From contig NZ_AWXB01000058.1 in assembly GCF_000478985.1 (NCBI RefSeq), positions 1 through 64,000 of the forward strand: DNA of 64,000 nucleotides, given 5' to 3'. Source of the stretch: Peptoniphilus sp. BV3C26 (GTDB lineage Bacteria > Bacillota > Clostridia > Tissierellales > Peptoniphilaceae). Below, piece by piece: positions 1-64,000 of this stretch. Numbering within the stretch: the stretch's first letter is position 1; each line of letters begins with the position of its first letter. A program made the position numbers and the translations under genes. The notes beneath the pieces were generated by a model. The model saw nothing but the letters and a program-made list of their open reading frames with translations. It was not told where the DNA came from and ran no database searches.

Positions 1-1682
1 GTTATTTCTTCTTTTCCTAAGCCAACAATTGTTGATTTTTCTTCTTTTTCATTTTTCTTAAGCTTTTTTCCTGCTTGCTTAATCCAATCATTTAGATCTT
101 TTTCTCTTTCTTCAGCTAATTTTTTATTTGCCTTATCAAGATTTTCAATTTCTTTTTCAATGTCAAGACGTGGGAAAATCACATCTCCCTTTAGGACTTT
201 TTCGCCATCTAAAAGTCCAAATTGCCTAGCATCTTCCCATTTAACTTGGTCTTTTATTCCTAGTTGTCTTCTGATTTCTTTTGAAGTATTTGTTATAAAG
301 GGATAGATTAAAACACTTATAATTCTTATACTTTCTGCAAGATTGTATAAAACATTTTCAAGTTTTTCCTTATCTTCAGAATTTTTTGCAAGAACCCATG
401 GTTGTGTTTCGTCTACATATTTATTTGCACGTCTTACAAGTTTCCAAATTTCTTCAAGGGCATCGGAAAATTGATAAGTTTCCATTGCCTTATCTACTTT
501 TTCTTTAACTGAAACTGCAATATTTTTTAAATTCTCATCAAATTCAGTTTTTGCAGAGGACTTTTTAATTATTCCTCCCTTGTATTTTTCAATCATGGAA
601 ACAGTTCTTGATACAAGATTTCCAAGGTCATTAGCAAGATCTGAATTTAATCTTGCCATAAATTTTTCTTTTGTGAAGCTTCCATCGCTTCCAAAGGAAA
701 ATTCACGAAGTAAAAAGTATTTTAAAGCATCTACTCCGTAAAGTTCTATAATTGGTTCTGGATAAACTACATTTCCCTTACTCTTACTCATCTTGTCATC
801 ATCAAATAGTATCCATCCATGACCGAAAACTTGTTTTGGAAGAGGCATATCAAGGGCCATTAAAATTGCAGGCCAAATAATTGTATGAAATCTTACAATT
901 TCCTTTCCTACCAGGTGAACATCAGCAGGCCAAAACTCATTAAATCTTTCATTGTTGTAGCCATAACCAAGACCTGTTAAATAACAACTTAAAGCATCAA
1001 TCCAAACATAAACTACATGCTTGTCATCAAAGGGAACTTTTACTCCCCAATCAAAGCTTGATCTTGATACTGAAAGGTCTTCCAAGCCGTTTTCAAGGAA
1101 GTTTTTAACCATTTCATTTTTTCTTGATTCCGGTTGAATAAATTCCGGATGGTCTTCATATAGTTTTAAAAGTTTGTCGCGATATTTTGAAAGTCTGAAA
1201 AAATATGCTTCTTCATGAGATAAGTGAGTTTCCCTTCCACAGTCTGGACAAGTGTGATTTTCTCCAAGTTGTGATTCAGTCCAAAAAGATTCACAAGGAG
1301 TGCAATAATATCCTTCATATTGACCCTTATAAATATCTCCCTTGTCATAAAGTTTTTGGAAAATTTCCTGAACATTTTTTTCATGTTGCTCATCTGTTGA
1401 ACGAATAAAAGAATCATAATCAATATCCATTTTTGCCCAAAGAGCTTTAATGTTTTCTACTATGTGGTCTATATATTCTTTTGGTTCCATTCCATATTCG
1501 TGAGCTTTTTGCATAAGCTTTTGTCCATGTTCATCAGAACCCGTTGTAAAGAAAACATCGTATCCTTGCATTTTTTTAAATTTTTTCAGTGCATCTGCTG
1601 CAACTGTACAATAGGTGTGTCCTATGTGAAGATTGTCACTTGGGTAGTAAATAGGTGTTGTTAAATAATATTTTTTACTCAT
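1..1682 (-). CDS. metG: Methionyl-tRNA synthetase (3' truncated by window edge)
   Basis: This enzyme charges tRNA-Met with methionine in the cytoplasm. The frame was read by hand from the ATG at 1682 to the window edge and is open for 560 codons. The N-terminus reads MSKKYYLTTPIYYPSDNLHIG, which contains the class I HIGH-type motif (HIGHT). A zinc-knuckle insertion with two CxxC pairs (CTPC and CPDC) lies near residues 128-150. The KMSKS loop (DDKMSKSKGN) lies near residue 300. The frame leaves the window in a charged Lys/Glu-rich linker, where family members of about 650 residues continue into a C-terminal tRNA-binding domain. The Shine-Dalgarno sequence AGGAGG precedes the ATG. Transcription starts upstream of a T-box leader with a Met specifier, so expression should rise when uncharged tRNA-Met accumulates. 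Confidence 0.97.
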   Translation of the reverse strand, partial: MSKKYYLTTPIYYPSDNLHIGHTYCTVAADALKKFKKMQGYDVFFTTGSDEHGQKLMQKAHEYGMEPKEYIDHIVENIKALWAKMDIDYDSFIRSTDEQHEKNVQEIFQKLYDKGDIYKGQYEGYYCTPCESFWTESQLGENHTCPDCGRETHLSHEEAYFFRLSKYRDKLLKLYEDHPEFIQPESRKNEMVKNFLENGLEDLSVSRSSFDWGVKVPFDDKHVVYVWIDALSCYLTGLGYGYNNERFNEFWPADVHLVGKEIVRFHTIIWPAILMALDMPLPKQVFGHGWILFDDDKMSKSKGNVVYPEPIIELYGVDALKYFLLREFSFGSDGSFTKEKFMARLNSDLANDLGNLVSRTVSMIEKYKGGIIKKSSAKTEFDENLKNIAVSVKEKVDKAMETYQFSDALEEIWKLVRRANKYVDETQPWVLAKNSEDKEKLENVLYNLAESIRIISVLIYPFITNTSKEIRRQLGIKDQVKWEDARQFGLLDGEKVLKGDVIFPRLDIEKEIENLDKANKKLAEEREKDLNDWIKQAGKKLKKNEKEEKSTIVGLGKEEI

Positions 1683-1701
1683 AAAACCTCCTAAAATTAA
1701 C

Positions 1702-1905
1702 AAATAAAAACGTCCTCGATAGAGACGAGGACGTGGTACCACTCTAATTTGCTTAAATTATATTAAGCCTCTAAGTCCGTAACGTGGAAAACGCCCCGAT
1801 TGGGGATAAAGTGAATCCATGTTCAAAAATTTTTCTCTAGACCTTTCACCAACCGGTCCTTCTCTAAAGAGTCTGATTTTCTACTCAAAACACTATAAAC
1901 TTTAA
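1702..1905 (-). promoter_or_regulatory. T-box leader (tRNA-Met sensing) of metG
   Basis: On the minus strand the conserved T-box core AGAGTGGTACCACG (1732-1745) is followed by the hairpin CGTCCTCG/CGAGGACG (1711-1733) and a U-run at 1704-1710, which is the terminator half of the switch. Farther 5', a stem I region contains the codon ATG in the context GAACATGGA (complement of 1818-1820), which suits a methionine specifier. Established T-box mechanism: uncharged tRNA pairs with the specifier and the T-box bulge, stabilising the antiterminator. Exact 5' boundary is inferred. Confidence 0.93.
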
Positions 1906-1923
1906 ATTTTTAATTAATTATGA

Positions 1924-1952
1924 ATTATATAGTAAGTTTTTTAAAAAAGCAA
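1924..1952 (-). promoter_or_regulatory. Promoter of the metG T-box transcript
   Basis: Minus strand reads TTGCTT (1947-1952), a 17-base spacer and a perfect TATAAT (1924-1929), which places the transcript start at the expected 5' end of the T-box leader. Confidence 0.65.
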
Positions 1953-2001
1953 ATATAATTTAAAATTAAAATTTATATAAAATTTTCAGTAGCCTTTAAT
2001 T

Positions 2002-2250
2002 TTATTTTCCTGTTACTTTGTTAATTATCCAAAGTAAGATAACTGCTCCAAAAACGCCCACTAAAAGTGAAGGCACTGCTCCTTGACCAGCTTGAACATT
2101 TACAAGACCAAGAACAAATCTACCTATGGAACCTCCTATGATACCTACAAAAATATTTGCAAGAGCTCCCATTTTTTCATTTTTATTCATTATCATGCTG
2201 GCAATCCAACCTGCGGCTGCACCAACTATAATACTCATAAGCCAACCCAT
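2002..2250 (-). CDS. GlsB/YeaQ/YmgE family membrane protein
   Basis: An 82-residue integral membrane protein of the transglycosylase-associated/GlsB family. Three hydrophobic segments are visible (about residues 3-20, 29-47 and 58-77). The family's Gly-rich pattern is present: GWIASMI in helix 1 and GIIGGSIG in helix 2. Members are linked to general stress responses in Gram-positives, but their molecular activity is unknown. The ATG at 2250 follows a strong AGGAGGT site. The gene stands alone on the minus strand between the T-box promoter of metG and the HD gene, with a 76-base gap to the latter. It is full length for the family. Confidence 0.9.
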   Translation of the reverse strand: MGWLMSIIVGAAAGWIASMIMNKNEKMGALANIFVGIIGGSIGRFVLGLVNVQAGQGAVPSLLVGVFGAVILLWIINKVTGK

Positions 2251-2326
2251 ATTTTTACCTCCTCTTAATTTATTAGATATACATTTTATTTATACCAAAA
2301 TTATCCTTGTTTCAATCATAAATAAT

Positions 2327-2905
2327 TTATAAGTTTTTTCTAAGATGGTCTTCAATTGCATCTTCCCTATCTTTCATTGCTTCCAAAGTAATACTTAAAA
2401 GTTCATCTAATTCAAGGCCTAAGTTTTCAGCTCCCTTTTTTATTACATCTCTTGAGCAACCTGCTGCAAATTTTTTGTCTTTAAATTTTTTCTTCAAACT
2501 TTTAAGTTCCATATCTTTTGTGGATTTACTTGGCCTCATTAAGGCACAAGCACCTATAAGACCTGTAAGTTCATCAACAGCATAGAGATATTTTTCCATT
2601 TTTTTCTCAGGTTTAACCTCACTACAAATTCCATGTCCGTGGCTTAATATTCCATGAATCATTTCTTGAGGAGCATCTATTTCTTTAAGAATATCTGGAG
2701 TCCTTTTTAAATGTTCTTCAGGCCACTTTTCATAATCAACATCATGTAAAAGACCTACTAGACCCCAAAAATTTTCATCTTCTCCTTCTTTTTTTGCTAA
2801 GTATCTTAAGACTTCTTCAAGGGTGAAAGCGTGTCTTAAGTGGAATTCTTCTTTATTATATTTTTTTAAAAGTTTCAAAGCTTTTTCTTTTGTGGGATAA
2901 TTCAT
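2327..2905 (-). CDS. HD domain phosphohydrolase
   Basis: A 192-residue soluble protein of the HD superfamily of metal-dependent phosphohydrolases. The metal-binding pattern is visible: His in HLRHAFT (near residue 22), the HD doublet in GLLHDVDYE (near residue 54), further His residues in LSHGHG (near residue 88) and an Asp in AVDELTG (near residue 110). Stand-alone HD proteins of this size occur widely in Clostridia; the substrate cannot be told from sequence. The C-terminal third is highly charged and helical. The ATG at 2905 is preceded by GGAGGC. No operon partner is evident: the next feature upstream is a tRNA gene on the opposite strand. Confidence 0.88.
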   Translation of the reverse strand: MNYPTKEKALKLLKKYNKEEFHLRHAFTLEEVLRYLAKKEGEDENFWGLVGLLHDVDYEKWPEEHLKRTPDILKEIDAPQEMIHGILSHGHGICSEVKPEKKMEKYLYAVDELTGLIGACALMRPSKSTKDMELKSLKKKFKDKKFAAGCSRDVIKKGAENLGLELDELLSITLEAMKDREDAIEDHLRKNL

Positions 2906-2930
2906 TTTTTGCCTCCAATATTTTACCTAT

Positions 2931-2959
2931 TTGACAATAATCTTTCAGTAAATTAAAAT
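2931..2959 (+). promoter_or_regulatory. Promoter of tRNA-Arg
   Basis: A consensus -35 TTGACA (2931-2936), 17-base spacer and -10 TAAAAT (2954-2959) end 11 bases before the first base of the tRNA gene. Confidence 0.8.
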
Positions 2960-2970
2960 ATACTTCACAT

Positions 2971-3047
2971 GGACATGTAGCTCAGTAGGATAGAGCGAAG
3001 CTCTCCTAAAGCTTAGGCCGGGGGTTCGATTCCTCTCATGTCCACCA
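2971..3047 (+). tRNA. tRNA-Arg (anticodon CCU)
   Basis: A complete cloverleaf can be drawn. The acceptor stem is GGACATG/CATGTCC, the D stem GCTC/GAGC, the anticodon stem AAGCT/AGCTT with loop CTCCTAA (anticodon CCT at 3005-3007), and the T arm GGGGG-TTCGATT-CCTCT with two G-U pairs. The discriminator base is A and CCA (3045-3047) is encoded. CCU reads the AGG arginine codon. It has its own promoter and a downstream terminator, so it is a single-gene unit. Confidence 0.96.
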
Positions 3048-3053
3048 TAAACA

Positions 3054-3094
3054 AAAAAGAGAATGTGTAATCAATTATTACTACATTCTCTTTT
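3054..3094 (+). terminator. Intrinsic terminator after tRNA-Arg
   Basis: An imperfect stem AAAGAGAATGT...ACATTCTCTTT with one bulge and a following T-run lies 7 bases after the encoded CCA. Confidence 0.8.
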
Positions 3095-3576
3095 CAGTTA
3101 TTCCAAGAATCCATCCAACCAAATGTTTTTGGTTCTATCATTCTACTACCTTTCTTTTGCTTTTTGCAATTCACATAACAAGTAAAACTGCAGCTGCAAA
3201 ATCCTTTTAAACAAACTTACAAATCGCGTTTTAGTTGCCAAATGTGATTACATTTAAAATCAAACTTTTTTCTTTTTTCAAAAATCCTACTCTAAATTTT
3301 TGAGAAAAAAATTTTTATTAAATTTCATCTCATTCTCTAATCCTACTTTTGTTTTGTTATTTAAAATAACAAGTTATAATCATCAAGACTCTATATAAAC
3401 GCTTAAAGCGATTAAACGGTCAATAATTATTTAGAAAGTTGGATGGATTTCAAGGTTCTGTTCACCAATCTCTTGGTATTTTTAATATACCCTCTATTTT
3501 TTATTTAAAACACTTTTATAAAAAATTTTTAAATTTTTTAAATTTTTTGTAAATTTTTTATAGTATAATAATTTAC
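3095..3576. other. Gene-poor gap with a 12-bp inverted repeat
   Basis: About 480 bases without a convincing gene. A 12-bp inverted repeat (AATCCATCCAAC at 3108-3119, its complement at 3438-3449) spans 342 bases and could mark the ends of a decayed element. On the minus strand a 40-codon open frame (3094-3216) has five cysteines in its first 17 codons but no usable start codon. On the plus strand a frame near 3425-3510 reads NNYLESWMDF and ends in a hydrophobic stretch. I cannot assign either to a family. Confidence 0.4.
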
Positions 3577-4110
3577 ATGGAACTTAAATTACTTGATCTT
3601 ATTCAAAACATGACAAATCCTCTATTGGATTTTATTTTTTTATTAATTACAAGTTTAGGAAATTGCGGAATATTTTTTATTTTTATAGGTATTTGGCTCT
3701 TTAGTTGGAAAAAAACTCGAAAAATAGGTTTAAATGTTTTAATAACTTTAATTTTATGTGGAATTTTTGGAAATTTAATTTTAAAACCTCTTATTGCAAG
3801 GCCCAGGCCCTTTGTTGTAAAAGGAATTTTTCCTAAAATAAATCCTCCAAAAGATTTTTCCTTTCCTTCAGGCCACACTTATAGTGGTATAGGAAGTGCA
3901 AATTCCATTTATTTTTACAATAAGAGATTTGGAAAAATAATTTATATAATTGCAAGCCTTGTGGCCTTTTCCAGATTATATTTTTATGTCCACTACCCTA
4001 CAGATATTATAGGCGGCATATTTTTAGGCCTTATTCTTTCTTATGTTTCTAAGTTTTTAACGGATCTTATTTATAAAAAATTAAGACAAATAAAAAAGCA
4101 GCCTAAATAG
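3577..4110 (+). CDS. PAP2 family phosphatase
   Basis: A 177-residue integral membrane phosphatase of the type 2 phosphatidic acid phosphatase superfamily, likely acting on an undecaprenyl or glycerolipid pyrophosphate/phosphate at the outer face of the membrane. The three catalytic motifs are present: KPLIARPRP (motif 1, about residue 70), PSGHTYSG (motif 2, about residue 98) and SRLYFYVHYPTD (motif 3, about residue 130). Five to six hydrophobic segments surround them. The N-terminus MELKLLDLIQNMTNPLLDF matches the usual start of the family, yet no Shine-Dalgarno is seen: a TATAAT at 3564-3569 ends 7 bases before the ATG, so the mRNA may be leaderless. The gene converges on the lipoprotein gene and shares its terminator. 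Confidence 0.93.
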   Translation: MELKLLDLIQNMTNPLLDFIFLLITSLGNCGIFFIFIGIWLFSWKKTRKIGLNVLITLILCGIFGNLILKPLIARPRPFVVKGIFPKINPPKDFSFPSGHTYSGIGSANSIYFYNKRFGKIIYIIASLVAFSRLYFYVHYPTDIIGGIFLGLILSYVSKFLTDLIYKKLRQIKKQPK

Positions 4111-4123
4111 AGCTGCTTTTTTT
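4092..4123. terminator. Bidirectional terminator between PAP2 gene and lipoprotein gene
   Basis: Stem AAAAGCAGC/GCTGCTTTT with T-runs on both strands, overlapping the PAP2 stop codon and lying between two convergent genes. Confidence 0.85.
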
Positions 4124-4125
4124 AA

Positions 4126-5520
4126 TTATTTTGTAATATCAATTGAATAAATCAAACCATCTTTTTCAGATCCAACTTTTTCAAATCCAACTTTATAACC
4201 TAAGTTTTCTAAAACTCCTCTTAAAGGAATCATAGTTCTGTTGTTTATAATCATTGGAGCTACATCAAGTTTAACGTCTTTTCCATCAACTTTTATTGTT
4301 TCTTGTCCGATTGTCATTTCAATTTTTTTATCTCCAAGACTTGTTGTTACCATTTTCTTTTCTTGGTCCCAATTAACTTCTGCTCCTAAGTTTTCTAAAA
4401 CTCCTCTAAAGGGAATTAAAGTTCTTGAATTTTTAATTACAGGTTCTTGGTCTTCAAATTCTATCATCTTTCCTTCAACGCTTACTAAAATTATAGGAGA
4501 ATTATCTGCTCTGAATAATTTCATAAGATCTGCTTGAGAAAGCTTTTTGAAAGATGTAGGCATTTGAACTGTTACGTCTTTTTCTCTTTTTGAATTAACT
4601 TCAGATTCAACTGTCATTGTCATAAGTTCAGGAATAACAAGTTTAATTTCACATTCAGCTTCATATTCATTGTCATTTTTTACTTCAAGTGAATATTCTA
4701 CTTTTGAATCTTTCAAAGCTTTTTCATCAAGAGGAAGTGATTTTGTTAAATCATTTTCTTTGTAATTATCAAAAGCTTTCTTGATATCTTCTTTTGGTGC
4801 CTTAATTCCCATCTTTTCAAGCATTGGAATTAAAGTTTCAGAAGCCTTATCCCAATTTTTTGCAACTATGTTTAAACCTGCATTAGCATCTTTTAAAATT
4901 TCTTCAAGGCTTGCTTCATATTTGTAAGTGTTGCCTTTAATTTCCATATCTTTACTTGGCTTAAAGCCCTTTAAAGCTTGGTCTGTAAATTTAATTAAAT
5001 CAGCTGTAAATTCTCCTGATTTAGAATATTCCATAAGCTTATCATAGCTTGGATCCATTTCTTTTTTGTCTTCTGAAGCATCAAGTAGAACATAGTCTTC
5101 TTTTATATCCATTTTTTTGCCACTTAAGTCAGCTAATACCTTAAAAGCAGCCTTATCTACATAAATCTTATTTCCGTCTATAAAGATTTCAACTTTAAAT
5201 TTATCGGGAACCTTTATTTCCGGTGCACTTTCATCTTCTTGTAATAATTTTTTAAAATTGCTTAAATCATATTCAATAGACATTTGTGCTTTTTCTTTTT
5301 GTGAAATACCTTCAAACTTTGCCGGCATTTCAAATTTCACTTTTTTGTTTGTTGATTTGTCAAATGCTTCAACTTCAACTTCAACTTTTCCTGATTGTTT
5401 AGTTGCTTCCCAAGCGTTTAATTTTTGAGAAACTCCTAAAAATGCTTGCATATTAGGTGTACATGCTGTAAGAAGCATTGTCATAATAAGTGAAAAAACT
5501 AAAATTATTTTTTTTCTCAT
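4126..5520 (-). CDS. Lipoprotein with copper-amine-oxidase-like C-terminal domains
   Basis: A 464-residue exported lipoprotein. The start at 5520 is chosen because GGAGGG precedes it and it opens the signal peptide MRKKIILVFSLIMTMLLTAC with lipobox LTAC (lipidated Cys near residue 20). An upstream in-frame start at 5571 would bury the signal. Residues about 30-345 are a charged, Lys/Glu-rich region without a family I recognise. Residues about 360-460 hold two tandem copies of the copper amine oxidase N-terminal-like domain, each with the hallmark (TLIPFRGVLENLG, then TMIPLRGVLENLG). In Clostridia this domain is a common cell-surface module and does not imply oxidase activity. The gene appears monocistronic. 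Confidence 0.85.
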   Translation of the reverse strand: MRKKIILVFSLIMTMLLTACTPNMQAFLGVSQKLNAWEATKQSGKVEVEVEAFDKSTNKKVKFEMPAKFEGISQKEKAQMSIEYDLSNFKKLLQEDESAPEIKVPDKFKVEIFIDGNKIYVDKAAFKVLADLSGKKMDIKEDYVLLDASEDKKEMDPSYDKLMEYSKSGEFTADLIKFTDQALKGFKPSKDMEIKGNTYKYEASLEEILKDANAGLNIVAKNWDKASETLIPMLEKMGIKAPKEDIKKAFDNYKENDLTKSLPLDEKALKDSKVEYSLEVKNDNEYEAECEIKLVIPELMTMTVESEVNSKREKDVTVQMPTSFKKLSQADLMKLFRADNSPIILVSVEGKMIEFEDQEPVIKNSRTLIPFRGVLENLGAEVNWDQEKKMVTTSLGDKKIEMTIGQETIKVDGKDVKLDVAPMIINNRTMIPLRGVLENLGYKVGFEKVGSEKDGLIYSIDITK

Positions 5521-5702
5521 AAAACCCTCCAAATTTTTATTTATTTTTCTTTCCTTTCCCCATTGTACCACAGAATTTTTTCCATTGCATCTTAGGTCTA
5601 AATTTTTACATCCTTAATAAATGGCTTTAAGGCTTCTTTTAATGTATTAAATTTTATTTGCATTTTTCTTTTCAATTGATAATTCAATCATTTAAAAATT
5701 TC

Positions 5703-5731
5703 TTGTTTTATCAATTATCATCGTCTATAAT
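5703..5731 (+). promoter_or_regulatory. Promoter of the small membrane protein at 5778
   Basis: TTGTTT (5703-5708), 17-base spacer, perfect TATAAT (5726-5731), 47 bases before the chosen start codon. Confidence 0.65.
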
Positions 5732-5777
5732 TTACTTATATAGTTAATCTTTATTTTAAATGATAGGAGACTATTTT

Positions 5778-6161
5778 ATGAGCCCTTTATCAATTGAACT
5801 TTTCTTCAAAGGCAAAAGCTTTAATGAAATTATTTTTTCTCAAAGAGAGATCGAAAATCTTAATAATTATTTAAAAAATTCAAATCTTATGGTAATAAGC
5901 AATCCGATTTTCTATGACTACTGCGCTTATATCGGGGGAACTTATTACGCTTTTAGGGATAAGGAGGACCTTGCTATTTTTATTTCGTCCACAAATTCAA
6001 AAGTTCTAAGAAAAAGTTTTAAGAAAAATTATTTTAAGGACAGAGATGCTCTTTTTATTAATATTTTGATTTTTTCTTTAATCTTTTGTTTTCCAAATAA
6101 AATAAGTCTCTTAATAAGTTTAATCTTATTGATTTTTGAAAAAATTTTTATTTTAAATTAA
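5778..6161 (+). CDS. Hypothetical protein with C-terminal membrane segment
   Basis: A 127-residue protein I do not recognise. The start at 5778 is chosen because TAGGAGA lies 7 bases upstream; an ATG at 5760 in the same frame contains that site and is less likely. Residues 1-90 look soluble and mixed (MSPLSIELFFKGKSF...), with an aromatic stretch YDYCAYIGGTYYAFRDKED near residue 45-65. The last about 35 residues form two short hydrophobic segments, so the protein is probably tail-anchored in the membrane. It has its own promoter and terminator, so it is a single-gene unit. Codon use and base composition resemble its neighbours. Confidence 0.65.
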   Translation: MSPLSIELFFKGKSFNEIIFSQREIENLNNYLKNSNLMVISNPIFYDYCAYIGGTYYAFRDKEDLAIFISSTNSKVLRKSFKKNYFKDRDALFINILIFSLIFCFPNKISLLISLILLIFEKIFILN

Positions 6162-6192
6162 AAAACTTCCCTGAAATAGGGAAGCTTTTTTT
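6161..6192. terminator. Bidirectional terminator
   Basis: Stem AAAACTTCCC/GGGAAGCTTTT with loop TGAAATA between two convergent genes. Confidence 0.85.
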
Positions 6193-8548
6193 ATTCTTGT
6201 GCTTTTAAAGCTTGAACCATATCTATTTTTTTAAGTTTTTTGTGGAAAATCAACATTACAAAAAATGTTACTATAGTTGTAATTAAGGCTGAAAATAAAT
6301 AAGCTCTCTTCACTAAAACCGGATCCAGCATTGCCATATAGGGTACTACAACTTGAAGAACTCCGTAGTGTAAAATCTTTCCTACTAAAAGTCCTATTCC
6401 TATTCCTATTATTGTTAAAATCCAAGTTTCTCTATAAATATAACTTGTTACTTCTTTTGGATAAAATCCCAAAACTTTTATTGTGGAAAGTTCTCTCTTT
6501 CTTTCTTCTATGTTGATGTTTGTCAAGTTATATAATACTATTACCGCAAGCATTGATGATGCCAGGACTATTGTTGCTACCACAAGATATATGGAGCTCA
6601 TAAAGTTGTCCAAAATTTTTTCAAGGACGCTTACATTCATTGTTGAAGTGGAACATTTATAGTCCATAAAGTCCTTGGATATTTTACTTATATCTTCTGG
6701 GTTTTTAAGTTTTAAAGCCTCACAGTTGGACACAAAATTTTTACCAAATACTTTTTCATAATACTTTGGAGTCATAAATAAATTATGTCCCACATACATT
6801 TCTGTAATTCCGCTTATTTGAACTTTATAAATTTCTCCGTCCTTATCTTTAATTTCAAGACTGTCCCCAATTTTTACCTTTTTTAATTTACTTAGTTTTT
6901 CGGTAATAACAGCTCCCCTATCTGTAAGTTTTATTTCTTTTTTATTTTTTCTTGTTCTTAAAGTATAGAATTCTGAAAATTCTTCTAAGTTTTCTGGAAC
7001 TACAAGACTTACATCTTGATCAATTTTATTAAATTTACTTTTAAAATTGGACATATTAAAGGAGGCATATTTTTCTATTCTTTGGTCTTTTTTTATTCCT
7101 TCTTTAAATTTATCAAAACTTTTTTTGTCAATTTCCCTATCGTAAAAGACTGCCAAATTATATTTCATAACTTGTTTAAATTGCTTGTCTTTTATTCCCT
7201 TAACGGAACCCTCTATTCCAAAACCCAAAACTAAAAGTGCACTGCAACCCATAATTCCTATTACAGTCATTATCATTCTCTTTTTGTACCTAAATAAGTT
7301 TCTTGCAGTTACTTTTTGTAAAAAAGAAAGTCTCTTCCAAAGAGGTTTTATTCTTTCTATTAAAATTCTTGTTCCGCCCTTTGGAGCAGGTCCTCTTAAT
7401 AGATTTGCCGCATTATTTCTAAGGCTTGCATATACGGAAATCATTGCCGTTATTCCCGTTGCCAAAAGCCCTACTATAATGGCAAATAAAGTTCTTATTG
7501 GGTAAAATTTAAAAATTAAATTTTTTTCAAAAATCGTATCAACGGAATAAGAATTGCCTATTAATCTTGATAGGGCAAAGGCTCCTATTAAAGCTCCTAT
7601 TATTCCACCTATTAAGGCTGAAGATTCTCCGTAAATGAAATATTTTGATGCAATTTGCCTGTTGCTGTAACCTAAGGCCTTATAAGTTCCTATATTTATT
7701 CTATTTTCTTCAACCATTCTTGTCATCGTTGTCCAACATACAAGCATTGATATTAAAAAGAAAAATACAGGAAAGACAAGACTTAAAAGATCTACTCTAT
7801 GAGCATAATCAATGTAAGTGTTTATGTCTTCATTTAAGTGTCTTGGCGTAATTTCATAGGAAGGTTGGGATAAAATTTTTAAAATTCTCTTTGCATCATT
7901 AATTTTATCTAAGCCGTCTTTTATTTTTTCATCTGCTTCAAGGGATTTTTCGTCATATTCTCTTTGACCCTTGTCAAGTTTTCTCTGGCCCTTATTTATT
8001 TCATAAAGGGCATCTTTTAATTGCTTTTTGCCCTTTGTTTCTCCCTCTTCAAAATCTTTGAGTCCAGACTTATAATTTTCAAGGCCTCTTTCATATTCTT
8101 CACGACCGCTTTTTAACTGACTTTTACCTTCTATAAATTTTTTATAGTTTTCATCATATTTTAATTTTGCCCTATCGTAGTCTATTTCGCCCTTATCCAG
8201 TTTTTCCTTAGCTTCATTTAATTCTTTTTCCGAATCTTCTAATTTTTTAAGTCCTTCTTCATACTGCCTTAGACCGTCTAAGTATTTCTCGTAATTTTCT
8301 TTATATTCAAGTTCTCCTTCTTGGGCTTGTTTTATGCCCCTATCAAGAGCATCTTTTCCCATATCGTACTTGGCTTGACCTTCAGCTAACTGAATTTGTG
8401 CCTTATCTAATTCTTTTTTTGCCTCTATTAATTTATCAGCACCCTCTATGCCAGCATTTATGTTTTCTAAGTTTATTTTGGATAAGTCCAAATCTCCTAT
8501 GCCATATTTATCTTCCAAGTCCTTTATTTTATTTTTTATTTCTTCCAA
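6191..8548 (-). CDS. FtsX-like ABC permease, C-terminal part (frameshifted from 8661-10172)
   Basis: The 785-residue 3' part of a giant permease split by a frameshift. Residues 1-225 continue the Lys/Glu/Gly coiled coil of the 5' part (repeats such as YDMGKDALDRGIKQAQEG). Three membrane segments follow (about 250-360), then a second core: one segment near 425 (MTVIGIMGCSALLVLGFGIEG), an extracytoplasmic domain, and three C-terminal segments (about 655-770), the FtsX/MacB-type duplicated layout. The same frame is open upstream of this ATG to the T8 tract at 8671-8678 and reads IELEGKLNELLSLPEEEQ, joining the 5' part smoothly. Restoring one base gives a single 1326-residue protein. The partner ATPase is the gene at 10174-10875. 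Confidence 0.85.
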   Translation of the reverse strand: MEEIKNKIKDLEDKYGIGDLDLSKINLENINAGIEGADKLIEAKKELDKAQIQLAEGQAKYDMGKDALDRGIKQAQEGELEYKENYEKYLDGLRQYEEGLKKLEDSEKELNEAKEKLDKGEIDYDRAKLKYDENYKKFIEGKSQLKSGREEYERGLENYKSGLKDFEEGETKGKKQLKDALYEINKGQRKLDKGQREYDEKSLEADEKIKDGLDKINDAKRILKILSQPSYEITPRHLNEDINTYIDYAHRVDLLSLVFPVFFFLISMLVCWTTMTRMVEENRINIGTYKALGYSNRQIASKYFIYGESSALIGGIIGALIGAFALSRLIGNSYSVDTIFEKNLIFKFYPIRTLFAIIVGLLATGITAMISVYASLRNNAANLLRGPAPKGGTRILIERIKPLWKRLSFLQKVTARNLFRYKKRMIMTVIGIMGCSALLVLGFGIEGSVKGIKDKQFKQVMKYNLAVFYDREIDKKSFDKFKEGIKKDQRIEKYASFNMSNFKSKFNKIDQDVSLVVPENLEEFSEFYTLRTRKNKKEIKLTDRGAVITEKLSKLKKVKIGDSLEIKDKDGEIYKVQISGITEMYVGHNLFMTPKYYEKVFGKNFVSNCEALKLKNPEDISKISKDFMDYKCSTSTMNVSVLEKILDNFMSSIYLVVATIVLASSMLAVIVLYNLTNINIEERKRELSTIKVLGFYPKEVTSYIYRETWILTIIGIGIGLLVGKILHYGVLQVVVPYMAMLDPVLVKRAYLFSALITTIVTFFVMLIFHKKLKKIDMVQALKAQE

Positions 8549-8660
8549 GGTCTTTAGTTGAGTTTCTATTGCTGCAATTTGAATTTTTAACTGATAAATT
8601 TCTCCTTGATGTTTTTTTTGTTCTTCCTCAGGAAGGCTTAAAAGCTCATTTAATTTTCCT

Positions 8661-10172
8661 TCAAGTTCTATTTTTTTTATTATTAAGATCTTCTATATTT
8701 TTATTTAGTTTACCTAATTCAGGTAAAATTTTTTCAATTTCAGGATTATTTACTAAAATGTCTTTTATTACTTGAAGCTCTGACTTTATAGTTTCGGGGC
8801 TTTTTCCTTTACCACCAGGAACGCTGTTTTGAAGCTCCTCAAGGCCCTTTTCATATTGAGCTTTTCCATCTTCATATTGTTTTTTTCCTTGATTTAATTT
8901 TTCCTCAGCCTCTTTTAGTTCCTCTTGAGATTTTTTAATCTTCTCCCAACCTTGATCAAGTTTTTTTCTTCCCTCAATAAGTTGATTGTTTGCCTGATCT
9001 AAAGAAATTTTTGTGGCTTCTAATTTTCCCTTTCCCTTTTCAAGCTCTTCTTTTCCATTATTGTACTGAGCCTTGCCCTTTTCAAGTTCGACCTTAGCCC
9101 CTCTTAAATCTAAATCTCCATTTGCTAACTGATTTTGTCCATCGTTAATTTTGCTTTGATTTTCGTCTATTTTTTTCTTTGCGTCAGCAAGTTTTTCCTT
9201 AGCCTCACTTAATTTTTCTCTGCCCTTTTGACTTTCTTCATCAAACTTATTTTTTCCGTCTTTATATTTTTCTCTTGCATCTGAAAGTTTTTCTCTGCCC
9301 TCTTCAAGTTCGTTTTTTCCGTCTAAAAGCTTAACTTTTGCAGAGTCTATCTGGTCTTCGCCCTCTACAATCTTATCTTCTATGTCAAGTTTTAATTCTT
9401 CCAGCCTTTCCTTAGGCCTATATTTAAAATCTATTTCCAGTTCATCTTCATATTTTTTTAATAGATCCTGATATTTTTTGGAAGATGTTTTTAAATTTTC
9501 AGTATCTTTTAAAATTATCCTTGCAATTGTAGGATCAGATAAAAAGTTGGATCTTTCAACAAAGGCAAAACCCTTAAGCTCTCCAAGACCCCTTTGACTG
9601 TTGCCCCTTGTAATATTTTTTACATTTTCAATATAATCTGCAAAGCCCACAATTTTATAAGTATAATTTTTAAGATGATCGTCCCTTTTTTCATCTTTAG
9701 AAGTAAATTTATTAACTTCTTTTTTTAAACTTATGGAATCATTTAATTTGTAGCCCTCTTTTTTTAGGGCCTTATCTAAAATTATTTCCCCTTCATTTTC
9801 TATGTCCCTTCCCTCTATAATATTGGGAAGACTTATGGATTTTGGCATAGATAAAACTTTTATGGCAAAGTCTTTTCCCACGACAAAAAGATCCTCGTCA
9901 TAGTCTAATGAAAGTTTGTCTATGCCCTCAAGGTTTTCAAGTATACGAAGATCTTTTTCTTTTAGACCCAAAGCTGATGTTATGCTTATGTCCTCCATAT
10001 TTGATTTTTTTATGCTTTTTTCCAAAGTATCTCTCATAAGAGGTCCTGTTGTAATAAGACCTACAAAGACAAATACTCCCAGGCCTACAATTAAAATAAT
10101 TGAAATGTATTTTGAAATTGTATTTGTTATTTCTCTAAATGTGTCTTTTTTAAGACCTTGTGGTCTTTTCAT
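8661..10172 (-). CDS. FtsX-like ABC permease, N-terminal part (frameshifted)
   Basis: The 503-residue 5' part of the same permease. It starts MKRPQGLKKDTFREITNTIS with a membrane segment at about residues 21-43, then an extracytoplasmic region of about 200 residues, then a long coiled coil from about residue 245 to the end with repeats of the type LEEGREKLSDAREKYKDGK. Such long coiled coils between the first helices of an FtsX-like permease occur in many Firmicutes and are thought to reach across the wall; substrates are generally unknown. The frame ends at a TGA just after the A8 run (coding strand) at 8671-8678. It lies one base after the stop of the MacB-type ATPase gene, so the two are translationally linked. 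Confidence 0.85.
   Translation of the reverse strand: MKRPQGLKKDTFREITNTISKYISIILIVGLGVFVFVGLITTGPLMRDTLEKSIKKSNMEDISITSALGLKEKDLRILENLEGIDKLSLDYDEDLFVVGKDFAIKVLSMPKSISLPNIIEGRDIENEGEIILDKALKKEGYKLNDSISLKKEVNKFTSKDEKRDDHLKNYTYKIVGFADYIENVKNITRGNSQRGLGELKGFAFVERSNFLSDPTIARIILKDTENLKTSSKKYQDLLKKYEDELEIDFKYRPKERLEELKLDIEDKIVEGEDQIDSAKVKLLDGKNELEEGREKLSDAREKYKDGKNKFDEESQKGREKLSEAKEKLADAKKKIDENQSKINDGQNQLANGDLDLRGAKVELEKGKAQYNNGKEELEKGKGKLEATKISLDQANNQLIEGRKKLDQGWEKIKKSQEELKEAEEKLNQGKKQYEDGKAQYEKGLEELQNSVPGGKGKSPETIKSELQVIKDILVNNPEIEKILPELGKLNKNIEDLNNKKNRT
8671..8678 (-). other. Homopolymer frameshift site in FtsX-like permease
   Basis: Eight A residues on the coding strand. With seven the reading frame passes directly from NKNIEDLNNKK into IELEGKLNELL and continues to the stop at 6191. 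The 3982-base span minus one is exactly 1327 codons. Confidence 0.9.
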
Positions 10173-10173
10173 A

Positions 10174-10875
10174 CTACCACTCTATTTCATCTATATTTTT
10201 GGGATTTTCATTTACAGTTAATTTTCCCACTTTGCCGTCAACTATTTCAAGAACCCTATCTCCTATTGGAGCAATCATAGTGTTGTGAGTAATTATAAGA
10301 ACTGTGGTTTCCGTTTTTCTTGCAGTATTTTGCAAAATTTTCAAAACTTGCTTTCCCGTTTTATAATCAAGAGCTCCTGTAGGTTCATCACATAAGAGAA
10401 CTTTGGGATTTTTTGAAACTGCCCTTGCTATGGCAACCCTTTGTTGTTCTCCTCCTGAAAGTTGTGCCGGGAAATTATCCATCCTATTTTCAAGGCCCAC
10501 TTCTTTTAAAACTTCTTTAGCATCAAGGGGCTTTTCTATTATTTGAGATGCAAGTTCAACATTTTCAAGAGCCGTAAGATTTGGAATTAAATTGTAATTT
10601 TGAAAAACAAAACCCATGTCTTCCCTTCTGTAAGTTGTAAGTTCCATTTCATTTAATTTTACAAGATCTTTTCCATCAATTATGACTTGACCTTGATCTG
10701 CCCTGTCCATACCTCCTAAAATATTAAGGAGTGTGCTTTTTCCTGCCCCTGATGGACCTATTATAAGACATAATTCTCCCTTATTTATTTCAAAGGAAAT
10801 GTTGTCGTTTGCAACCACGGTTGATGATCCAGTTATGAATTTTTTAACTAAATTTTTTACTTCTATAAATGCCAT
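10174..10875 (-). CDS. MacB/LolD-type ABC transporter ATP-binding protein
   Basis: A 233-residue nucleotide-binding subunit. Visible motifs: Walker [10 protein letters not shown] (about residue 39), Q-loop [10 protein letters not shown] (about residue 88), signature [14 protein letters not shown] (about residue 140), Walker [13 protein letters not shown] (about residue 160) and the switch His in IITHN. The GALD after Walker B and the overall length are typical of the MacB/LolD/FtsE class that pairs with FtsX-like permeases rather than with importers. It sits one base upstream of the giant permease gene at 10172, so the two form one complex. The preceding importer ATPase gene ends 42 bases upstream with no terminator visible, so all five genes may be one transcript. 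Confidence 0.93.
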
Positions 10876-10917
10876 ATTGTTTTTTATACCCCTTTTATGA
10901 AAACTTTAAATTTTCAT

Positions 10918-11481
10918 TTATTCAATATTAATTACTCTTGCCCCTAAAATTTCTGCATCCTCTAATCTGTGGCTTACATAAATTAAGGGACTTTTCAAAT
11001 TTTTATTTATATAATTAAGCATTAAAATCCTTGTGTCCTCATCAACTTCACGAATAGCTTCATCCATAAGCAAAATATTTCCCTCATATATAGAAGCTCT
11101 TATAAAACTTATTCTTCTTTTCATGCCCCCTGAAAGCTCTCCAACTTTCATGTCCAAAAGATTAAAAAGTCCAACCTGATTTAATTCTCTTTCGTACTTA
11201 AAATCTGTAAGTTCTTTTACAAAGCTTAAATTTTCTCTTACACTTTTATTTTCAAAAAGAAGATTGTCTTGAAAAACAATTGATGGTTTAAGGGGCTCTG
11301 AAGAAATTATTTGCCCCTTATCAGGTCTTATTTGACCGCTTATTATTTTTATAAGGGTGGTCTTTCCAGATCCTGATCTACCTATAAGGCAAATTTTTTC
11401 ATCTTTTAAATGTAAATTGAAGTTTTCTAAAACTTTTTTATCTCCATAAGATTTACAAATATTTTTTAAGATCAGTTCCAT
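10918..11481 (-). CDS. NitT/TauT-type ABC transporter ATP-binding protein (compact)
   Basis: A 187-residue ATPase, about 60 residues shorter than SsuB/TauB/ThiZ-type relatives because the C-terminal tail is missing. Walker A GRSGSGKTT (about residue 33), Q-loop IVFQDNLLFE (about residue 69), signature LSGGMKRRISFIRA (about residue 117) and Walker B ILLMDEAIREVD (about residue 137) are present, with the switch His in VSHRLED. The Pro usually following Walker B DE is Ala here. The gene overlaps the permease gene by 10 bases and completes an importer whose binding protein and permease lie just upstream. The motif set suggests it is functional despite the short length. Confidence 0.88.
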   Translation of the reverse strand: MELILKNICKSYGDKKVLENFNLHLKDEKICLIGRSGSGKTTLIKIISGQIRPDKGQIISSEPLKPSIVFQDNLLFENKSVRENLSFVKELTDFKYERELNQVGLFNLLDMKVGELSGGMKRRISFIRASIYEGNILLMDEAIREVDEDTRILMLNYINKNLKSPLIYVSHRLEDAEILGARVINIE

Positions 11482-12245
11482 CTACTTTTTATCCTTTTTA
11501 TAATAAATTCAAGAAAAAAATTTAAGCTGATTCCTATTATTGTCCAGGCTATTAAACCTTCCATGTCCAAATAAATTTTTGAATCATATATCCTCGAGCC
11601 TAGTCCGTATTTAGGATGGCCTATTACTTCCGCCGCAACTATACTTTTAAAACCGAATCCTAAACTTATTAAAAGAGAACTTAAAAAATAGGGTTTTAAA
11701 CTTTCAAAATATATGTACTTAAATTTTTTAAAGGGTCTTACATTAAATATTTTACCCATAAAAATGTAATCCATAGAAATTTGGCCGAGACCCTCCATAA
11801 TATTTATATAGATAAGGGGAATTATTACAATTGCAGAAATAATTAAACCTAAGCTTTCAATTTTAAAAAACATCAAGGCAAAAATAATAAAACTTACAAC
11901 AGGTATGGACTTTATTGTCTTTATCAGAGGCTCTATAAGTTCTTTTAAAGCCATAGATTTATAAGATAGGTATGATAAGATTAAAGCTATTATTAAAGCC
12001 ACTGAAAGGCCCTCTATGAGGCTTAAAAAGGTGTTTAAAATATTAAGGTAAGACTCTTTTTCCCTTAAAATTTCAAAAAGTCTTTTTAATACAGCTTGGG
12101 GAGACACTATAAGTATCTCCCTCCTTTTTACATATGAAATTATAAACCAAATGGAAATCCAAAAAAATCCCCTTAAAATTTTTTTACTTGTAGTAGAAAT
12201 TTTCACCGGGAAGTTTTCCTCCAACTGATTTTTTATCTTGGTCAT
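11472..12245 (-). CDS. NitT/TauT-type ABC transporter permease
   Basis: A 257-residue membrane permease of the SsuC/TauC/ThiX-like class. Six hydrophobic segments are visible, and the cytoplasmic EAA-like loop falls near residues 170-215 (GLGQISMDYIFMGK, then the AAEVIGHPKYGLGSRIYDS stretch usual near the end of the family). The start at 12245 has AAAGGTG at good spacing, but then the gene overlaps the 3' end of the binding-protein gene by 62 bases. No better start is seen: the frame downstream has no ATG, GTG or TTG before the first membrane helix. The overlap implies tight translational coupling with the binding protein. Confidence 0.88.
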   Translation of the reverse strand: MTKIKNQLEENFPVKISTTSKKILRGFFWISIWFIISYVKRREILIVSPQAVLKRLFEILREKESYLNILNTFLSLIEGLSVALIIALILSYLSYKSMALKELIEPLIKTIKSIPVVSFIIFALMFFKIESLGLIISAIVIIPLIYINIMEGLGQISMDYIFMGKIFNVRPFKKFKYIYFESLKPYFLSSLLISLGFGFKSIVAAEVIGHPKYGLGSRIYDSKIYLDMEGLIAWTIIGISLNFFLEFIIKRIKSRWN

Positions 12246-13164
12246 AAAGCACCTTTAAATAATTTGCCAGATCATCTTCCATTTTTTGTCCATCAATAAA
12301 AGTTATATTGCACTTTGGCAGTGCCTCTTTTGCAATTTCTTCAGGAACTATTTCATATTTTCCTACAAGCTTTGCAGCTTCGTCATTTTTTGTAAAATCT
12401 ACAGATTCTTTATATTCTTTCAAAAATGTTTTGAAAGCTTCTTCATGGTCTTTTAAGAAGTCATTTCTTACAAGTGTAACTCCCATAATAAGCTTACCTG
12501 AATCTTTAAGCTTATCCCATTCTTCCGTAAGATTTATAAGTTCTTTTAAACCTTCAACTTTTTTTTGTGCTACTGTTAAGAAGGGTTGGGGAAGCATTAC
12601 TATATGGTCTTTATTTTGAACAATGTCTGATACGACTTCACTATGTTCACTTTTATATTGAATGTTTACATCCTTATCTGGATCTAATCCATTTTCTATA
12701 AGAAGATGTCTTAATACAAATTCCGGTGAAGCTCCCTGACCACTGGTAACGAGAGTCTTTCCCTTTAAGTCTGCAATTGTTTTTACATGGTCATTTGTTG
12801 ATGCAATATACAAAACTCCCAAAGTATTTATGGCTGCAACTTTTATAAAGTCTTCTTTTTTGTTGTTTATTATTGCCGCTAAGTTTGAAGGTAGAGAACA
12901 AACATCATATTCCCCTTTCATAAGGCCTGTTACGGCTTCATCGGGGCTGTTTAAAATTTTATATTCATACTTTACTTCTGTTTTTCCTTCATCGCTGTCG
13001 TTAAATAATTTCACAAGACCCATAGCTGTAGGTCCTTTAAGAGCTGCTATCTTTATTGTTTCTTTTTCTTTATTCGCTTCTTTTTCTTTTGTATTTTCAA
13101 CAGGTTTAGAACATCCTGTCAATATTAAAAGAAAAGAAAGTAAAATGATACTTAATTTTTTCAT
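12184..13164 (-). CDS. ABC transporter substrate-binding lipoprotein (NitT/TauT type)
   Basis: A 326-residue lipoprotein with signal peptide MKKLSIILLSFLLILTGCSK and lipobox LTGC (lipidated Cys near 18). The mature part follows the SsuA/ThiY/NMT1-like periplasmic-binding fold: an opening strand IKIAALKGPTAMG, then GLMKGEYDVCSLPSNLAA (the domain-1 pocket strand), and ADLKGKTLVTSGQGASPEF, a ligand-contact motif common to the group. The ligand cannot be named; relatives bind sulfonates, nitrate, pyrimidine precursors or aromatic compounds. It is the first gene of the minus-strand transporter run and is preceded by TAGGAGGAA. The gmk-like gene diverges from it across a 68-base gap. Confidence 0.9.
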   Translation of the reverse strand: MKKLSIILLSFLLILTGCSKPVENTKEKEANKEKETIKIAALKGPTAMGLVKLFNDSDEGKTEVKYEYKILNSPDEAVTGLMKGEYDVCSLPSNLAAIINNKKEDFIKVAAINTLGVLYIASTNDHVKTIADLKGKTLVTSGQGASPEFVLRHLLIENGLDPDKDVNIQYKSEHSEVVSDIVQNKDHIVMLPQPFLTVAQKKVEGLKELINLTEEWDKLKDSGKLIMGVTLVRNDFLKDHEEAFKTFLKEYKESVDFTKNDEAAKLVGKYEIVPEEIAKEALPKCNITFIDGQKMEDDLANYLKVLYDQDKKSVGGKLPGENFYYK

Positions 13165-13232
13165 AAATTCCTCCTAAAATGAATTATAATATATTTGATA
13201 ACCAAAGTCTATTTGACTGAGAGGAGATTTTT

Positions 13233-13763
13233 ATGTTACTTATCTTGCTTGGGCCATCGGGAAGTGGAAAAACTACTCAGGCTGAAATTTTAAAAAGGTC
13301 TTATAATTTTAAAAAAATTGTTACATATACAACAAGGTCCATTAGAGAGGGCGAAAAGAATCACGAATCTTATAATTTTATAAATAAAGGACAATTTGAA
13401 GATAAAATTAAAAAAAATTTTTTCTTTGAATATACAATTTATGCAAATAATTATTATGGAACGAGTAAAGAATCCATTGTAAATGCTGCAAAAAGTTCCT
13501 ACAATTTTGTTTTAACCGTTGATGGTAATGGTGCAAAAGTTTTAAAGGAAAAAATCCCCTGCACAACAATTTATTTAGAAATTCCTAAAGAAATTATTTT
13601 TAAAAGACTTATGACAAGGGGAGAAAAAAGGGAAATTGTTGAAAAAAGAATTAAAATTTCCGAAAATTATAGGGATATTTCCGATTATGTAATCGATGGA
13701 ACAAAGTCTATTGAAAATATTACTGAAGAAATTTTAAAAATATACAAAAAAATAAGAGCCTAG
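13233..13763 (+). CDS. Guanylate kinase family protein
   Basis: A 176-residue P-loop kinase that should phosphorylate GMP (or a related nucleotide) with ATP. It has Walker A GPSGSGKTT (about residue 7), the GMP-site arginines in TYTTRSIREGE (about residues 30-40), the FFEYTIYANNYYGTS strand (about 68-82, corresponding to FVEWAEVHGNLYGTP of Gmk) and the Asp in LTVDGNGAKVL (about 97). The lid carries RLMTRGEKREIVEKRI. It is about 25 residues shorter than classical Gmk and lacks the usual DGVDYFF spelling of the GMP loop (NHESYNFI here). It may be a paralog rather than the essential housekeeping copy. GAGGAGA precedes the ATG. It ends in a shared terminator. Confidence 0.85.
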   Translation: MLLILLGPSGSGKTTQAEILKRSYNFKKIVTYTTRSIREGEKNHESYNFINKGQFEDKIKKNFFFEYTIYANNYYGTSKESIVNAAKSSYNFVLTVDGNGAKVLKEKIPCTTIYLEIPKEIIFKRLMTRGEKREIVEKRIKISENYRDISDYVIDGTKSIENITEEILKIYKKIRA

Positions 13764-13795
13764 GCGGATTTGTTCCGACCTAGCTCTTTAATTTT
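13754..13795. terminator. Bidirectional terminator
   Basis: Stem AAGAGC-TAGG-CGG/CCG-CCTA-GCTCTT with two single-base bulges, overlapping the stop codon of the guanylate-kinase-like gene and facing the 3' end of the hydrolase gene. Confidence 0.8.
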
Positions 13796-14542
13796 CTAAA
13801 AATTCCAAAGCTCTTTCAAGCATTTGAGTTGTCAATTGGTGGCCTGTTTTTTCAAATTTTTCAAAACACAGGTCTTTTTTATTTTTATACTTTTCTTTTA
13901 TGCTTTGGTAAAATTTTTCGTTCATTGAATTACTTACAGTGTCATCATCTTGACCGTTTAAAAGGCAAATTTTTCTATTCATTAAATTTTCTGGATACCT
14001 GATTGGGTTTAAAGTTCTTATAAATTCATTTCTTCTCATCATTTCATAAGTTTCTACCCCTTGAATTTGAGATATTTCTTTTACAAGTTCTTCAAATTCC
14101 ATAGAACCATTAAAGGACAAAAGACTTTTGATTTTTTTATTAAAGGTAAAAATTGCTCCGGCACTTATGGCGCCAAGAGAATGGCCTCCTATAATTATAT
14201 TATTTTCATCAGCTCCTAAGTTTTTTATTGCATGCTTATAAATTCTTGTAGATTCCTCTACATTTCCCATAAGAGTTCTGAAAAAATATTCCTTAATGGT
14301 ATTTGCATCTTCATAATCTAAGTTTCCTCTTGAACCATGATTTCTTTCTTCGGGAATTATTACTTGGTAGCCATAACTTGCAAAAATTGTTCCTCTAAAA
14401 ACTTGTCTTTCTATATTTGAACCCCAACCATGATAAAAAATAAGGGTTTTTATTTTGTCTTCTATTTTTTTGGTTTAATTACATAAGTTTGTATTCCATC
14501 TATATAAATTTCATCATAAGTAAACATTTTTGATTTTATCAT
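13788..14542 (-). pseudogene. Alpha/beta hydrolase, frameshifted
   Basis: A serine hydrolase gene interrupted by one missing base. The 5' part starts at 14542 (MIKSKMFTYDEIYIDGIQ) and shares the TAATG overlap with the ung stop. After KPKK the frame hits TAG inside an A7 run on the coding strand (14465-14471). With A8 it continues IEDKIKTLIFYHGWGSN and joins the downstream frame, which holds the nucleophile elbow GGHSLG and a late His in GHQLTTQ. The restored product would be 251 residues; the intact downstream piece begins with an ATG at 14270. HGWGSN carries the oxyanion-hole HGxG motif. The substrate is unknown. It is the last gene of the CDF-trk-ung operon. Confidence 0.85.
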
Positions 14543-15210
14543 TAGTCCAGCCTCCAGCTTGGTGGTCTTACTCCCTTACTTTCTAAAAATGAATTTGCTT
14601 TTGAAAAGGGTCTTGAGCCGAAAAATCCCCTATAGGCTGAAAGAGGACTGGGATGTGGTCCTTCAATTATTAGGTGATTTTTATTCTTTAATAATTTTTT
14701 CTTAGATCTTGCATGGGACCCCCATAGAATAAAAACAAGGGGTTCTTCTTTTTTATCAATAAGTTCAATTACATGGTCAGTAAAAATTTCCCATCCTATT
14801 TTTGAATGGCTCATAGGATTGTGAGCTCTTACTGTAAGAGTTGTATTAAGAAGCATGATTCCCTCTCTTGTCCATGGAATTAAACACCCTGTATGGGCTT
14901 CTTCTATTCCTAAGTCATCTTTTAATTCTTTATAAATATTTAAAAGGGATGGTGGAATTTTTACTCCCTCTTGCACACTAAATGCCAGCCCATGAGCTTG
15001 CCCTAAGTTGTGATAAGGGTCTTGACCTAAGATAACAACTTTTATATCTTTATAAGCCGTATAGTGAAAGGCATTAAAAATATCTTCTGCCTTAGGAAAA
15101 ATTTGATGATTTTTATACTCTTCTATTAAAAGACTTCTTAAACTTTTATAATAGTTTTGTTTAAATTCATCTTCTAAAAGTTCTTTCCAATCATTTTTAA
15201 AAATATCCAT
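14542..15210 (-). CDS. ung: Uracil-DNA glycosylase
   Basis: A 222-residue family 1 uracil-DNA glycosylase that removes uracil from DNA to begin base excision repair. The catalytic water-activating motif GQDPYHNLGQAHGLAFSV (about residues 60-77), the LLNTTLTVR segment (about 118) and the Leu-loop HPSPLSAYRGFFG (about 184-196) are all present, so the enzyme looks complete. Length is standard. The ATG at 15210 follows TAAGGAG. It lies in a cation-transport operon, 10 bases after the second trkA gene and overlapping the hydrolase start by one base, so its expression is tied to potassium transport genes only by position. Confidence 0.97.
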   Translation of the reverse strand: MDIFKNDWKELLEDEFKQNYYKSLRSLLIEEYKNHQIFPKAEDIFNAFHYTAYKDIKVVILGQDPYHNLGQAHGLAFSVQEGVKIPPSLLNIYKELKDDLGIEEAHTGCLIPWTREGIMLLNTTLTVRAHNPMSHSKIGWEIFTDHVIELIDKKEEPLVFILWGSHARSKKKLLKNKNHLIIEGPHPSPLSAYRGFFGSRPFSKANSFLESKGVRPPSWRLD

Positions 15211-15220
15211 TTAAGACTCC

Positions 15221-16591
15221 TTATGACTCGAAAAGAGATTGAAATAATTTTTTATTTTCTCCATTTAAAAATTGAATAAGATTATCCCTATTTTTCTTTT
15301 TAAAAAATATTACAAGTCTATCTCCTCTTTCAATTTTTGAATTTCCTCTTGGTATAATTGCAGAACCGTCTTTTCTTACAACTGCACCTATAATCATACC
15401 TTCAGGAAGGCTTAATTCTTTTAAAGTTAAATTTTCAACTTTTGAGCCTTCTTTTAAGGTAATCTCAAAAACTTCAGCCCTATCTGCAAACATGTGGTAT
15501 AAATTCATCCCTCCATCTTTTTTCATTAGTTTTAAGATTTTATCTGCAGCTATCATAGATGGATTTATAATGGCACTTGCTGGCAAATTATCCAAAAATT
15601 TATTGTAAGTTTGAGATTCTACTTTTAAAATTATATCTTTTATTCCAATTCCGTCTGCCATAAGACAGGTTACTATATTTAATTCATCTTGAGATGTTAG
15701 GGCTAAAAGAGCATCACAACTAGTAAACTCTTCTCTGCTCTTTTTTAAAACATCTTTAAAAGAATTTCTTATTACAAAGGCATCTTCATATTTGTTTCTT
15801 AAATCCTTTGCCTTTTTTGAATCTTCTTCAATTACTTTTATATTTATTTCCTTGGCAGTATCTATTAAAGATCTGGTTATTCCCGAATCTCCAATAATTA
15901 TCATATCTTTCTTTTTTTCTACATTGGTAAAATGGAAATGTCTGGATCTGAAAGAAATAATATCATCAGTAAGGCCCATTAAGTACAACTTATCCTCTTC
16001 GTCTAAAACGGTATTTCCGTTAGGTATAATAAGATTATTCTTTCTTAAAATTCCAACTACAAGTATTGTGGAAAGACTTCCTATTTCAGAAATTTTGTTT
16101 CCTATAAATTCCGGATCAAGCTCTACGCTATAATCTATTAATCTTACCTTGCCTCCTGCAAAGACATCAGATTTTATTCCTATGTCATCTTCAACAAGTT
16201 TTAAAATATTTCTTGAGCTTTCTAAATCCTGATTTAATATATAATCTATCCCTAAACTTTTCTTTAAATCAAAAATATCATTAATATCGTCATAAGAATT
16301 CATCTTAGTTATAATAAATCCTTTTGTATAATTTCTTACAAGTCTTGATATTAAAAGATTTATTTTGTCATCTTCAGTTAAAATTAGGACATAGTCTGTA
16401 TCTTTTATTTCTAAAGACTCCATAAGACCTTGGTCAAAAAAATTAGCTGAAATTAATTTTGCATTTCTCTTTTTAAAATTATTAAATTCCCAAGAATCCC
16501 TATCTATAACAAGAACTTGGTCTTCATAAACCTGAAGAACATCAACAAGTTTTTGAGATATGGCGTTTGCGCCGAAAATAATTATTTTCAT
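15221..16591 (-). CDS. TrkA-like potassium uptake regulator with degenerate nucleotide sites
   Basis: A 456-residue protein with the TrkA layout of two RCK_N-RCK_C pairs. In both Rossmann folds the nucleotide-binding GxGxxG motif is lost: FGANAIS at residues 6-12 and IGDSGIT at about 232-238. The acidic residue at the end of strand 2 is kept (VIDRD). Each half is followed by an RCK_C-like domain rich in beta strands (for example GSKVENLTLKELSLPEG). The usual partner of TrkH with intact motifs is the gene at 18017-19369, so this copy may be a structural or regulatory partner in a mixed ring. AGGAG precedes the ATG; it follows trkH by 8 bases. Confidence 0.87.
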   Translation of the reverse strand: MKIIIFGANAISQKLVDVLQVYEDQVLVIDRDSWEFNNFKKRNAKLISANFFDQGLMESLEIKDTDYVLILTEDDKINLLISRLVRNYTKGFIITKMNSYDDINDIFDLKKSLGIDYILNQDLESSRNILKLVEDDIGIKSDVFAGGKVRLIDYSVELDPEFIGNKISEIGSLSTILVVGILRKNNLIIPNGNTVLDEEDKLYLMGLTDDIISFRSRHFHFTNVEKKKDMIIIGDSGITRSLIDTAKEINIKVIEEDSKKAKDLRNKYEDAFVIRNSFKDVLKKSREEFTSCDALLALTSQDELNIVTCLMADGIGIKDIILKVESQTYNKFLDNLPASAIINPSMIAADKILKLMKKDGGMNLYHMFADRAEVFEITLKEGSKVENLTLKELSLPEGMIIGAVVRKDGSAIIPRGNSKIERGDRLVIFFKKKNRDNLIQFLNGENKKLFQSLFES

Positions 16592-16599
16592 ATTGACTC

Positions 16600-18039
16600 C
16601 TATGATTTTCTTCCCGGTGCTACAAGAGCAAGGAGAGTGAAAAATTCCAGTCTTCCTAAGAGCATAAAGAAGGAAAACATAAGCTTATATCCTCCATTAA
16701 AAAACAAAAAGTTTTGTGTAGGACCCACTCTTCCAAAACCTGGACCTACGTTAGAAAGCATGGTCATTACAGAAGATGTAGCACTGACATAATCCAAACC
16801 GCTAAGGGAAACAAGGGCTGATCCTAAGACAAGAACTATAATATAGACTCCTGCAAAGGCAGCTATTCCAAATACAACTTCATCGCTTAAATTTCTTCCG
16901 TTTATTTCTATAGGCACAACTGCATTAGGATGGATAACCTTTATAATTTCCCTTTTTATAAGTTTCCATATAACAACAATTCTTATTACCTTCATTCCAC
17001 CTGCAGTAGAACCTGCACAGGAACCAATGAAAAATAAAATATATAAAATGTATTTTGAAAAAACAGGCCAAAGGTCATAATCTGCACTGGCAAATCCTGA
17101 TGTTGAACTTATGGATGTAACTTGAAAAGCTGAATCTAAAAAAGATTTTCCAAAACTTCCATAGCCACTGAAAAATAAATCAAGGCCTATTAAAATTATT
17201 GCCCCTATAATTATAAAATAATAGTGTATAAATTCTTCATCTGTAAAAATGTTTTTAATTTTTCCCTTTAATAGATAATAGTACATGGTGAAGTTGGTTC
17301 CGCAAAGAACCATAAAAACACTCATTACAATAGGAATATAGGCTCCATCTACGCTCATTAAGCTATCGCTGTAAGAAGAGAAACCTCCAGTTCCCACTAC
17401 TCCAAAAGTGTGAACTACAGAATCAAAAAGGGTCATTCCTCCAATTTTCAGTAGAGTTATTAAAATGATTGTTATACCCATATAAATTATATAAAGTCTT
17501 TTTGCAGTTTCACTCATTTTAGGTTCAATTTTACCTGCTACAGGTCCTGGGGTTTCCGCTTTAAATATTTGAAAACCTCCAACACCAAGTTTCGGCAAAA
17601 GAGATAGAGTAAATACAAGAATTCCCATTCCCCCTATCCAGTGAGTTACACTTCTCCAAAGAACTATTGATTTGGGAATCTTACTTATATCATCTATAAC
17701 ACTTGCTCCAGTTGTTGTAAAACCTGAAACAATTTCAAAAAAAGCATCTATATAAGTTGGTACACTTTTTGACAAATATAGGGGTAAAGCTCCAAATAGA
17801 GCTGCAAATATCCAACCTAAAGAAACAATCAAAAGCCCATCTTTAGGAGTAAGCCTTCTGCTCTTTTCCGTTATAAAACTTGTAAACACTGAGAAAACCA
17901 GCATAATCCCAATAGTAATGATAAAAGAATTAAGAGAGGCTTCTTGATTAAAAAATCCTATCAGGAGGGAAGGAACCATAAAAAAGGTCTCTATTCCCAC
18001 AAGAAATCCTATTATTCTAAATGCCACTGAATAATTCAT
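16600..18039 (-). CDS. trkH: TrkH family potassium uptake protein
   Basis: A 479-residue integral membrane K+ translocating subunit. The four pore loops that form the selectivity filter are visible: GFTTTGASV (about residue 108), GVVGTGGFSS (about 217), SSTSGFASA (about 315) and LSNVGPGFG (about 435). At least ten hydrophobic segments are present. The protein is expected to work with TrkA proteins bound on the cytoplasmic face. The gene overlaps the 3' end of the upstream trkA gene by 23 bases and is followed after 8 bases by a second trkA-like gene. The start at 18039 (MNYSVAFRIIGFLVGIE) is supported by AGAGTGA upstream. Confidence 0.95.
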   Translation of the reverse strand: MNYSVAFRIIGFLVGIETFFMVPSLLIGFFNQEASLNSFIITIGIMLVFSVFTSFITEKSRRLTPKDGLLIVSLGWIFAALFGALPLYLSKSVPTYIDAFFEIVSGFTTTGASVIDDISKIPKSIVLWRSVTHWIGGMGILVFTLSLLPKLGVGGFQIFKAETPGPVAGKIEPKMSETAKRLYIIYMGITIILITLLKIGGMTLFDSVVHTFGVVGTGGFSSYSDSLMSVDGAYIPIVMSVFMVLCGTNFTMYYYLLKGKIKNIFTDEEFIHYYFIIIGAIILIGLDLFFSGYGSFGKSFLDSAFQVTSISSTSGFASADYDLWPVFSKYILYILFFIGSCAGSTAGGMKVIRIVVIWKLIKREIIKVIHPNAVVPIEINGRNLSDEVVFGIAAFAGVYIIVLVLGSALVSLSGLDYVSATSSVMTMLSNVGPGFGRVGPTQNFLFFNGGYKLMFSFFMLLGRLEFFTLLALVAPGRKS

Positions 18040-19369
18040 TTATAAAATCACTCTTCTTTTTCTTTTTATTGTAAAATATGGACTTTAATGTTTGTATATT
18101 TTCATGAGTACAAAATACAACAACCCTGTCTCCCGGCACCAAAACCGTATTTCCGTTGGGAATAAAAGCTTTTTCATCTCTTAAAACAGAAATTAGAAGT
18201 ATTCCTTGGGGAAGATTTAAGTCCATAACTTTTTTATTTATTATCTTTGCTCCCTCTTTAACTAAGATTTCAGTAAACTCAGCATCGCCATCAAGCATAA
18301 GGTTTACAGATAGGGAACCTGAACCTCTTAATATCCTTAAAATTTCACTTGCAGTAATAAATGATGTGTTAAAAGCTCCATCAAGAGATAGTTTTTCAAG
18401 AATCTGGTTATAATTAGGTCTTGAAATCTTGGCAACAGATTTATAAATTCCCATTTGCTTAGCGGAAAGAGCCATAAGTAAATTAGTTTCATCAATGCCT
18501 GTTGCAGCTACAAAGGCATCATTTGTATCCATCATCTCTTCTTCAAGAAGAGTCAGGTTGGTTCCGTCACCATTAATAATAGTTGCATTGGGAAGACGCT
18601 CTTTTAATTTTATACATCTTTCCCTGTCGATTTCTATTATAGTTGTATCAATTTTATCTTCCTTTAGCAAAAGCCCCAGATATAAACCCAGCTTTCCTCC
18701 GCCTAAGATCATTACTCTTTGAACGGTTCTGGACTTTCTTATGCCAGAATGTTTCTCGTCAAATAAATCAACTTCTTTTCTTGGGCCACATATAAGAACA
18801 ACGTCATTTTCTTCAAGAACAGTTGAACCATAGGGAATGATTGTTTCTCCGTTTCTTGACACAGCTGCAATTAAAAGATTTTCAAAATCCTCAAGATCTT
18901 TTATTTCTCTTCCCACAAAATTTTCATCCGTTTGAATGTTAAACTCAGCAAGTTTTACCTTGCCACCTGCAAATTCATCTGTCATTAAAAGATATTTTTT
19001 AAGCAAATATTTTTCAATATTAAGGGCGGTTGCATAGTCTGGGTTTATTATGTGATCTATTCCCAGCTCATCAATAATAAAGCCAACTTGCTTGTGATAC
19101 TCCGGATTTCTTACCCTTGCAATACATTTATTGCAGCCTAATTTTTTTGCAACAGTACAAATAAGTACATTAGCTTCATCAGAAGTAGTAGTTGCAATTA
19201 ATAGGTCATAGCTTGATATTTCCAGCTCCTTTAAAACATCTAAACTGGAATTTATATCTGAAATTGCTTTTTCCGATTTATCAACCACTGTAACATCATA
19301 ATTTTCTATCGAAAGAGCAGAAGATAATCTTGAACCTAGTTTTCCTCCACCTACAATTATAGCTTTCAT
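18017..19369 (-). CDS. trkA: Trk system potassium transporter TrkA
   Basis: A 450-residue cytoplasmic regulatory subunit with two RCK_N and two RCK_C domains. Both nucleotide-binding loops are intact: VGGGKLGSRL near residue 6 and LGGGKLGLYLG near residue 234, each followed by an acidic residue at the end of strand 2 (TVVDKSE, TIIEIDRE). It should bind NAD(H) or adenine nucleotides and gate TrkH. The gene starts one base after the CDF gene stop and overlaps trkH by 23 bases, so the three are one operon. GAGGTATT precedes the ATG. Length matches the family. Confidence 0.95.
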   Translation of the reverse strand: MKAIIVGGGKLGSRLSSALSIENYDVTVVDKSEKAISDINSSLDVLKELEISSYDLLIATTTSDEANVLICTVAKKLGCNKCIARVRNPEYHKQVGFIIDELGIDHIINPDYATALNIEKYLLKKYLLMTDEFAGGKVKLAEFNIQTDENFVGREIKDLEDFENLLIAAVSRNGETIIPYGSTVLEENDVVLICGPRKEVDLFDEKHSGIRKSRTVQRVMILGGGKLGLYLGLLLKEDKIDTTIIEIDRERCIKLKERLPNATIINGDGTNLTLLEEEMMDTNDAFVAATGIDETNLLMALSAKQMGIYKSVAKISRPNYNQILEKLSLDGAFNTSFITASEILRILRGSGSLSVNLMLDGDAEFTEILVKEGAKIINKKVMDLNLPQGILLISVLRDEKAFIPNGNTVLVPGDRVVVFCTHENIQTLKSIFYNKKKKKSDFINELFSGI

Positions 19370-19370
19370 A

Positions 19371-20519
19371 TCAATACCTCATTTTTATTTCAATATTAAA
19401 AGTATAATCTTTAAATTTTTCTTTTAATTTATTTTCAATCTCTTTATCTATCTTATCTCTGTCTCCGTAACTTTTTATTATATTTCCGTCAACTACAGCA
19501 TCAAAATTTATAACTCCGTCTCTTATTATTAAATCATGAAAGCCTACAAAAGCTCTTGTGGTTTCCATAATCTTCTCAATTTCCCTTTCAGCATCCTTAT
19601 ATTTTTTAGCTTTCATACCCGCTGGTTCTGGATGAATAATAAAATTCAGTTTAAGCTGATTTTTTAATTGATGTTCCATATTGTCAACAATGGAATGAAC
19701 GTCATAAATGCTCATGTTATGATCAAATTCAACATCCACAATGGCAAACTTATCTTCAGGACCAAAGCTTACAACTCTTACATCGTGACAGCCCTTAACA
19801 TCTTCGTAAGAATTTATAGAATCTTTTATTTCTTTAATAATATCATCAGAAGGTGCCTCTCCTATAATATTCGATACCGTATCCTTAAGAAGAGAAAAAG
19901 CTGAGAAAATAATAAATATTGAAACAATTATCCCTATAATTCCGTCAATATGAATTTTGAAAATCTTATTAGTAAAAATATTTATAAGTACAATGGATGT
20001 TACTAAAACATCTCCAATGGCATCTGTTGCCGTTGCCTTTAATGGACTTGAATCAATTTTTTCTCCTATTGTCTTATAAACCACAACTATATAAACCTTT
20101 ATTAAAATTGACAGGTTCATAAGAATAAGGGAAATAAAACTGTATTCATCCTTTGATCCGTTTACTATTTTTTTGTAGGAAGCGAATAAAAATTGAATTC
20201 CCACTATTAAAACAAAAATACAAATAATAAGAGCTGATAAATACTCTATTCTTCCATGGCCGTAAGGATGTTCCTTATCGGCAGGTTTTCTTGAAAGTTT
20301 AACCCCTATAATAGTTACAACTGCAGAAAAAACATCAAAAATATTGTTGACCCCATCTGCAAGAACTGAAATAGAGCCTGAAACAAGACCTATTGTAACT
20401 TTAATTATAGAAAGAATAACATTGGTGATAATGCCGAAAAATCCGGTATAAGTTGAAATTTTAGCCCTATCTTCGTAAGGACCTCCAAATTTTCCAAGTT
20501 TCAAAATTAAATTTACCAT
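19371..20519 (-). CDS. Cation diffusion facilitator family transporter
   Basis: A 382-residue metal/proton antiporter that exports divalent cations such as Zn2+, Mn2+ or Fe2+. The metal site motifs are visible: ADGVNNIFDVFSA in helix 2 (DxxxD pattern, about residue 55) and HPYGHGRIEYL after helix 2 (about residue 82), with ATDAIGDVLVTS in helix 5 providing the second pair of Asp residues (about 165). Six membrane helices precede a cytoplasmic ferredoxin-like domain (about residues 215-290). A further 80-residue extension (FVGFHDLIIRDGVINFDAVV) resembles a repeat of that domain. GAGGTTAAA precedes the ATG. It is the first gene of the trk-ung operon. Confidence 0.94.
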   Translation of the reverse strand: MVNLILKLGKFGGPYEDRAKISTYTGFFGIITNVILSIIKVTIGLVSGSISVLADGVNNIFDVFSAVVTIIGVKLSRKPADKEHPYGHGRIEYLSALIICIFVLIVGIQFLFASYKKIVNGSKDEYSFISLILMNLSILIKVYIVVVYKTIGEKIDSSPLKATATDAIGDVLVTSIVLINIFTNKIFKIHIDGIIGIIVSIFIIFSAFSLLKDTVSNIIGEAPSDDIIKEIKDSINSYEDVKGCHDVRVVSFGPEDKFAIVDVEFDHNMSIYDVHSIVDNMEHQLKNQLKLNFIIHPEPAGMKAKKYKDAEREIEKIMETTRAFVGFHDLIIRDGVINFDAVVDGNIIKSYGDRDKIDKEIENKLKEKFKDYTFNIEIKMRY

Positions 20520-20590
20520 TTTAACCTCAATATAAGTATTTCTTAGATTATATCATAATAAAAGGCAAGAAATTTTCTCACCTTATACAA

Positions 20591-20612
20591 AAATAGAAAG
20601 CCGAAGCTTTCC
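20591..20612 (-). terminator. Terminator after AI-2E family gene
   Basis: On the minus strand GGAAAGC-TTCG-GCTTTC followed by TATTTTT. The stem has a UUCG tetraloop and starts just after the stop codon at 20614. Confidence 0.85.
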
Positions 20613-20613
20613 A

Positions 20614-21735
20614 TTAAATATTTGTAATTCTTTTATTAGTGTACTCTCTTAAGAGCTGAAATACAACTGCAAAAAGAGGAACAAAAACCCACATCCCAAT
20701 TATTCCGTAAAGACTTCCTCCAACTATAATGGCAAATAAGGACCACATGGGAGGTATAGAAAGAGCTCCACCTACAATTTTAGGGTAAATAAAGTTTCCT
20801 TGAATTTGTTGGATAACAAGAGAATAAATTAAATATATAAGGGCCTTTGTAGGAGATTCTATTAAAATAAACACAACTCCCAAAGCAGTTCCTATAAAAG
20901 GTCCCACAAGAGGAACCAGATCACTTGTAGCTGCAATAACTGAAATCATAGGTCCATAAGGAAGTCTTAAAATTATCATGCCCACAAAAGTTAAAAGCCC
21001 AAGTATAATTGCATCAAAAACTTGTCCTTTTACAAAATAATAAAAATTATTGTGAGTAATTGAAAGAACATGAAAAATATAGGCGCTCTTTTCCTTAAAT
21101 AAAGCTTTTATCAATTTCTTAAATTGCCTTTCAAGACCTTTTTTATCAAGAAGAATATAAATTGCAAAAACAAAAGCTAAGAAAGAATCCATAAAGGCTC
21201 CGAAAATACCCGATGCCGTTCCTATAATTGAGGTATAAATTTTTGAATTTGACCCGTCAAAAAATCCTTTAACTTTGTCAAAAACTTTGTCCCAAGAAAG
21301 TTTGCTTATGGTTTTTTCAAGATTTTCTCCATAAACTGCAGTCCAGGAATTTTTCTTTAAAAATTCTACAAGTCTTTTTATAAATTCAGGTATCTTCTCT
21401 TCAAGAGCTTTAACCGCATTTATAAGTTGAGGAATTATAAGATAAGTTACAAGAGTTATAAAGGCTCCTAAAATAATTAAAGTTATTAAAAGAGCAAGAG
21501 GCTCTATAAATTTTTTAAACTTTTCATTCTTAACTTTACTTAAAAGCTTTATAAAAAAATTCATTGGAATTTTTAAAACAAAAGCGAGAGCCGCCCCTGC
21601 AATAAAAGGACTTACAATACCAAGTAAAAATAAAAAATATTTGAAAATACTTTTTATATATATGAAGCAAAAAGTAAAAGTAATTGCAATTAATATAATT
21701 TTTAAAATGTCTTTGTTTTCTTCTTTTCTTATCAT
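20614..21735 (-). CDS. AI-2E family transporter
   Basis: A 373-residue polytopic membrane protein of the PerM/AI-2E exporter family (DUF20). The start at 21735 is chosen because GGTGAGAAA lies directly before it; the in-frame ATG at 21747 has no ribosome site. Eight hydrophobic segments are visible, with a central amphipathic region (about residues 120-200, VKALEEKIPEFIKRLVEFL). The C-terminal half carries the family signature stretch SDLVPLVGPFIGT and later PKIVGGALSIPPMW. Some relatives export autoinducer-2, others act in Na+/H+ exchange, so the substrate is open. It is a single-gene unit with its own terminator, upstream of the CDF operon. Confidence 0.93.
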   Translation of the reverse strand: MIRKEENKDILKIILIAITFTFCFIYIKSIFKYFLFLLGIVSPFIAGAALAFVLKIPMNFFIKLLSKVKNEKFKKFIEPLALLITLIILGAFITLVTYLIIPQLINAVKALEEKIPEFIKRLVEFLKKNSWTAVYGENLEKTISKLSWDKVFDKVKGFFDGSNSKIYTSIIGTASGIFGAFMDSFLAFVFAIYILLDKKGLERQFKKLIKALFKEKSAYIFHVLSITHNNFYYFVKGQVFDAIILGLLTFVGMIILRLPYGPMISVIAATSDLVPLVGPFIGTALGVVFILIESPTKALIYLIYSLVIQQIQGNFIYPKIVGGALSIPPMWSLFAIIVGGSLYGIIGMWVFVPLFAVVFQLLREYTNKRITNI

Positions 21736-21814
21736 TTTCTCACCCATATCTATTTTAACATTAAGTTAAACTTTATGGGTATATAAATAACAAAACAATA
21801 ATTTGGAGGACTTT

Positions 21815-22366
21815 ATGAAAAAAAGAAATATAATTATCTCACTAAGTCTCACTTTTTTAGTTTCAATCTTGTTGGGTTACTTTCTCTTAAATGAAGACTT
21901 AGCGCAAAAATTTTCCTATGAATTTATTAAAAATAAAGAAAATATTTTAATAAACGGAGAAATTTCCGCAAAGGGACTTTTTATAAATAATGTAAGAGCA
22001 AGCTTTATAATGGTCATTATAGGCTTCATACCTTTTTTGTTTTTACCTTACTTAGGCTCTTTTGCAAATGGATTTATAATAGGGGTAATAGGAAAAATGC
22101 TCTCTTTTAAAAAAATGAACTTGCTTAGAGCTTTTGTCTTTGGGATTCTTCCCCATGGAATATTTGAAATTCCCGCCCTTATTTATGCCATGTATTTAGG
22201 TGTAACTTTTTGCTTAAATATAACAAAAAAATTTCTGAAAAAAGACAGAGAAAATTTTTCAGACCTTTTCAGAAAAAATATTATGAATTTTATTAAAATT
22301 GTAATTCCCCTACTGATAATCGCCGCTCTTATTGAAGCTTATGTAACTCCCCTTTTATTAAAATAA
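21815..22366 (+). CDS. SpoIIM/DUF95-like membrane protein
   Basis: A 183-residue membrane protein of the stage II sporulation protein M family. The start at 21815 is taken because GGAGG lies 6 bases upstream. It has a helix at residues 5-25, an outside loop, and three or four further segments. The family core is visible in NNVRASFIMVIIGFIPF and the conserved GILPHGIFEIPALIYA stretch (about residues 108-123). In spore formers SpoIIM takes part in engulfment; this family also occurs widely in non-sporulating bacteria as a membrane protein of unknown role. No other sporulation genes are seen in the window, so a sporulation role is not supported here. Confidence 0.88.
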   Translation: MKKRNIIISLSLTFLVSILLGYFLLNEDLAQKFSYEFIKNKENILINGEISAKGLFINNVRASFIMVIIGFIPFLFLPYLGSFANGFIIGVIGKMLSFKKMNLLRAFVFGILPHGIFEIPALIYAMYLGVTFCLNITKKFLKKDRENFSDLFRKNIMNFIKIVIPLLIIAALIEAYVTPLLLK

Positions 22367-22383
22367 ATTTAAAATTTCTATAA

Positions 22384-22412
22384 AAAAAGAGATTGTTTAA
22401 CAATCTCTTTTT
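22384..22412. terminator. Bidirectional terminator
   Basis: Near-perfect palindrome AAAAAGAGATTG-TTTAA-CAATCTCTTTTT between convergent genes, touching the stop codon of the stress protein gene. Confidence 0.9.
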
Positions 22413-22848
22413 ATTTTAAATCACTTTTTACTACAAGGACACTTACTTTTGATTGGTTTATTACTTTGTTTGATACGCTTCCTAAAAGTGTTCTTGAAAA
22501 TGCTCCCAAACCACGGTTTCCCATTACTATTAAATCACAATCATGTTCTTCTGCAAATTTACAAATTTGACTTGCAGGATTTCCTGATGTATAAAATGTT
22601 TCATGATTGTAGGGATAATTTTCCAGTTCTTTATCTACATCAGTTAAGACAAATTCCGCTCTTTCGGTGTTTGCCTTATCTATTTCCAAAGTATAGGGGA
22701 AATTTGTAGGATATTGTTCAAATATGCTGGTTTCAGGTATTACTGTAAGTATTAATAAATCCGCTTGAACTTTTTCTCCTAATTTTCTTGCAACTTTTAC
22801 GGATTCATTACTGGATTTTGATCCATCTATAGGTACTAAAAATTTCAT
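22411..22848 (-). CDS. Universal stress protein (UspA family)
   Basis: A 145-residue soluble Usp-fold protein. It opens MKFLVPIDGSKSSNESVKVA with the conserved Asp and Ser of the nucleotide site, and ends with the ATP-binding signature GNRGLGAFSRTLLGSVS (G2xG9xG(S/T), about residues 112-128), so it should bind ATP like MJ0577-type members. Such proteins are usually raised in stress or stationary phase; precise roles vary. AGGAGGGC precedes the ATG at 22848. It is a single-gene unit: a terminator for fumC lies directly upstream and a shared terminator downstream. Confidence 0.95.
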   Translation of the reverse strand: MKFLVPIDGSKSSNESVKVARKLGEKVQADLLILTVIPETSIFEQYPTNFPYTLEIDKANTERAEFVLTDVDKELENYPYNHETFYTSGNPASQICKFAEEHDCDLIVMGNRGLGAFSRTLLGSVSNKVINQSKVSVLVVKSDLK

Positions 22849-22900
22849 TTTGCCCTCCTTAAATTTCTATAATTTATTAATATAATTATACCCAATTTAA

Positions 22901-22934
22901 AAAAAAGAAACAGATTTTACTCTGTTTCTTTTTG
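22901..22934 (-). terminator. Terminator of the malic enzyme-fumC operon
   Basis: Stem AAAAAGAAACAG/CTGTTTCTTTTT with A/T runs on both sides, 4 bases after the fumC stop. Confidence 0.85.
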
Positions 22935-22937
22935 ATA

Positions 22938-24314
22938 TTATCTTTTTAAATTTACCATTTTCTTAGGGTCTACTATTTTATCAAATTCTTCTTCTGTTAA
23001 AAGTTTTAAACTAAGACAAGCTTCTTTTAAAGTTGTTCCCTCTTGGTGAGCTTTTTTTGCAATTTTAGCTGCATTCTCATAGCCTATATAGGGATTAAGT
23101 GCAGTTACAAGCATTAAAGATTTGTTTACATTTTCATTAATTTTTTCCATATTGGGTTTTATTCCAACTGCACAATTTTTATTAAAGCTTATAAGTGCAT
23201 CACTTAAAAGTCTTACACTTTGAAGAAAATTATAAGCTATAAGAGGCATGTATACATTTAATTCATAATTTCCTTGAGAAGCCGCTATACTTATTGCAGT
23301 GTCATTTGCCATTACTTGAACACATACCATTGTAAGAGCTTCTGCTTGGGTTGGGTTAACTTTTCCTGGCATTATTGATGAACCAGGTTCGTTTGCAGGA
23401 ATTGTTATTTCTCCTATTCCACACCTTGGACCTGATGCAAGAAGTCTTACGTCGTTGGCCATTTTAAGCATATCACATGCAAGAGCTCTTATTGCTCCAT
23501 GCACAAAGACAAGTTGATCTTTACTTGTTAGAGCATGAAATTTATTTTTTGCGCTTATAAATTTATGGCCGCTTTTTTTTGAAATTTCTTTTGCTACAAG
23601 TTCTGCAAAATCTTTGTGAGCATTAAGTCCTGTTCCTACTGCAGTTCCTCCCAGGGCAATTTCACGGAGTCTTTCAAGAGAATCTTTTATCATTTCCTTT
23701 GAAAGTTCAAGCATTCTATGCCAGCCGCTTATTTCTTGTCCTAAAGATAGGGGCACTGCATCTTGCAAGTGAGTTCTTCCTGTTTTTATAATTTCCATAT
23801 AGTCTTTTGAAAGTTTATCAAAAGTTTCTTCCAATTGATCTATAGCAGGAATTAATTTTTCTTCGATGGAAAGTAAAGCACTTATATGAAGAGCCGTTGG
23901 AAAAGTATCATTACTTGATTGGGATTTATTTACATCATCATTTGGATGAAGAACTTTTTCCTTTAGTATTTCATTTCCCCTGTTAGCTATTACTTCATTT
24001 ACATTCATATTGCTTTGAGTGCCAGATCCTGTTTGCCAAACCACAAGAGGGAAATGTTCGTCAAGTTTTCCTTCAAGTATTTCATCACAAACTTTTTTTA
24101 TAGCTCCTGCTTTTTTTTCATCAATAAGATTTAAATTTTTATTAGTTTCAGCAGCTCCATATTTTAAAATTGCAAAAGCTCTTATTATTTCTTCAGGCAT
24201 CTTTTCAGTACCTATAAGAAAATTTTCATGACTTCTTTCAGTTTGAGCAGCCCAATATTTATCTTTTGGAACTCTTATCTCACCGATGCTGTCATGTTCA
24301 ATTCTATAATCCAT
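22938..24314 (-). CDS. fumC: Class II fumarate hydratase
   Basis: A 458-residue iron-independent fumarase interconverting fumarate and malate. It has [17 protein letters not shown] (about residues 97-113), [16 protein letters not shown] (about 180-195, with the catalytic His region) and the flexible signature loop [17 protein letters not shown] (about 311-327) with the catalytic Ser. The [11 protein letters not shown] spelling and EAL ending favour fumarase over aspartase. The ATG at 24314 shares one base with the TAA of the malic enzyme gene (TAATG), so the pair is translationally coupled. Together they link pyruvate, malate and fumarate in a partial reductive or oxidative branch. Confidence 0.95.
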
Positions 24315-25477
24315 TATTCTCTTGCAACTCCATCTTTTCTTGCTTGATCTGCTACAGCTTTTGCAACTTTTTCTGCAACGCTTAAATCAAAAGCATCAGG
24401 GAGTACACGTTCTTCTATAGGATTTTCAACTGCATCTGCTATTGCATGAGCTGCGGCAAGTTTCATGTTATCTGTAATTTTTCTTGCTCTTACATCAAGG
24501 GCTCCTCTGAAAAGTCCCGGAAATACTGATACATTATTTACTTGATTTGGAAAGTCACTTCTTCCTGTACCACAAATTCTTGCTCCACCTTTTTTTGCTT
24601 CTTCCGGATAAATTTCAGGAACTGGATTTGCCATTGCAAAAACAATTGCATCTTTATTCATCTTTTCTACCATTTCTTTTGTAACAAGACCTGGACCTGA
24701 AACTCCTATAAAAATATCAGCTCCTGTTAAAGCTTCTGCCATGCCGCCCTTAACATTTTCAGGATTACATTTAGAAAGCATTTTTTGTCTATATTCATCA
24801 TCGTAGTAGTCCGGACCTATTATTCCTTTTCTTCCTACAAAAATTACATTTTTTGCTCCTTCAAGAGTAAGAAGGTGTAATATTGCCATACCAGCTGCAC
24901 CGGCACCACTCATTACAATTCTTGTGTCTTCAAGTTTTTTTCCTACTAATTTTAAAGAATTTAAAATTGCTGCAATAACAACTATTGCAGTTCCATGTTG
25001 GTCGTCATGAAAAACTGGAATGTCCATTTCTTCTGCAAGCCTTTGTTCTATTTCAAAACACTTAGGTGCTTTTATATCTTCAAGATTTATTCCACCAAAA
25101 GTAGGTTCAAGATTTTTTACAGTTTTTATAATTTCTTCTGTATCTTTTGTAGCAAGGCAGATTGGAAAGGCATCAACATTAGCAAAATTTTTAAATAAAA
25201 TTGATTTTCCTTCCATAACTGGCATTCCTGCCATAGCACCTATATCTCCAAGACCTAAAACTGCAGTTCCATCAGTTACAACTCCTACAAGATTCCATTT
25301 TCTTGTTAAATTGTAAGCTTCGTGAGGATCTTCTTTAATTGCTAAACAAGCTTCTGCAACTCCCGGTGTATATGCAAGGGCAAGAACTTCTGCGTTATCT
25401 GTCTTTGCTCTTGGTTTAATTTCAAATTTTCCCCTTAATTCTCTATGAAGCTTCATAGCTTCTTTTTTATTGTCCAT
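24314..25477 (-). CDS. NAD(P)-dependent malic enzyme
   Basis: A 387-residue short-form bacterial malic enzyme, converting malate to pyruvate and CO2 with NAD or NADP. Visible motifs: [13 protein letters not shown] (about residues 31-43, substrate Tyr), [21 protein letters not shown] (about 60-80, catalytic Lys region), the metal-binding [10 protein letters not shown] (about 155-164) and the dinucleotide fold [13 protein letters not shown] (about 190-202). No phosphotransacetylase-like extension is present. AGGAGGATAAAA precedes the ATG. On the minus strand a TATAAT-like element lies about 40 bases upstream. It is the first gene of a two-gene operon with fumC. Cofactor choice cannot be fixed from sequence. 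Confidence 0.95.
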
Positions 25478-25559
25478 TTTTATCCTCCTAATAATTAATT
25501 TTTAAACTAAGTAAATTATAGCACACAATCCTCTTTATACAGAAAATGTTTTCTTATTC

Positions 25560-25588
25560 TTGACTTAAAAATAAAAGGCTAATAAACT
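25560..25588 (+). promoter_or_regulatory. Promoter of lipoprotein gene at 25604
   Basis: TTGACT (25560-25565), 17-base spacer, TAAACT (25583-25588), 15 bases before the TTG start. Confidence 0.55.
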
Positions 25589-25603
25589 TAGATTGGTGAT
25601 ATT

Positions 25604-26419
25604 TTGAAAAAATATTTTTTATTTTTAATTTCAATTTTTATATTTTTAACAGCCTGCTCAAATCAAGAGATTTCAAAAGAAATGGATGAAAGGGAAAAAA
25701 TTTTTCAATATTTTTCCTCAAGGCCTTCTGCTGAAAAAATTAAAGATTTAAGTGTTGCTTTAAATAAAACAGAACAAATAATGAATTTAAAAGATGATAC
25801 TCTTACTCTTGAGCTTAGTGACCAGGATTATTTTAAAAATTCTTACCAAAATATAAAAGAACTTGTTTATATTTTTTATTTAAATCCCACTATAAACACC
25901 ATTGTTTTAAAAAGTTCAACAGATAAAAGTATTATTGAGAGAAAAACTTTTAAAATATATTTAAGAGAACTATTTTCTCTACCTGTAAATGAGGAAAATT
26001 TTAAAAAACTTACTTATGAGCTTAAAACCATTGATGAAGGTGAGCTTGCAAAAATTAAAATTATAGATGATATAGATGCCTTAATTAAAAACATCTATGG
26101 CACTTCAAAGGGTTTAGATCAGATAAATTATAAGATAATAAAAGATGATATGGAAAAAAATTTATATGTTTTTTATCTTTGCATAAGACTTTCAAACTTT
26201 AATGAAAAACTAGAGGAAAAATCTTATGATAATTTATTTGTAAAATTAAAATTTAGAAAAAAGGCTCTTCTTTCTTATAGTCTTTTTTCAAAAGAAATGT
26301 TAAATCAAGAAGATTTAAAGGATTTAAATATATATAAACTTGCAGAAAATGCCAGTTTTGCAAATTATTACATGAATCTTAACGGCGCAAAAGAATATTT
26401 AAAAAGCATAAAAAAATAA
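25604..26419 (+). CDS. Hypothetical lipoprotein
   Basis: A 271-residue exported lipoprotein of unknown function. It starts with TTG (GGTGA five to six bases upstream) and has a signal peptide MKKYFLFLISIFIFLTACSN with lipobox LTAC, lipidated Cys near residue 18. The mature part is charged and mostly helical, with no motif I recognise; a stretch LSDQDYFKNSYQNIKEL near residue 70 and a C-terminal helix ASFANYYMNLNGAKEYLKS are typical of its style. There is no upstream operon partner. It converges on the deacetylase fusion gene and shares its terminator, so it may be an independent surface protein rather than part of the acylation operon. Confidence 0.8.
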   Translation: MKKYFLFLISIFIFLTACSNQEISKEMDEREKIFQYFSSRPSAEKIKDLSVALNKTEQIMNLKDDTLTLELSDQDYFKNSYQNIKELVYIFYLNPTINTIVLKSSTDKSIIERKTFKIYLRELFSLPVNEENFKKLTYELKTIDEGELAKIKIIDDIDALIKNIYGTSKGLDQINYKIIKDDMEKNLYVFYLCIRLSNFNEKLEEKSYDNLFVKLKFRKKALLSYSLFSKEMLNQEDLKDLNIYKLAENASFANYYMNLNGAKEYLKSIKK

Positions 26420-26441
26420 CCCGAATTTTTCGGGTTATTTT
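26413..26441. terminator. Bidirectional terminator
   Basis: Stem AAAATAACCCGAA/TTCGGGTTATTTT between convergent genes; it overlaps both stop regions. Confidence 0.9.
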
Positions 26442-28213
26442 AATACTTGTTCTAAATCCGTTTCAGGACCTATGTTTATTCTATTCATTGAAAAAGTAGA
26501 CTGTTTTAATCCCTTTAAAATAATATTTTCTCCTTCATTTGTTGTAAATGTAATGTTATATCCCTTTTCTTTTACTATAACATCACTTAAATTATCGTGA
26601 AGACCTAAAGGATATGCCATAGCCTTATAGGGACTCATAAGTCCATTCATCTTTTCTTCAAAATTTTTAATATCATTTTTTAAATAAGAAATATATTCTT
26701 TCTCATCCCCCTGCCTTAAAAGAGATGTGTGAATGTCAGGATTTTCTTTTTCATATTTTTCCACTTGGTGCATATCAAAAGTGTGGGATCCAAATTCCAC
26801 AAGTTTTGAATTTTTCATTTCTTCCATTTGATTTAAATCGTAGTGGGGAATAATTTTTATTCCGCTTTCTTTATAAGTGTCTTTGCCTATGGAAACTCCT
26901 ATGGGAAAATACAAAGCTTTATAATTATACTTTTTTAAAAGGGGATAAACTTTTGTATAGTTACTTTTATAGCCATCGTCAAAAGTTAAAAGAATTGATT
27001 TTTCAGGAAGGGCTTTTCCCTTTTCTACAAAATCATTTATATCTTTTAGACTTATTGTAGTATAATTTTTTTCTTTTATTTTTTCAAAAAGTTCTATAAG
27101 TTTATTTTCATCAATTATTGCAGGATTATTTTTATCTTGCCCTATATGATGGAGCATCAGATTTAAAATTTTACCTTCAAAATTTTCTTTTTTTGCAATT
27201 TGAGGTCTTACATCTTGTCCTTTCTTTACAAAAGTTCCAAAATCTTCAGGAATAAAATGTTCTTTGTCTCCAAATATTTTATATATCATCATATCTCCCA
27301 CATCATTTCTATAGTGGGCGGTATCATAAAAATATCTTGGATCAAGACTTATACTTGAATAAGTAAAATCCCAATAGTCGCTTATTTTATTTAACCTTCT
27401 ATAAAATTCATCAATATCTGTTTTTGGGTAAGCATTAAAGGCAGTTTTATAAAGAGGATACATTATAAGTCTTAATTTAACATTTTTCTCTTGCAAAAAC
27501 TTTACTGTATCTTCTAAGTCTGAAAAAAATTGATCTTTATATTTTGTTTCTATTTTTGCCTTTTCAAATTTAAAATCCGGATATAAATTTAAATAATTTT
27601 CAAGGGAGCCTATATTTTCTGTATCTCTAACTCTTTTGTCATAATTGCCACTATCAGGTATAAATACATCAAATCCCGATGGAATATAAGATTTCTTTTT
27701 TGAAGACTTATACATGTCATAGGCATATCTCATATCTGAAAATAAATAATTTAAGTAAAATTCAAATTTATTTTTACCATCAACTTCAGGCTTCATCTTG
27801 TAGTGAAGATCATTATCCCCTGTATCATAACTTTCAGCAAAAGAAAAAGTAATAGGCAAGACTATTTCTTTTGCACCTCTTTTATTTACCAAATATTTAA
27901 CAGTTTCTTTTACATCCTTCATATCGGCACCATAATAAAAGGCGTTATAATAATTTTTTTTGCCATATTTATTAAAGCTTTGTGTCAAAAGAGGACTTGA
28001 ACCTGATGACCCTACTATATAAGCATCATAATTATCCTTATTATTTAGATAAGTTATTTTTGCAGTTCGAGGATTTCTTGTCATCCTATATGCAAACCAA
28101 CCATCTTTTCTAAAGACTCCAAAGGGGTCCATATAAAAATTTATTGCTCCTATTAAAATAAGAATACTTAAAATTGAAAGTATAACTATTTTAATTTGTT
28201 TTTTAGCTTTCAT
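26435..28213 (-). CDS. SGNH-like domain fused to polysaccharide deacetylase
   Basis: A 592-residue membrane-anchored, two-domain extracytoplasmic protein. The start at 28213 follows AGGAGAAAA; nine codons of upstream frame are ignored. A signal anchor (about residues 7-27) leads to a domain resembling DltD/AlgX-type SGNH esterases: a Ser block IVGSSGSSPLL (about residue 66) and a C-terminal Asp-His block YDTAHYRNDVGDMM (about 300). From about residue 335 follows a NodB-type deacetylase: LLTFDDGYKSN (metal-binding Asp pair), EFGSHTFDMHQ (metal His pair) and MAYPLGLHDN. NodB domains remove N- or O-acetyl groups from wall polysaccharides. It is the last gene of a Dlt-like operon, where canonical operons carry dltD. 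The fusion is unusual. Confidence 0.88.
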   Translation of the reverse strand: MKAKKQIKIVILSILSILILIGAINFYMDPFGVFRKDGWFAYRMTRNPRTAKITYLNNKDNYDAYIVGSSGSSPLLTQSFNKYGKKNYYNAFYYGADMKDVKETVKYLVNKRGAKEIVLPITFSFAESYDTGDNDLHYKMKPEVDGKNKFEFYLNYLFSDMRYAYDMYKSSKKKSYIPSGFDVFIPDSGNYDKRVRDTENIGSLENYLNLYPDFKFEKAKIETKYKDQFFSDLEDTVKFLQEKNVKLRLIMYPLYKTAFNAYPKTDIDEFYRRLNKISDYWDFTYSSISLDPRYFYDTAHYRNDVGDMMIYKIFGDKEHFIPEDFGTFVKKGQDVRPQIAKKENFEGKILNLMLHHIGQDKNNPAIIDENKLIELFEKIKEKNYTTISLKDINDFVEKGKALPEKSILLTFDDGYKSNYTKVYPLLKKYNYKALYFPIGVSIGKDTYKESGIKIIPHYDLNQMEEMKNSKLVEFGSHTFDMHQVEKYEKENPDIHTSLLRQGDEKEYISYLKNDIKNFEEKMNGLMSPYKAMAYPLGLHDNLSDVIVKEKGYNITFTTNEGENIILKGLKQSTFSMNRINIGPETDLEQVLK

Positions 28214-28220
28214 TTTTCTC

Positions 28221-29732
28221 CTAATATTTTTGATATACAAATTCCATTTGAGTTATGTTTGTGCCCATAAGTCCGAAAACAATTGTAAATCCTATTACAA
28301 AGACTAAAAGTAAATATAAACTTACAGGTTTAAGTCTCTTTATCTTTTCGTAAAAATCTCCGTATTTTTCCTTATATATTCCGGCAAAAATCATTATAGT
28401 TATGCCAATAATAAGAACCACATATGAAAGAGGTTTCATGTTCATGGCAGAATAAAAGTTTGCCCAAAAATTTTTTCCGAAATAATTCTTTACAGTATAT
28501 TTAAGCATGATCCAAAGTTCTCTTCCAGTATTTGCCTTAGAAAAATATCTTCCTATGGTGGTAATAAAAATTACCCATAAAATTTTTAAGGAATATTTAA
28601 ATTTATAGGGTAGAGGAAGTTTCTTATCTATGTCTGCTCTTATATTTTCCAAAACAAGAGAAATAGATATAACTATACCATAAAATAAACCGAATAAAAG
28701 AGATATGGTCCTTGCACCATGCCAAGCTCCTATTAAAAGATAAACTACAATAGTTGAAATAAGCAAAGTAAAAATTTTCCCATATTTAGGTCCAAATTTT
28801 TTCCTTGATTTTTTATTTATGTTAGCAAAACTCTTTGAAAGACTCATAGGATAAAATACATATTCTCTCATCCAAGCTCCCAAACTCATGTGCCACCTTC
28901 TCCAATACTCTGCAACTGAATCTGCAAAATAGGGATTATTAAAATTCTCTGCAAGATCAATTCCCAAGATTTTTGAAAAACCCCTAACCATATCTATACC
29001 GCCGGAAAAATCTGCATAAATTTGAATTCCAAAAACAAACATAGCAAAAAATAAAACAGAACCTTGATAAGAAGTGTAAGATTTTACAACATTTCCTATA
29101 GGTTCAACCAATCTATCCGCTATTACGGTTTTCTTCATAATACCAAATAAAATTAAATAAAAACCTCTTACAAGATTTTCATAGTCAAAATTTTTCTTTG
29201 TGTATAAGGTATTTGAAAGTTCATCATATTTATCAATAGGGCCCTGTAAAAGAGCTGGAAAATAACTTACAAAAGTTGCAAATTTAAAAAAATCTTTCTC
29301 AGCATCATATTTACTTCTATAAAGATCAATTAAATATGAAGTTGCCTTGAAAGTGTAAAAAGATATTCCCAGGGGCGGAATAATTGACATAAAATCAAAG
29401 CTTTCAATTTTAAATACTTTTAAAAGTCCCAGATATTTTAAGCCAAAAAGTATTCCAAAATTAATTAAAAGCCCACTTATTAAATATTTTTTTGAATATT
29501 TTTTTCTATCTTTCTTAGGGTAGAGGTCGTTTATTTTTTGTATTTTTACACCTAAAAAATAAATGCTTATACTAGTTATAATAATATAAATTGCCATGGA
29601 TTTTTCCATGACAAAATATAAAACAAGACTTGCCAGAAGTAAAAATAACCACTGGAATTTTTTAAAAATTGTGTAATATAAAACTACAAAAATACTTAAC
29701 CCTAAATAAAGAATGGGATTTGTAAAATTCAA
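28221..29732 (-). CDS. MBOAT family O-acyltransferase (DltB/AlgI-like)
   Basis: A 503-residue polytopic membrane acyltransferase that should pass an acyl group from a carrier across the membrane. About ten to eleven hydrophobic segments are seen. The MBOAT signature region is intact: ADFSGGIDMVRGFS (about residue 240), EYWRRWHMSLGAWMREYVFY (about 275-294) and the catalytic His in LIGAWHGARTISLL (about 338). It starts with TTG at 29732, directly after the TGA of the carrier protein gene, with AGGAG in the 3' end of that gene. At 503 residues it is longer than DltB (about 400) and nearer AlgI in size. The neighbours are a carrier protein and an adenylating enzyme, as in dlt operons. Confidence 0.93.
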   Translation of the reverse strand: MNFTNPILYLGLSIFVVLYYTIFKKFQWLFLLLASLVLYFVMEKSMAIYIIITSISIYFLGVKIQKINDLYPKKDRKKYSKKYLISGLLINFGILFGLKYLGLLKVFKIESFDFMSIIPPLGISFYTFKATSYLIDLYRSKYDAEKDFFKFATFVSYFPALLQGPIDKYDELSNTLYTKKNFDYENLVRGFYLILFGIMKKTVIADRLVEPIGNVVKSYTSYQGSVLFFAMFVFGIQIYADFSGGIDMVRGFSKILGIDLAENFNNPYFADSVAEYWRRWHMSLGAWMREYVFYPMSLSKSFANINKKSRKKFGPKYGKIFTLLISTIVVYLLIGAWHGARTISLLFGLFYGIVISISLVLENIRADIDKKLPLPYKFKYSLKILWVIFITTIGRYFSKANTGRELWIMLKYTVKNYFGKNFWANFYSAMNMKPLSYVVLIIGITIMIFAGIYKEKYGDFYEKIKRLKPVSLYLLLVFVIGFTIVFGLMGTNITQMEFVYQKY

Positions 29733-29978
29733 TCAAGCTCTCCTAAAAAAATGCTCTACAAGTTCTAAAATAGTTTTTGGAGTTTCAAAATTTTCAGGTA
29801 AGATGTCTTCAACTCCTATGTCGATTCCGAATTCATCGTTAAGTTCCAAAATCAAACTTACAGTATCAAAGGAATCTATTACTCCTGATTCAATAAGTTC
29901 AGTATCTTCTTCGATTTCAGCATTAGGATCTGGTGTTACATCCTTTAAAATTTCTATAATTTTGTCTAAATTAGTCAT
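29733..29978 (-). CDS. Acyl/peptidyl carrier protein (DltC-like)
   Basis: An 81-residue carrier protein. The phosphopantetheine-bearing Ser lies in VIDSFDTVSLILELNDEFG (Ser about residue 35), where the usual DSL is DSF. The predicted four-helix acyl carrier fold and a very acidic composition fit. GGAG precedes the ATG, which overlaps the 3' end of the adenylating-enzyme gene by 8 bases. By position it should receive an activated amino acid or other acyl group from that enzyme and present it to the MBOAT protein at the membrane. Being outside a fatty-acid synthesis context argues against a FabD/FabF partner role. Confidence 0.92.
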   Translation of the reverse strand: MTNLDKIIEILKDVTPDPNAEIEEDTELIESGVIDSFDTVSLILELNDEFGIDIGVEDILPENFETPKTILELVEHFFRRA

Positions 29979-31447
29979 TTTTTTCTCCTAAATATTCTTT
30001 TAATTTATTTCTATCTACTTTATTATTTCTATTTAATGGCATTACGTCAAGTCTTATTATTTTTTTTGGCATCATGTGTCTTGGCAATTTATCTTTTAAG
30101 AGCCTAAACATATTTTTTTCATCGATTTGACCTTGATAAAATACGCTTATTAATTCTTTTTCTTTTTCAAATAAAACTCCGCTTATGTCAATTCCTTCTA
30201 AGGCATTAATTCTATTTTCAATTTCTCCAAGTTCTATTCTATATCCTAAGTGTTTTACTTGATTATCCATTCTGCCCTTAAAATAAATTTCCCCATTTTT
30301 TATAAGTCCAAAATCACCCGTTTTATAAAAAATTTCCCTATATTTATTTTGTAGAGGATTTTGAACAAAGGTCATATTTGTTTTTTCAAAATCATCATAA
30401 TAACCTAAGGCAAGTCCTTCTCCTCCAACAAAAATTTGTCCTTCTTCATTTTCTTTACAAGGTTTGTTTTCTTCATCTAAGATATATATTTTAGATCCAG
30501 GAACTTCTTTTCCAGCAGGAATATTTAAAAGATCATCATCTTTTGAAATCTCATGATAAAGACAATTAAAACTTACTTCAGTAGGAGCATAAAGATTGTA
30601 AAATTTTGCCTGAGAATTTTCCATCCAATAAATCGCCGTTCTCTTTGGTAAAATTTCTCCTGAAAACATAACTTTTTTTACGCTTGGTATTTTTTTATAA
30701 GAAAATGCCTTAAAATTTTCCATAATTCTTAAAGCAAAAGTAGACCAAATTAAAACACTTGCTTGAAAATAATTTATAAGATCAAGGATTTTTTTGGGAA
30801 ACATAAAATATTTAGGCGGTATTAGGGCTATAGCTGCAAGGTTATAAATCGACAAAAAAATACTTTTACAGGAAGAATCAAATTCAAAGCTAACTTGATT
30901 TCCAAAAATATCTTCCCTTGTAAAATTAAATTCTTCATTAAAGTTTCTGCACTGATCAATTATAGAGCCGTGACTTTTTAAAACCAGTTTTGGGCTTCCT
31001 GTTGATCCAGATGTAAACATACCAAAAGCAGGGGATGTCCTTATGCTTTTATTTAGAAACTTCATGTCTATTTCTTCATTAGTTTCAATTATCTCTTTTA
31101 TGTCTTTTGAAAAAATTGAACTTTCTTTTGAAGATAAGATGCCTGCAAAGTCGTATCTTTTTATTATTTCTTCAAGTCTTTCTTTGGGAGTTTTGTAATT
31201 AATGGCAACATAATATCCTCCCGCTCCTAAGATGCCCATAAAAGCAAATAAATCATATTCATTGTCATCTATAAGTACAAGAAAGGGTTTCTTTAAATCA
31301 AAGTCTTCTTTGATTAAAAAAATTTGCAACTTTTTTTGCCTTGGACAAATATTCTGCAAAAGTATATTTATTTTTTTCCGTTAAAATTGCGTATTTATCT
31401 TTCGCTTTTTTGTTTGCTTCAACTAATATATCAAATAAATTTTTCAT
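29971..31447 (-). pseudogene. Adenylating enzyme (DltA-like), frameshifted near N-terminus
   Basis: An AMP-binding enzyme gene with one extra base. The 5' part starts at 31447 (MKNLFDILVEANKKAKDKYA) after GAAGGTG and runs to VANFF, where a T7 run on the coding strand (31316-31322) shifts it to a stop. With T6 the frame reads VANFLIKEDFD and continues through the downstream 462-codon frame, giving 491 residues, close to DltA (about 505). Motifs: TSGSTGSPKLV (P-loop-like A3), YNLYAPTEVSFN (A5), FYKTGDFG (A7), GRMDNQVKHLGYRIELGEIE (A8) and the catalytic Lys in NRNNKVDRNKL (A10). The enzyme would adenylate an amino acid and load the adjacent carrier protein. Substrate specificity is not readable with confidence. 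Confidence 0.87.
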
Positions 31448-31464
31448 TTTTCACCTTCTTGTAA

Positions 31465-31493
31465 ATTATATAAAATTTAATTTTTTAATACAA
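31465..31493 (-). promoter_or_regulatory. Promoter of the Dlt-like operon
   Basis: Minus strand TTGTAT (31488-31493), exactly 17 bases, TATAAT (31465-31470), 18 bases before the ATG of the first gene. Confidence 0.75.
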
Positions 31494-31546
31494 TTATTAT
31501 AAGTTATTTGTATAAATATTTTAATTTTGCTTATCTTAAAAAATAT

Positions 31547-31572
31547 AAAAAAAGACGGCTAAGCCGCCTTTG
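31547..31572 (-). terminator. Terminator overlapping the yacL stop codon
   Basis: Minus strand AAGGCGGC-TTA-GCCGTCTT followed by TTTTT. The hairpin contains the last three codons and stop of the PIN/TRAM gene. Confidence 0.85.
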
Positions 31573-32656
31573 GTTTTGCAAAAATCATCTTTCCTGCTGA
31601 AGTTTGTAGTACTGAGGTAACTTCAACTTTTATGCTTTTGCCTAAATAATCTTTTCCATTTTCAACAACTATCATTGTTCCATCATCTAAGTAGGATAAA
31701 CCTTGATTTAATTCCTTTCCAACTTTAACTATGGAAACGGACATTTCTTCACCAGGTAAATAAACAGGTTTAACAGAGTTTGCAAGTTCATTTATATTTA
31801 AAACTTCTATGTTTTGAACTTTTGCCACCTTGTTTAAATTATAATCGTTTGTAACAATTTTTCCCTTTACATCCTTTGTAAGTTTTAAAAGTTTTGAATC
31901 AACTTCAGCTATGTCATCATAAGTTAAATCTGAAACTATAATTTCAATAACTTTATCTTCTTGCATTTCATGAATAATGTCCAGACCTCGTCTTCCTCTG
32001 GTTCTTTTTAAATTATCTGCAGAATCTGCAATGTGTTGAAGTTCCTCAAGGACAAATACCGGTACTATTACAGGCCCCTCTAAAAATCCACTATCACAAA
32101 TATCTTTGATTCTGCCGTCAATTATAACAGATGTGTCCAAGACTTTTGGTTTGCCGCTTATTTTTGGAAGTTTTAAAGTTTCTTTTTTTTCAAAGGGTTT
32201 TTGAAGGGCTTCTTTAATTCTGTTCGTAAGCTCTTCCTTGTTATGAACTGCAAGTCTTACCCCTAAAAAGCCAAACATTACATAAACTAAAATACTAAGT
32301 ACACTTCCAAGATATGGTATTGGTATTCTGTAAATTGGTTGGGAAATAAAAAAGGCAACTAATAAACCTATTATAAGACCTGAAAGCCCCCAAATAAGCT
32401 CCGGTAGGCTCCTACCCTTTAACTCTTCTTCCAAGAAATCCTGTAAAGACTCAAAACCTTTAAAGATTTTGGGCCCCGTTATAAAAAATATAATTGCAAA
32501 TAAAATAATTAAGGATATCCTAAAAATTAAGTTTGCCCTTCCATCAAAAAATTCAAGCCCGATTAATCTAAAAATGGTAATTAAAATTAAACCGAAGCCT
32601 GCGCCAACCAATGACCAAAGCAGCCTAAAAATTTTTTTAAATACTTCTTTATTTAT
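31559..32656 (-). CDS. PIN/TRAM domain membrane protein (YacL-like)
   Basis: A putative membrane-tethered ribonuclease. Several N-terminal membrane segments (to about residue 130) are followed by a PIN domain starting VLDTSVIIDGRIKDI (catalytic Asp), with RGRRGLDIIHEM and VTNDYNLNKVAK supplying further acidic residues, and a C-terminal TRAM domain (EMSVSIVKVGKELNQGLSYL). A start at the TTG at 32611 would cut into the first helix and has no ribosome site. AGGAGG at 32665-32670 stands 8 bases before an in-frame ATA (32656), giving the expected opening NKEVFKKIFRLLWSLVGAG. I therefore place the start at this ATA, a rare initiation codon. The gene follows carD, as in many Firmicutes; the usual ispD/ispF genes do not follow. 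Confidence 0.82.
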   Translation of the reverse strand: MNKEVFKKIFRLLWSLVGAGFGLILITIFRLIGLEFFDGRANLIFRISLIILFAIIFFITGPKIFKGFESLQDFLEEELKGRSLPELIWGLSGLIIGLLVAFFISQPIYRIPIPYLGSVLSILVYVMFGFLGVRLAVHNKEELTNRIKEALQKPFEKKETLKLPKISGKPKVLDTSVIIDGRIKDICDSGFLEGPVIVPVFVLEELQHIADSADNLKRTRGRRGLDIIHEMQEDKVIEIIVSDLTYDDIAEVDSKLLKLTKDVKGKIVTNDYNLNKVAKVQNIEVLNINELANSVKPVYLPGEEMSVSIVKVGKELNQGLSYLDDGTMIVVENGKDYLGKSIKVEVTSVLQTSAGKMIFAKPKAA

Positions 32657-32669
32657 GGTCTTTACCTCC

Positions 32670-33152
32670 TCATGCTAAAATAGCCTTTTCAACAAGGCTG
32701 TCAATTTCGCTTACGCTTTTATCATAAACGAGGGCCATCTCGGATATTATGATTTGTTTAGCATTATTAAGGAGTTTCCTCTCTCCAGTTGATAAAGTTT
32801 TCTCTTCATCCATCTTAGTAAGACATCTGACTACTTTTGCAATTTCAGTAAGATCTCCCGACTTAATACGTTCCATATTAAACCTGTATCTCCTGTTCCA
32901 ATTTGATGGCAAATCTTCTTCAGCATCATCTTTTAATGTTTCAAAAACTTTATTCATTTCAGCAGGGCCATAAATATATCTAACTCCAAGGTCTTTAGCA
33001 TTTTCTACAGGAACCATAACTCTCATTCCGTTTATGGGCATTCTGAGAATATAATATTTTCTTTCTTCGCCAAGTACTTCTTTAATGTCTATATTTACAA
33101 TTATTCCGGCGCCGTGCATGGGATATACTACTTTATCTCCAATTTCAAACAT
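32670..33152 (-). CDS. CarD family transcriptional regulator
   Basis: A 160-residue RNA polymerase-binding protein of the CarD/CdnL family. The N-terminal RNAP-interaction domain reads VVYPMHGAGIIVNID with the following EVLGEERKYYILRMPI strand (about residues 8-40). The helical C-terminal half has the DNA-contact Trp in LPSNWNRRYRFNMERIKSGD (about residues 80-100). Members stabilise open promoter complexes, notably at rRNA promoters. TAAGGAGG precedes the ATG at 33152. Its TGA stop lies in the ATGAGGAGG that provides the ribosome site of the downstream yacL-like gene, so the two are coupled. Confidence 0.95.
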   Translation of the reverse strand: MFEIGDKVVYPMHGAGIIVNIDIKEVLGEERKYYILRMPINGMRVMVPVENAKDLGVRYIYGPAEMNKVFETLKDDAEEDLPSNWNRRYRFNMERIKSGDLTEIAKVVRCLTKMDEEKTLSTGERKLLNNAKQIIISEMALVYDKSVSEIDSLVEKAILA

Positions 33153-33342
33153 TTTAACCTCCTTAAATGGCCTATTTATAGTATAACATTGAAATTAAAA
33201 AAAGTAAATTTTATATATTATCACAAAGTTTAAGAGATATCAAATATTTTTGCATTTTAATTATAATTTTCTTTAACTTTACTCAACTTAAATTAAAGTG
33301 TATTCTATAAGAAAATATGATTGTTTTGAAAGGAGACTTATT

Positions 33343-34716
33343 TTGGAAAAAATTAAAAAATCAGTATGGCAACAAATTGACGAAAATGAAAAAGAAAAAA
33401 TTTATGCTTACGGTGAAGATTATAAAAATTTTTTAGATAAGGCAAAAACTGAAAGAGAAGCCACTTCTTTTATAATTGAAAAAGCAAAAGAAAAGGGTTT
33501 TATTGAACTTAAAGAAGCTCTTAAAAATAAAATTAAAAAGGGTGACAAAATTTATGTAAACAATAAAAATAAAAGCCTTGCTCTTTTTGTAATAGGAGAT
33601 GACTTAGAAGAAGGTATGAATATTGTAGGATCTCACATAGATTCTCCCCGCCTTGATGTAAAACAAAATCCCCTTTATGAAGACAGTGAACTAGCCTTTC
33701 TTAAAACTCACTATTACGGCGGTATTCGCAAGTATCAATGGCCGACTATTCCATTAGCAATTCACGGAATAATAATAAATAAAAACAATGAAAAATTTGA
33801 AATTGCCATTGGAGAAGATGAAAATGATCCAATTTTTTATATAACAGATTTACTTCCCCACCTAAGTGCAGATCAAAACAAAAAACCTTTAAGTGAAGCA
33901 ATCACTGCAGAAAGTTTAAATGTTATTGTAGGTCATTCCAGCTACGGTTCAAAGGAAAAAGAAAATCCCATAAAAAAATTTGTTCTTCAATATTTAAATG
34001 AAAAATATAATATGGTTGAAGAAGATTTTGCAATTGCAGAACTTGAAGTTGTGCCTGCATCAAAAGCAAGAGATGTTGGTTTCGACAGAGCTATGGTAGC
34101 TGGTCACGGTCAAGATGACAGGGTTTGCTCTTTCGCAAATCTCTACGCCCTTCTTCAAGTTGAAAATCCAAAAATTACTGCAGTGGGCCTTTTCGTAGAT
34201 AAGGAAGAAATCGGTTCAGTGGGTAACACTTCCATGAATTCTGCATTTTTTGAAAATGCCCTTGCTGAAATTTTGGCAAATCAAAAAAATTATTCAGATT
34301 TACTTTTAAGACGTTCCATTGCAAACTCAAAAGTTCTTTCAGCTGATGTTATTGTTGCCTTAGACCCGGACTTTAAAGAAGTAAGTGATGATAAAAATGC
34401 AGCCTTAAGTGGATACGGTGTTGCTATAGCAAAATATACTGGAGCTCGTGGAAAGAGCGGCAGCAATGATGCAAACTCTGAATTTTTAAGAGAAGTTGTA
34501 AATAAATTTAACGATAACAATGTTATTTGGCAAACTTCAGAACTTGGGAAAACAGATCAAGGTGGCGGCGGAACTATCGCCTATATTCTTGCAGGAAAGG
34601 GCGCTGAAGTAGTTGACTGCGGAACTGCTATGCTCTCCATGCACGCACCTTATGAGATACTTTCAAAGGCCGATGCCTATATGACAATGAAAGCCTATCT
34701 TGCATTTTTAAAATAA
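33343..34716 (+). CDS. M18 family aminopeptidase
   Basis: A 457-residue zinc aminopeptidase of the aspartyl aminopeptidase family. The start is the TTG at 33343 with AAAGGAG 8 bases upstream; a GTG 45 bases earlier lacks a site. Metal-site motifs are visible: VGSHIDSPRLDVK (His, about residue 93), GQDDRVCSFA (bridging Asp, about 260), DKEEIGSVG (catalytic and metal Glu, about 290), ALDPDF (Asp, about 347) and a late His in MLSMHAPYEI (about 435). It should trim acidic or other N-terminal residues from peptides in the cytoplasm, fitting a peptide-fermenting lifestyle. It stands alone with its own terminator. Confidence 0.94.
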   Translation: MEKIKKSVWQQIDENEKEKIYAYGEDYKNFLDKAKTEREATSFIIEKAKEKGFIELKEALKNKIKKGDKIYVNNKNKSLALFVIGDDLEEGMNIVGSHIDSPRLDVKQNPLYEDSELAFLKTHYYGGIRKYQWPTIPLAIHGIIINKNNEKFEIAIGEDENDPIFYITDLLPHLSADQNKKPLSEAITAESLNVIVGHSSYGSKEKENPIKKFVLQYLNEKYNMVEEDFAIAELEVVPASKARDVGFDRAMVAGHGQDDRVCSFANLYALLQVENPKITAVGLFVDKEEIGSVGNTSMNSAFFENALAEILANQKNYSDLLLRRSIANSKVLSADVIVALDPDFKEVSDDKNAALSGYGVAIAKYTGARGKSGSNDANSEFLREVVNKFNDNNVIWQTSELGKTDQGGGGTIAYILAGKGAEVVDCGTAMLSMHAPYEILSKADAYMTMKAYLAFLK

Positions 34717-34728
34717 AATTTAAATTTT

Positions 34729-34762
34729 AAAAGGGATGATTTTAAAATCATCCCTTTTTTTA
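34729..34762. terminator. Bidirectional terminator
   Basis: Perfect palindromic stem AAAAGGGATGATTT/AAATCATCCCTTTT with flanking A/T runs between convergent genes. Confidence 0.9.
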
Positions 34763-34769
34763 TTAAATA

Positions 34770-36554
34770 TTATTCTTCAACTTTTTCCTTCATTCGATAA
34801 TATTCCATGTTGTAAAATTCTTGAATTTTCTTGTCTGTTTCCATATCTCCATTTAGACGAAATTGACCATTGACCTTTAAAAAGTGAGGTTTTATAACAT
34901 CTATATTTCTTGTAAAATCACTTAGATATTGATTGTACCAATCTCCCTCATAACCTAACTGTTTAAAAAGATAATTAAACAAAAAGCAAGGATCAAGATC
35001 AGGACCCTGTCCCCTAAAAGCATTTCCAGTTACTTCTTTTGCCTTTTCATTTGCCCAAATAATATAAGGAGTTGAATAATTATTCCAAAATCCATCAACA
35101 GTTGCCAAATTGTCATTTATACCAAAAATTTTAAAAAGTCTGTTTTGCTCTTGCATTGATGGAGAATGATCTCCCCAGAATATTAATACAGTTGGCTCTT
35201 CAACCTGTCTTAAATGATTTATTAAAATCTCAAGTTGATTTGATGTGTCTTCCATAAGATTTAAATAATTGTTGAAATAATTAAAATCTTCTCTTGTATA
35301 ATTATCATTCCAAACTAAAGCTTCATTTTGAGGCCCCTCTTCTTCATTATAAGGGCCATGGCCTTCATAACTTACATTAAAGCTCATATAAGGTCCGTTT
35401 TTTCTGTTCTCGTCAAACTTATCTAAAATAAAATTAAAATATTCCCTATCAAATAAAATGTCATCACTCATTTTGCTGAAGGTGTTTTCCATGTCATAAA
35501 AAGTCCCAAGACCAATGGATTTATAAGCATTTACCCTGTTGTAAAAAGTTCCTACAAAAGGATGGGAGCTTTCAATTTTGTAGCCCTGATCTGTTAAATA
35601 TCTCGCATAAGTTTTTCTTGGTATATCATAGGTCGGCGTGTTTCTATATCCACTTATTACACTGGATTCAGTATAAAAAGTTCCACCTCCAAAAACATTA
35701 ACTATAGTCTGCCCATAAATAGATTCATTTTGTAAATCATGAAAATATTTATAGGGATCGTGGGTAAATTCAAGATTAGAATTTCTATACATATAAAAAT
35801 CCTTAAAGGATTCCAGTTGTATTGCAATAATATTTACTTTTTTCTCATCTGGTATTCCTTTGCTTTTATAAGTTGAATAAATTTCTTCAGCCTTTTTTTC
35901 ATTGAAGTCTTTATATTTATAACCTACCGCAGATTTTATAGAGTGTAAAAAAGGATATACAAAACCCTTTGACTCATAAGAATCAAGGTGTATCCAAAGA
36001 TTTAAATTGCTTTGAGATCCAAGAGATGAGTATACATTCTCATCAAAAATATAAATATTTGTAAAAATAAAAAGCAGGCAAGTTAAAATTATGGATTGTA
36101 AAAATCTGAACCGCCACAGAGCTTTGTTATTTTTAAAAAATTTTATTAAAAATACAAAGAGTACCAAAACTAAGACAAAGCCTATAAGAACTTGCTTGTC
36201 CGGTGCAACTTTATATTTTTTAACCATGGTAAAAGCTTCTTTTATAAATTTAAAGTCTGAAAAATAAAGAGGTTCAGACCTATACAAAACTTTTTTCCCA
36301 TTGGTAAAGGCAAGTAAAAGACTTATAAGGCTTGTTGCTCCGAATCCTATTGTTTCACTTTTAAATAAAAAACTTAAAATTAATACAAAAAGATAAATTG
36401 GAATAAAATTGTATAAAATTATTAAGGGTTCTTTAAAATACGAAAAAAATATTCCATCTTTAAAGCCATAACTTGATATAAACATAACAAATATTGTTAA
36501 AACTAAAGAAGGTAATAATTGTATTAAATATACATTCTTTTTTAATCTATTCAT
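34770..36554 (-). CDS. LTA synthase family phosphoglycerol transferase
   Basis: A 594-residue membrane enzyme of the sulfatase-like LtaS family that transfers glycerol phosphate to a growing teichoic acid-type polymer outside the cell. Five N-terminal membrane segments (to about residue 190) lead to an extracytoplasmic alkaline-phosphatase-like domain: NIIAIQLESFKDF (metal Glu, about 245), GGGTFYTESSV (nucleophile Thr, about 293), a His in YEGHGPYN (about 398) and FWGDHSPSM (Asp/His, about 462). Length is slightly below S. aureus LtaS (646). The start has only a distant GGAG (14 bases upstream). It is monocistronic. The Dlt-like operon 3 kb away might modify its product, but linkage is by proximity only. 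Confidence 0.92.
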   Translation of the reverse strand: MNRLKKNVYLIQLLPSLVLTIFVMFISSYGFKDGIFFSYFKEPLIILYNFIPIYLFVLILSFLFKSETIGFGATSLISLLLAFTNGKKVLYRSEPLYFSDFKFIKEAFTMVKKYKVAPDKQVLIGFVLVLVLFVFLIKFFKNNKALWRFRFLQSIILTCLLFIFTNIYIFDENVYSSLGSQSNLNLWIHLDSYESKGFVYPFLHSIKSAVGYKYKDFNEKKAEEIYSTYKSKGIPDEKKVNIIAIQLESFKDFYMYRNSNLEFTHDPYKYFHDLQNESIYGQTIVNVFGGGTFYTESSVISGYRNTPTYDIPRKTYARYLTDQGYKIESSHPFVGTFYNRVNAYKSIGLGTFYDMENTFSKMSDDILFDREYFNFILDKFDENRKNGPYMSFNVSYEGHGPYNEEEGPQNEALVWNDNYTREDFNYFNNYLNLMEDTSNQLEILINHLRQVEEPTVLIFWGDHSPSMQEQNRLFKIFGINDNLATVDGFWNNYSTPYIIWANEKAKEVTGNAFRGQGPDLDPCFLFNYLFKQLGYEGDWYNQYLSDFTRNIDVIKPHFLKVNGQFRLNGDMETDKKIQEFYNMEYYRMKEKVEE

Positions 36555-36692
36555 CTATAAAGAAATTTCTCCTTTTTAACTATGATATTTATTGTAATTA
36601 AACCACTTTTACCCCATTAATACAAGATTTTTTTACAATTGATAAATTTCTTTACAATTATTTTGCAATTTTTTAAAAAATTTTTACCCTAT

Positions 36693-36748
36693 AAAAAAAT
36701 CGGTCTTTAATTTTAATCCAATAGACTAAATAAAGACCGAATTTTTTA
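36693..36748 (-). terminator. Terminator after methionine gamma-lyase
   Basis: Long stem AAAAAATCGGTCTTTA/TAAAGACCGAATTTTTT with a 21-base loop, 33 bases downstream of the lyase stop. Confidence 0.8.
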
Positions 36749-36780
36749 ATTTAATTTGCTTTTTTAAGCTTTAACAAATC

Positions 36781-37986
36781 TTATTTAATTTGTCCAAGAG
36801 CTTGTTCAAGGTCAGCAATAATGTCATCAGCATTTTCAAGACCTACAGAAAGTCTAACCATACCATCTGTGATGCCTGCAGCTTCTCTTTCTTCTTTAGA
36901 ATATGGAGAGTGAGTCATTGTAGCTGGATGTTGAATTAGAGTTTCAGCATCTCCTAAAGATACAGCTAATGTACAAAGTTTAACAGAGTTCATTAAAGTT
37001 CTTCCAGCTTCGATTCCACCTTTAAGTTCGAAAGAAATCATAGCACCAGGAAGTTTCATTTGTTTTTTAGCAAGATCATAGTATTTAAATGATTTAAGTC
37101 CAGGATATGCAACACTTTCTACTGCTGGATGATTTTCAAGGAATTCAGCAACTTTCATTGCGTTTGCACAGTGTTTTTCCATTCTTAGTGGAAGTGTTTT
37201 TAGTCCTCTGTTGATTAGGTATGCAGCAAATGGATCAAGAACTGCACCTGTCATATCTTTAAGACCAACAAATCTAATGTTAGTTATCATTTCTTGGCTT
37301 CCAATAACAAATCCCGCAATGACATCGCCGTGACCGTTGATGTATTTAGTAGCTGAGTGAACAACTATATCAGCACCTAAAGATAGTGGATTTGAAATGT
37401 ATGGTGAACAATAAGTGTTGTCTACAATTACAAGACCTTCTTTATTGTTTTCATGAGACAATTTTGCAATTGCTTCAATATCTGAAATATCCATGTTTGG
37501 ATTTGCAGGAGTTTCAAGATAAGTTATCTTTGTATTCGGTTTTAAGTGACTCTTAACTTCATCTAAGTTAGCCATGTCTATAAAATCAACTTCTACTCCA
37601 AATCTTGGTAGAGCATGTTCTAAGAATGCAAATGTACATCCATAAAGAGTTTTTGCAGCAAGAACGTGGTCTCCTGCTTTTAAGTTTGTCCAAATTGCTG
37701 AAGTTATAGCACCCATTCCGGAAGCAGTTGAAAGGGCAGCTTCACCGCCCTCAAGCATGGCAACCTTTGCTTCAACTTGAGCGTTTGTAGGATTTCCTAA
37801 ACGAGAATAAATGTATCCGTCTTCTTCAAGAGCAAATCTTCTTCCGCCTTGTTCAGCAGAATCAAATATAAAGGTTGAAGTTTGGTAAATAGGACAAGCA
37901 AGTGCCCCAACATCATTCTTTACATAACCTGCGTGTACACACTTTGTGTCAAAGTTTAATTTTTTCATTTCGTCTTTTGAATTCAT
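36781..37986 (-). CDS. Methionine gamma-lyase
   Basis: A 401-residue PLP enzyme of the Cys/Met metabolism family, converting methionine to methanethiol, 2-oxobutyrate and ammonia. The PLP Lys lies in SATKYINGHGD (about residue 215). The cysteine typical of methionine gamma-lyases rather than cystathionine lyases is present in TLYGCTFAFLEH (about residue 120). Tetramer-site motifs YSRLGNPT (about 64) and ETPANPN (about 160) are normal. GGAGG precedes the ATG. It lies 25 bases downstream of an NhaC-family carrier gene, and the two probably form a methionine uptake and degradation operon. Methanethiol and 2-oxobutyrate production is common in oral and skin anaerobes. Confidence 0.9.
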   Translation of the reverse strand: MNSKDEMKKLNFDTKCVHAGYVKNDVGALACPIYQTSTFIFDSAEQGGRRFALEEDGYIYSRLGNPTNAQVEAKVAMLEGGEAALSTASGMGAITSAIWTNLKAGDHVLAAKTLYGCTFAFLEHALPRFGVEVDFIDMANLDEVKSHLKPNTKITYLETPANPNMDISDIEAIAKLSHENNKEGLVIVDNTYCSPYISNPLSLGADIVVHSATKYINGHGDVIAGFVIGSQEMITNIRFVGLKDMTGAVLDPFAAYLINRGLKTLPLRMEKHCANAMKVAEFLENHPAVESVAYPGLKSFKYYDLAKKQMKLPGAMISFELKGGIEAGRTLMNSVKLCTLAVSLGDAETLIQHPATMTHSPYSKEEREAAGITDGMVRLSVGLENADDIIADLEQALGQIK

Positions 37987-38011
37987 TTTTTCCTCCTATA
38001 AATTTAAAATA

Positions 38012-39409
38012 TTAAACACGTGCTACATCTTCCGGTTTTACACCTTGATCGATGTATTTTTGTGCTTCGTCTTGCCTCATGTCATATTCAAAGTTCCAAG
38101 TTTCTTTTGGTTTAGTAAATGGAACCCATATTGAGATTAAAGCAACAATAGCAAGTATAAATTGATACCAGAAATATGGCATAATTTGGAAAGGTGCTAC
38201 TGCTCCTTCAGTAAGACCTGCTGCAATAAGAACTTGAGCACCATATGGTATAAATCCTTGCATTACGCAAGAGAAAGTGTCAAGAAGTGATGCAGTACGT
38301 CTTGGGTCAACCTTAAACTCATTAGAAAATTCTTTGGCTACAGGACCTGCTATTATAATTGCAACTGTATTGTTTGCAACTGCAGCGTCAAGTAAAGATA
38401 CCAATACTGAAGTACCTACTTCAGCAGATTTTTCTCCACCTAAGAAATTCTTTGTCTTTTGAATAATCCATTCAATTCCACCTTCTTTTCTAACCATGTA
38501 AGCAAGTCCTCCTGTTAACATAGAAAGTAAGAAGATTTCAAACATACCTGTAAATCCACCCCAAATGTTTGCTGAAACATCTAAAAGGGCAATGGAACCA
38601 GTACCTACACCAATAACAGCTGATAAAATAATACCTGCCATAAGTACTAAGAATACGTTCATACCTGCTATAGCAGCAACTAAAACTACTAAGTAAGGTA
38701 CAACCTTAATAAAGGTGTATTCCAAATTATCTTGTTTAACTATAACTTCAGGTCTTGCAAAAATTAAAAGCAAAACAAAAGTTATAATTGCTGCAGGAAG
38801 AGCGATTTTAAAGTTCATTCTGAACTTATCTCTCATTTCTACATTTTGAGTTCTTGTAGCGGCAATAGTAGTATCTGAAATAACTGACAAGTTATCTCCA
38901 AACATTGCTCCACCAACAAGTGCACCAAGAACAAGAGGCATATCAAGGCCGGCTTTAGTAGCAAGACCTACTGCTATAGGTCCAACTGTTGAAATTGTAC
39001 CTACTGAAGTGCCTGTTGCCAGTGAAATAAAAGCAGCCATTAAAAATATACCTGCTGTTAAAAATTGCGGCGGTATAACGCTCATACCTAAGTTTACTGT
39101 AGAATCAACACCACCCATGGCTTTTGAAACTGATGCGAAAGCACCTGCAAGTATGTAAATAATACACATGATAATGATGTTTTCGTCACCACAGCCTTTA
39201 ATAAAGGCTTCAAACTTGTCATCAACGCTTCCTTTAAACATGATGAAGGCAACGATAATACCTACAATTACGGAAATTGGGGCCGGGATTTGGTAGAATG
39301 CAAGTTCTACACCAGTAGCATTCAGATAAAAACCTGTGCCTAAATAAAATGCAATAAATACTATGAAAGGTATTAGTGCCGATCCCTTTGGCTTAACTCT
39401 GTTTTCCAT
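38012..39409 (-). CDS. NhaC family carrier (Na+/H+ antiporter-like, possible methionine transporter)
   Basis: A 465-residue polytopic membrane protein of the NhaC/ArsB superfamily with about eleven to twelve hydrophobic segments. Family stretches include SLATGTSVGTISTVGPIA (about 138-155) and GGAMFGDNLSVISDTTIAA (about 167-185). Annotation by family is Na+/H+ antiporter, but NhaC-family members next to methionine genes were predicted by comparative genomics to be methionine transporters (MetT). Being 25 bases upstream of methionine gamma-lyase in one operon supports that reading here; it remains an inference. ATAGGAGGG precedes the ATG. A TATAAT is present about 40 bases upstream on the minus strand and a CRP-like palindrome about 200 bases upstream. 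Confidence 0.85.
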   Translation of the reverse strand: MENRVKPKGSALIPFIVFIAFYLGTGFYLNATGVELAFYQIPAPISVIVGIIVAFIMFKGSVDDKFEAFIKGCGDENIIIMCIIYILAGAFASVSKAMGGVDSTVNLGMSVIPPQFLTAGIFLMAAFISLATGTSVGTISTVGPIAVGLATKAGLDMPLVLGALVGGAMFGDNLSVISDTTIAATRTQNVEMRDKFRMNFKIALPAAIITFVLLLIFARPEVIVKQDNLEYTFIKVVPYLVVLVAAIAGMNVFLVLMAGIILSAVIGVGTGSIALLDVSANIWGGFTGMFEIFLLSMLTGGLAYMVRKEGGIEWIIQKTKNFLGGEKSAEVGTSVLVSLLDAAVANNTVAIIIAGPVAKEFSNEFKVDPRRTASLLDTFSCVMQGFIPYGAQVLIAAGLTEGAVAPFQIMPYFWYQFILAIVALISIWVPFTKPKETWNFEYDMRQDEAQKYIDQGVKPEDVARV

Positions 39410-40006
39410 AGTTCCCTCCTATAAAAAAATTTTTAACTCCTTAGAGCTAATCTCATTATAACACTAAATGAAAATGTTAACATGGCATTTTTCTATTTAT
39501 TTGTCGAAATCTTGCTTTAAAGTCCGAAAATGTATAGCTTTTAACTTATATAAATTTTAAATAAACATTAAAAATGCTTATAACTTTAAATTTTCGTTTA
39601 AAATATTGTTTTTGTGATCTCCATCACATCATCGCAATAAAGGCTTTATATAGCAATAAGTTTTTTAAAGTTTTTTAAATCATATCTATACTTATTAAGT
39701 CTTATATTAATTATCTTCTATAAAAATAAATATCAAAAAAATTTTTATAAATAGTTATTTTTTTATGTTTTTAAAAATTTTGATTTTAATAACATGTAAG
39801 TGGTCTGAACAGTGTAAAACATTTTCACGATTTTTTAAAGTTAGTTTTATAATTCTTTTTGTATAAAATATCTAAGATAAAGTTTGTTTTTTACTAAATA
39901 AAATAAAATTCCTTGCTTGAAAAATTTTTCTATATTACAATTATTTTAAATTTTAAAATTTTTAAACAATTGTAAAATTAATATTAATAGAATTCGGGGA
40001 GTTACT
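39410..40006. other. AT-rich divergent intergenic region
   Basis: About 600 bases between the divergent carrier and DegV genes. On the minus strand a TATAAT box lies near 39450. The only other clear feature is the palindrome at 39613-39628. The rest is very AT-rich with no supported gene. Confidence 0.6.
39613..39628. promoter_or_regulatory. CRP/FNR-family-like operator palindrome
   Basis: TGTGATCTCCATCACA, a perfect TGTGA-N6-TCACA palindrome. It lies 204 bases upstream of the carrier-lyase operon start and 379 bases upstream of degV. The match is to the Crp-family half-site; the cognate regulator is not in the window. Confidence 0.5.
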
Positions 40007-40861
40007 ATGAATAAATATATATTAGTAACAGAAAGTGGATCGGATTTGCCGCAAAAATATTTAGATAAATATAAGATAAAAATAGTCCAAATGCACGTAA
40101 CTATGGGAGATAAAACCTATGATGACAAAGATGTGCAAGTTGAAAAAATTTTCGATTACTATGACAAGGAAAAATCCTTAGCCACAACATCAGGAGCAAC
40201 TCCTGGTGACTTTGAGAAAGTTTTTAAACAAATAAATGAGGAAAATAAAGATGCAAAAATTATTTATATAGCCTATTCTTCCGTAACAACAGTGTCCTTT
40301 AATTCTGCAAGACTTGCTGCTGAAAACTTTGATAATGTCTATTTAATAGATAGTAAAAATGTAAGCGTGGGCCTTGGCAGCCTAGTGATTGAAACGGCAA
40401 AATTTATTGAAAAAAATAAAGATGCAAGTCCCGAGGATATTATTGCTTTTGTGGAAGATGTAAGAGAAAGACTTCGCTTTATATTTTTACCTCAAACCCT
40501 CTTATTTTTAAGGGCGGGAGGCAGAGTTTCCAACGCCGCATATTTAGGAGCCATTCTCTTAAGAATTTTTCCAACTATAAATATTGAAAATGGCTATTTA
40601 GTTGCAGGAAAAAAATATATGGGATCTTTTAAAATTGCCTATAGAAAATTGATAAATGAGTTTTTCAGAGAAAATGATTTTGAAGAAGGTTCCATAAGAC
40701 TTGTGAAAGTCCCAGATTTAAACGAAGGTCATATTAAAAATATAGAATCTCTTCTTTCTTTTCATAAGATTGAAGATTATGATTGGTTTAATACTGGCTC
40801 TGTTATTGCCTGTCACGGCGGACCTGGAGCTATGGGGATTTCAGGAATCCTAAAAAAGTAA
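40007..40861 (+). CDS. DegV family fatty-acid-binding protein
   Basis: A 284-residue DegV/FakB-like protein that binds a fatty acid, probably for phosphorylation by a FakA-type kinase (not seen in the window). Expected motifs are present: VTESGSDLPQKYLDKY at the N-terminus, the head-group Thr/Ser loop TTSGATPGDFEKVF (about residues 61-74), VTTVSFNSARLAAE (about 90-103), FLRAGGRVSNAAYLGA (about 165-180) and the C-terminal VIACHGGPGAMGI (about 265-277). GGGGAG lies 6 bases before the ATG. It is a monocistronic unit ending in a strong terminator. Confidence 0.94.
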   Translation: MNKYILVTESGSDLPQKYLDKYKIKIVQMHVTMGDKTYDDKDVQVEKIFDYYDKEKSLATTSGATPGDFEKVFKQINEENKDAKIIYIAYSSVTTVSFNSARLAAENFDNVYLIDSKNVSVGLGSLVIETAKFIEKNKDASPEDIIAFVEDVRERLRFIFLPQTLLFLRAGGRVSNAAYLGAILLRIFPTINIENGYLVAGKKYMGSFKIAYRKLINEFFRENDFEEGSIRLVKVPDLNEGHIKNIESLLSFHKIEDYDWFNTGSVIACHGGPGAMGISGILKK

Positions 40862-40886
40862 ATACAAAAAGCAAATATAAAAAAAT

Positions 40887-40913
40887 AAAATGCCGAGTTT
40901 TCGGCATTTTTTT
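40887..40913 (+). terminator. Terminator after degV
   Basis: Stem AAAATGCCGA/TCGGCATTTT followed by T-run. Confidence 0.9.
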
Positions 40914-40924
40914 AATTTGTTTTT

Positions 40925-41222
40925 TATGCTTTACGTAGAGCATTTTTATTTTTATTTTTCAATAAACTTTTTATCCATATTTTTTCTTTTTCGTTTTTTT
41001 ATTTTCTTTTATTTGGCTTCGCCGCCGGACCAATAGCAGATATTTGCAGCCAAATCAAAGATTTGGGCAAATAGTTGCATGAGACCTACCACGATTTTTT
41101 TCAAAAATCGGGTTAGGTCTTCAAAGTTGGTCCCTACAAAACTTCTATAAGACTCTATGGCGAGAAAACAAAATCAATATTTTTTACAAAATATTTTTTA
41201 CGCTTCACGTGAAGCATTTTTA
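40925..41222. repeat. Intergenic modular hairpin repeat, copy A
   Basis: About 300 bases bounded by palindromes GCTTTACGTAGAGC (40928-40941, one mismatch) and GCTTCACGTGAAGC (41202-41215, perfect). Inside are the 21-bp module GGCTTCGCCGCCGGACCAATA (41015-41035), an 18-bp hairpin pair (41082-41099 with 41103-41120, 16 of 18 matching) and TTGGTCCCTACA (41128-41139), which can pair with the GGACCAA of the module. The same modules recur at 46424-46871. No gene is supported inside. Confidence 0.75.
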
Positions 41223-41226
41223 TTTT

Positions 41227-41412
41227 TTAATCTTCATATTCCCTTGGATCTGTTATTACTACTTTTCCGTCCTTATCAAGAAGGGGTGTAAGACCTCCTG
41301 CGTATCCGTTTACAAAGGACAAATAATTTACTCCAGTTTCCAAATCTATAAAGATATTTAGATTGTCTACAAATCCTTGGCCATAAATTTTTTTAAATCT
41401 TTTGTCTTTCAT
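41227..41412 (-). CDS. DUF6440 family small protein
   Basis: A 61-residue soluble protein, MKDKRFKKIYGQGFVDNLNI, of a small uncharacterised family found in Firmicutes (DUF6440 as I recognise it). The pattern GVNYLSFVNGYAGGLTPLLDKDGK is typical: a bound or structural motif around 'TGVNYL' and 'GGLTPLLD'. AAGGAGGAAAAA precedes the ATG. It lies 16 bases downstream of the ZIP transporter gene on the same strand and is probably co-transcribed. Function is unknown. The repeat region begins directly after its stop. Confidence 0.8.
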   Translation of the reverse strand: MKDKRFKKIYGQGFVDNLNIFIDLETGVNYLSFVNGYAGGLTPLLDKDGKVVITDPREYED

Positions 41413-41428
41413 TTTTTCCTCCTTATTT

Positions 41429-42202
41429 TTATCCTAAAAGTATGTCTAAAATCATCATTATTATAAAGCCTATTATAATCCCATATGTTGCTTCCCTTTC
41501 AAAACCGTTGGAATGGGTTTCGGGGATTATTTCATCGCTTATTACAAAAAGCATAGCTCCTCCTGCAAGGGCTAGGATAAATCCTATTAAGGGTCTAAAT
41601 ATAGATACTAAACCAAAGCCTAAAAAAGCTCCAAGGGGTTCAATAAGCCCTGTAAATAATGCAATTAAAAAGGCGCTTTTCTTTGAATAATCTTCTCTTA
41701 CAAGGGCAAGGGCTACTGCCATTCCTTCAGGCATATTTTGTAGTCCTATTCCTAAAGCTATTGCTATACCATTTGAAATATTTTCCGTTCCAAATCCTAC
41801 TCCTGTTGCAAGTCCTTCGGGAAAATTATGAATTGTTATGGCAATTACAAAAAGCCAAATTTTCTTTAAACTTTCAGTATTTTTCCCTTCAACTCTTTTA
41901 TCTATTAAATGCTCATGGGGTGCATACTTATCAATCATATCCAGCATTAAAGCCCCTAAAAATATACCCGCCGATGCAATTAATACTGCTTTTAAATCTC
42001 CTCCTCCATATTCTATGCTGGGAAGTATTAAGGAAAAACAGGTCGCCGAAAGCATAACTCCCGCTGCCGCTCCTAAAAGTACATCCAGGACCTTTTGTGA
42101 TACTGATTTTGTAAAAAATATGGGTATTGCTCCAAGCCCTGTCATAAGGCCTGGAATAATACAGCCTAAAGCTATTATTAAATTTGCACTAATTCCTTTC
42201 AT
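41429..42202 (-). CDS. ZIP family metal transporter
   Basis: A 257-residue membrane importer of Zn2+, Fe2+ or Mn2+ into the cytoplasm. Eight hydrophobic segments are visible. The metal-binding helices are intact: HNFPEGLATGVGFG in helix 4 (about residues 125-138) and GLQNMPEGMAVALAL in helix 5 (about 152-166). A short loop carrying KYAPHEHLIDKR (about 90) may be the intracellular His site. The subgroup is ZupT/GufA-like. AGGAGAAAAA precedes the ATG. It diverges from the feo operon across a 283-base region with a tandem repeat and a large palindrome, which suggests shared metal control. Confidence 0.93.
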   Translation of the reverse strand: MKGISANLIIALGCIIPGLMTGLGAIPIFFTKSVSQKVLDVLLGAAAGVMLSATCFSLILPSIEYGGGDLKAVLIASAGIFLGALMLDMIDKYAPHEHLIDKRVEGKNTESLKKIWLFVIAITIHNFPEGLATGVGFGTENISNGIAIALGIGLQNMPEGMAVALALVREDYSKKSAFLIALFTGLIEPLGAFLGFGLVSIFRPLIGFILALAGGAMLFVISDEIIPETHSNGFEREATYGIIIGFIIMMILDILLG

Positions 42203-42336
42203 TTTTTCTCCTATTTAATAAATATAATTATATTTTAAAAATATTTTTTTAATTTGTTTTAAATATTATAAATTAAAATTTCTTTTTTATAAAATTTTAT
42301 TTATTTTTTATTCTAAAATATAATTAATATCATTGA

Positions 42337-42368
42337 TTTTATGTATCACTTATTTTATGTATCACTTA
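42337..42368. repeat. Perfect 16-bp tandem duplication upstream of feo
   Basis: TTTTATGTATCACTTA occurs twice in direct succession (42337-42352 and 42353-42368) in the region between the divergent ZIP and feo transcription units. Confidence 0.8.
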
Positions 42369-42381
42369 TAGTACATTATTT

Positions 42382-42419
42382 AATGCCTTTTAATATTGAT
42401 AATTTTATTAAAAGGCATT
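42382..42419. promoter_or_regulatory. 14-bp perfect inverted repeat upstream of feoA
   Basis: AATGCCTTTTAATA (42382-42395) and its exact complement TATTAAAAGGCATT (42406-42419) with a 10-base loop, 66 bases before the first feoA start. It could be an operator for an iron regulator or an RNA hairpin in the feo leader; it is followed by TCGGAATTTTTTA. Confidence 0.55.
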
Positions 42420-42485
42420 TCGGAATTTTTTATAAATTTAAATAAATTCTTTTAAAAGTTAAATTTTAAATAATGAGGTGATGTT

Positions 42486-42716
42486 TTGATTAGTCTTATA
42501 ATGGCTCCTAAGGATGTGGATCTTAAAGTTGCCATGATTAAAGATAAAAAAACAAAGGATGAAATTTTAGCTCATATAGCCAATTTAGGCTTTGTAAAGG
42601 GAGCTAAAGTTCGTGTTGTTTTTGAAAATGACGGAAATTTAATAGTTAAAATTAAAGATTCGAGACTTGCTCTTGGAAAAGATATCGCCAAAAAAATAAT
42701 TGTAGAGGAGTTATAA
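42486..42716 (+). CDS. feoA: FeoA family protein (first copy)
   Basis: A 76-residue SH3-like FeoA protein thought to assist or regulate the FeoB ferrous iron channel. It starts with TTG at 42486, preceded by GAGGTG at 5-base spacing; an internal ATG at 42501 is possible but lacks a site. The FeoA fold pattern is visible: an opening strand, the helix KKTKDEILAHIANLGFVKGA (LGFVKG is the usual turn), and the closing strands KVRVVFENDGNLIVKIKDSRLALG. It is followed after 2 bases by a second feoA and then feoB. Two FeoA proteins in tandem are common in Clostridia. Confidence 0.92.
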   Translation: MISLIMAPKDVDLKVAMIKDKKTKDEILAHIANLGFVKGAKVRVVFENDGNLIVKIKDSRLALGKDIAKKIIVEEL

Positions 42717-42718
42717 AA

Positions 42719-42976
42719 ATGGACGAAAAACTTACTTTAAAAGACTCTGTCGTTGGTAATTATTACACAATTACAAAAATCAATGGCAAGGGTCCTTTAA
42801 AAAGAAGAATTATGTACATGGGGCTTACTAAGGGAAGCAAAATTTTTATAAGAAAAGTTGCCCCTCTTGGAGATCCTGTACAAATTAACGTACGTAACTA
42901 TGAACTTAGTATAAGACGTGATGATGCTGAGTTAATTGAAATTGAACAAGTTTTGGGACGAGAAAATGACAATTAA
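42719..42976 (+). CDS. feoA: FeoA family protein (second copy)
   Basis: An 85-residue second FeoA. The core reads GPLKRRIMYMGLTKGSKIFI (helix and MGLTKG turn, about residues 27-46) followed by PLGDPVQINVRNYELSIRR, the classical FeoA ending, and a short acidic tail. This copy is closer to textbook FeoA than the first. GAGGAG precedes the ATG two bases after the first copy. Its last 11 bases overlap the feoB start, so translation of feoB is coupled to it. The two copies may form a heteromeric partner for FeoB. Confidence 0.93.
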   Translation: MDEKLTLKDSVVGNYYTITKINGKGPLKRRIMYMGLTKGSKIFIRKVAPLGDPVQINVRNYELSIRRDDAELIEIEQVLGRENDN

Positions 42977-43361
42977 TATTGCTCTTGCCGGCAATCCAAA
43001 CAGTGGTAAATCAACCTTGTTTAATGCTTTGACCGGAGCTAATCAATATGTAGGTAACTGGCCCGGAGTTACTGTAGAAAAAAAGACCGGACGCTATAAA
43101 AATGATAAGGATGTATTTTTTACTGACCTTCCTGGTATATACTCTCTTTCTCCCTATACCCTTGAAGAGGTTGTATCAAGAGATTTTTTACTTAATGAAC
43201 ATCCTGATGTAATTATAGATGTTGTTGATGCTTCAAATGTAGAAAGAAATTTGTATCTTGCAACTCAACTTATAGAGATAGGAATTCCTCTTATTTTAGC
43301 TCTTAACATGATTGATGTTGTTGAAAAAAACGGGGATACAATAGATACAAAAAAAAATTGA
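42966..43361 (+). CDS. feoB: FeoB ferrous iron transporter, N-terminal G domain (frameshifted)
   Basis: The 5' part of feoB, 131 codons, starting at the ATG at 42966 (MTINIALAGNPNSGKST); an in-frame ATG 30 bases earlier lies in feoA and is rejected. GTPase motifs G1 AGNPNSGKST, G2 region NWPGVTVEKKTG, G3 TDLPGIYSLSPY and G4 NMID are intact. The frame ends at TGA immediately after an A9 run (43349-43357). With A8 it reads DTKKIENILKCKVVEISAL and continues to 45117, giving a protein of 716 residues. Either the gene is broken, the sequence has an error, or slippage rescues it. Confidence 0.9.
   Translation: MTINIALAGNPNSGKSTLFNALTGANQYVGNWPGVTVEKKTGRYKNDKDVFFTDLPGIYSLSPYTLEEVVSRDFLLNEHPDVIIDVVDASNVERNLYLATQLIEIGIPLILALNMIDVVEKNGDTIDTKKN
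43349..43357 (+). other. Homopolymer frameshift site in feoB
   Basis: Nine A residues. Eight would keep the G domain in frame with the transmembrane domain: the 2152-base span minus one equals 717 codons. Confidence 0.9.
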
Positions 43362-45117
43362 AAATATTTTAAAGTGTAAAGTAGTTGAAATTTCAGCTCT
43401 TCACCACAAAAACATCAATACTTTAATCGAAGAAGCAAGAAAGCTTGCAGCAACTAAAAATGAAGAACTTATAACTTTTGATTCTAAACTTGAAGAAGCT
43501 TTTAAGGAAATTGAAAACTTTTCTTCCATTAGAGACCATATCTCAAAAAGATGGTTGGCTGTAAAGATGTTTGAAGAAGACGAAAAAGTCTTAGAAGATT
43601 ATTCTCTTACTTCTGAAGAAAGCAAAAGACTTAAAGAAATAAGAGATGATTTTGAAGAAGCTTATGATGACGATGCTGAAGGAATAGTCACTGACAACAG
43701 ATATAACTTTGTAACAAAGCTTACTCAAAATTCAGTAAAGAAAAAAAATCTAGGACTTACAACATCTGACAAAATAGATAAAATTGTTACCAACAGATTT
43801 TTAGCAATTCCAATTTTTGCAATTCTAATGATAGGTATTTATTACTTTGCCGTAAAAATCGTTGGTGGTCCTGTAACTGACTGGGTAAATGATGTATTCT
43901 TTGCAGAAATTGTAGGAGGAAACGTTCAAAAGTTTTTAGAAGGTGCTGGTACTGCTCCTTGGCTTACATCTCTTATTGTTGATGGTATAGTCGCAGGAGT
44001 TGGAGCTGTTTTAGGATTCTTACCTGTAATTGTTGCTCTTTTCCTTTGTATAGCAATCTTGGAAGACTGCGGTTACATGTCAAGAATAGCCTTTATTTTG
44101 GACAGAATTTTTAGGAGATTTGGACTTTCAGGAAAATCATTTATTCCTATTTTAATCGGAACAGGTTGTTCAGTTCCTGCAATTATGGGAACAAGAACCA
44201 TTGAAAACAACAATGATAGGCGTATGACAATTATGGTTTCATCCTTTATGCCCTGTGGTGCAAAAACTGCCATCATAGCACTTTTTGCAGCATTTTTCCC
44301 AGGTGTTTGGTGGTATGGTCCAGTTTGGTACTTCGGAGGAATTACTGCCGTAATTCTTTCAGGAATTATGCTTAAAAAGACAAACCTATTCCACGGTGAT
44401 CCTGCTCCTTTCGTAATGGAACTTCCTGAATATCATATGCCAAGTGCCTACAATGTATTTCGTGCAACATATTTCAGAGGCAAGGCTTTCGTTATAAAAG
44501 CCGGAACAATAATCCTTCTTATGACTATTGTTATTTGGTTCTTACAAAATATTTCTACAAGCGGTCAATTTCTTTCTTGGGATGATGCTTCAGCAGATTC
44601 AATCCTTGCTTTTGTAGGAAAGAAACTTTCCTTTATCTTTAAACCTTTAGGTTTCGGAAACTGGATGGCTACTGTTTCTACAATTTTAGGTCTTGTTGCA
44701 AAGGAAGTTGTTGTTGGAACTTATGGAGTTGTTGCAGGTCTTGGAGATGTTGAAGATAACGTTGCTCCCCTTATACAACTTTTAAGCACACAATTTAACC
44801 CTGTAACTATTTTTGCCTTTGTATTCTTTAACCAACTTACAGTTCCTTGCTTTGCAGCTTTAGGTTCAATAAAATCCGAATTGGGTTCAGCGAAGTGGTT
44901 TGCCTTTGCAACTGCTTACCAAATCGTTTTCTCTTATACAATAGCTCTTATGATTTATCAATTCGGAAGAGTTCTTGTATTAAAAGAAGCCTTCAGCTTA
45001 GGAACAGGAGTAGCTTTGGTTATCCTTATAGTTTATCTATACTTCATATTCAGACCTGACAGGACAAAAGAAAATCTATATGAAAAAGATTTAAAAAATA
45101 AGAAGGTGCTTAACTAA
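43358..45117 (+). CDS. feoB: FeoB ferrous iron transporter, C-terminal membrane part (frameshifted)
   Basis: The 3' part of feoB, open from the A9 run to the TAA at 45117; the first plausible start inside it is near 43555. It begins with the end of the G domain (VVEISALHH, the G5 SAL motif), then the helical GDI domain, then a membrane domain of about eight to ten helices. The two Gate motifs are visible: FIPILIGTGCSVPAIMGTRT (Cys-containing Gate 1) and VTIFAFVFFNQLTVPCFAAL (Gate 2). All features of a functional Fe2+ importer are present apart from the frameshift. The FeoB-associated small gene overlaps its stop by one base. Confidence 0.88.
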
Positions 45118-45257
45118 TGGTAACTTGGATTATAGGTATCATCCTTTTAATCGTAGTAGTTTTTGCTATAAAGCATGTCAAAAAAACTAAAGGTTGTGAC
45201 TGCGGCTGTGGCTGTGGTTGCGACAAGGGTTCATGCTCAATGAAAGATGATAAATAA
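45117..45257 (+). CDS. FeoB-associated Cys-rich membrane protein
   Basis: A 46-residue peptide gene. It starts at the ATG in the TAATG overlap with feoB. The product has one membrane helix (VTWIIGIILLIVVVFAI) and a short cytoplasmic tail with five Cys in a Cys-Gly/Asp pattern (GCDCGCGCGCDKGSCS). This matches the FeoB-associated Cys-rich membrane protein family, thought to aid iron delivery or handling at FeoB. It ends the feo operon, followed by a terminator. Confidence 0.92.
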   Translation: MVTWIIGIILLIVVVFAIKHVKKTKGCDCGCGCGCDKGSCSMKDDK

Positions 45258-45272
45258 AGATTTTTATAATTC

Positions 45273-45310
45273 AAAAAACGATGAGAAAATTAAAATCTCA
45301 TCGTTTTTTT
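45273..45310. terminator. Bidirectional terminator after feo operon
   Basis: Stem AAAAAACGATGAGA/TCTCATCGTTTTTT between the convergent feo and gloB genes. Confidence 0.9.
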
Positions 45311-45318
45311 ATTTTTTA

Positions 45319-46011
45319 TTAAAAATTGTCCCTTTCCTTTCTGAGTCTTACAAAATCTTCAAAATTCTTAGCCCTAAAAAAAGGATTTATTTCCTTTTCA
45401 AGACCTATGCTAGTAGGTAAAGTTACCTTATTGTTTTCCCTAAGAGCCTTAACCCTTTTATACTCTTCATCCACCCTAGCACTGGGCATAAATTTTTTAG
45501 AAAAATCCAAATTATGAAGACTATATTCATGAGCCGGATAAACCTTTATAAAATCACTAAGACCCTTAAACTTTTCAATAGTCTTAAAAGCCAACTGGTA
45601 ATCTTCTGTAAAAACCCTACCACATCCTGCCATAAAAAGAGCATCTCCACAAAATAGATTGTCATCAAATAAATAAGAAAGGTGACCATGGGTATGCCCA
45701 GAAGTTTCCATAACTGAAAAATTCAAACCCATAAGGCTAAAAACATCTCCGTCAGAAAGGTTCACATCGTTTATAAGGCTAGTTTCCTCTGGACCATATA
45801 CCAAAATATCTCCATAAACTTTTTTAATGTCCATGACCCCTCCTGTGTGGTCATAATGGTTATGAGTAAGTAAAATACCATATGGCTTTTTGTCCCTTAA
45901 ATAATTTAAAAGATCTTTACTTTGACCAGGATCAACAATAATTACTCCATTATTTTTTTCAATAAGCCAAATATAATTATCTTCAAAGGCCTTTATAGGA
46001 AAAATCTTCAT
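45319..46011 (-). CDS. gloB: Glyoxalase II-type metallo-beta-lactamase fold hydrolase
   Basis: A 230-residue hydroxyacylglutathione hydrolase-like enzyme. Metal-site motifs: THNHYDHTGG (about residues 51-60), GHTHGHLSY (about 108-116), CGDALFMAGCGRVF (about 122-135) and PAHEYSLHN (about 162-170). The AFEDNYIWLIE N-terminus and the GRVF motif are those of GloB rather than of general MBL proteins. The usual substrate is S-lactoylglutathione; this lineage may use another thiol or a related thioester, and no glyoxalase I gene is in the window. GAGGAGAG precedes the ATG. The gene is monocistronic. Confidence 0.92.
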   Translation of the reverse strand: MKIFPIKAFEDNYIWLIEKNNGVIIVDPGQSKDLLNYLRDKKPYGILLTHNHYDHTGGVMDIKKVYGDILVYGPEETSLINDVNLSDGDVFSLMGLNFSVMETSGHTHGHLSYLFDDNLFCGDALFMAGCGRVFTEDYQLAFKTIEKFKGLSDFIKVYPAHEYSLHNLDFSKKFMPSARVDEEYKRVKALRENNKVTLPTSIGLEKEINPFFRAKNFEDFVRLRKERDNF

Positions 46012-46131
46012 TTTTTTCTCTCCTCATCAAATTTGTTTTATTTTTAAATATATACCCCTATTAAGGATAAAAACAATTTTCTATCATAAAATTTAAAATA
46101 AAAAATTTTCAAAAATTTTAAAAAAAAATGA

Positions 46132-46160
46132 TTGACAAGATTAGTGATAATTGCTATCAT
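46132..46160 (+). promoter_or_regulatory. Strong promoter with no downstream gene
   Basis: Perfect -35 TTGACA (46132-46137), exactly 17 bases, -10 TATCAT (46155-46160). It points into a 244-base gene-free stretch ending in an intrinsic terminator. Confidence 0.7.
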
Positions 46161-46166
46161 ATATTT

Positions 46167-46410
46167 AAGCTATTTGATAGGTAAAATAAATCTGAACCTC
46201 TCATAAATTATATTTTATATTAACCATGAAAAATAAATTAATACAAATAAAATACCAGATTATAGCCGATTTTACCGGATAAATAATACATATTGTAAAA
46301 GATTTGTTATTTATCCAATCAAATATCTTAAGTCCATTAATTTTTAACCGGACTAACTAATGCATAATAAATCTCTAAAAAATGAAAGACTCATTAGAGT
46401 CTTTTATTTT
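46167..46410 (+). ncRNA. Candidate structured non-coding RNA
   Basis: A promoter-to-terminator unit with no convincing gene. Pairing potential: an outer stem TAAGCTATTTGATAGG (46166-46181) with CCAATCAAATATCTTA (46315-46330), 14 of 16 matching; a perfect 10-bp hairpin GGATAAATAA (46277-46286) with TTATTTATCC (46307-46316); and AGTCC/GGACT (46331-46335 with 46350-46354). ACCGGA occurs twice (46274-46279 and 46347-46352, the second as ACCGGA in AACCGGACT). A tiny frame of 18 codons (ATG at 46226) has no ribosome site. I cannot match it to 6S, SRP, RNase P, tmRNA or a riboswitch I know. Confidence 0.5.
46385..46410 (+). terminator. Terminator of the candidate ncRNA
   Basis: Stem AAAGACTC-ATTA-GAGTCTTT followed by TATTTTTA. 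Confidence 0.85.
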
Positions 46411-46423
46411 TATGTTTTTTTCT

Positions 46424-46871
46424 TTTATTCGGATTCTCCACCAGACCAATAGCAGATATTTGCTGTTGGTCCGCGTGTCTTTTGTGAGAGAAAAAAACAA
46501 AATTTTTTATAAAATATTTTTTTACGCTCTACGTAGAGCATCTTTTTATTTTTTTAATTTTTTCAATTTATATTTTTTCCACAACTTTTCTTTTTCATTT
46601 TTTTATTTTGTTTCAAATTATTCGGCTTCGCCGCCGGACCAATAAATTGGTCCCTACATTCGATTGCAGGGTTTTAATCTTTTGAAATCTCTTCGCATAA
46701 AATTACCCCACATTCGCGTGTGGATTTCATGTTTGGATTAAATTACAATAAATTTGTGCGTGGGCCTTTGTGGGCTGTAGGGACCGGTTTACCGGTCCGC
46801 GTGAATTTGGTGGGAGAAAAAAAACAAAATTTTTTATAAAATATTTTTTTACGCTCTACGTGAAGCATTTT
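46424..46871. repeat. Intergenic modular hairpin repeat, copies B1 and B2
   Basis: Two adjoining copies of the family seen at 40925-41222. A near-identical unit of about 56 bases (GAG, A-run, CAAAATTTTTTATAAAATA, T-run, ACGCTCTACGT) occurs at 46488-46543 and 46814-46871, ending in the palindromes GCTCTACGTAGAGC (46526-46539, perfect) and GCTCTACGTGAAGC (46853-46866). The 21-bp module GGCTTCGCCGCCGGACCAATA recurs exactly at 46624-46644. Hairpins include GACCAATAGCA/TGCTGTTGGTC (46444-46471), GGACCAATAAATTGGTCC (46637-46654) and GGACCGGTTTACCGGTCC (46781-46798). No gene is supported. Confidence 0.75.
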
Positions 46872-46892
46872 TAAAATTTATTTTTTACATAT

Positions 46893-46924
46893 GAAAAAAG
46901 GCAGACCTAAGGTCCGCCTTTTCT
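46893..46924 (-). terminator. Terminator after SLH protein gene
   Basis: Stem AAAAGGC-GACC/GGTC-GCCTTTT with one A-C mismatch, 11 bases past the stop codon on the minus strand. Confidence 0.8.
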
Positions 46925-46934
46925 TAATTTTTTA

Positions 46935-49124
46935 TTATTTTACAAAATCAAAGTTGATTCCTGGAATAAAGAATAACATTGTTGCAAATTCGCTTCTCTT
47001 AATGTTGTTCTTAGGTTTGAATTTTCCTTCAGGATATCCGCTTATAGTTCCTGCAGAAATTAATTGTCTAACTTCTTGAGCGTATGCTGAACTTGAAACG
47101 TCTGAAAGGCCCTTGTCGCTTCCTGTGTTGTTATATTTAAATAGATGAGCCATTACATAAGCAACTTCTTCTCTTGTAATATTATCTTCAAGATTCTTTC
47201 CTGAGAAAATATTTGTAGGAATTCTTTGAAGAACATATTTTACATTTTCATTTCCCCATGTTGATGATGAGAAATAAGGATTTTCATTTACAACTTTATT
47301 AACTTTGTTTTCATCAAGAGTTTGAGCAAAAAGTCCAAGCATTGAAAGAGCTTCTCTATCTGAAATTTTATTTTCTGGTCTAAAGGTGTTGTTAGGATAT
47401 CCGTTTATTACACCCATTGCAACCATAGTTACAATTTTATCTTCAGCCCAGTGTCCGAAAATATCTGTAAATTTATTTCTTGCTTCAGCTTTTGTCATTG
47501 TTTGTAGCATTGTTTGTTCAATTTCTACTTGAATGTCTCTGTTGTTTATAATATCTCTTACAGTGAATTTTGCCTTTGTTTCTCCTGCTTTAAATTTGAT
47601 GTCATCATTCATTCTGTAATATTTTCCGTCATAGATTGCATAGTATCCTATTGGATTTGGATCTTTCTTGTCTGATGTGTTAAATTTAAAAGCTTCCATA
47701 GGCTTAAAGGTTTCTTTCTTTGCCTTTGGATTTTTAACAAGTTCATAATTTAAAACATTATTTTTTCCATCAATTACAAGAACTGTAAATTTAAATTTAT
47801 CTGAAGAGTTTGTCCTTGAAATTTCAATTTCATATCTTCCCACGCTGTCAAATTTTTGATAGTTTGAAGAGAAATTATTAATTTGTGGTGAAGAGAAAGT
47901 AAGTTCATATTGACTGAAATTTCTAAAGGTATCTTTTATTTCATTTCCAAATTCTCTAAAAGTATCAAGGTATTCACCCTTTTTAAGGATGATTAAATCC
48001 TTTGTTTTAACTCTTGGAACATCAATGCCGTTTTTAATCTTATTTAAAAAGTCTGAAACTTGCTTTGGTGCTGTTCCATATAAAACTTTTGTATCATCTT
48101 CAGAGTTTATTTGTATTTCTGCATATCTTCGTGCGCCGCCGTTGTCTGTTACCATTATTTCTTGAATAGATGGCTTTAAAACATTTTTTATAACATAATC
48201 ATTTTTGTCATAAATCTTATTGGGGTCATAATAGTTTTCGTTATAACTTCCTAAAAGATATCTATTGCTTGAGGAATATCCAAGACCATGATTGTCATCA
48301 ACATATTTGTAATCTCTATCACCTCTTGGCCTATATTGGATCCCTCTTTCATTTATTCCAAAGTCAGAAGTAATGTTTAAAACAAGATTATTTCCTACTA
48401 TATAGGCATAGTTGATTCTCAAAGAATCATAACTTGGATTATACTTAACTGTGTATGAAATTTTTTTATCTTTTCCAGTTACGGTTATTTCTGCCGTGTG
48501 ATTTTTTAATTCAGGTCTTTGACCATATCTATAGTCATAGCCATAGTTATAAATACGATCAACTTCTATTTTATCTCTATAAAATTCTTGGGCTTCTTTG
48601 TCATCAATTTTATAGATTCCTTTTTGTCCGTTAGCAAGCATTGGTAGATAAAGATATAAAATTCCCTCTTCAACTTCAAATTTTGTATTTTCTTTTAAAT
48701 ATTCTTCGGAACCTATATTATCAAATCTTGTATTAACTTCACTAATATGCAATTGATCAACAGCCCTACCATTTTTTAGAACTAGAATATAATTTCCACC
48801 ATAATAAACATTTTTTGAAGGAACAATTATTTTATAAGTATTCCTATTTCCATCATCATAGATGTATGAAAGCCCATTGTTATCATAAGTTCCCCAACCT
48901 TGACTCCAAGGATCTTGACTATATTCTCTTCTAAATTGGTTGAAAGTTATTTTTTTACTTTCATCTTCATCTTTAATGTAAGAATCCATTAAATCAAATT
49001 CTCCATTAGTAACTTTTACATTATAAATTTTTACATTATTTGCTGCAAAACTTTTAAAGGGTATTATTGTTACAAGCATTATAAAGGCAAGTAACATTGA
49101 CAAATGTCTTTTAAAATTTTTCAT
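46935..49124 (-). CDS. Surface protein with C-terminal SLH domains
   Basis: A 729-residue exported protein. The signal peptide MKNFKRHLSMLLAFIMLVTI ends near FKSFAAN. Residues about 30-540 form a Tyr/Asn-rich region, probably beta-sheet, without a family I recognise. The C-terminal 180 residues hold three S-layer homology domains: FTDIFGHWAEDKIVTMVAMG with NGYPNNTFRPENKISDREAL (about 553-605), a degenerate second copy, and LSDVSSSAYAQEVRQLISAG with SGYPEGKFKPKNNIKRSEFA (about 672-725). SLH domains bind pyruvylated secondary wall polymers. TAGGAGGAG precedes the ATG. It is monocistronic and probably anchored non-covalently to the wall. Confidence 0.92.
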   Translation of the reverse strand: MKNFKRHLSMLLAFIMLVTIIPFKSFAANNVKIYNVKVTNGEFDLMDSYIKDEDESKKITFNQFRREYSQDPWSQGWGTYDNNGLSYIYDDGNRNTYKIIVPSKNVYYGGNYILVLKNGRAVDQLHISEVNTRFDNIGSEEYLKENTKFEVEEGILYLYLPMLANGQKGIYKIDDKEAQEFYRDKIEVDRIYNYGYDYRYGQRPELKNHTAEITVTGKDKKISYTVKYNPSYDSLRINYAYIVGNNLVLNITSDFGINERGIQYRPRGDRDYKYVDDNHGLGYSSSNRYLLGSYNENYYDPNKIYDKNDYVIKNVLKPSIQEIMVTDNGGARRYAEIQINSEDDTKVLYGTAPKQVSDFLNKIKNGIDVPRVKTKDLIILKKGEYLDTFREFGNEIKDTFRNFSQYELTFSSPQINNFSSNYQKFDSVGRYEIEISRTNSSDKFKFTVLVIDGKNNVLNYELVKNPKAKKETFKPMEAFKFNTSDKKDPNPIGYYAIYDGKYYRMNDDIKFKAGETKAKFTVRDIINNRDIQVEIEQTMLQTMTKAEARNKFTDIFGHWAEDKIVTMVAMGVINGYPNNTFRPENKISDREALSMLGLFAQTLDENKVNKVVNENPYFSSSTWGNENVKYVLQRIPTNIFSGKNLEDNITREEVAYVMAHLFKYNNTGSDKGLSDVSSSAYAQEVRQLISAGTISGYPEGKFKPKNNIKRSEFATMLFFIPGINFDFVK

Positions 49125-49256
49125 TACACTCCTCCTATTTTTTATTAATTTAATTATAACATTTAATTGTCAGATTCCTTATTAAGACTTTATTACAAGA
49201 TTAAAACTATATAAGGTCTTTTTATTTCTGTTATAATATTTTATCGGAGGATAAAA

Positions 49257-50171
49257 ATGTTAAAAGATATTTTAATAAATGAGGGAGTAAATGAATCCCT
49301 CTTAAAAGAAGTTGATAAATTTAAGGCTTTTTATAAATTGGAAGAAAATCTTAAGGACCGTATTCCCGATCCACGTTTTGTATACTACGGTAAAGAGGTT
49401 TGGGAAAAGGCAATAGCAGGGATCCTATCCGGCCACCATTTGCTTTTAAGTGGCCCTAAGGCAACGGGAAAAAATGTTTTGGCAGAAAATTTAGCTCTTC
49501 TTTTTTCAAGACCCCTTTGGACGATTTCTCTTAATGTAAGTACTGATTCTGATTCTTTAATAGGATCTGATACTTTTAAGGATGGTAGGGTTACTTTAAA
49601 AAAGGGTCCTATTTATCAATGTGGATTTTACGGTGGCTTTGGTATCTTAGATGAAATTAATATGGCGAAAAATGAAAGCCTTTCTGCTATCCATTCGGCT
49701 CTTGATTACAGAAGGGTAATAGATGTTCCTGGCTATGATAAGTTAAAATTACACGAAGCTACAAGATTTATTGCTACTATGAACTACGGTTATATAGGTA
49801 CAAGAGATTTAAATGAGGCTTTGGTTTCAAGATTTTTAGTTATTGATATGCCCAGGATAAAGTTTGAAGATTTAAAGAAAATTTTAAAAAAAGAGGGCAA
49901 TTTAAAAGAGGAATTTTTGGAAAGATTTGCAAGACTCTTTTTAGATTTGCAGGATAAGTCTTTAAATTCAGAAATTTCTTCAAAGACCATAGATTTAAGA
50001 GGGATGATTGCTTCTCTTGAACTTATGAAAATTGGTCTCGGCCTTATTCCTTCTCTTGAAATGGGCATAATGGACAAGGCTTTTGATCCCTATGAAAAGG
50101 AAATTGTTATGGATACTTGCAAAACTCTTTTTGATTTTTCTATTAAACCGGAGGATTTTTTTGAAAATTAA
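49257..50171 (+). CDS. MoxR-type AAA+ ATPase
   Basis: A 304-residue AAA+ ATPase of the MoxR group. Walker A LLSGPKATGKN (about residues 65-75), Walker B FGILDEINMAKNE (about 128-140), and the sensor region FIATMNYGYIGTRDLNEALVSRF (split by the sensor-1 Asn and arginine finger, about 170-192) are visible. MoxR proteins act with VWA-domain partners as chaperones that insert metals or assemble complexes. CGGAGG precedes the ATG. The next gene, a VWA protein, overlaps this one by 11 bases, matching the classical MoxR-VWA pair. The client complex is not in the window. Confidence 0.92.
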   Translation: MLKDILINEGVNESLLKEVDKFKAFYKLEENLKDRIPDPRFVYYGKEVWEKAIAGILSGHHLLLSGPKATGKNVLAENLALLFSRPLWTISLNVSTDSDSLIGSDTFKDGRVTLKKGPIYQCGFYGGFGILDEINMAKNESLSAIHSALDYRRVIDVPGYDKLKLHEATRFIATMNYGYIGTRDLNEALVSRFLVIDMPRIKFEDLKKILKKEGNLKEEFLERFARLFLDLQDKSLNSEISSKTIDLRGMIASLELMKIGLGLIPSLEMGIMDKAFDPYEKEIVMDTCKTLFDFSIKPEDFFEN

Positions 50172-51864
50172 TAAGGACCGCCGGGACAATTTGTTTTGGA
50201 CGGTGTCTGAAAATTATCTTGCAAGGGGCTATGAAATTTTTAATCCCGATTCTTTTTACCAAGTTTGTCTTTTAGGCTATGCTTTTAAAAAATATCAAAT
50301 GGATTATTTTGTTGATTTTGCAAGAAGCACTTTTTTAAAATTTAATAACAAAGATGATTTTTTATGTCTTGCCTTTTTAACTCTTGATAAAAATTTAAAG
50401 GAAGAGCTTTTTAAGGAAAGACCTGGCCTTATTTCCATTAGGAAAAATTATTGTGATGAAATTTTTAAAACTTTAACTTTTACAAGAAACACTTCTTTTG
50501 CCCATGAGCTTACTCTTTCTTATTTTCAGTTTGAAAGGGGAATTTATCCCAAGGCTCACAAAAATATAGTTGAAATTTTAAATTTAATTTTCAAAAGCTC
50601 CATTAAAGATGTTAATGAGCTTATGGATTTTTTAAGTGGAATTTATCTTAAATATTTTCATCTTGATAAGACTCTTTCCAAAGAAAAAATAGAAGATACT
50701 AAGGAAAAAATTAAAAGTAGAAAGACTCTTGGTTTAAAGACTTCTTCTAAATCCAATTCTCAATTTTTAAAAGATTATGAATTGGAAAAATTTAACATAG
50801 GCTCTTCTGAATTTTTTGAAGAAAATTATGAAAATTTAAAGCTTGTTAAGGATAAAAAGGATGGAAGTGCCGGCAATGAAGATTTTCTTTCTGTAATAGA
50901 AAAAAATTACGGTCAGCTTTCTCTTGGGAAAAATCAAATTCAAAAACTTGAAAACAGCATTTCTAAGGGGATCCATTCCAATATTAAAATCTATTGGACC
51001 AAGGGCCAGTTTAAAGAGGACACTTACTACAAGGAAATAAGCCTTGAAAAGTTTAAGGAAAATTATAGTGAGTTTGAAAAAAATAAGCTTAAATATCTTC
51101 GTGGAATCAGAAACTTAAGAGAAGTTATAAAAAATTCTCTCTTAAAGGAAAGTGAAGAATACAGTCTTTATTCAAAAAGCGGCTCTCTTGAGGTTTCAAA
51201 ACTTTGGAAAATAAATTATATTGAGGACCCAAAAGTTTTTAAAAAGAATTTTATTGATGACAAGGGACAAATTACTGTGGACATTTTGCTGGATTCTTCT
51301 GCCAGTCAAAATGAAAGAGAAGCTCAGGTTGCCATTCAAGCCTATATTATTTCTTCTGCCCTTTGTCAGTTGAAAATTAAAAATAGGGTTTTAGCCTTTA
51401 ATAATCTTTTTAATTATCTTACCATTCGTGAATATAGAAACTATAATGACGATATTTCAAAAAATAAGGATATTTTTTCTTACCAGGCAAGAGGCTCAAA
51501 CAGGGATGGCCTTGCTATAAAGCTTATGAATTATCTAATTGATAAAAACAAGGAAGATAGAAAATTTTTAATTGTCTTATCTGATGGAAGACCTAATGAT
51601 GAAGTTAATCTTGCCATTCTCGGAAGAAAAAAGTTGGATGTTAGAGATTACACTGATGATTTTGCCCTTTACGATACTTCAAAAGAAGTCTTAAATGCTA
51701 AGCTTAAGGGCATTAATGTCTTAGGTGTCTTTACTGGAAACCCAGAAGATTTACCTAAGGAAAAAATTATTTATGGAAATGATTTTGCCTATATTACAAA
51801 GCTCAATAGGTTCTCTCAAATTGTTGGTCTTTTCTTTAAATCCATGGCAAATAAATTAAATTAA
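50161..51864 (+). CDS. VWA domain protein, partner of MoxR
   Basis: A 567-residue protein with a C-terminal von Willebrand A domain. The start is the TTG at 50161: CCGGAGG lies six bases upstream, and the codon is inside the 3' end of the moxR gene. The first about 370 residues are helical and charged with no family I recognise. The VWA domain (about 375-567) begins VDILLDSSASQ, so the MIDAS DxSxS is intact, and carries a later Thr/Asp region SNRDGLAIKL and SDGRPND. The layout resembles CobT/NorD-type VWA proteins working with MoxR ATPases. It is followed by a terminator, so the pair forms a two-gene operon. Confidence 0.9.
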   Translation: MKINKDRRDNLFWTVSENYLARGYEIFNPDSFYQVCLLGYAFKKYQMDYFVDFARSTFLKFNNKDDFLCLAFLTLDKNLKEELFKERPGLISIRKNYCDEIFKTLTFTRNTSFAHELTLSYFQFERGIYPKAHKNIVEILNLIFKSSIKDVNELMDFLSGIYLKYFHLDKTLSKEKIEDTKEKIKSRKTLGLKTSSKSNSQFLKDYELEKFNIGSSEFFEENYENLKLVKDKKDGSAGNEDFLSVIEKNYGQLSLGKNQIQKLENSISKGIHSNIKIYWTKGQFKEDTYYKEISLEKFKENYSEFEKNKLKYLRGIRNLREVIKNSLLKESEEYSLYSKSGSLEVSKLWKINYIEDPKVFKKNFIDDKGQITVDILLDSSASQNEREAQVAIQAYIISSALCQLKIKNRVLAFNNLFNYLTIREYRNYNDDISKNKDIFSYQARGSNRDGLAIKLMNYLIDKNKEDRKFLIVLSDGRPNDEVNLAILGRKKLDVRDYTDDFALYDTSKEVLNAKLKGINVLGVFTGNPEDLPKEKIIYGNDFAYITKLNRFSQIVGLFFKSMANKLN

Positions 51865-51867
51865 TTT

Positions 51868-51900
51868 AAAACTTCGCTTCTTGCGGAGTTTTATTTTTTT
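51868..51900 (+). terminator. Terminator after MoxR-VWA operon
   Basis: Stem AAAACTTCGC/GCGGAGTTTT (one G-U pair) with T-run. Confidence 0.88.
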
Positions 51901-51947
51901 ATCTTTACTGTTAGAATGGATATGGACAAAAACTATGGAGGTGACTT

Positions 51948-53309
51948 ATGGACTATAGTGAATACTCGGAAAATAGAGAATATTTTAAAAAACTCATTGA
52001 TGAAAAAAACTTAAAAGAACTTAAAAGCACAATGGCTGAAATGAACGTTGTTGATATTGCAGAGATTATCGAAGACTTTGACGATAAGACCATGCTTTTA
52101 ATTTTCAGAATGCTTCCCAAGGAAATGGGGGCTGATGTTTTTTCATACATGGAAATGTATAACAAACTTAGAATTGTAAATTCCATAACTGATGAAGAAC
52201 TTCGTTCAATCTTAGAAGAATTGTATTTTGACGATATGATTGACGTCTTGGAAGAGATGCCTGCCAATGTTGTAACAAAAGTTCTTAAAAATTCCACTCC
52301 AGACACAAGAAAACTTGTAAATGAATTTTTAAGATATCCTGAAGATTCTGCCGGCTCTATAATGACTATAGAGTATGTAAGCTTAAGACCTGAGATGACT
52401 GTTAAGGAAGCCCTTCAATACATTAAGACCACAGGTATAGATAAGGAAACTATTTACACTTGCTATGTTGAAAATGAATATAAAATGCTCCTTGGTTTTG
52501 TATCTTTAAGGACAATAGTTATAAGTGATGAAAATGAACTTATAAAAAATATAATGACTGATGATGTTATTTTTGTTAACACTCTTGATGACCAGGAAGT
52601 AGTTGCTGATAAGTTCACAAGATATGGCTATCTTGCTCTTCCCGTTGTTGACGGCGAACACAGACTTTGCGGCATTATAACTTTTGACGATATCTTGGAT
52701 ATTGTCGAAGAAGAAGCCACAGAAGACTTTCACAAGATGGCTGCTATTAATCCTTCCGATGATGAATATTTGGATCAAACTCCTTGGCAACTGGCAAAAA
52801 ACAGAATCCCTTGGCTTTTGATTTTAATGATTTCAGCAACGGTTACAGGTCATATTGTAGATAGGTTTAACGGAATTATTTCTCAATTCATTATCCTTAC
52901 TACTTTCATTCCCATGATTACTGATACTGGAGGAAATTGCGGTGCTCAAAGCTCAACTGTTGTTATTCGTGCAATGGCAACTGGTGAAATTACCATGGCT
53001 GATGCTTTAAAAGTTATTTTTAAGGAAATGAGAGTTGGACTTATTGCAGGAGCGGTTCTTTCTGTTGTGAATTTTTTAAGGGTAATTTTATTTACTTCAT
53101 CTTCACCAAGAATTGCCTTTTTAATTTCTTTTACAGTATTTTTTACTGTTGTATTTTCAAAATTCTTAGGGGCTCTTTTACCTCTTTTTGCAAAAAGAGT
53201 AAACATAGACCCAGCCATTATGGCTTCTGCCGTTATTACTACAATAATAGACTCAGCAGCTCTTTTAATTTATTTTGCCATGGCTGAAATTTTCTTAAAA
53301 GTTGTTTAA
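51948..53309 (+). CDS. mgtE: Magnesium transporter MgtE
   Basis: A 453-residue Mg2+ channel. The N domain (about residues 1-130, superhelix with repeats such as MLLIFRMLPKEMGADVFSYM) is followed by a CBS domain pair (about 135-255, with SLRTIVISDENE and VVDGEHRLCGIITFDDILDI) and five membrane helices. The Mg2+ pore signature is intact: PMITDTGGNCGAQSSTVVIR (about 320-340). Cytosolic Mg2+ binding to N and CBS domains is known to close the channel in the family. GGAGGTGA precedes the ATG. It is monocistronic. No M-box riboswitch fits in the 80-base upstream gap. Confidence 0.96.
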   Translation: MDYSEYSENREYFKKLIDEKNLKELKSTMAEMNVVDIAEIIEDFDDKTMLLIFRMLPKEMGADVFSYMEMYNKLRIVNSITDEELRSILEELYFDDMIDVLEEMPANVVTKVLKNSTPDTRKLVNEFLRYPEDSAGSIMTIEYVSLRPEMTVKEALQYIKTTGIDKETIYTCYVENEYKMLLGFVSLRTIVISDENELIKNIMTDDVIFVNTLDDQEVVADKFTRYGYLALPVVDGEHRLCGIITFDDILDIVEEEATEDFHKMAAINPSDDEYLDQTPWQLAKNRIPWLLILMISATVTGHIVDRFNGIISQFIILTTFIPMITDTGGNCGAQSSTVVIRAMATGEITMADALKVIFKEMRVGLIAGAVLSVVNFLRVILFTSSSPRIAFLISFTVFFTVVFSKFLGALLPLFAKRVNIDPAIMASAVITTIIDSAALLIYFAMAEIFLKVV

Positions 53310-53310
53310 T

Positions 53311-53364
53311 AAAAAAGGATAAAATTTTTGATTTCTCTTTCAAAAATTCTATCCTCTTTTTTTA
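53311..53364. terminator. Bidirectional terminator
   Basis: Stem AAAGGATA-AATTTTTG/CAAAAATT-TATCCTCTTT between convergent genes. Confidence 0.85.
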
Positions 53365-54015
53365 TTATTCAATTATTTCTAAAAGTTCTCTTATATCATC
53401 AATTCTCGCACTTGCTTCTTTTCCTTCTTTTTTTTCTCCAAAACCGTAATTACAAAATATTGTGTCCAAGCCGTTTTTTATTCCACCCTGTATGTCAAAA
53501 AACCTGTCTCCCACTACTATATAATTCCTTTTGTATTTCTTCATTGTTCTTTTTATAATTTCTTCTTTGGGAATCTCTTTAAAGGCTTCTGATGTTAAAA
53601 AATCATCAAAATATTTTTCCAGTTTAAATACTTTTTTTACTGTTTCATAGTAGGAAGTTCTTGCGTTGGAAAGAAAGACTAAAGTTTTATTTCTCTTTTT
53701 TAGTTCTAAAAGAGTCTCATCAACTCCATCATATAAGGTTCCCTTTCCCTCATTTAAATTTTCCTGCATTTTTTTGCCTACAAGGATTTTTACTTTTTTT
53801 CTTATCTCATCATCAGCATCTGGTAAGACTTTTTTCCACATTTCTCCTGCATTATAGCCAAGCCAAGTGTGATAAGTTTCAGGGCTTAAATTTTTAGGTT
53901 CTATTCCTAAATTTTTTAAAAATTTTACTCCATCATCTAAGGCGCTTTTATATATTTTCATTGTGTTGTGCAAGGTTCCGTCAAAGTCAAAATATATTGT
54001 GTTTGCTTCTATCAT
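53365..54015 (-). CDS. HAD family hydrolase (phosphoglycolate phosphatase-like)
   Basis: A 216-residue HAD superfamily phosphatase. The nucleophile motif is YFDFDGTLHNT (motif I, about residue 7), motif II is the Ser in LVFLSNART (about 108), motif III the Lys near IPKEEIIKR (about 148) and motif IV VVGDRFFDIQGG (about 166). A helical cap (about 18-85) gives the Gph/PGMB subclass. The substrate is not certain. The start at 54015 has GGAG at good spacing; an ATG at 54030 overlapping the trmL stop (ATGA) is the alternative and would add five residues. It is the last gene of the dnaE-pfkA-trmL run. Confidence 0.88.
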   Translation of the reverse strand: MIEANTIYFDFDGTLHNTMKIYKSALDDGVKFLKNLGIEPKNLSPETYHTWLGYNAGEMWKKVLPDADDEIRKKVKILVGKKMQENLNEGKGTLYDGVDETLLELKKRNKTLVFLSNARTSYYETVKKVFKLEKYFDDFLTSEAFKEIPKEEIIKRTMKKYKRNYIVVGDRFFDIQGGIKNGLDTIFCNYGFGEKKEGKEASARIDDIRELLEIIE

Positions 54016-54026
54016 TTTTTCTCCAA

Positions 54027-54494
54027 TCATTCTAAGTCTAAAAAGTTCAGTTGTCTTAGGGCTTCAAATAAAATTATATTTGCAGAGTTTGCAAGGTTTA
54101 AACTTCTTCCAAAGTCCTTAAGCATAGGAATTCTTATAGCCTTTTCATAATTTGAAAATATTAAATCTTCTGGCAATCCCCTTGTTTCAGGTCCAAAAAC
54201 TATAAAATCTCCGTCCTTATATTTTACATCTGTATATTTTTTCTTTGCTTTTGTTGTGGCAAGATAAAAGTTACTGTCTGGATATTTTTTTAACAGTTCA
54301 TCATAGGAATCATAATAACTTATATCTACCAGGTGCCAATAATCTAAGCCTGCTCTTTTTAAATGCTTATCGTCAGTGGAAAATCCAAGGGGTTTTATTA
54401 GGTGGAGCTTTGAGTGAGTAAGTCCGCAGGTCCTTGCTATGGCTCCTGTATTCCAATGGATTTCAGGTTCATAAAAAACTATATTAAGTGACAT
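54027..54494 (-). CDS. trmL: tRNA (cytidine/uridine(34)-2'-O)-methyltransferase
   Basis: A 155-residue SPOUT methyltransferase modifying the wobble base of tRNA-Leu. It opens NIVFYEPEIHWNTGAIARTC with the catalytic Arg/Asn region, continues LIKPLGFSTDD (about 33) and carries the deep trefoil-knot SAM loops FGPETRGLPEDL (about 100-111) and IPMLKDFGRSLNLANSANI (about 122-140). All hallmarks and the minimal length fit TrmL. It lies 17 bases downstream of pfkA and its stop region provides the context of the HAD start. No ribosome site stands out beyond GAGGTAAAA before the ATG. Confidence 0.95.
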   Translation of the reverse strand: MSLNIVFYEPEIHWNTGAIARTCGLTHSKLHLIKPLGFSTDDKHLKRAGLDYWHLVDISYYDSYDELLKKYPDSNFYLATTKAKKKYTDVKYKDGDFIVFGPETRGLPEDLIFSNYEKAIRIPMLKDFGRSLNLANSANIILFEALRQLNFLDLE

Positions 54495-54511
54495 TTTTAC
54501 CTCTTTTTATT

Positions 54512-55477
54512 TTAAATTGATACTATTTTCATTATATCGTATAAGTTTTTTGAAAAAACTTTTTTTCTATTAAAGGCTCTTTCAAAATCTTCTGTAAAGA
54601 TTTTTCCGTTTCTTATTCCTACAGCCAGGGCTTTATTTTCATCATTTTCAATCATTTTTTTTACTAAGACGTTACCCATTGCAGATGCTAAAACTCTGTC
54701 AACTGATGAGGGACTTCCTCCCCTTTGAATGTAGCCAAGAATTGTTACCCTTGTTTCAATTTCTGTTATTTTTTGGAGTTTTTCTGCAATTTCGTGGGCA
54801 TGGCCGAGCCCTTCTGCCACAAGGATTATGTGGTGTCTTTTGCCCCTATTTTTTCCCATGAGCATTTTTCTTGCTATATCATCTATGTCTGCTTTATTCT
54901 CTGGAACTAAAATTGATTCAGCTCCTCCTGATATTCCTGCATAAAGAGCTATATCTCCACAATTTCTTCCCATTACTTCTACAACATTTGCCCTGTTGTG
55001 AGCGTCTGTTGTGTCCCTTATTTTTGAAATGGCATCAGTAACAGTATCAACTGCCGTCCAAAAGCCCACAGTATAGTCTGTATAGTCCATATCGTTGTCT
55101 ATTGAACATGGTATAAGGCCAACAGGGAAACCTTCCTTGTAGAGGCTATATGCTCCTCTCATGGACCCATCTCCTCCAAGGACTATTAAGCCTTCTATTC
55201 CATAAACTTTTAAAACATTAAGGGCCTGGGAGACTCCTTCTTTTTTTGTAAATCTTTCAGAACGGGAGGTTCCTAAAATAGTTCCTCCCTTTTGAATTAT
55301 ATCTGCAACGGAACTTTCTACCATAGGCACAAGACTACCGTCTATTAAACCTTCATATCCATTTTTTATTCCAAAAACTTCAATTCCTTCAAAAATTGCA
55401 CTTCTTACAACTGCACGAAGGGCGCTGTTCATTCCCGGAGCATCTCCTCCGGAACAAAGTATTCCTATTTTTTTCAT
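54512..55477 (-). CDS. pfkA: ATP-dependent 6-phosphofructokinase
   Basis: A 321-residue glycolytic enzyme that phosphorylates fructose 6-phosphate. The start at 55477 follows TAGGTG; six upstream codons overlapping dnaE are excluded. Visible: ATP-site CSGGDAPGMNSALRAVVR (about residues 7-24), GGDGSMRGA (about 101, Gly rather than Lys after GGDGS as in ATP-dependent enzymes), the catalytic DNDMDYTDYTVGFWTA (about 126-141) and substrate-site VMGRNCGDIAL (about 168) plus GYIQRGGSPS (about 248). Allosteric-site residues resemble bacterial PfkA. It is 7 bases downstream of dnaE and likely co-transcribed. Confidence 0.96.
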   Translation of the reverse strand: MKKIGILCSGGDAPGMNSALRAVVRSAIFEGIEVFGIKNGYEGLIDGSLVPMVESSVADIIQKGGTILGTSRSERFTKKEGVSQALNVLKVYGIEGLIVLGGDGSMRGAYSLYKEGFPVGLIPCSIDNDMDYTDYTVGFWTAVDTVTDAISKIRDTTDAHNRANVVEVMGRNCGDIALYAGISGGAESILVPENKADIDDIARKMLMGKNRGKRHHIILVAEGLGHAHEIAEKLQKITEIETRVTILGYIQRGGSPSSVDRVLASAMGNVLVKKMIENDENKALAVGIRNGKIFTEDFERAFNRKKVFSKNLYDIMKIVSI

Positions 55478-55484
55478 AAAACAC

Positions 55485-58400
55485 CTACTTAACAATTATT
55501 TTATTGTCATTATTATTTAAATAGTTTAAAAGCTCTATTTTTAAATTATCAAAGTTTTCAAGAGATATCCACATATCTTTTGAAACTCCATAGGGCTTTT
55601 TACTTTTTTCATCGTAAATTATAACCGGGACCTTGCCCTTATATCTTCTTAAAATATTTTTTATTGAATTTATATTTTCAGAATTTATATCTTCCACTGA
55701 AATATAGAGTCTTTTATTTTCTTCAAGGTCTATTTTTCTTGCAGAATCCACAATTATTTTTGCTTCTTCCACATCGCTTAGACTTATATATCCTTCAATG
55801 GCAAGGACTTTTCCCTCTTCAAACAAATCTTGAAATTGGGAAAAAACATTTGGAAATATTATTAATTCCACATTGCCGTAAAAGTCTTCCAAACTTGCAA
55901 AACACATAAGTTTATTATTTTTTGTTACCAATTTTCTTTTGGTTTTTATGATTCCAGCAATTTTTACCTTATCATTATTTTTCCCTTCTTCATTTATCAA
56001 AACTGTAGAAGTGTCGGAATTTATTTGTATTGCACTTCTATAGGAGTCCAAGGGGTGACCCGATGCATAAATTCCTAAAATTTCTTTTTCCATTTCAAGT
56101 TTCATAGATTGAGAAAAATCTTTAAGTCTAGGCAAATTATCTTCGTCACTTGAAGCTTTAAACATGGAAAATTGACCTTCCACATTATTTTTCTTTATGC
56201 CTGTAATTAAATCTATAATTTTTTCATAAACTGCCATATATTGTGCCCTGTTGCCCTTAAAGCAATCAAAGGCGCCGCTTTTTATTAAAGACTCAAGGGC
56301 CCTTTTATTTATAGCATTGGAATTTATTTTTATAACCCTTCTGACAAAATCCGTCATGGAAATAAATTCTCCGCTTTTTCTTGCTTCAACTATTGCATCA
56401 ATAAAATTTACTCCCACATTTTTTACTGCACTTAAGCCGAATCTTATAGAATCTTTTTCTACAGTAAATTTTTTAAAGCTCTTATTTATATGGGGAGACA
56501 GGACTTTTATGCCAAGTCTTTTACATTCTTCAACATAAAGGGCAATTTGTTTTGGTCTATCCATAAAAGATGAAATCTGTGCCGCCATAAATTCTTTTGG
56601 ATAATAATATTTTAAATAGGCCGTCCTATAAGCAACTACTGAATAGGCAAGGGAGTGGGATTTATTAAAGGCATAGTTTGCAAAATCTATCATCAAATCA
56701 TAAATTGCATTGGCACTTTTTTCATCAAGGCCATTTCGAAGAGCTCCTGTAAGTAAAATTTCTCCCTTTTCATCAACTTTTCCATAAATAAAGTTTTTTC
56801 TCTCTTCTTCCATAACCGACATCTTTTTTTTGCTCATGGCACGTCTTAAAATGTCAGCTTCTCCCAGGGAGTATCCCCCTATTTTTTGCACAATTTGCAT
56901 AACCTGTTCCTGATAAACTATACAACCATAAGTTGAAGAAAGTATATCTTCCAGGGCAGGATGAATATAATTTATCTTAGATTTATCGTGCTTCGATTCT
57001 ATAAATTTTGGAATTTGCGACATGGGTCCTGGTCTAAATAGGGCATTTGCTGCAACTAAATCTTCAAAAGCATCTGGTTTAAGCTCTTTTAAAAAATTTC
57101 TCATTCCTTGAGATTCAAATTGAAATACTGCAAGGGTGTTGGCTTTTTCAAAAAGTCTTAGAACATTTTTATCATCATAGGAGTGGTCTTTAAAGTCTAT
57201 TTTTTCCCCATAATTTTTTTCAATCATGTCTACTGCATCTCTTATAACTGTTAAGGTCCTAAGGCCTAAGAAGTCCATTTTTAAAAGACCAAGTTCTTCC
57301 AGCTCTGTCATATTAAATTCCGTTAAAATGATATCATCATTTCTTGCAAGGGGTACATAATCTGTTATAGGTCTATCTGCAATTACAACTCCTGCCGCAT
57401 GGGTTGAAGTGTGCCTTGGAAGCCCCTCTATTTTTAGCGCCGTATCAATAAGTTTTTTTACCTGATCTTCTTCGTATAAATTTCTAAGTTCTGAAGAAAT
57501 TTCAAGGGCCTTTTCTAGGGTCATATTTAATTGTTGGGGTACTTGCTTTGCAATGTAATCAACTTTTGAATAGGAAATTCCCATTACACGACCTACATCA
57601 CGAATGGCTCCCCTTGCTGCCATGGTTCCGAAAGTTACTATTTGTGAAACGTGGTCTTGGCCATATTTTTGTCTTACATATTCAATAACTTCTTCTCGTC
57701 TTTCATAGCAAAAGTCTATGTCTATATCAGGCATGGACACTCTTTGAGGATTTAAAAATCTTTCAAAGAGCAAATTAAATTTTAAGGGGTCAACATCTAC
57801 AATTCCTAAGGCATAGGAAATTATAGAGCCTGCTGCAGATCCTCTTCCAGGTCCTACTTGAATATTATTTTTTTTGGCATAATTTATGAAGTCTCTTACA
57901 ATTAAAAAATAATCTACATAGCCCATGGAAAGAATTGTGTTAAATTCAAACTCAAATCTCTTTTGAATTTTGTCGTCTATTTCTTTATATCTTTCTTTTA
58001 AGCCCTCTATGCTTAATTTTTTTAAATAATCTTCATTTTTCATTCCATCAGGAGCTGTAAATTTCGGTAATTTATAATTGTGAAATTCTATATTTACATT
58101 GCACCTTTTTGCAATTTTTTCAGTATTTTCAATAGCGCCTGGATAAGATGAAAAAAGCTCCTCCATTTCTTCTGGGCTTTTTAAATAAAATTCCTGGGTT
58201 TGAAATTTCATCCTATCCTTGTCATCAAGAGTTTTTCCTATTTGGATGCAAAGAAGAACATCGTGAGCCTCAGCATCATCCTTTGTTAGGTAGTGGACGT
58301 CATTTGTTGCAACAAGCCCGATTCCAGTTTTTTTATGAATTTCCAAAAGATATTTATTAACTTCAAGTTGTTCTTTTATGCCATGATTTTGCAGTTCAAG

Positions 58401-58904
58401 AAAAAAATTGCCTTCTCCAAAAATATCCCTATATTTTTCAGCTGCTTCAATGGCTCCTTCAAAGTCCCTATTTAAAATATTTCTTTGAACCTCACCTGCA
58501 AGACAGGCTGAAAGGGCAATAAGGCCCTTAGAATATTTTTTTAAAACTTCATAGTCAATCCTTGGCTTGTAATAAAAGCCATCCACCCAGCCTATGGATA
58601 CAATTTTCATTAAGTTTGCATAGCCCTCGTCATTTTCTGCCAGCAAAATTAAATGAAATCTTTTATTGTCCCTTGTCTTATCTGAAAGTCCCTTTTCCGC
58701 CACATAAACTTCACAGCCTAAAATAGGTTTTACATTTTCTTTCAAGCATTCCTTATAAAATTGTATAATTCCAAACATATTTCCATGGTCAGTAAGGGCT
58801 AAAGAATCCATTCCCAATTCTTTAACTTTTTTTGGCAAATCCTTTATTCTAATGGATCCGTCAAGAAGAGAATACTCACTGTGGACGTGGAGATGTGTAA
58901 ACAT
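55485..58904 (-). CDS. dnaE: DNA polymerase III alpha subunit (DnaE)
   Basis: A 1139-residue replicative polymerase of the DnaE type. The PHP domain starts THLHVHSEYSLLDGSIRI (residues 3-20) and retains metal ligands. The catalytic Asp pair lies in MPDIDIDFCYERREEVIEY (about 395-413), preceded by VGPGRGSAAGS (about 352). The fingers carry AGVVIADRP and the later HhH region precedes a C-terminal OB domain (VKIAGIIKTKRKLVTKNNK, about 985-1003). Length is in the family range. Gram-positives usually also have PolC elsewhere. The pairing dnaE-pfkA is a known arrangement in Firmicutes. TAAAGGTGAT precedes the ATG. Confidence 0.97.
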   Translation of the reverse strand: MFTHLHVHSEYSLLDGSIRIKDLPKKVKELGMDSLALTDHGNMFGIIQFYKECLKENVKPILGCEVYVAEKGLSDKTRDNKRFHLILLAENDEGYANLMKIVSIGWVDGFYYKPRIDYEVLKKYSKGLIALSACLAGEVQRNILNRDFEGAIEAAEKYRDIFGEGNFFLELQNHGIKEQLEVNKYLLEIHKKTGIGLVATNDVHYLTKDDAEAHDVLLCIQIGKTLDDKDRMKFQTQEFYLKSPEEMEELFSSYPGAIENTEKIAKRCNVNIEFHNYKLPKFTAPDGMKNEDYLKKLSIEGLKERYKEIDDKIQKRFEFEFNTILSMGYVDYFLIVRDFINYAKKNNIQVGPGRGSAAGSIISYALGIVDVDPLKFNLLFERFLNPQRVSMPDIDIDFCYERREEVIEYVRQKYGQDHVSQIVTFGTMAARGAIRDVGRVMGISYSKVDYIAKQVPQQLNMTLEKALEISSELRNLYEEDQVKKLIDTALKIEGLPRHTSTHAAGVVIADRPITDYVPLARNDDIILTEFNMTELEELGLLKMDFLGLRTLTVIRDAVDMIEKNYGEKIDFKDHSYDDKNVLRLFEKANTLAVFQFESQGMRNFLKELKPDAFEDLVAANALFRPGPMSQIPKFIESKHDKSKINYIHPALEDILSSTYGCIVYQEQVMQIVQKIGGYSLGEADILRRAMSKKKMSVMEEERKNFIYGKVDEKGEILLTGALRNGLDEKSANAIYDLMIDFANYAFNKSHSLAYSVVAYRTAYLKYYYPKEFMAAQISSFMDRPKQIALYVEECKRLGIKVLSPHINKSFKKFTVEKDSIRFGLSAVKNVGVNFIDAIVEARKSGEFISMTDFVRRVIKINSNAINKRALESLIKSGAFDCFKGNRAQYMAVYEKIIDLITGIKKNNVEGQFSMFKASSDEDNLPRLKDFSQSMKLEMEKEILGIYASGHPLDSYRSAIQINSDTSTVLINEEGKNNDKVKIAGIIKTKRKLVTKNNKLMCFASLEDFYGNVELIIFPNVFSQFQDLFEEGKVLAIEGYISLSDVEEAKIIVDSARKIDLEENKRLYISVEDINSENINSIKNILRRYKGKVPVIIYDEKSKKPYGVSKDMWISLENFDNLKIELLNYLNNNDNKIIVK

Positions 58905-58914
58905 AAAATCACCT

Positions 58915-58947
58915 TTAAATATAAAAGAGCTTTACACTGAAAGCTCT
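58915..58947 (-). terminator. Terminator-like hairpin between hpr and dnaE
   Basis: Minus strand AGAGCTTT-CAGTGT-AAAGCTCT (58926-58947) followed by TTTTATATTT, just after the HPr stop. It may attenuate read-through from whiA-hpr into dnaE. Confidence 0.6.
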
Positions 58948-58949
58948 AA

Positions 58950-59216
58950 TCAAACATTTATAAAATTATTTTCAATAAGGGAAGTTAAACTTTTTAAAGC
59001 CTCTTCTTCATCAGGACCATCGCATTTTATTTTTACGTTTTCTCCTTCAAAAGCTCCCAAAGACATAATCCCTATTATGCTTTTTCCGTTAACTTCATCT
59101 TCATGACATGAAAGACTGATTTCAGATTCATATTTATTTGCAGTTCTCACGAAAAGTGCCGCCGCTCTTGCGTGAAGTCCGTCTTCGTTAGAAAGTTTTA
59201 TTTCTTTTGTTACCAT
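58950..59216 (-). CDS. HPr family phosphocarrier protein
   Basis: An 88-residue HPr-fold protein. The start at 59216 has AAGGAG eight bases upstream; a GTG nine bases earlier is rejected. The histidine phosphorylation site is kept in EDGLHARAAALFVRTA (His about residue 15), although the usual Pro after HAR is Ala. The regulatory Ser is present in VNGKSIIGIMSLG (about 46), so both EI/EII phosphotransfer and HprK phosphorylation are possible. It overlaps the 3' end of whiA by 29 bases. In Bacillus the paralog Crh lies at this place but lacks the His; here the protein could be HPr itself. Confidence 0.92.
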   Translation of the reverse strand: MVTKEIKLSNEDGLHARAAALFVRTANKYESEISLSCHEDEVNGKSIIGIMSLGAFEGENVKIKCDGPDEEEALKSLTSLIENNFINV

Positions 59217-60144
59217 AGTCACCACTCCTTAACAACTTTGCTATCTCTCTTAATTTTTTCATTCTGTAATTTACTGCACTTTTCCCAATCTTAGGATTTA
59301 ACAGATTACCTATATCTCTTAAAGAGGATTCTCTATTTTTTAGCCTCAAAAGAGCAACCTCTCTTAAGTTTTCATCTAAACTATTAAGACCGATTTCTTT
59401 ATCAATGTATAAAATGTCATTAACCTGATCTAAAGAAGAATTGACAATTTTATTTAAATTGGCAGTTTCCATATTCACAAGCCTGTTAACATTGTTTCTC
59501 ATTTCTTTAATAACTCTAATGTTTTCAAATTCCAAAACGGATTTAGATGCCCCTATTAAAGATAAAAAATCCGATATTTTTTCAGCTTCTTTTAAATATA
59601 TAAGGTATTTGTCTTTTCTAAGAGTAAGACCCGGTTTAATATCATAATCAGATAAAATTTCCATTAAATAATTTGCCGGTCCCCTATTTTCAAAAATAAT
59701 TTCAAAATGGTAAGTTTTTTCAGGATTGGTAACAGAACCGCTACCTAAAAAACAACCTCTTACAAAAGCTCTTTTTTCTTCTTCAGTAAGCCTTGGTTTT
59801 TTCTTTGAAAGGGTGAAGACTCTTTTATCCTGTCCTATGTACACCTTGTCAAGTAAAGATTTAACTGCATAAGTGTCAAACAAACTAATTGAATATTTAT
59901 TTTTTCTAAGCTTATAATTTTTTCTTATAGAAGCTTCAACATCTTTAGAATAAGTTTTTAAAAAAGTAAAAATCCTTCTTGCAACGGAGGGGTTTTCAGT
60001 GTTAAAAGATAAAATTAAATTTTCTCCCTTTAGCATAATTGCACCGCAAGTTGCCAAAAGTCCCGATATTTCACTAGTGATTAAATTTTTATCCTTTACT
60101 TTAATTTTTGCAACTTCATCTTTAACAGAAGAAGAAAAACTCAT
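59188..60144 (-). CDS. whiA: DNA-binding protein WhiA
   Basis: A 318-residue protein with an N-terminal pair of LAGLIDADG-like domains without nuclease residues (for example KRAFVRGCFLGSGSVTNPEK, about 117-136) and a C-terminal helix-turn-helix (LRLKNRESSLRDIGNLLNPK, about 267-286). WhiA influences division and chromosome segregation in Firmicutes and sporulation in Streptomyces. The start at 60144 follows GGAGGAGG; six upstream in-frame codons contain that site. It begins the operon whiA-hpr. The usual upstream partners rapZ (yvcJ) and yvcK are not present here. Confidence 0.95.
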   Translation of the reverse strand: MSFSSSVKDEVAKIKVKDKNLITSEISGLLATCGAIMLKGENLILSFNTENPSVARRIFTFLKTYSKDVEASIRKNYKLRKNKYSISLFDTYAVKSLLDKVYIGQDKRVFTLSKKKPRLTEEEKRAFVRGCFLGSGSVTNPEKTYHFEIIFENRGPANYLMEILSDYDIKPGLTLRKDKYLIYLKEAEKISDFLSLIGASKSVLEFENIRVIKEMRNNVNRLVNMETANLNKIVNSSLDQVNDILYIDKEIGLNSLDENLREVALLRLKNRESSLRDIGNLLNPKIGKSAVNYRMKKLREIAKLLRSGDYGNKRNKTF

Positions 60145-60232
60145 AGGTCCTCCTCCAGTCATTGGACTTAACTATAACTATTATACAGGTACTTATTTAA
60201 AAATAAAAGACTTTTAATAAAAATTAAACAAA

Positions 60233-60251
60233 GTTTTGAAAACATTTTCAA
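60233..60251. promoter_or_regulatory. cre-like palindrome
   Basis: TTGAAAACATTTTCAA (60236-60251) matches the CcpA cre consensus WTGNNARCGNWWWCAW at all positions except the central G, which is A. It lies 92 bases upstream of whiA and 76 bases upstream of the -35 of the gene at 60395. The match may be chance in AT-rich DNA. Confidence 0.4.
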
Positions 60252-60311
60252 AAAATTTTTTAAAAGTTTTTTAATTGAAATTTCTATTTTCCCCTTGTCT
60301 TTTGTAAATTT

Positions 60312-60340
60312 TTGATAACTTTGAGATTTTGTATTATTAT
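60312..60340 (+). promoter_or_regulatory. Promoter of the secreted repeat protein
   Basis: TTGATA (60312-60317), 17 bases, TATTAT (60335-60340). Confidence 0.65.
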
Positions 60341-60346
60341 TGTAAT

Positions 60347-60360
60347 AATGTTTTCAAAAC
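60347..60360. promoter_or_regulatory. Operator-like element overlapping the transcription start
   Basis: AATGTTTTCAAAAC (60347-60360) is the exact reverse complement of GTTTTGAAAACATT at 60233-60246 and sits where transcription should start. Two inverted copies 114 bases apart suggest a repressor pair. Confidence 0.45.
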
Positions 60361-60394
60361 TTTTATAGTAAAATAATCTTAAGGAGATGATTAT

Positions 60395-61414
60395 ATGAAA
60401 TTAATGAAAAAAATATCTTTATTTGCCCTAAGTGGAGTAATTTTATCGGGACTTTTTTCAGTTAAAACTCAAGCTGCTCAATATGCAACCATACCAACTT
60501 TTAAAGTTACCTTGAACGATAGAATTTTTGAAGGTACTTACAGTCAATATCCTCTTTTGGTTTATAAAGACATAACTTATTTTCCAATGACTTACTATAC
60601 AACAAGATTTTTAGGAGTTGAAACAAGTTGGAATTCTTATGACGGCCTTGGCATAAATCAAACAGGTATAAGAGGAGAATATCATTTTTACGGACAAGGT
60701 TTTAAAAATGCAAATTCTTATCCTGTAGAAATCCCGACTTTTAAAATTAAAGTTAACGGCAAATCAATTTATAATCAAGATGAAAAATATCCTCTTTTAA
60801 TTTTTAGAGATGTTACTTATTTCCCAATGACTTGGAGGTTTTGTGTAGATGAATTTGGCTGGGCTTATAGATTTACAAATGAAAACGGTCTTGAAATAAA
60901 ATCTATAAATAAGGCTCCAGAAAAAGCTCAACCGAATCCTCAAAGTCCAACAGTTAAAAAAGAACTTCCTCCAATTGGAATGGGAAAATTGGAAAATGAC
61001 GGAAAATATATTTATTATTTTAGAGAAGGAAATATTATAAAAGTAGATGAAAAAGATTTTTCTCAAAAAATAGTTTCAAGAAATGTAAATGTTAGAAATA
61101 ACGGAGTTGACCTATACGTTCTTGACGGAAATATTTATTATATAGACGGAAGAGATAATTCTCTTATGAATGGAAACGGAAATGACTTAAATTACGGTTA
61201 TAGCGTTGAAAGTATTGAAAAATCTTCCCCATACTTTATAGCTAATTTCTCAAGCAATAAAGATGGAAGTATGCAAACTGTCATTTATGATAAAAACCAA
61301 AAAAATATATACACAGCTCAAGACATAGACTTAAGTAAGGGATATAAAATAGACAAGAATATTTTCTCCTATACTGATCTTAAGGGCATGGCACAAGATA
61401 TAACTTTAAAATAA
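60395..61414 (+). CDS. Secreted protein with two copper-amine-oxidase-like repeats
   Basis: A 339-residue exported protein. The signal peptide MKLMKKISLFALSGVILSGL ends near TQAAQ. Two tandem repeats follow: IPTFKVTLNDRIFEGTYSQY with PLLVYKDITYFPMTYY (about residues 32-85) and IPTFKIKVNGKSIYNQDEKY with PLLIFRDVTYFPMTWR (about 110-165). Each resembles the copper amine oxidase N-like (stalk) domain, with YFPMT in place of the usual IPLR. After a Pro-rich linker (APEKAQPNPQSP) the C-terminal part (about 195-339) looks like a short beta-propeller-type region (DGKYIYYFREGNIIKV, DGNIYYIDGRD). AAGGAGATG precedes the ATG. Function is unknown; probably a cell-surface protein. Confidence 0.85.
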   Translation: MKLMKKISLFALSGVILSGLFSVKTQAAQYATIPTFKVTLNDRIFEGTYSQYPLLVYKDITYFPMTYYTTRFLGVETSWNSYDGLGINQTGIRGEYHFYGQGFKNANSYPVEIPTFKIKVNGKSIYNQDEKYPLLIFRDVTYFPMTWRFCVDEFGWAYRFTNENGLEIKSINKAPEKAQPNPQSPTVKKELPPIGMGKLENDGKYIYYFREGNIIKVDEKDFSQKIVSRNVNVRNNGVDLYVLDGNIYYIDGRDNSLMNGNGNDLNYGYSVESIEKSSPYFIANFSSNKDGSMQTVIYDKNQKNIYTAQDIDLSKGYKIDKNIFSYTDLKGMAQDITLK

Positions 61415-61427
61415 TAAAATATATATT

Positions 61428-61455
61428 ACCGGGCTGAAATAAGCCCGGTTTTTAT
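61428..61455 (+). terminator. Terminator after secreted repeat protein
   Basis: Stem ACCGGGCT-GAAATA-AGCCCGGT followed by TTTTATTTTTT. Confidence 0.92.
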
Positions 61456-61507
61456 TTTTTTTGAATAATTTTTATTTTTGTTTCATAATAGCTTATTGGA
61501 GGTAGAA

Positions 61508-62380
61508 ATGATTGATATTATAATTATAGGCGCAGGTCCCAGTGGGGTTAGTGCCGCCCTATATGCAAAAGCAAGGGGTAAAAATATTTTAGTTTTTGAA
61601 AAAGAAAAAATCGGTGGTTTAATTTCAAATGTTTCAAAGGTTAGCCATTATGCTTCCGTTGAAAAGGATGAAACCGGTCCTGAATTTGCAAAAAGATTGG
61701 AAGACCAATTAAATTATTCTCAAATTCCTGTAAAATTTGAAGAAGTTAAAAAAATCGAAAAAATCGGAGATTCTTTTAAAGTTACAACAAATAAAGACCA
61801 ATATGCATCTCAAAAAGTTATTTGTGCTTGCGGTTCAAGTCTAAAAGAATTACCTTTAAATGTTCCGGAAGATTTTTCTGTTAAACATTGGCCTTTAGGA
61901 AATGAAGAAGAGTTAAAGGGCAAAACCGTCATTATTAACGGTGGATCTGATGGTGCAAGTAAAGAAGCTCTTTACATTTCTAAGTTTGCAAAGGAAGTTC
62001 ATATAGTTCAAGACCAAGATAAACTTATGTGTATTGATGAATTTAAAAGACAAATTGAAAATTCTGAAAATATTAAGGTTCACACTTCATCAAAATTACT
62101 TGAAATTAATGTTGTAAATGGAAAGTGTTTAAGTGCAAAATTGACAAATTCTGAAATAAAAGATGATAAGGGCATTGAAATTTATGCTCAAATCGGTCAA
62201 AATGGCAACAGTGAAATTCTAAAGGATTTTGCAAATGTTAATAATACTTTCTTAGATGAAGATATAATTTCAAAAACTTCAGGACTTTTCTTTGCAGGAG
62301 ATATTCGTGTAAAGCCTGTTAAACAAATTGCAACAGCTGTTTGTGACGGTTGCCTTGCAGGAATTAATGCTTGTAAATAA
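61508..62380 (+). CDS. Thioredoxin-reductase-like FAD oxidoreductase lacking CxxC
   Basis: A 290-residue two-dinucleotide-domain flavoprotein. The start at 61508 follows GGAGGT. FAD motif IIGAGPSGVSAALYAKARG (residues 6-24), NAD(P) motif INGGSDGASKEALYIS (about 151-166) and the C-terminal FAD motif GLFFAGDIR followed by KQIATAVCDGCLAGI (about 258-285) follow the thioredoxin reductase fold. The redox-active CATC of TrxR, expected about residue 135, is absent; the corresponding stretch reads SVKHWPLGNEEE. The protein is therefore not a classical TrxR; it may be a ferredoxin/flavodoxin-NAD(P) reductase-type or other oxidoreductase. It stands alone with a strong terminator. Confidence 0.87.
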   Translation: MIDIIIIGAGPSGVSAALYAKARGKNILVFEKEKIGGLISNVSKVSHYASVEKDETGPEFAKRLEDQLNYSQIPVKFEEVKKIEKIGDSFKVTTNKDQYASQKVICACGSSLKELPLNVPEDFSVKHWPLGNEEELKGKTVIINGGSDGASKEALYISKFAKEVHIVQDQDKLMCIDEFKRQIENSENIKVHTSSKLLEINVVNGKCLSAKLTNSEIKDDKGIEIYAQIGQNGNSEILKDFANVNNTFLDEDIISKTSGLFFAGDIRVKPVKQIATAVCDGCLAGINACK

Positions 62381-62413
62381 AAAAAGCTATGGGAAATTTC
62401 CCATAGCTTTTTT
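62381..62413. terminator. Bidirectional terminator
   Basis: Stem AAAAAGCTATGGG/CCCATAGCTTTTTT between convergent genes. Confidence 0.92.
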
Positions 62414-62416
62414 CTT

Positions 62417-63541
62417 TTAAAATTCAGTAAGATATTTTATTATAGCTTTTGCAGCTTTTATAAATTCTTCAATTACCACATATTCTTCTTTTGTGTGGAC
62501 TTTTTCCATGCCGGCTCCTATTATTATAGAGTTAAAGCCTTCTTCTGCAAAAAAGTTTGCGTCAGAACCTCCCCCTATTATTTGTAAGTCTGCATCAATT
62601 CCCATGTCTGCATATATTTTTTGAAATTCTTTTGCAAATTTTAAATCGTCTTTTGAGGTTAGGGGCGGATATACAAATTCTTTTTCTATTTCAAATTTTC
62701 CCCCATATTTTTTAGCACTTTCTTTGCCGATTTTTTCAAACTCAGATAAATATTGTTCCAATTTTTCTTTTTTGTGGGATCTCATTTCTCCATGGCAATA
62801 AGCATAATCAGGCACTACATTTGTTGGAAAGTCGCAATGTATCTCTGAAATATTTGCCGTTGTAATTTCGTCAATTCTTCCAAGTTTAATTTTGCTTATA
62901 GTTTCAGCTAATATTTTTATTGCATTTATTCCTGCTTCAGGATTTATTCCGGCGTGAGATGTTTTTCCATAGGCTTTTAAGAAGTAGTTTGATGCACAGG
63001 GTGCCTGATAGGCTACATGGCAGGAAGGGCCAGCGTTATCAACTACAATCATATTTTTTGCAGGGTTTATATTTTTATAAACTTCCTTCCAATTTATATT
63101 TTGTGCTCCAAGCATTCCTGCTTCTTCTCCTGGTGTGAAAATACAATAAATATCTCTGTGGGCAATTTTATTTTCTTTTAAATATTTAATTGCATATAAG
63201 ACAGTGGCAAGTCCTGCTTTGTCATCTCCACCTAAGGTGGTACTGCCGTCTGTTCTTATTATTTTTTCTTCTTCTACAATTTTTACATTTTTATTAGGCT
63301 CAACTACATCCATGTGGGCTGAAAAAGTGACTCCTTGTCCCTCACCTTTTATATGGGCGAAAATTGTGGGACAGTTTCCTCCATAGGTATCTTGAGACTC
63401 ATCAAGATAGATTTCTGCGCCTATGTTTTCTAAAAATTTTATTATATGTTTTGCCACTTCTTTTTCCTTTAGAGATGGTGAATGAATTTCTACAAGTTCT
63501 TTGAATATTTTTTTTAATTCTTCTTCATTAAAATTTTTCAT
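62417..63541 (-). CDS. M20 family metallopeptidase (PepT-like)
   Basis: A 374-residue di-zinc peptidase of the peptidase T-like branch of M20. Metal and catalytic residues are visible: FSAHMDVVEP (His and Asp, about residue 74), LGGDDKAGLATV (bridging Asp, about 104), FTPGEEAGMLGA (catalytic Glu pair, about 136), IVVDNAG (Asp, about 162) and a late His in EKVHTKEEY (about 347). An inserted dimerisation domain (about 175-285) includes GKTSHAGINPEAG. Substrate is likely a tripeptide or dipeptide. GAGGAAAAA precedes the ATG, and the start overlaps the 3' end of the upstream gene by 14 bases, so the two are co-transcribed. Confidence 0.92.
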   Translation of the reverse strand: MKNFNEEELKKIFKELVEIHSPSLKEKEVAKHIIKFLENIGAEIYLDESQDTYGGNCPTIFAHIKGEGQGVTFSAHMDVVEPNKNVKIVEEEKIIRTDGSTTLGGDDKAGLATVLYAIKYLKENKIAHRDIYCIFTPGEEAGMLGAQNINWKEVYKNINPAKNMIVVDNAGPSCHVAYQAPCASNYFLKAYGKTSHAGINPEAGINAIKILAETISKIKLGRIDEITTANISEIHCDFPTNVVPDYAYCHGEMRSHKKEKLEQYLSEFEKIGKESAKKYGGKFEIEKEFVYPPLTSKDDLKFAKEFQKIYADMGIDADLQIIGGGSDANFFAEEGFNSIIIGAGMEKVHTKEEYVVIEEFIKAAKAIIKYLTEF

Positions 63542-64000
63542 TTTTTTCCTCTTTTTTAAGTTTTTTAATTATTTTCTTTGTTTTTTCTGGTGGATAGGGA
63601 GCATTTTTTAAATTGTAATAATTTTTATCTATGACCAGGGCCTTTGTAGGAATATTTTCTTTTCCCGTAGGAACAAGTACATAATCATCTTCTAAAATTG
63701 TATCATCTTCTGTAATATAATTATACTTTTTATATGAGTCTTTAAAGACTACGCTTAAATAAATTAAATCTCCTTCATGTCTTGGTGCTTTTTTTGCGAG
63801 TTTTATGTTAAAAATATCAAATTCGTCATAATAGGACAAAATACTTTTTATTAATTTTATAAAAGTAAGCCATGATTTAGGCAGATTTTCTATGTTAAAA
63901 TCTCCCTCTAAACTTTCGCTTTCAAGATTTCTATAATCAATTGTGATTTTACATTTTATATTGTCAATTTCTGATGGAATTACCTTTTTCTTTTTCCCAC
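63528..64000 (-). CDS. Hypothetical protein (5' end outside window)
   Basis: A partial gene: the frame is open from the window edge (reading GKKKKVIPSEIDNIKCKITI) to the stop at 63528, 156 codons so far. An internal TTG at 63839 is not a likely start since the frame continues upstream. The C-terminal 60 residues contain ILEDDYVLVPTGKENIPTKA followed by NAPYPPEKTKKIIKK, a pattern I associate with an uncharacterised small beta-rich domain that occurs in several Firmicute proteins ('valued at VLVP.G..N... A.V'). No catalytic motif is seen. It overlaps the M20 peptidase gene by 14 bases and is probably in the same operon. Function unknown. Confidence 0.7.
   Translation of the reverse strand, partial: GKKKKVIPSEIDNIKCKITIDYRNLESESLEGDFNIENLPKSWLTFIKLIKSILSYYDEFDIFNIKLAKKAPRHEGDLIYLSVVFKDSYKKYNYITEDDTILEDDYVLVPTGKENIPTKALVIDKNYYNLKNAPYPPEKTKKIIKKLKKEEKNEKF

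Follow-up and report, generated by a model that had tools for sequence, protein, structure and literature searches.

A probable carrier-fed envelope acylation operon in Peptoniphilus ends in an SGNH-NodB fusion

The window analyzed here, a stretch of 64,000 nucleotides of Peptoniphilus sp. BV3C26 (contig NZ_AWXB01000058.1), contains a tight minus-strand operon of four genes in the order A-C-B-D, encoding an adenylating enzyme (A), a carrier protein (C), an MBOAT (B) and a membrane-anchored SGNH-NodB fusion (D). Place, order and strand of the genes are as given in an earlier sequence-only reading of this DNA. The Pfam matches are AMP-binding in A (3.2e-40), PP-binding in C (3.2e-10), MBOAT in B (4e-13) and Polysacc_deac_1 in D (1.1e-16). 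The A and C frames share 8 bases, B starts immediately after C, and 7 bases lie between B and the ATG of D. The following elements were located:

31571-31551, minus strand: terminator-like hairpin at the end of the upstream PIN-domain gene, setting the operon apart from that gene
31524-31496, minus strand: promoter-like site 5' of A, TTAAAA-17-TATAAT (10/12), a consensus match only
About 31447-29971, minus strand: the whole A gene, an amino-acid adenylation enzyme in two frames
31447-31298, minus strand: first piece of A, an ATG plus 49 codons and then a stop, similar to the beginning of A in locus L037, where the gene is intact
31359-29971, minus strand: second piece of A, an open reading frame of 462 aa in a different frame with the conserved remainder of A
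31316-31322, minus strand: T7 run (A7 on the plus strand) near the point where the two A frames diverge
29978-29733, minus strand: carrier protein C, 81 aa, with attachment Ser36 (DSFD, codon 29873-29871)
29732-28221, minus strand: MBOAT B, 503 aa from a TTG start, with His338 (codon 28721-28719), a DltB-like core (1-411) and extra C-terminal helices
28241-28224, minus strand: hexapeptide FVYQKY at the C-terminus of the MBOAT, a putative acyl-shuttle motif; Tyr500 is codon 28235-28233
28213-26435, minus strand: D, the SGNH-NodB fusion, 592 aa from its ATG, with one N-terminal helix taken as a membrane anchor
28147-27209, minus strand: SGNH part of D (residues 23-335), with Ser70, Asp297 and His300
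27178-26438, minus strand: NodB (CE4) part of D (residues 346-592), with Asp412/Asp413, His477 and His482
26441-26413, both directions: two-way terminator-like hairpin between D and the convergent gene 25604-26419

Promoter-like sites numbered 39, compared to 32.0 (sd 5.7) in shuffles, and terminator-like hairpins 6, compared to 2.1 (sd 1.6).

The earlier reading missed that A is not continuous from the ATG at 31447, as this frame stops after 49 codons. The frameshift could stem from an error in the assembly or have arisen recently by mutation. As A is frameshifted in the assembly, the acylation line is possibly dead in Peptoniphilus sp. BV3C26. The second piece scored 250.2 bits with TIGR01733 (cut-off 317.4). 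The first, short piece gave an OmdA match below the cut-off, which was put down to chance. In the alignment, the substrate pocket of A starts with D,S,K, whereas canonical DltA enzymes of the same family have D,L,M (2/3) or D,L,I (1/3). Of the 25 distinct A genes compared (alignments without L160 and L161), 24 have the pocket lysine, and an Asp at the amino-group-binding position and a Trp at position 280, counted on the alignment, are conserved together with it. The numbering of the pocket positions (235, 239) is what we take to be that of GrsA; since it is assumed, and since the Trp falls at 280 and not at 278, no amino acid is named for A. The suggested look at the pocket sets A apart from canonical DltA.

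The MBOAT aligned with DltB over 381 residues (residues 1-411, Z 27.6), in a fold comparison in which families absent from the list are not thereby ruled out. FVYQKY is located beyond this core, on the additional C-terminal helices, and H338, F498 and Y500 are invariant in 24/24 aligned rows. According to the available part of PMC12148441, MBOATs without DltX carry a C-terminal FXYXXF-like tyrosine motif. By analogy, FVYQKY is the MBOAT's own tyrosine shuttle and replaces a separate DltX. The locus thus combines an MBOAT with an invariant His and a putative shuttle Tyr with an adjoining SGNH-fold protein, as is characteristic of MBOAT-SGNH systems. The genome encodes a second MBOAT, whose next gene looks SGNH-like by eye and has no Pfam match; no carrier or ligase was seen in the 3.6 kb listed for that locus.

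For D, a structure model was obtained with a pLDDT of 89.7 and a pTM of 0.89. Pfam returned no family for the N-terminal half at E up to 0.1, and Foldseek alone matched it weakly (best E among natural proteins 3.5e-3). In the model, this half has a DltD/TesA-like SGNH fold: residues 23-335 aligned with DltD 6o93 over 257 residues (Z 11.4, rmsd 5.4) and residues 61-315 with TesA over 155 residues (Z 12.8). Across the DltD structures Z was 10.6-11.4; several SGNH hydrolases rank slightly higher in the fold list, from which absence does not rule a family out. The C-terminal half matched PgaB (residues 346-592, Z 28.6) and PplD (residues 344-592, Z 25.9, rmsd 2.2), and the Polysacc_deac_1 score of 61.4 bits exceeded the cut-off of 23.1. 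The Ser and Asp-x-x-His of the SGNH superfamily are kept in 38/39 aligned rows, and the Asp/Asp/His/His set of CE4/NodB, made up of the metal site and the base Asp, in 38/38 fused rows. The SGNH fold and the deacetylase domain postulated earlier are hence both borne out. The pTM also suggests a fixed arrangement of the two halves.

To find relatives, a pattern scan with D alone was unsuccessful, and a profile scan retrieved them. Of 130 genomes of the family Peptoniphilaceae, 17, including that of the window, contain a match to nearly all of D, and the operon therefore recurs beyond chance. As it is patchily distributed at this frequency and has decayed in Peptoniphilus lacrimalis, it is dispensable. 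In total, 41 distinct loci with a D-type SGNH were collected: 26 of the order A-(GNAT)-C-B-D (type I), one decayed, nine of the order B-D-C-FkbH, two with an MBOAT but no carrier found, and three in which no MBOAT was found in the fetched DNA (L144, L145 and L162; L145 lies at a contig edge and has lost the aligned SGNH residues). MBOAT genes or remnants thus adjoin the SGNH gene in 38/41 loci, counting the decayed one, which agrees with the proposed co-occurrence of the fusion with MBOAT genes. A carrier gene is present at 35/41 loci, window included. NodB resides on the same chain as the SGNH domain in 39 of 40 assessable loci and is the neighboring gene in the remaining one, L115, where NodB, MBOAT and SGNH are three adjacent separate genes. 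Two more distant MBOAT-SGNH pairs with weak scores (L146 and L147) were left out of the 41; no NodB was found there, so that MBOAT-SGNH pairs of the wider kind can lack it.

The loader of the carrier differs among these loci. In 23 of the 26 type I loci a GNAT gene lies between A and C; it is absent from the window, L037 and L057, the last of which ends before NodB. In the nine B-D-C-FkbH loci, A was not found, and the carrier is followed by an FkbH gene of the glyceryl-carrier type; six of six tested FkbH genes scored above the cut-off and the other three were identified by tblastn. The frame 3961-4998 of L063 was considered for FkbH but is a glycosyltransferase gene; the actual FkbH gene of this locus precedes it and was recovered as two tblastn pieces. 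NodB thus stays with SGNH for every loader. NodB, SGNH and MBOAT form a constant core, and the loader varies, in many Clostridia. The MBOAT tyrosine motif, the GNAT of most relatives and the FkbH-loaded relatives did not feature in the sequence-only reading.

That reading had called the operon Dlt-like, which holds for its working principle and fails for its membership. As in the Dlt pathway, by which Gram-positive bacteria attach D-alanine to the teichoic acids of their walls, an adenylating enzyme, a carrier, an MBOAT with a DltB-like core and a transferase with a DltD-like SGNH fold are encoded in one operon. In contrast to Dlt, the order here is A-C-B-D, the putative shuttle is part of the MBOAT, D is fused to NodB, the pocket of A is unlike that of DltA, and most relatives contain a GNAT. 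An ordinary Dlt operon is ruled out by the profiles, the pocket and the missing DltX. A divergent D-alanylation operon, in which A would load D-alanine and the fusion would serve as the DltD of this lineage, with the deacetylase as an accessory, we consider rather unlikely. The identical enzyme classes speak for it, as do the nearness of the carrier to the DltC profiles (TIGR01688, 48.9 bits, cut-off 52.35; NF003464, 54.2, cut-off 68) and the alignment of DltD over the most residues (227-257) among the listed SGNH structures. Canonical DltD (11/130 genomes) and the fusion (17/130) also share no genome; with a chance probability of 0.20 for zero overlap, however, mutual exclusion is not significant. 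Against D-alanylation, A reached only 200.8 bits with the DltA profile TIGR01734 (cut-off 559.85) as the 462-aa piece without its N-terminus, a shortfall that in our judgment the missing N-terminus cannot explain. B reached 135.2 bits with the DltB profile TIGR04091 (cut-off 375), and the DltD profile PF04914 matched neither D (E up to 0.1) nor any other protein of the genome. The pocket lysine and the GNAT of the type I loci point in the same direction. The operon has no room for a DltX microprotein, whereas separate short DltX frames, ending in FIYENF and FIYSNF, are present in the canonical loci L118 and L119 (none was seen in the stretches printed for canonical L116 and L120). A normal dltABCD operon elsewhere, which would have undermined the earlier proposal, was not found: neither DltD nor another AMP-binding domain turned up in the draft genome. 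We conclude that this is not a Dlt operon.

From the computed genes, folds, conserved catalytic residues and gene contexts we infer the following pathway, including its reactions, its substrates and the sharing of one acceptor. The operon probably encodes an envelope acylation line of the MBOAT-SGNH type that is fed by a carrier and ends in an enzyme with a second function, polysaccharide de-N-acetylation. Judged by the enzyme families, A would activate an alpha-amino acid and load it onto C; this amino acid is probably not D-alanine. The MBOAT would pass the acyl group from the carrier through the membrane to Tyr500 of its own FVYQKY, as in the DltX/PatA mechanism, from where it would move to Ser70 in the SGNH part of D and on to a wall polymer, as for DltD/PatB. 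On the same polymer, NodB would de-N-acetylate a GlcNAc-type sugar, as the fusion and its conservation suggest. Both the aminoacyl group and de-N-acetylation would raise the positive charge of the wall. The loader would be an exchangeable module, either A with or without GNAT or an FkbH enzyme probably supplying glycerate.

It appears quite unlikely that the SGNH and NodB halves serve different polymers and that their fusion merely co-localizes two wall-modifying enzymes. The orphan fusions L144 and L162, with no MBOAT in the fetched DNA, and the pairs L146 and L147, with no NodB found, would fit such an arrangement. However, in three gene contexts and in several families SGNH and NodB are either parts of one chain or neighboring genes, and the fixed arrangement suggested by the model also argues against it. 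The earlier idea that one chain both deacetylates and acylates one wall polymer, which we infer as well, is strengthened because the pairing survives these three contexts.

A link between NodB and the GNAT was also considered. In most relatives, the GNAT would add an acetyl group to the amino acid on the carrier; after export and transfer of the acetyl-aminoacyl group, NodB would take this acetyl group off again. The position of the GNAT between A and C in most type I loci and the de-N-acetylase family of NodB are in line with such N-protection. Yet NodB is retained in the window and L037, both without GNAT, in the nine FkbH loci, for which no A and no GNAT could be found, and in L114 and L115, where no carrier was found. 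CE4 enzymes, moreover, are known to act on sugars, which counts against this scenario, and we regard it as very improbable.

It is also conceivable, though unlikely, that D is an N-acyl exchange enzyme outside the cell: NodB would deacetylate a GlcNAc-type sugar and the SGNH part would acylate the freed amine, directly or through O-to-N migration from a neighboring hydroxyl. The carrier-derived acyl group would be aminoacyl here and glyceryl in the FkbH relatives. Nod-factor synthesis offers a precedent, in which NodB is followed by NodA with the carrier NodF, and N-acyl exchange would be its surface counterpart. If true, this would explain both activities on one chain for any loader, and the decorations would be stable amides and not labile esters.

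The favored acylation and de-N-acetylation line resembles several known systems in part. With the PatA-PatB type O-acetyltransferases (also AlgI and CcsH/CcsI; the ccs locus has an MBOAT/DHHW pair according to the available part of PMC7710045) it shares an MBOAT with a C-terminal tyrosine motif and an adjoining SGNH partner. Such pathways are described as fed by acyl-CoA without a carrier (PMC12148441, as available); in contrast, the present operon has a dedicated carrier, its tyrosine motif ends in Tyr, and its SGNH domain is joined to NodB. The NodB part shares fold, metal-site residues and a PgaB profile match (4.5e-39) with the PgaB/IcaB/PplD branch of CE4, whose member PplD de-N-acetylates the linkage sugar of a wall polymer (PMC8807736, as available). 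Unlike in PgaB, it lies behind an SGNH domain, and it scored 134.2 bits against a PgaB cut-off of 321.9. PNAG modification was considered because of this likeness and set aside, as TIGR03937 gave 0 matches, that is, no PNAG synthase, in the draft genome, which may be incomplete. FkbH-like enzymes are held to produce glyceryl-ACP (PMC7489565, as available). The nine relatives share the FkbH-type gene after the carrier with glyceryl-carrier loading for tetronates and methoxymalonyl-ACP; unlike in polyketide clusters, it stands in an MBOAT-SGNH envelope locus, and the window has none. The qim operon of Streptococcus pyogenes was dropped from the comparison; MBOAT, carrier protein, DltB, SGNH and adenyl do not occur in the available part of PMC13059722. 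Neither an SGNH-NodB fusion nor an MBOAT-carrier-FkbH operon was found in the open-licence literature as far as available, including PMC9487903, PMC12148441 and PMC7710045, and the words SGNH, DltD and fused are absent from a review of NodB architectures (PMC10967932).

In the available part of PMC12148441, envelope MBOAT-SGNH systems are divided into two groups: Dlt, which has a carrier and DltX as a separate protein, and systems that have their shuttle built in, use acyl-CoA and lack a carrier. The present operon would break this division by combining a carrier with a putative built-in shuttle. It further suggests that a carrier can be loaded by unlike enzymes, an adenylation enzyme or FkbH, with the outer SGNH-NodB enzyme unchanged, and it predicts undescribed aminoacyl or glyceryl wall decorations along with de-N-acetylation in Peptoniphilus-type anaerobic cocci and other Clostridia. 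For group A streptococcus, the available part of PMC8807736 reports that de-N-acetylation protects against cationic antimicrobial proteins.

The genes flanking the operon in six relatives had an unrelated housekeeping look when judged by eye. A link with the LtaS-like gene at 34770-36554 of the window, the sole PF00884 match in the genome, is attractive but was set aside: of the loci searched in the relatives, only that of P. lacrimalis (two records) has a homologue close to the operon, with 24% identity.

The operon lies on the minus strand of the window (31447-26435) and consists of four overlapping or abutting genes, encoding an adenylating enzyme (A), a carrier (C), an MBOAT protein (B) and an SGNH-NodB fusion (D):

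31298-31447, minus strand, first piece of A, ATG frame
29971-31359, minus strand, second piece of A, separate ORF in the other frame
within 31447-26435, minus strand, carrier C, 81 aa
within 31447-26435, minus strand, MBOAT B, 503 aa
within 31447-26435, minus strand, SGNH-NodB fusion D, 592 aa

Because there are terminator-like hairpins at both ends, one at the end of the upstream PIN-domain gene and a two-way one 3' of D, and a promoter-like site precedes A (39 such sites observed vs 32.0, sd 5.7, in shuffles), the four genes seem to make up a single transcription unit. In the draft assembly A is broken by a frameshift and its ATG frame at 31447 stops after 49 codons; C, B and D, unlike A, are all open. 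The two pieces resemble the start and the remainder of the intact A of the related locus L037, and their frames diverge near a T7 run. With 59% identity between the second piece and its L037 counterpart, against 55% for D, A bears no mark of prolonged decay; the break is either an assembly error or a recent loss.

Of 130 Peptoniphilaceae genomes, 17, counting the window's own, had a match to D over almost its full length; 14 others had a NodB-only match. A profile of the SGNH part matched strongly in 21 of 249 Tissierellales genomes (the order), 14 of 391 genomes sampled across the class and 4 of 398 sampled across the phylum; these sets overlap, and weak or partial matches in 2, 3 and 6 further genomes, respectively, were discarded. 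A scan of named genomes gave 25 loci, including Peptoniphilus duerdenii, Aedoeadaptatus, Anaerosphaera, Fenollaria, Ezakiella and several uncultured Clostridia. With duplicates removed by eye, 41 distinct loci were counted, 17 from the family genomes and 24 others. The sequence-only reading had proposed checking whether the fusion co-occurs with MBOAT genes, and it does: an MBOAT adjoins the D-type SGNH in 38 of the 41 loci, including a decayed one, and none was found in the DNA fetched for L144, L145 (contig edge) and L162. Of the 40 assessable loci, 39 have NodB behind SGNH in a single chain, and in the 40th, L115, NodB, MBOAT and SGNH sit side by side as three separate genes; L057 could not be assessed, its DNA ending before NodB, and in L052 the chain is broken by a stop. 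Two of the discarded weak matches, L146 7991-10626 and L147 6201-8732, are more distant MBOAT-SGNH pairs with tails FLYFNF and FVYNRF, beside which tblastn found neither NodB nor a carrier.

The gene predicted to charge the carrier, the loader, varies among these loci. Type I loci (26/41) have the order A, C, B, D, and in 23 of them a GNAT-family gene is placed between A and C; it is absent from the window, L037 and L057. GNAT identity was confirmed by Pfam in 3/3 tested cases and assigned by similarity in the others, the match being weak (8e-06) at L143, whose genes are also more widely spaced. Type II loci (9/41: L061, L081, L075, L072, L076, L063, L066, L140 and L141) have the order B, D, C, followed by an FkbH gene, with one extra ORF between D and C in L141. 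Examples are:

L038, 5350-6144, reverse strand, GNAT gene between A and C
L058, 6377-7156, GNAT gene between A and C
L061, 10835-12099, type II locus region
L081, 4739-5991, type II locus region

No A was found in the DNA fetched around the nine type II loci, some on short contigs. All six FkbH proteins tested exceeded the TIGR01686 cut-off; the remaining three genes were identified by tblastn, one truncated by the contig end. The FkbH loci suggest glyceryl transfer to the envelope. At two MBOAT-bearing loci, L114 and L115, no carrier was found. The Peptoniphilus lacrimalis locus (L052 7043-9835, also L078) has decayed: A and B survive there as remnants and D is interrupted by a stop; neither carrier nor GNAT was found at L052. 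A tree built from 36 SGNH parts (L160-L162 left out) separated types II and III, which clustered as one group of 12 (support 100/98), from type I; L145 was the exception and fell with type I. Based on this grouping, the loader seems to have been exchanged only rarely during evolution.

In pocket alignments without L160 and L161, all 25 distinct A genes have the Asp that binds the amino group of the substrate, and 24 of the 25 carry a Lys at a pocket position occupied by Met (2/3) or Ile (1/3) in canonical DltA of the same bacterial family. As the Asp is kept and Lys stands where DltA has Met or Ile, the pocket makes D-Ala less likely as the substrate and points to an alpha-amino acid. The window, L037 and L057, the three loci lacking GNAT, share a pocket Asn, the other aligned rows covering the site having Asp; this could reflect a single event within one clade.

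An N-terminal SGNH-like region had been proposed for D, and the predicted structure, based on the window protein plus 24 relatives (mean pLDDT 89.7, pTM 0.89), bears this out. By structure comparison, residues 23-335 adopt an SGNH fold and residues 346-592 a NodB fold (PgaB Z 28.6, IcaB 26.7, PplD 25.9). The SGNH part aligned to TesA with Z 12.8 over 155 residues and to E. faecalis DltD (6o93) with Z 11.4 over 257 residues (rmsd 5.4); several SGNH hydrolases outscored DltD, and the longest alignments were with DltD entries. Foldseek supported NodB (E down to 6e-16) and gave weak SGNH matches (best natural protein 3.5e-3, DltD 1.1e-2). Of the 39 D proteins aligned (all loci except L052 and L057), 38 conserve Ser70, Asp297 and His300 of the SGNH part; the sole exception, L145, comes from a contig edge and contains a garbled stretch. 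The NodB residues Asp412, Asp413, His477 and His482 are conserved in all 38 fused rows; the 39th, L115, lies outside this count since its NodB is a separate gene.

The MBOAT model (pLDDT 85.7) matches DltB over residues 1-411 (Z 27.6, 381 residues) and continues in extra helices ending in FVYQKY, the last three residues at low confidence. His338, Phe498 and Tyr500 are invariant in 24/24 aligned MBOATs. According to PMC12148441, the residue that carries the acyl group in the Dlt pathway is a tyrosine in the FXYXXF motif of the microprotein DltX, and MBOATs lacking DltX have this motif themselves, on two additional C-terminal helices. The window protein fits the latter description, with the last Phe replaced by Tyr. 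The pathways of DltX-less MBOATs are described there as carrier-free; the window operon has a carrier. Because the operon fails the DltA, DltB and DltD profiles, lacks DltX and has D as a fusion protein, it is of the MBOAT-SGNH kind, outside Dlt. Among the open-licence papers searched we came across no account of the SGNH-NodB fusion, nor of an MBOAT-SGNH operon loaded by FkbH. What stands out most is that the NodB-SGNH-MBOAT core stays constant while its loaders are exchangeable, together with the possibility that the fusion enzyme swaps N-acetyl for another N-acyl group.

In the most likely mechanism, A would put an acyl group on C, and the MBOAT would move it across the membrane onto its own tyrosine, from where it would pass to Ser70 of D and then to a wall polymer; the NodB half would take acetyl groups off a sugar in the same polymer. 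The early steps are drawn from families whose mechanism is known, and we infer one polymer as shared acceptor of both halves of D. NodB is retained with SGNH under A plus GNAT, A alone or FkbH; being kept whatever the loader, its target should therefore be the acceptor rather than the acyl group. The NodB protein PplD, which has a closely similar fold, works on a wall-polymer linkage GlcNAc, and this shields group A streptococcus from cationic proteins (PMC8807736). At L144 (6491-9709) an orphan SGNH-NodB gene adjoins, in divergent orientation, a LytR-CpsA-Psr ligase gene, which hints that the substrate is a wall polymer.

A PNAG synthase was not found in the strain's draft genome. It does carry one LtaS-like gene, within the window, and one glycosyltransferase of the WecG/TarA type, so the wall may contain a phosphate-bearing polymer. 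The LtaS-like sulfatase-family gene (34770-36554) lies 3.3 kb upstream of the operon and is the only PF00884 match in the genome; among the relatives' loci searched, a homologue near the operon occurs at one other locus only, that of P. lacrimalis, and is weak. No carrier was noticed beside the second MBOAT of the genome (L053 7476-9870, on contig G000:C57), which has the tail FIYFQF and is followed by a gene without a Pfam match that is SGNH-like by eye. The genome also has two further NodB deacetylase genes, G000:C59:7978-8232 and G000:C21:3145-3843, the latter 30% identical to the NodB half of D.
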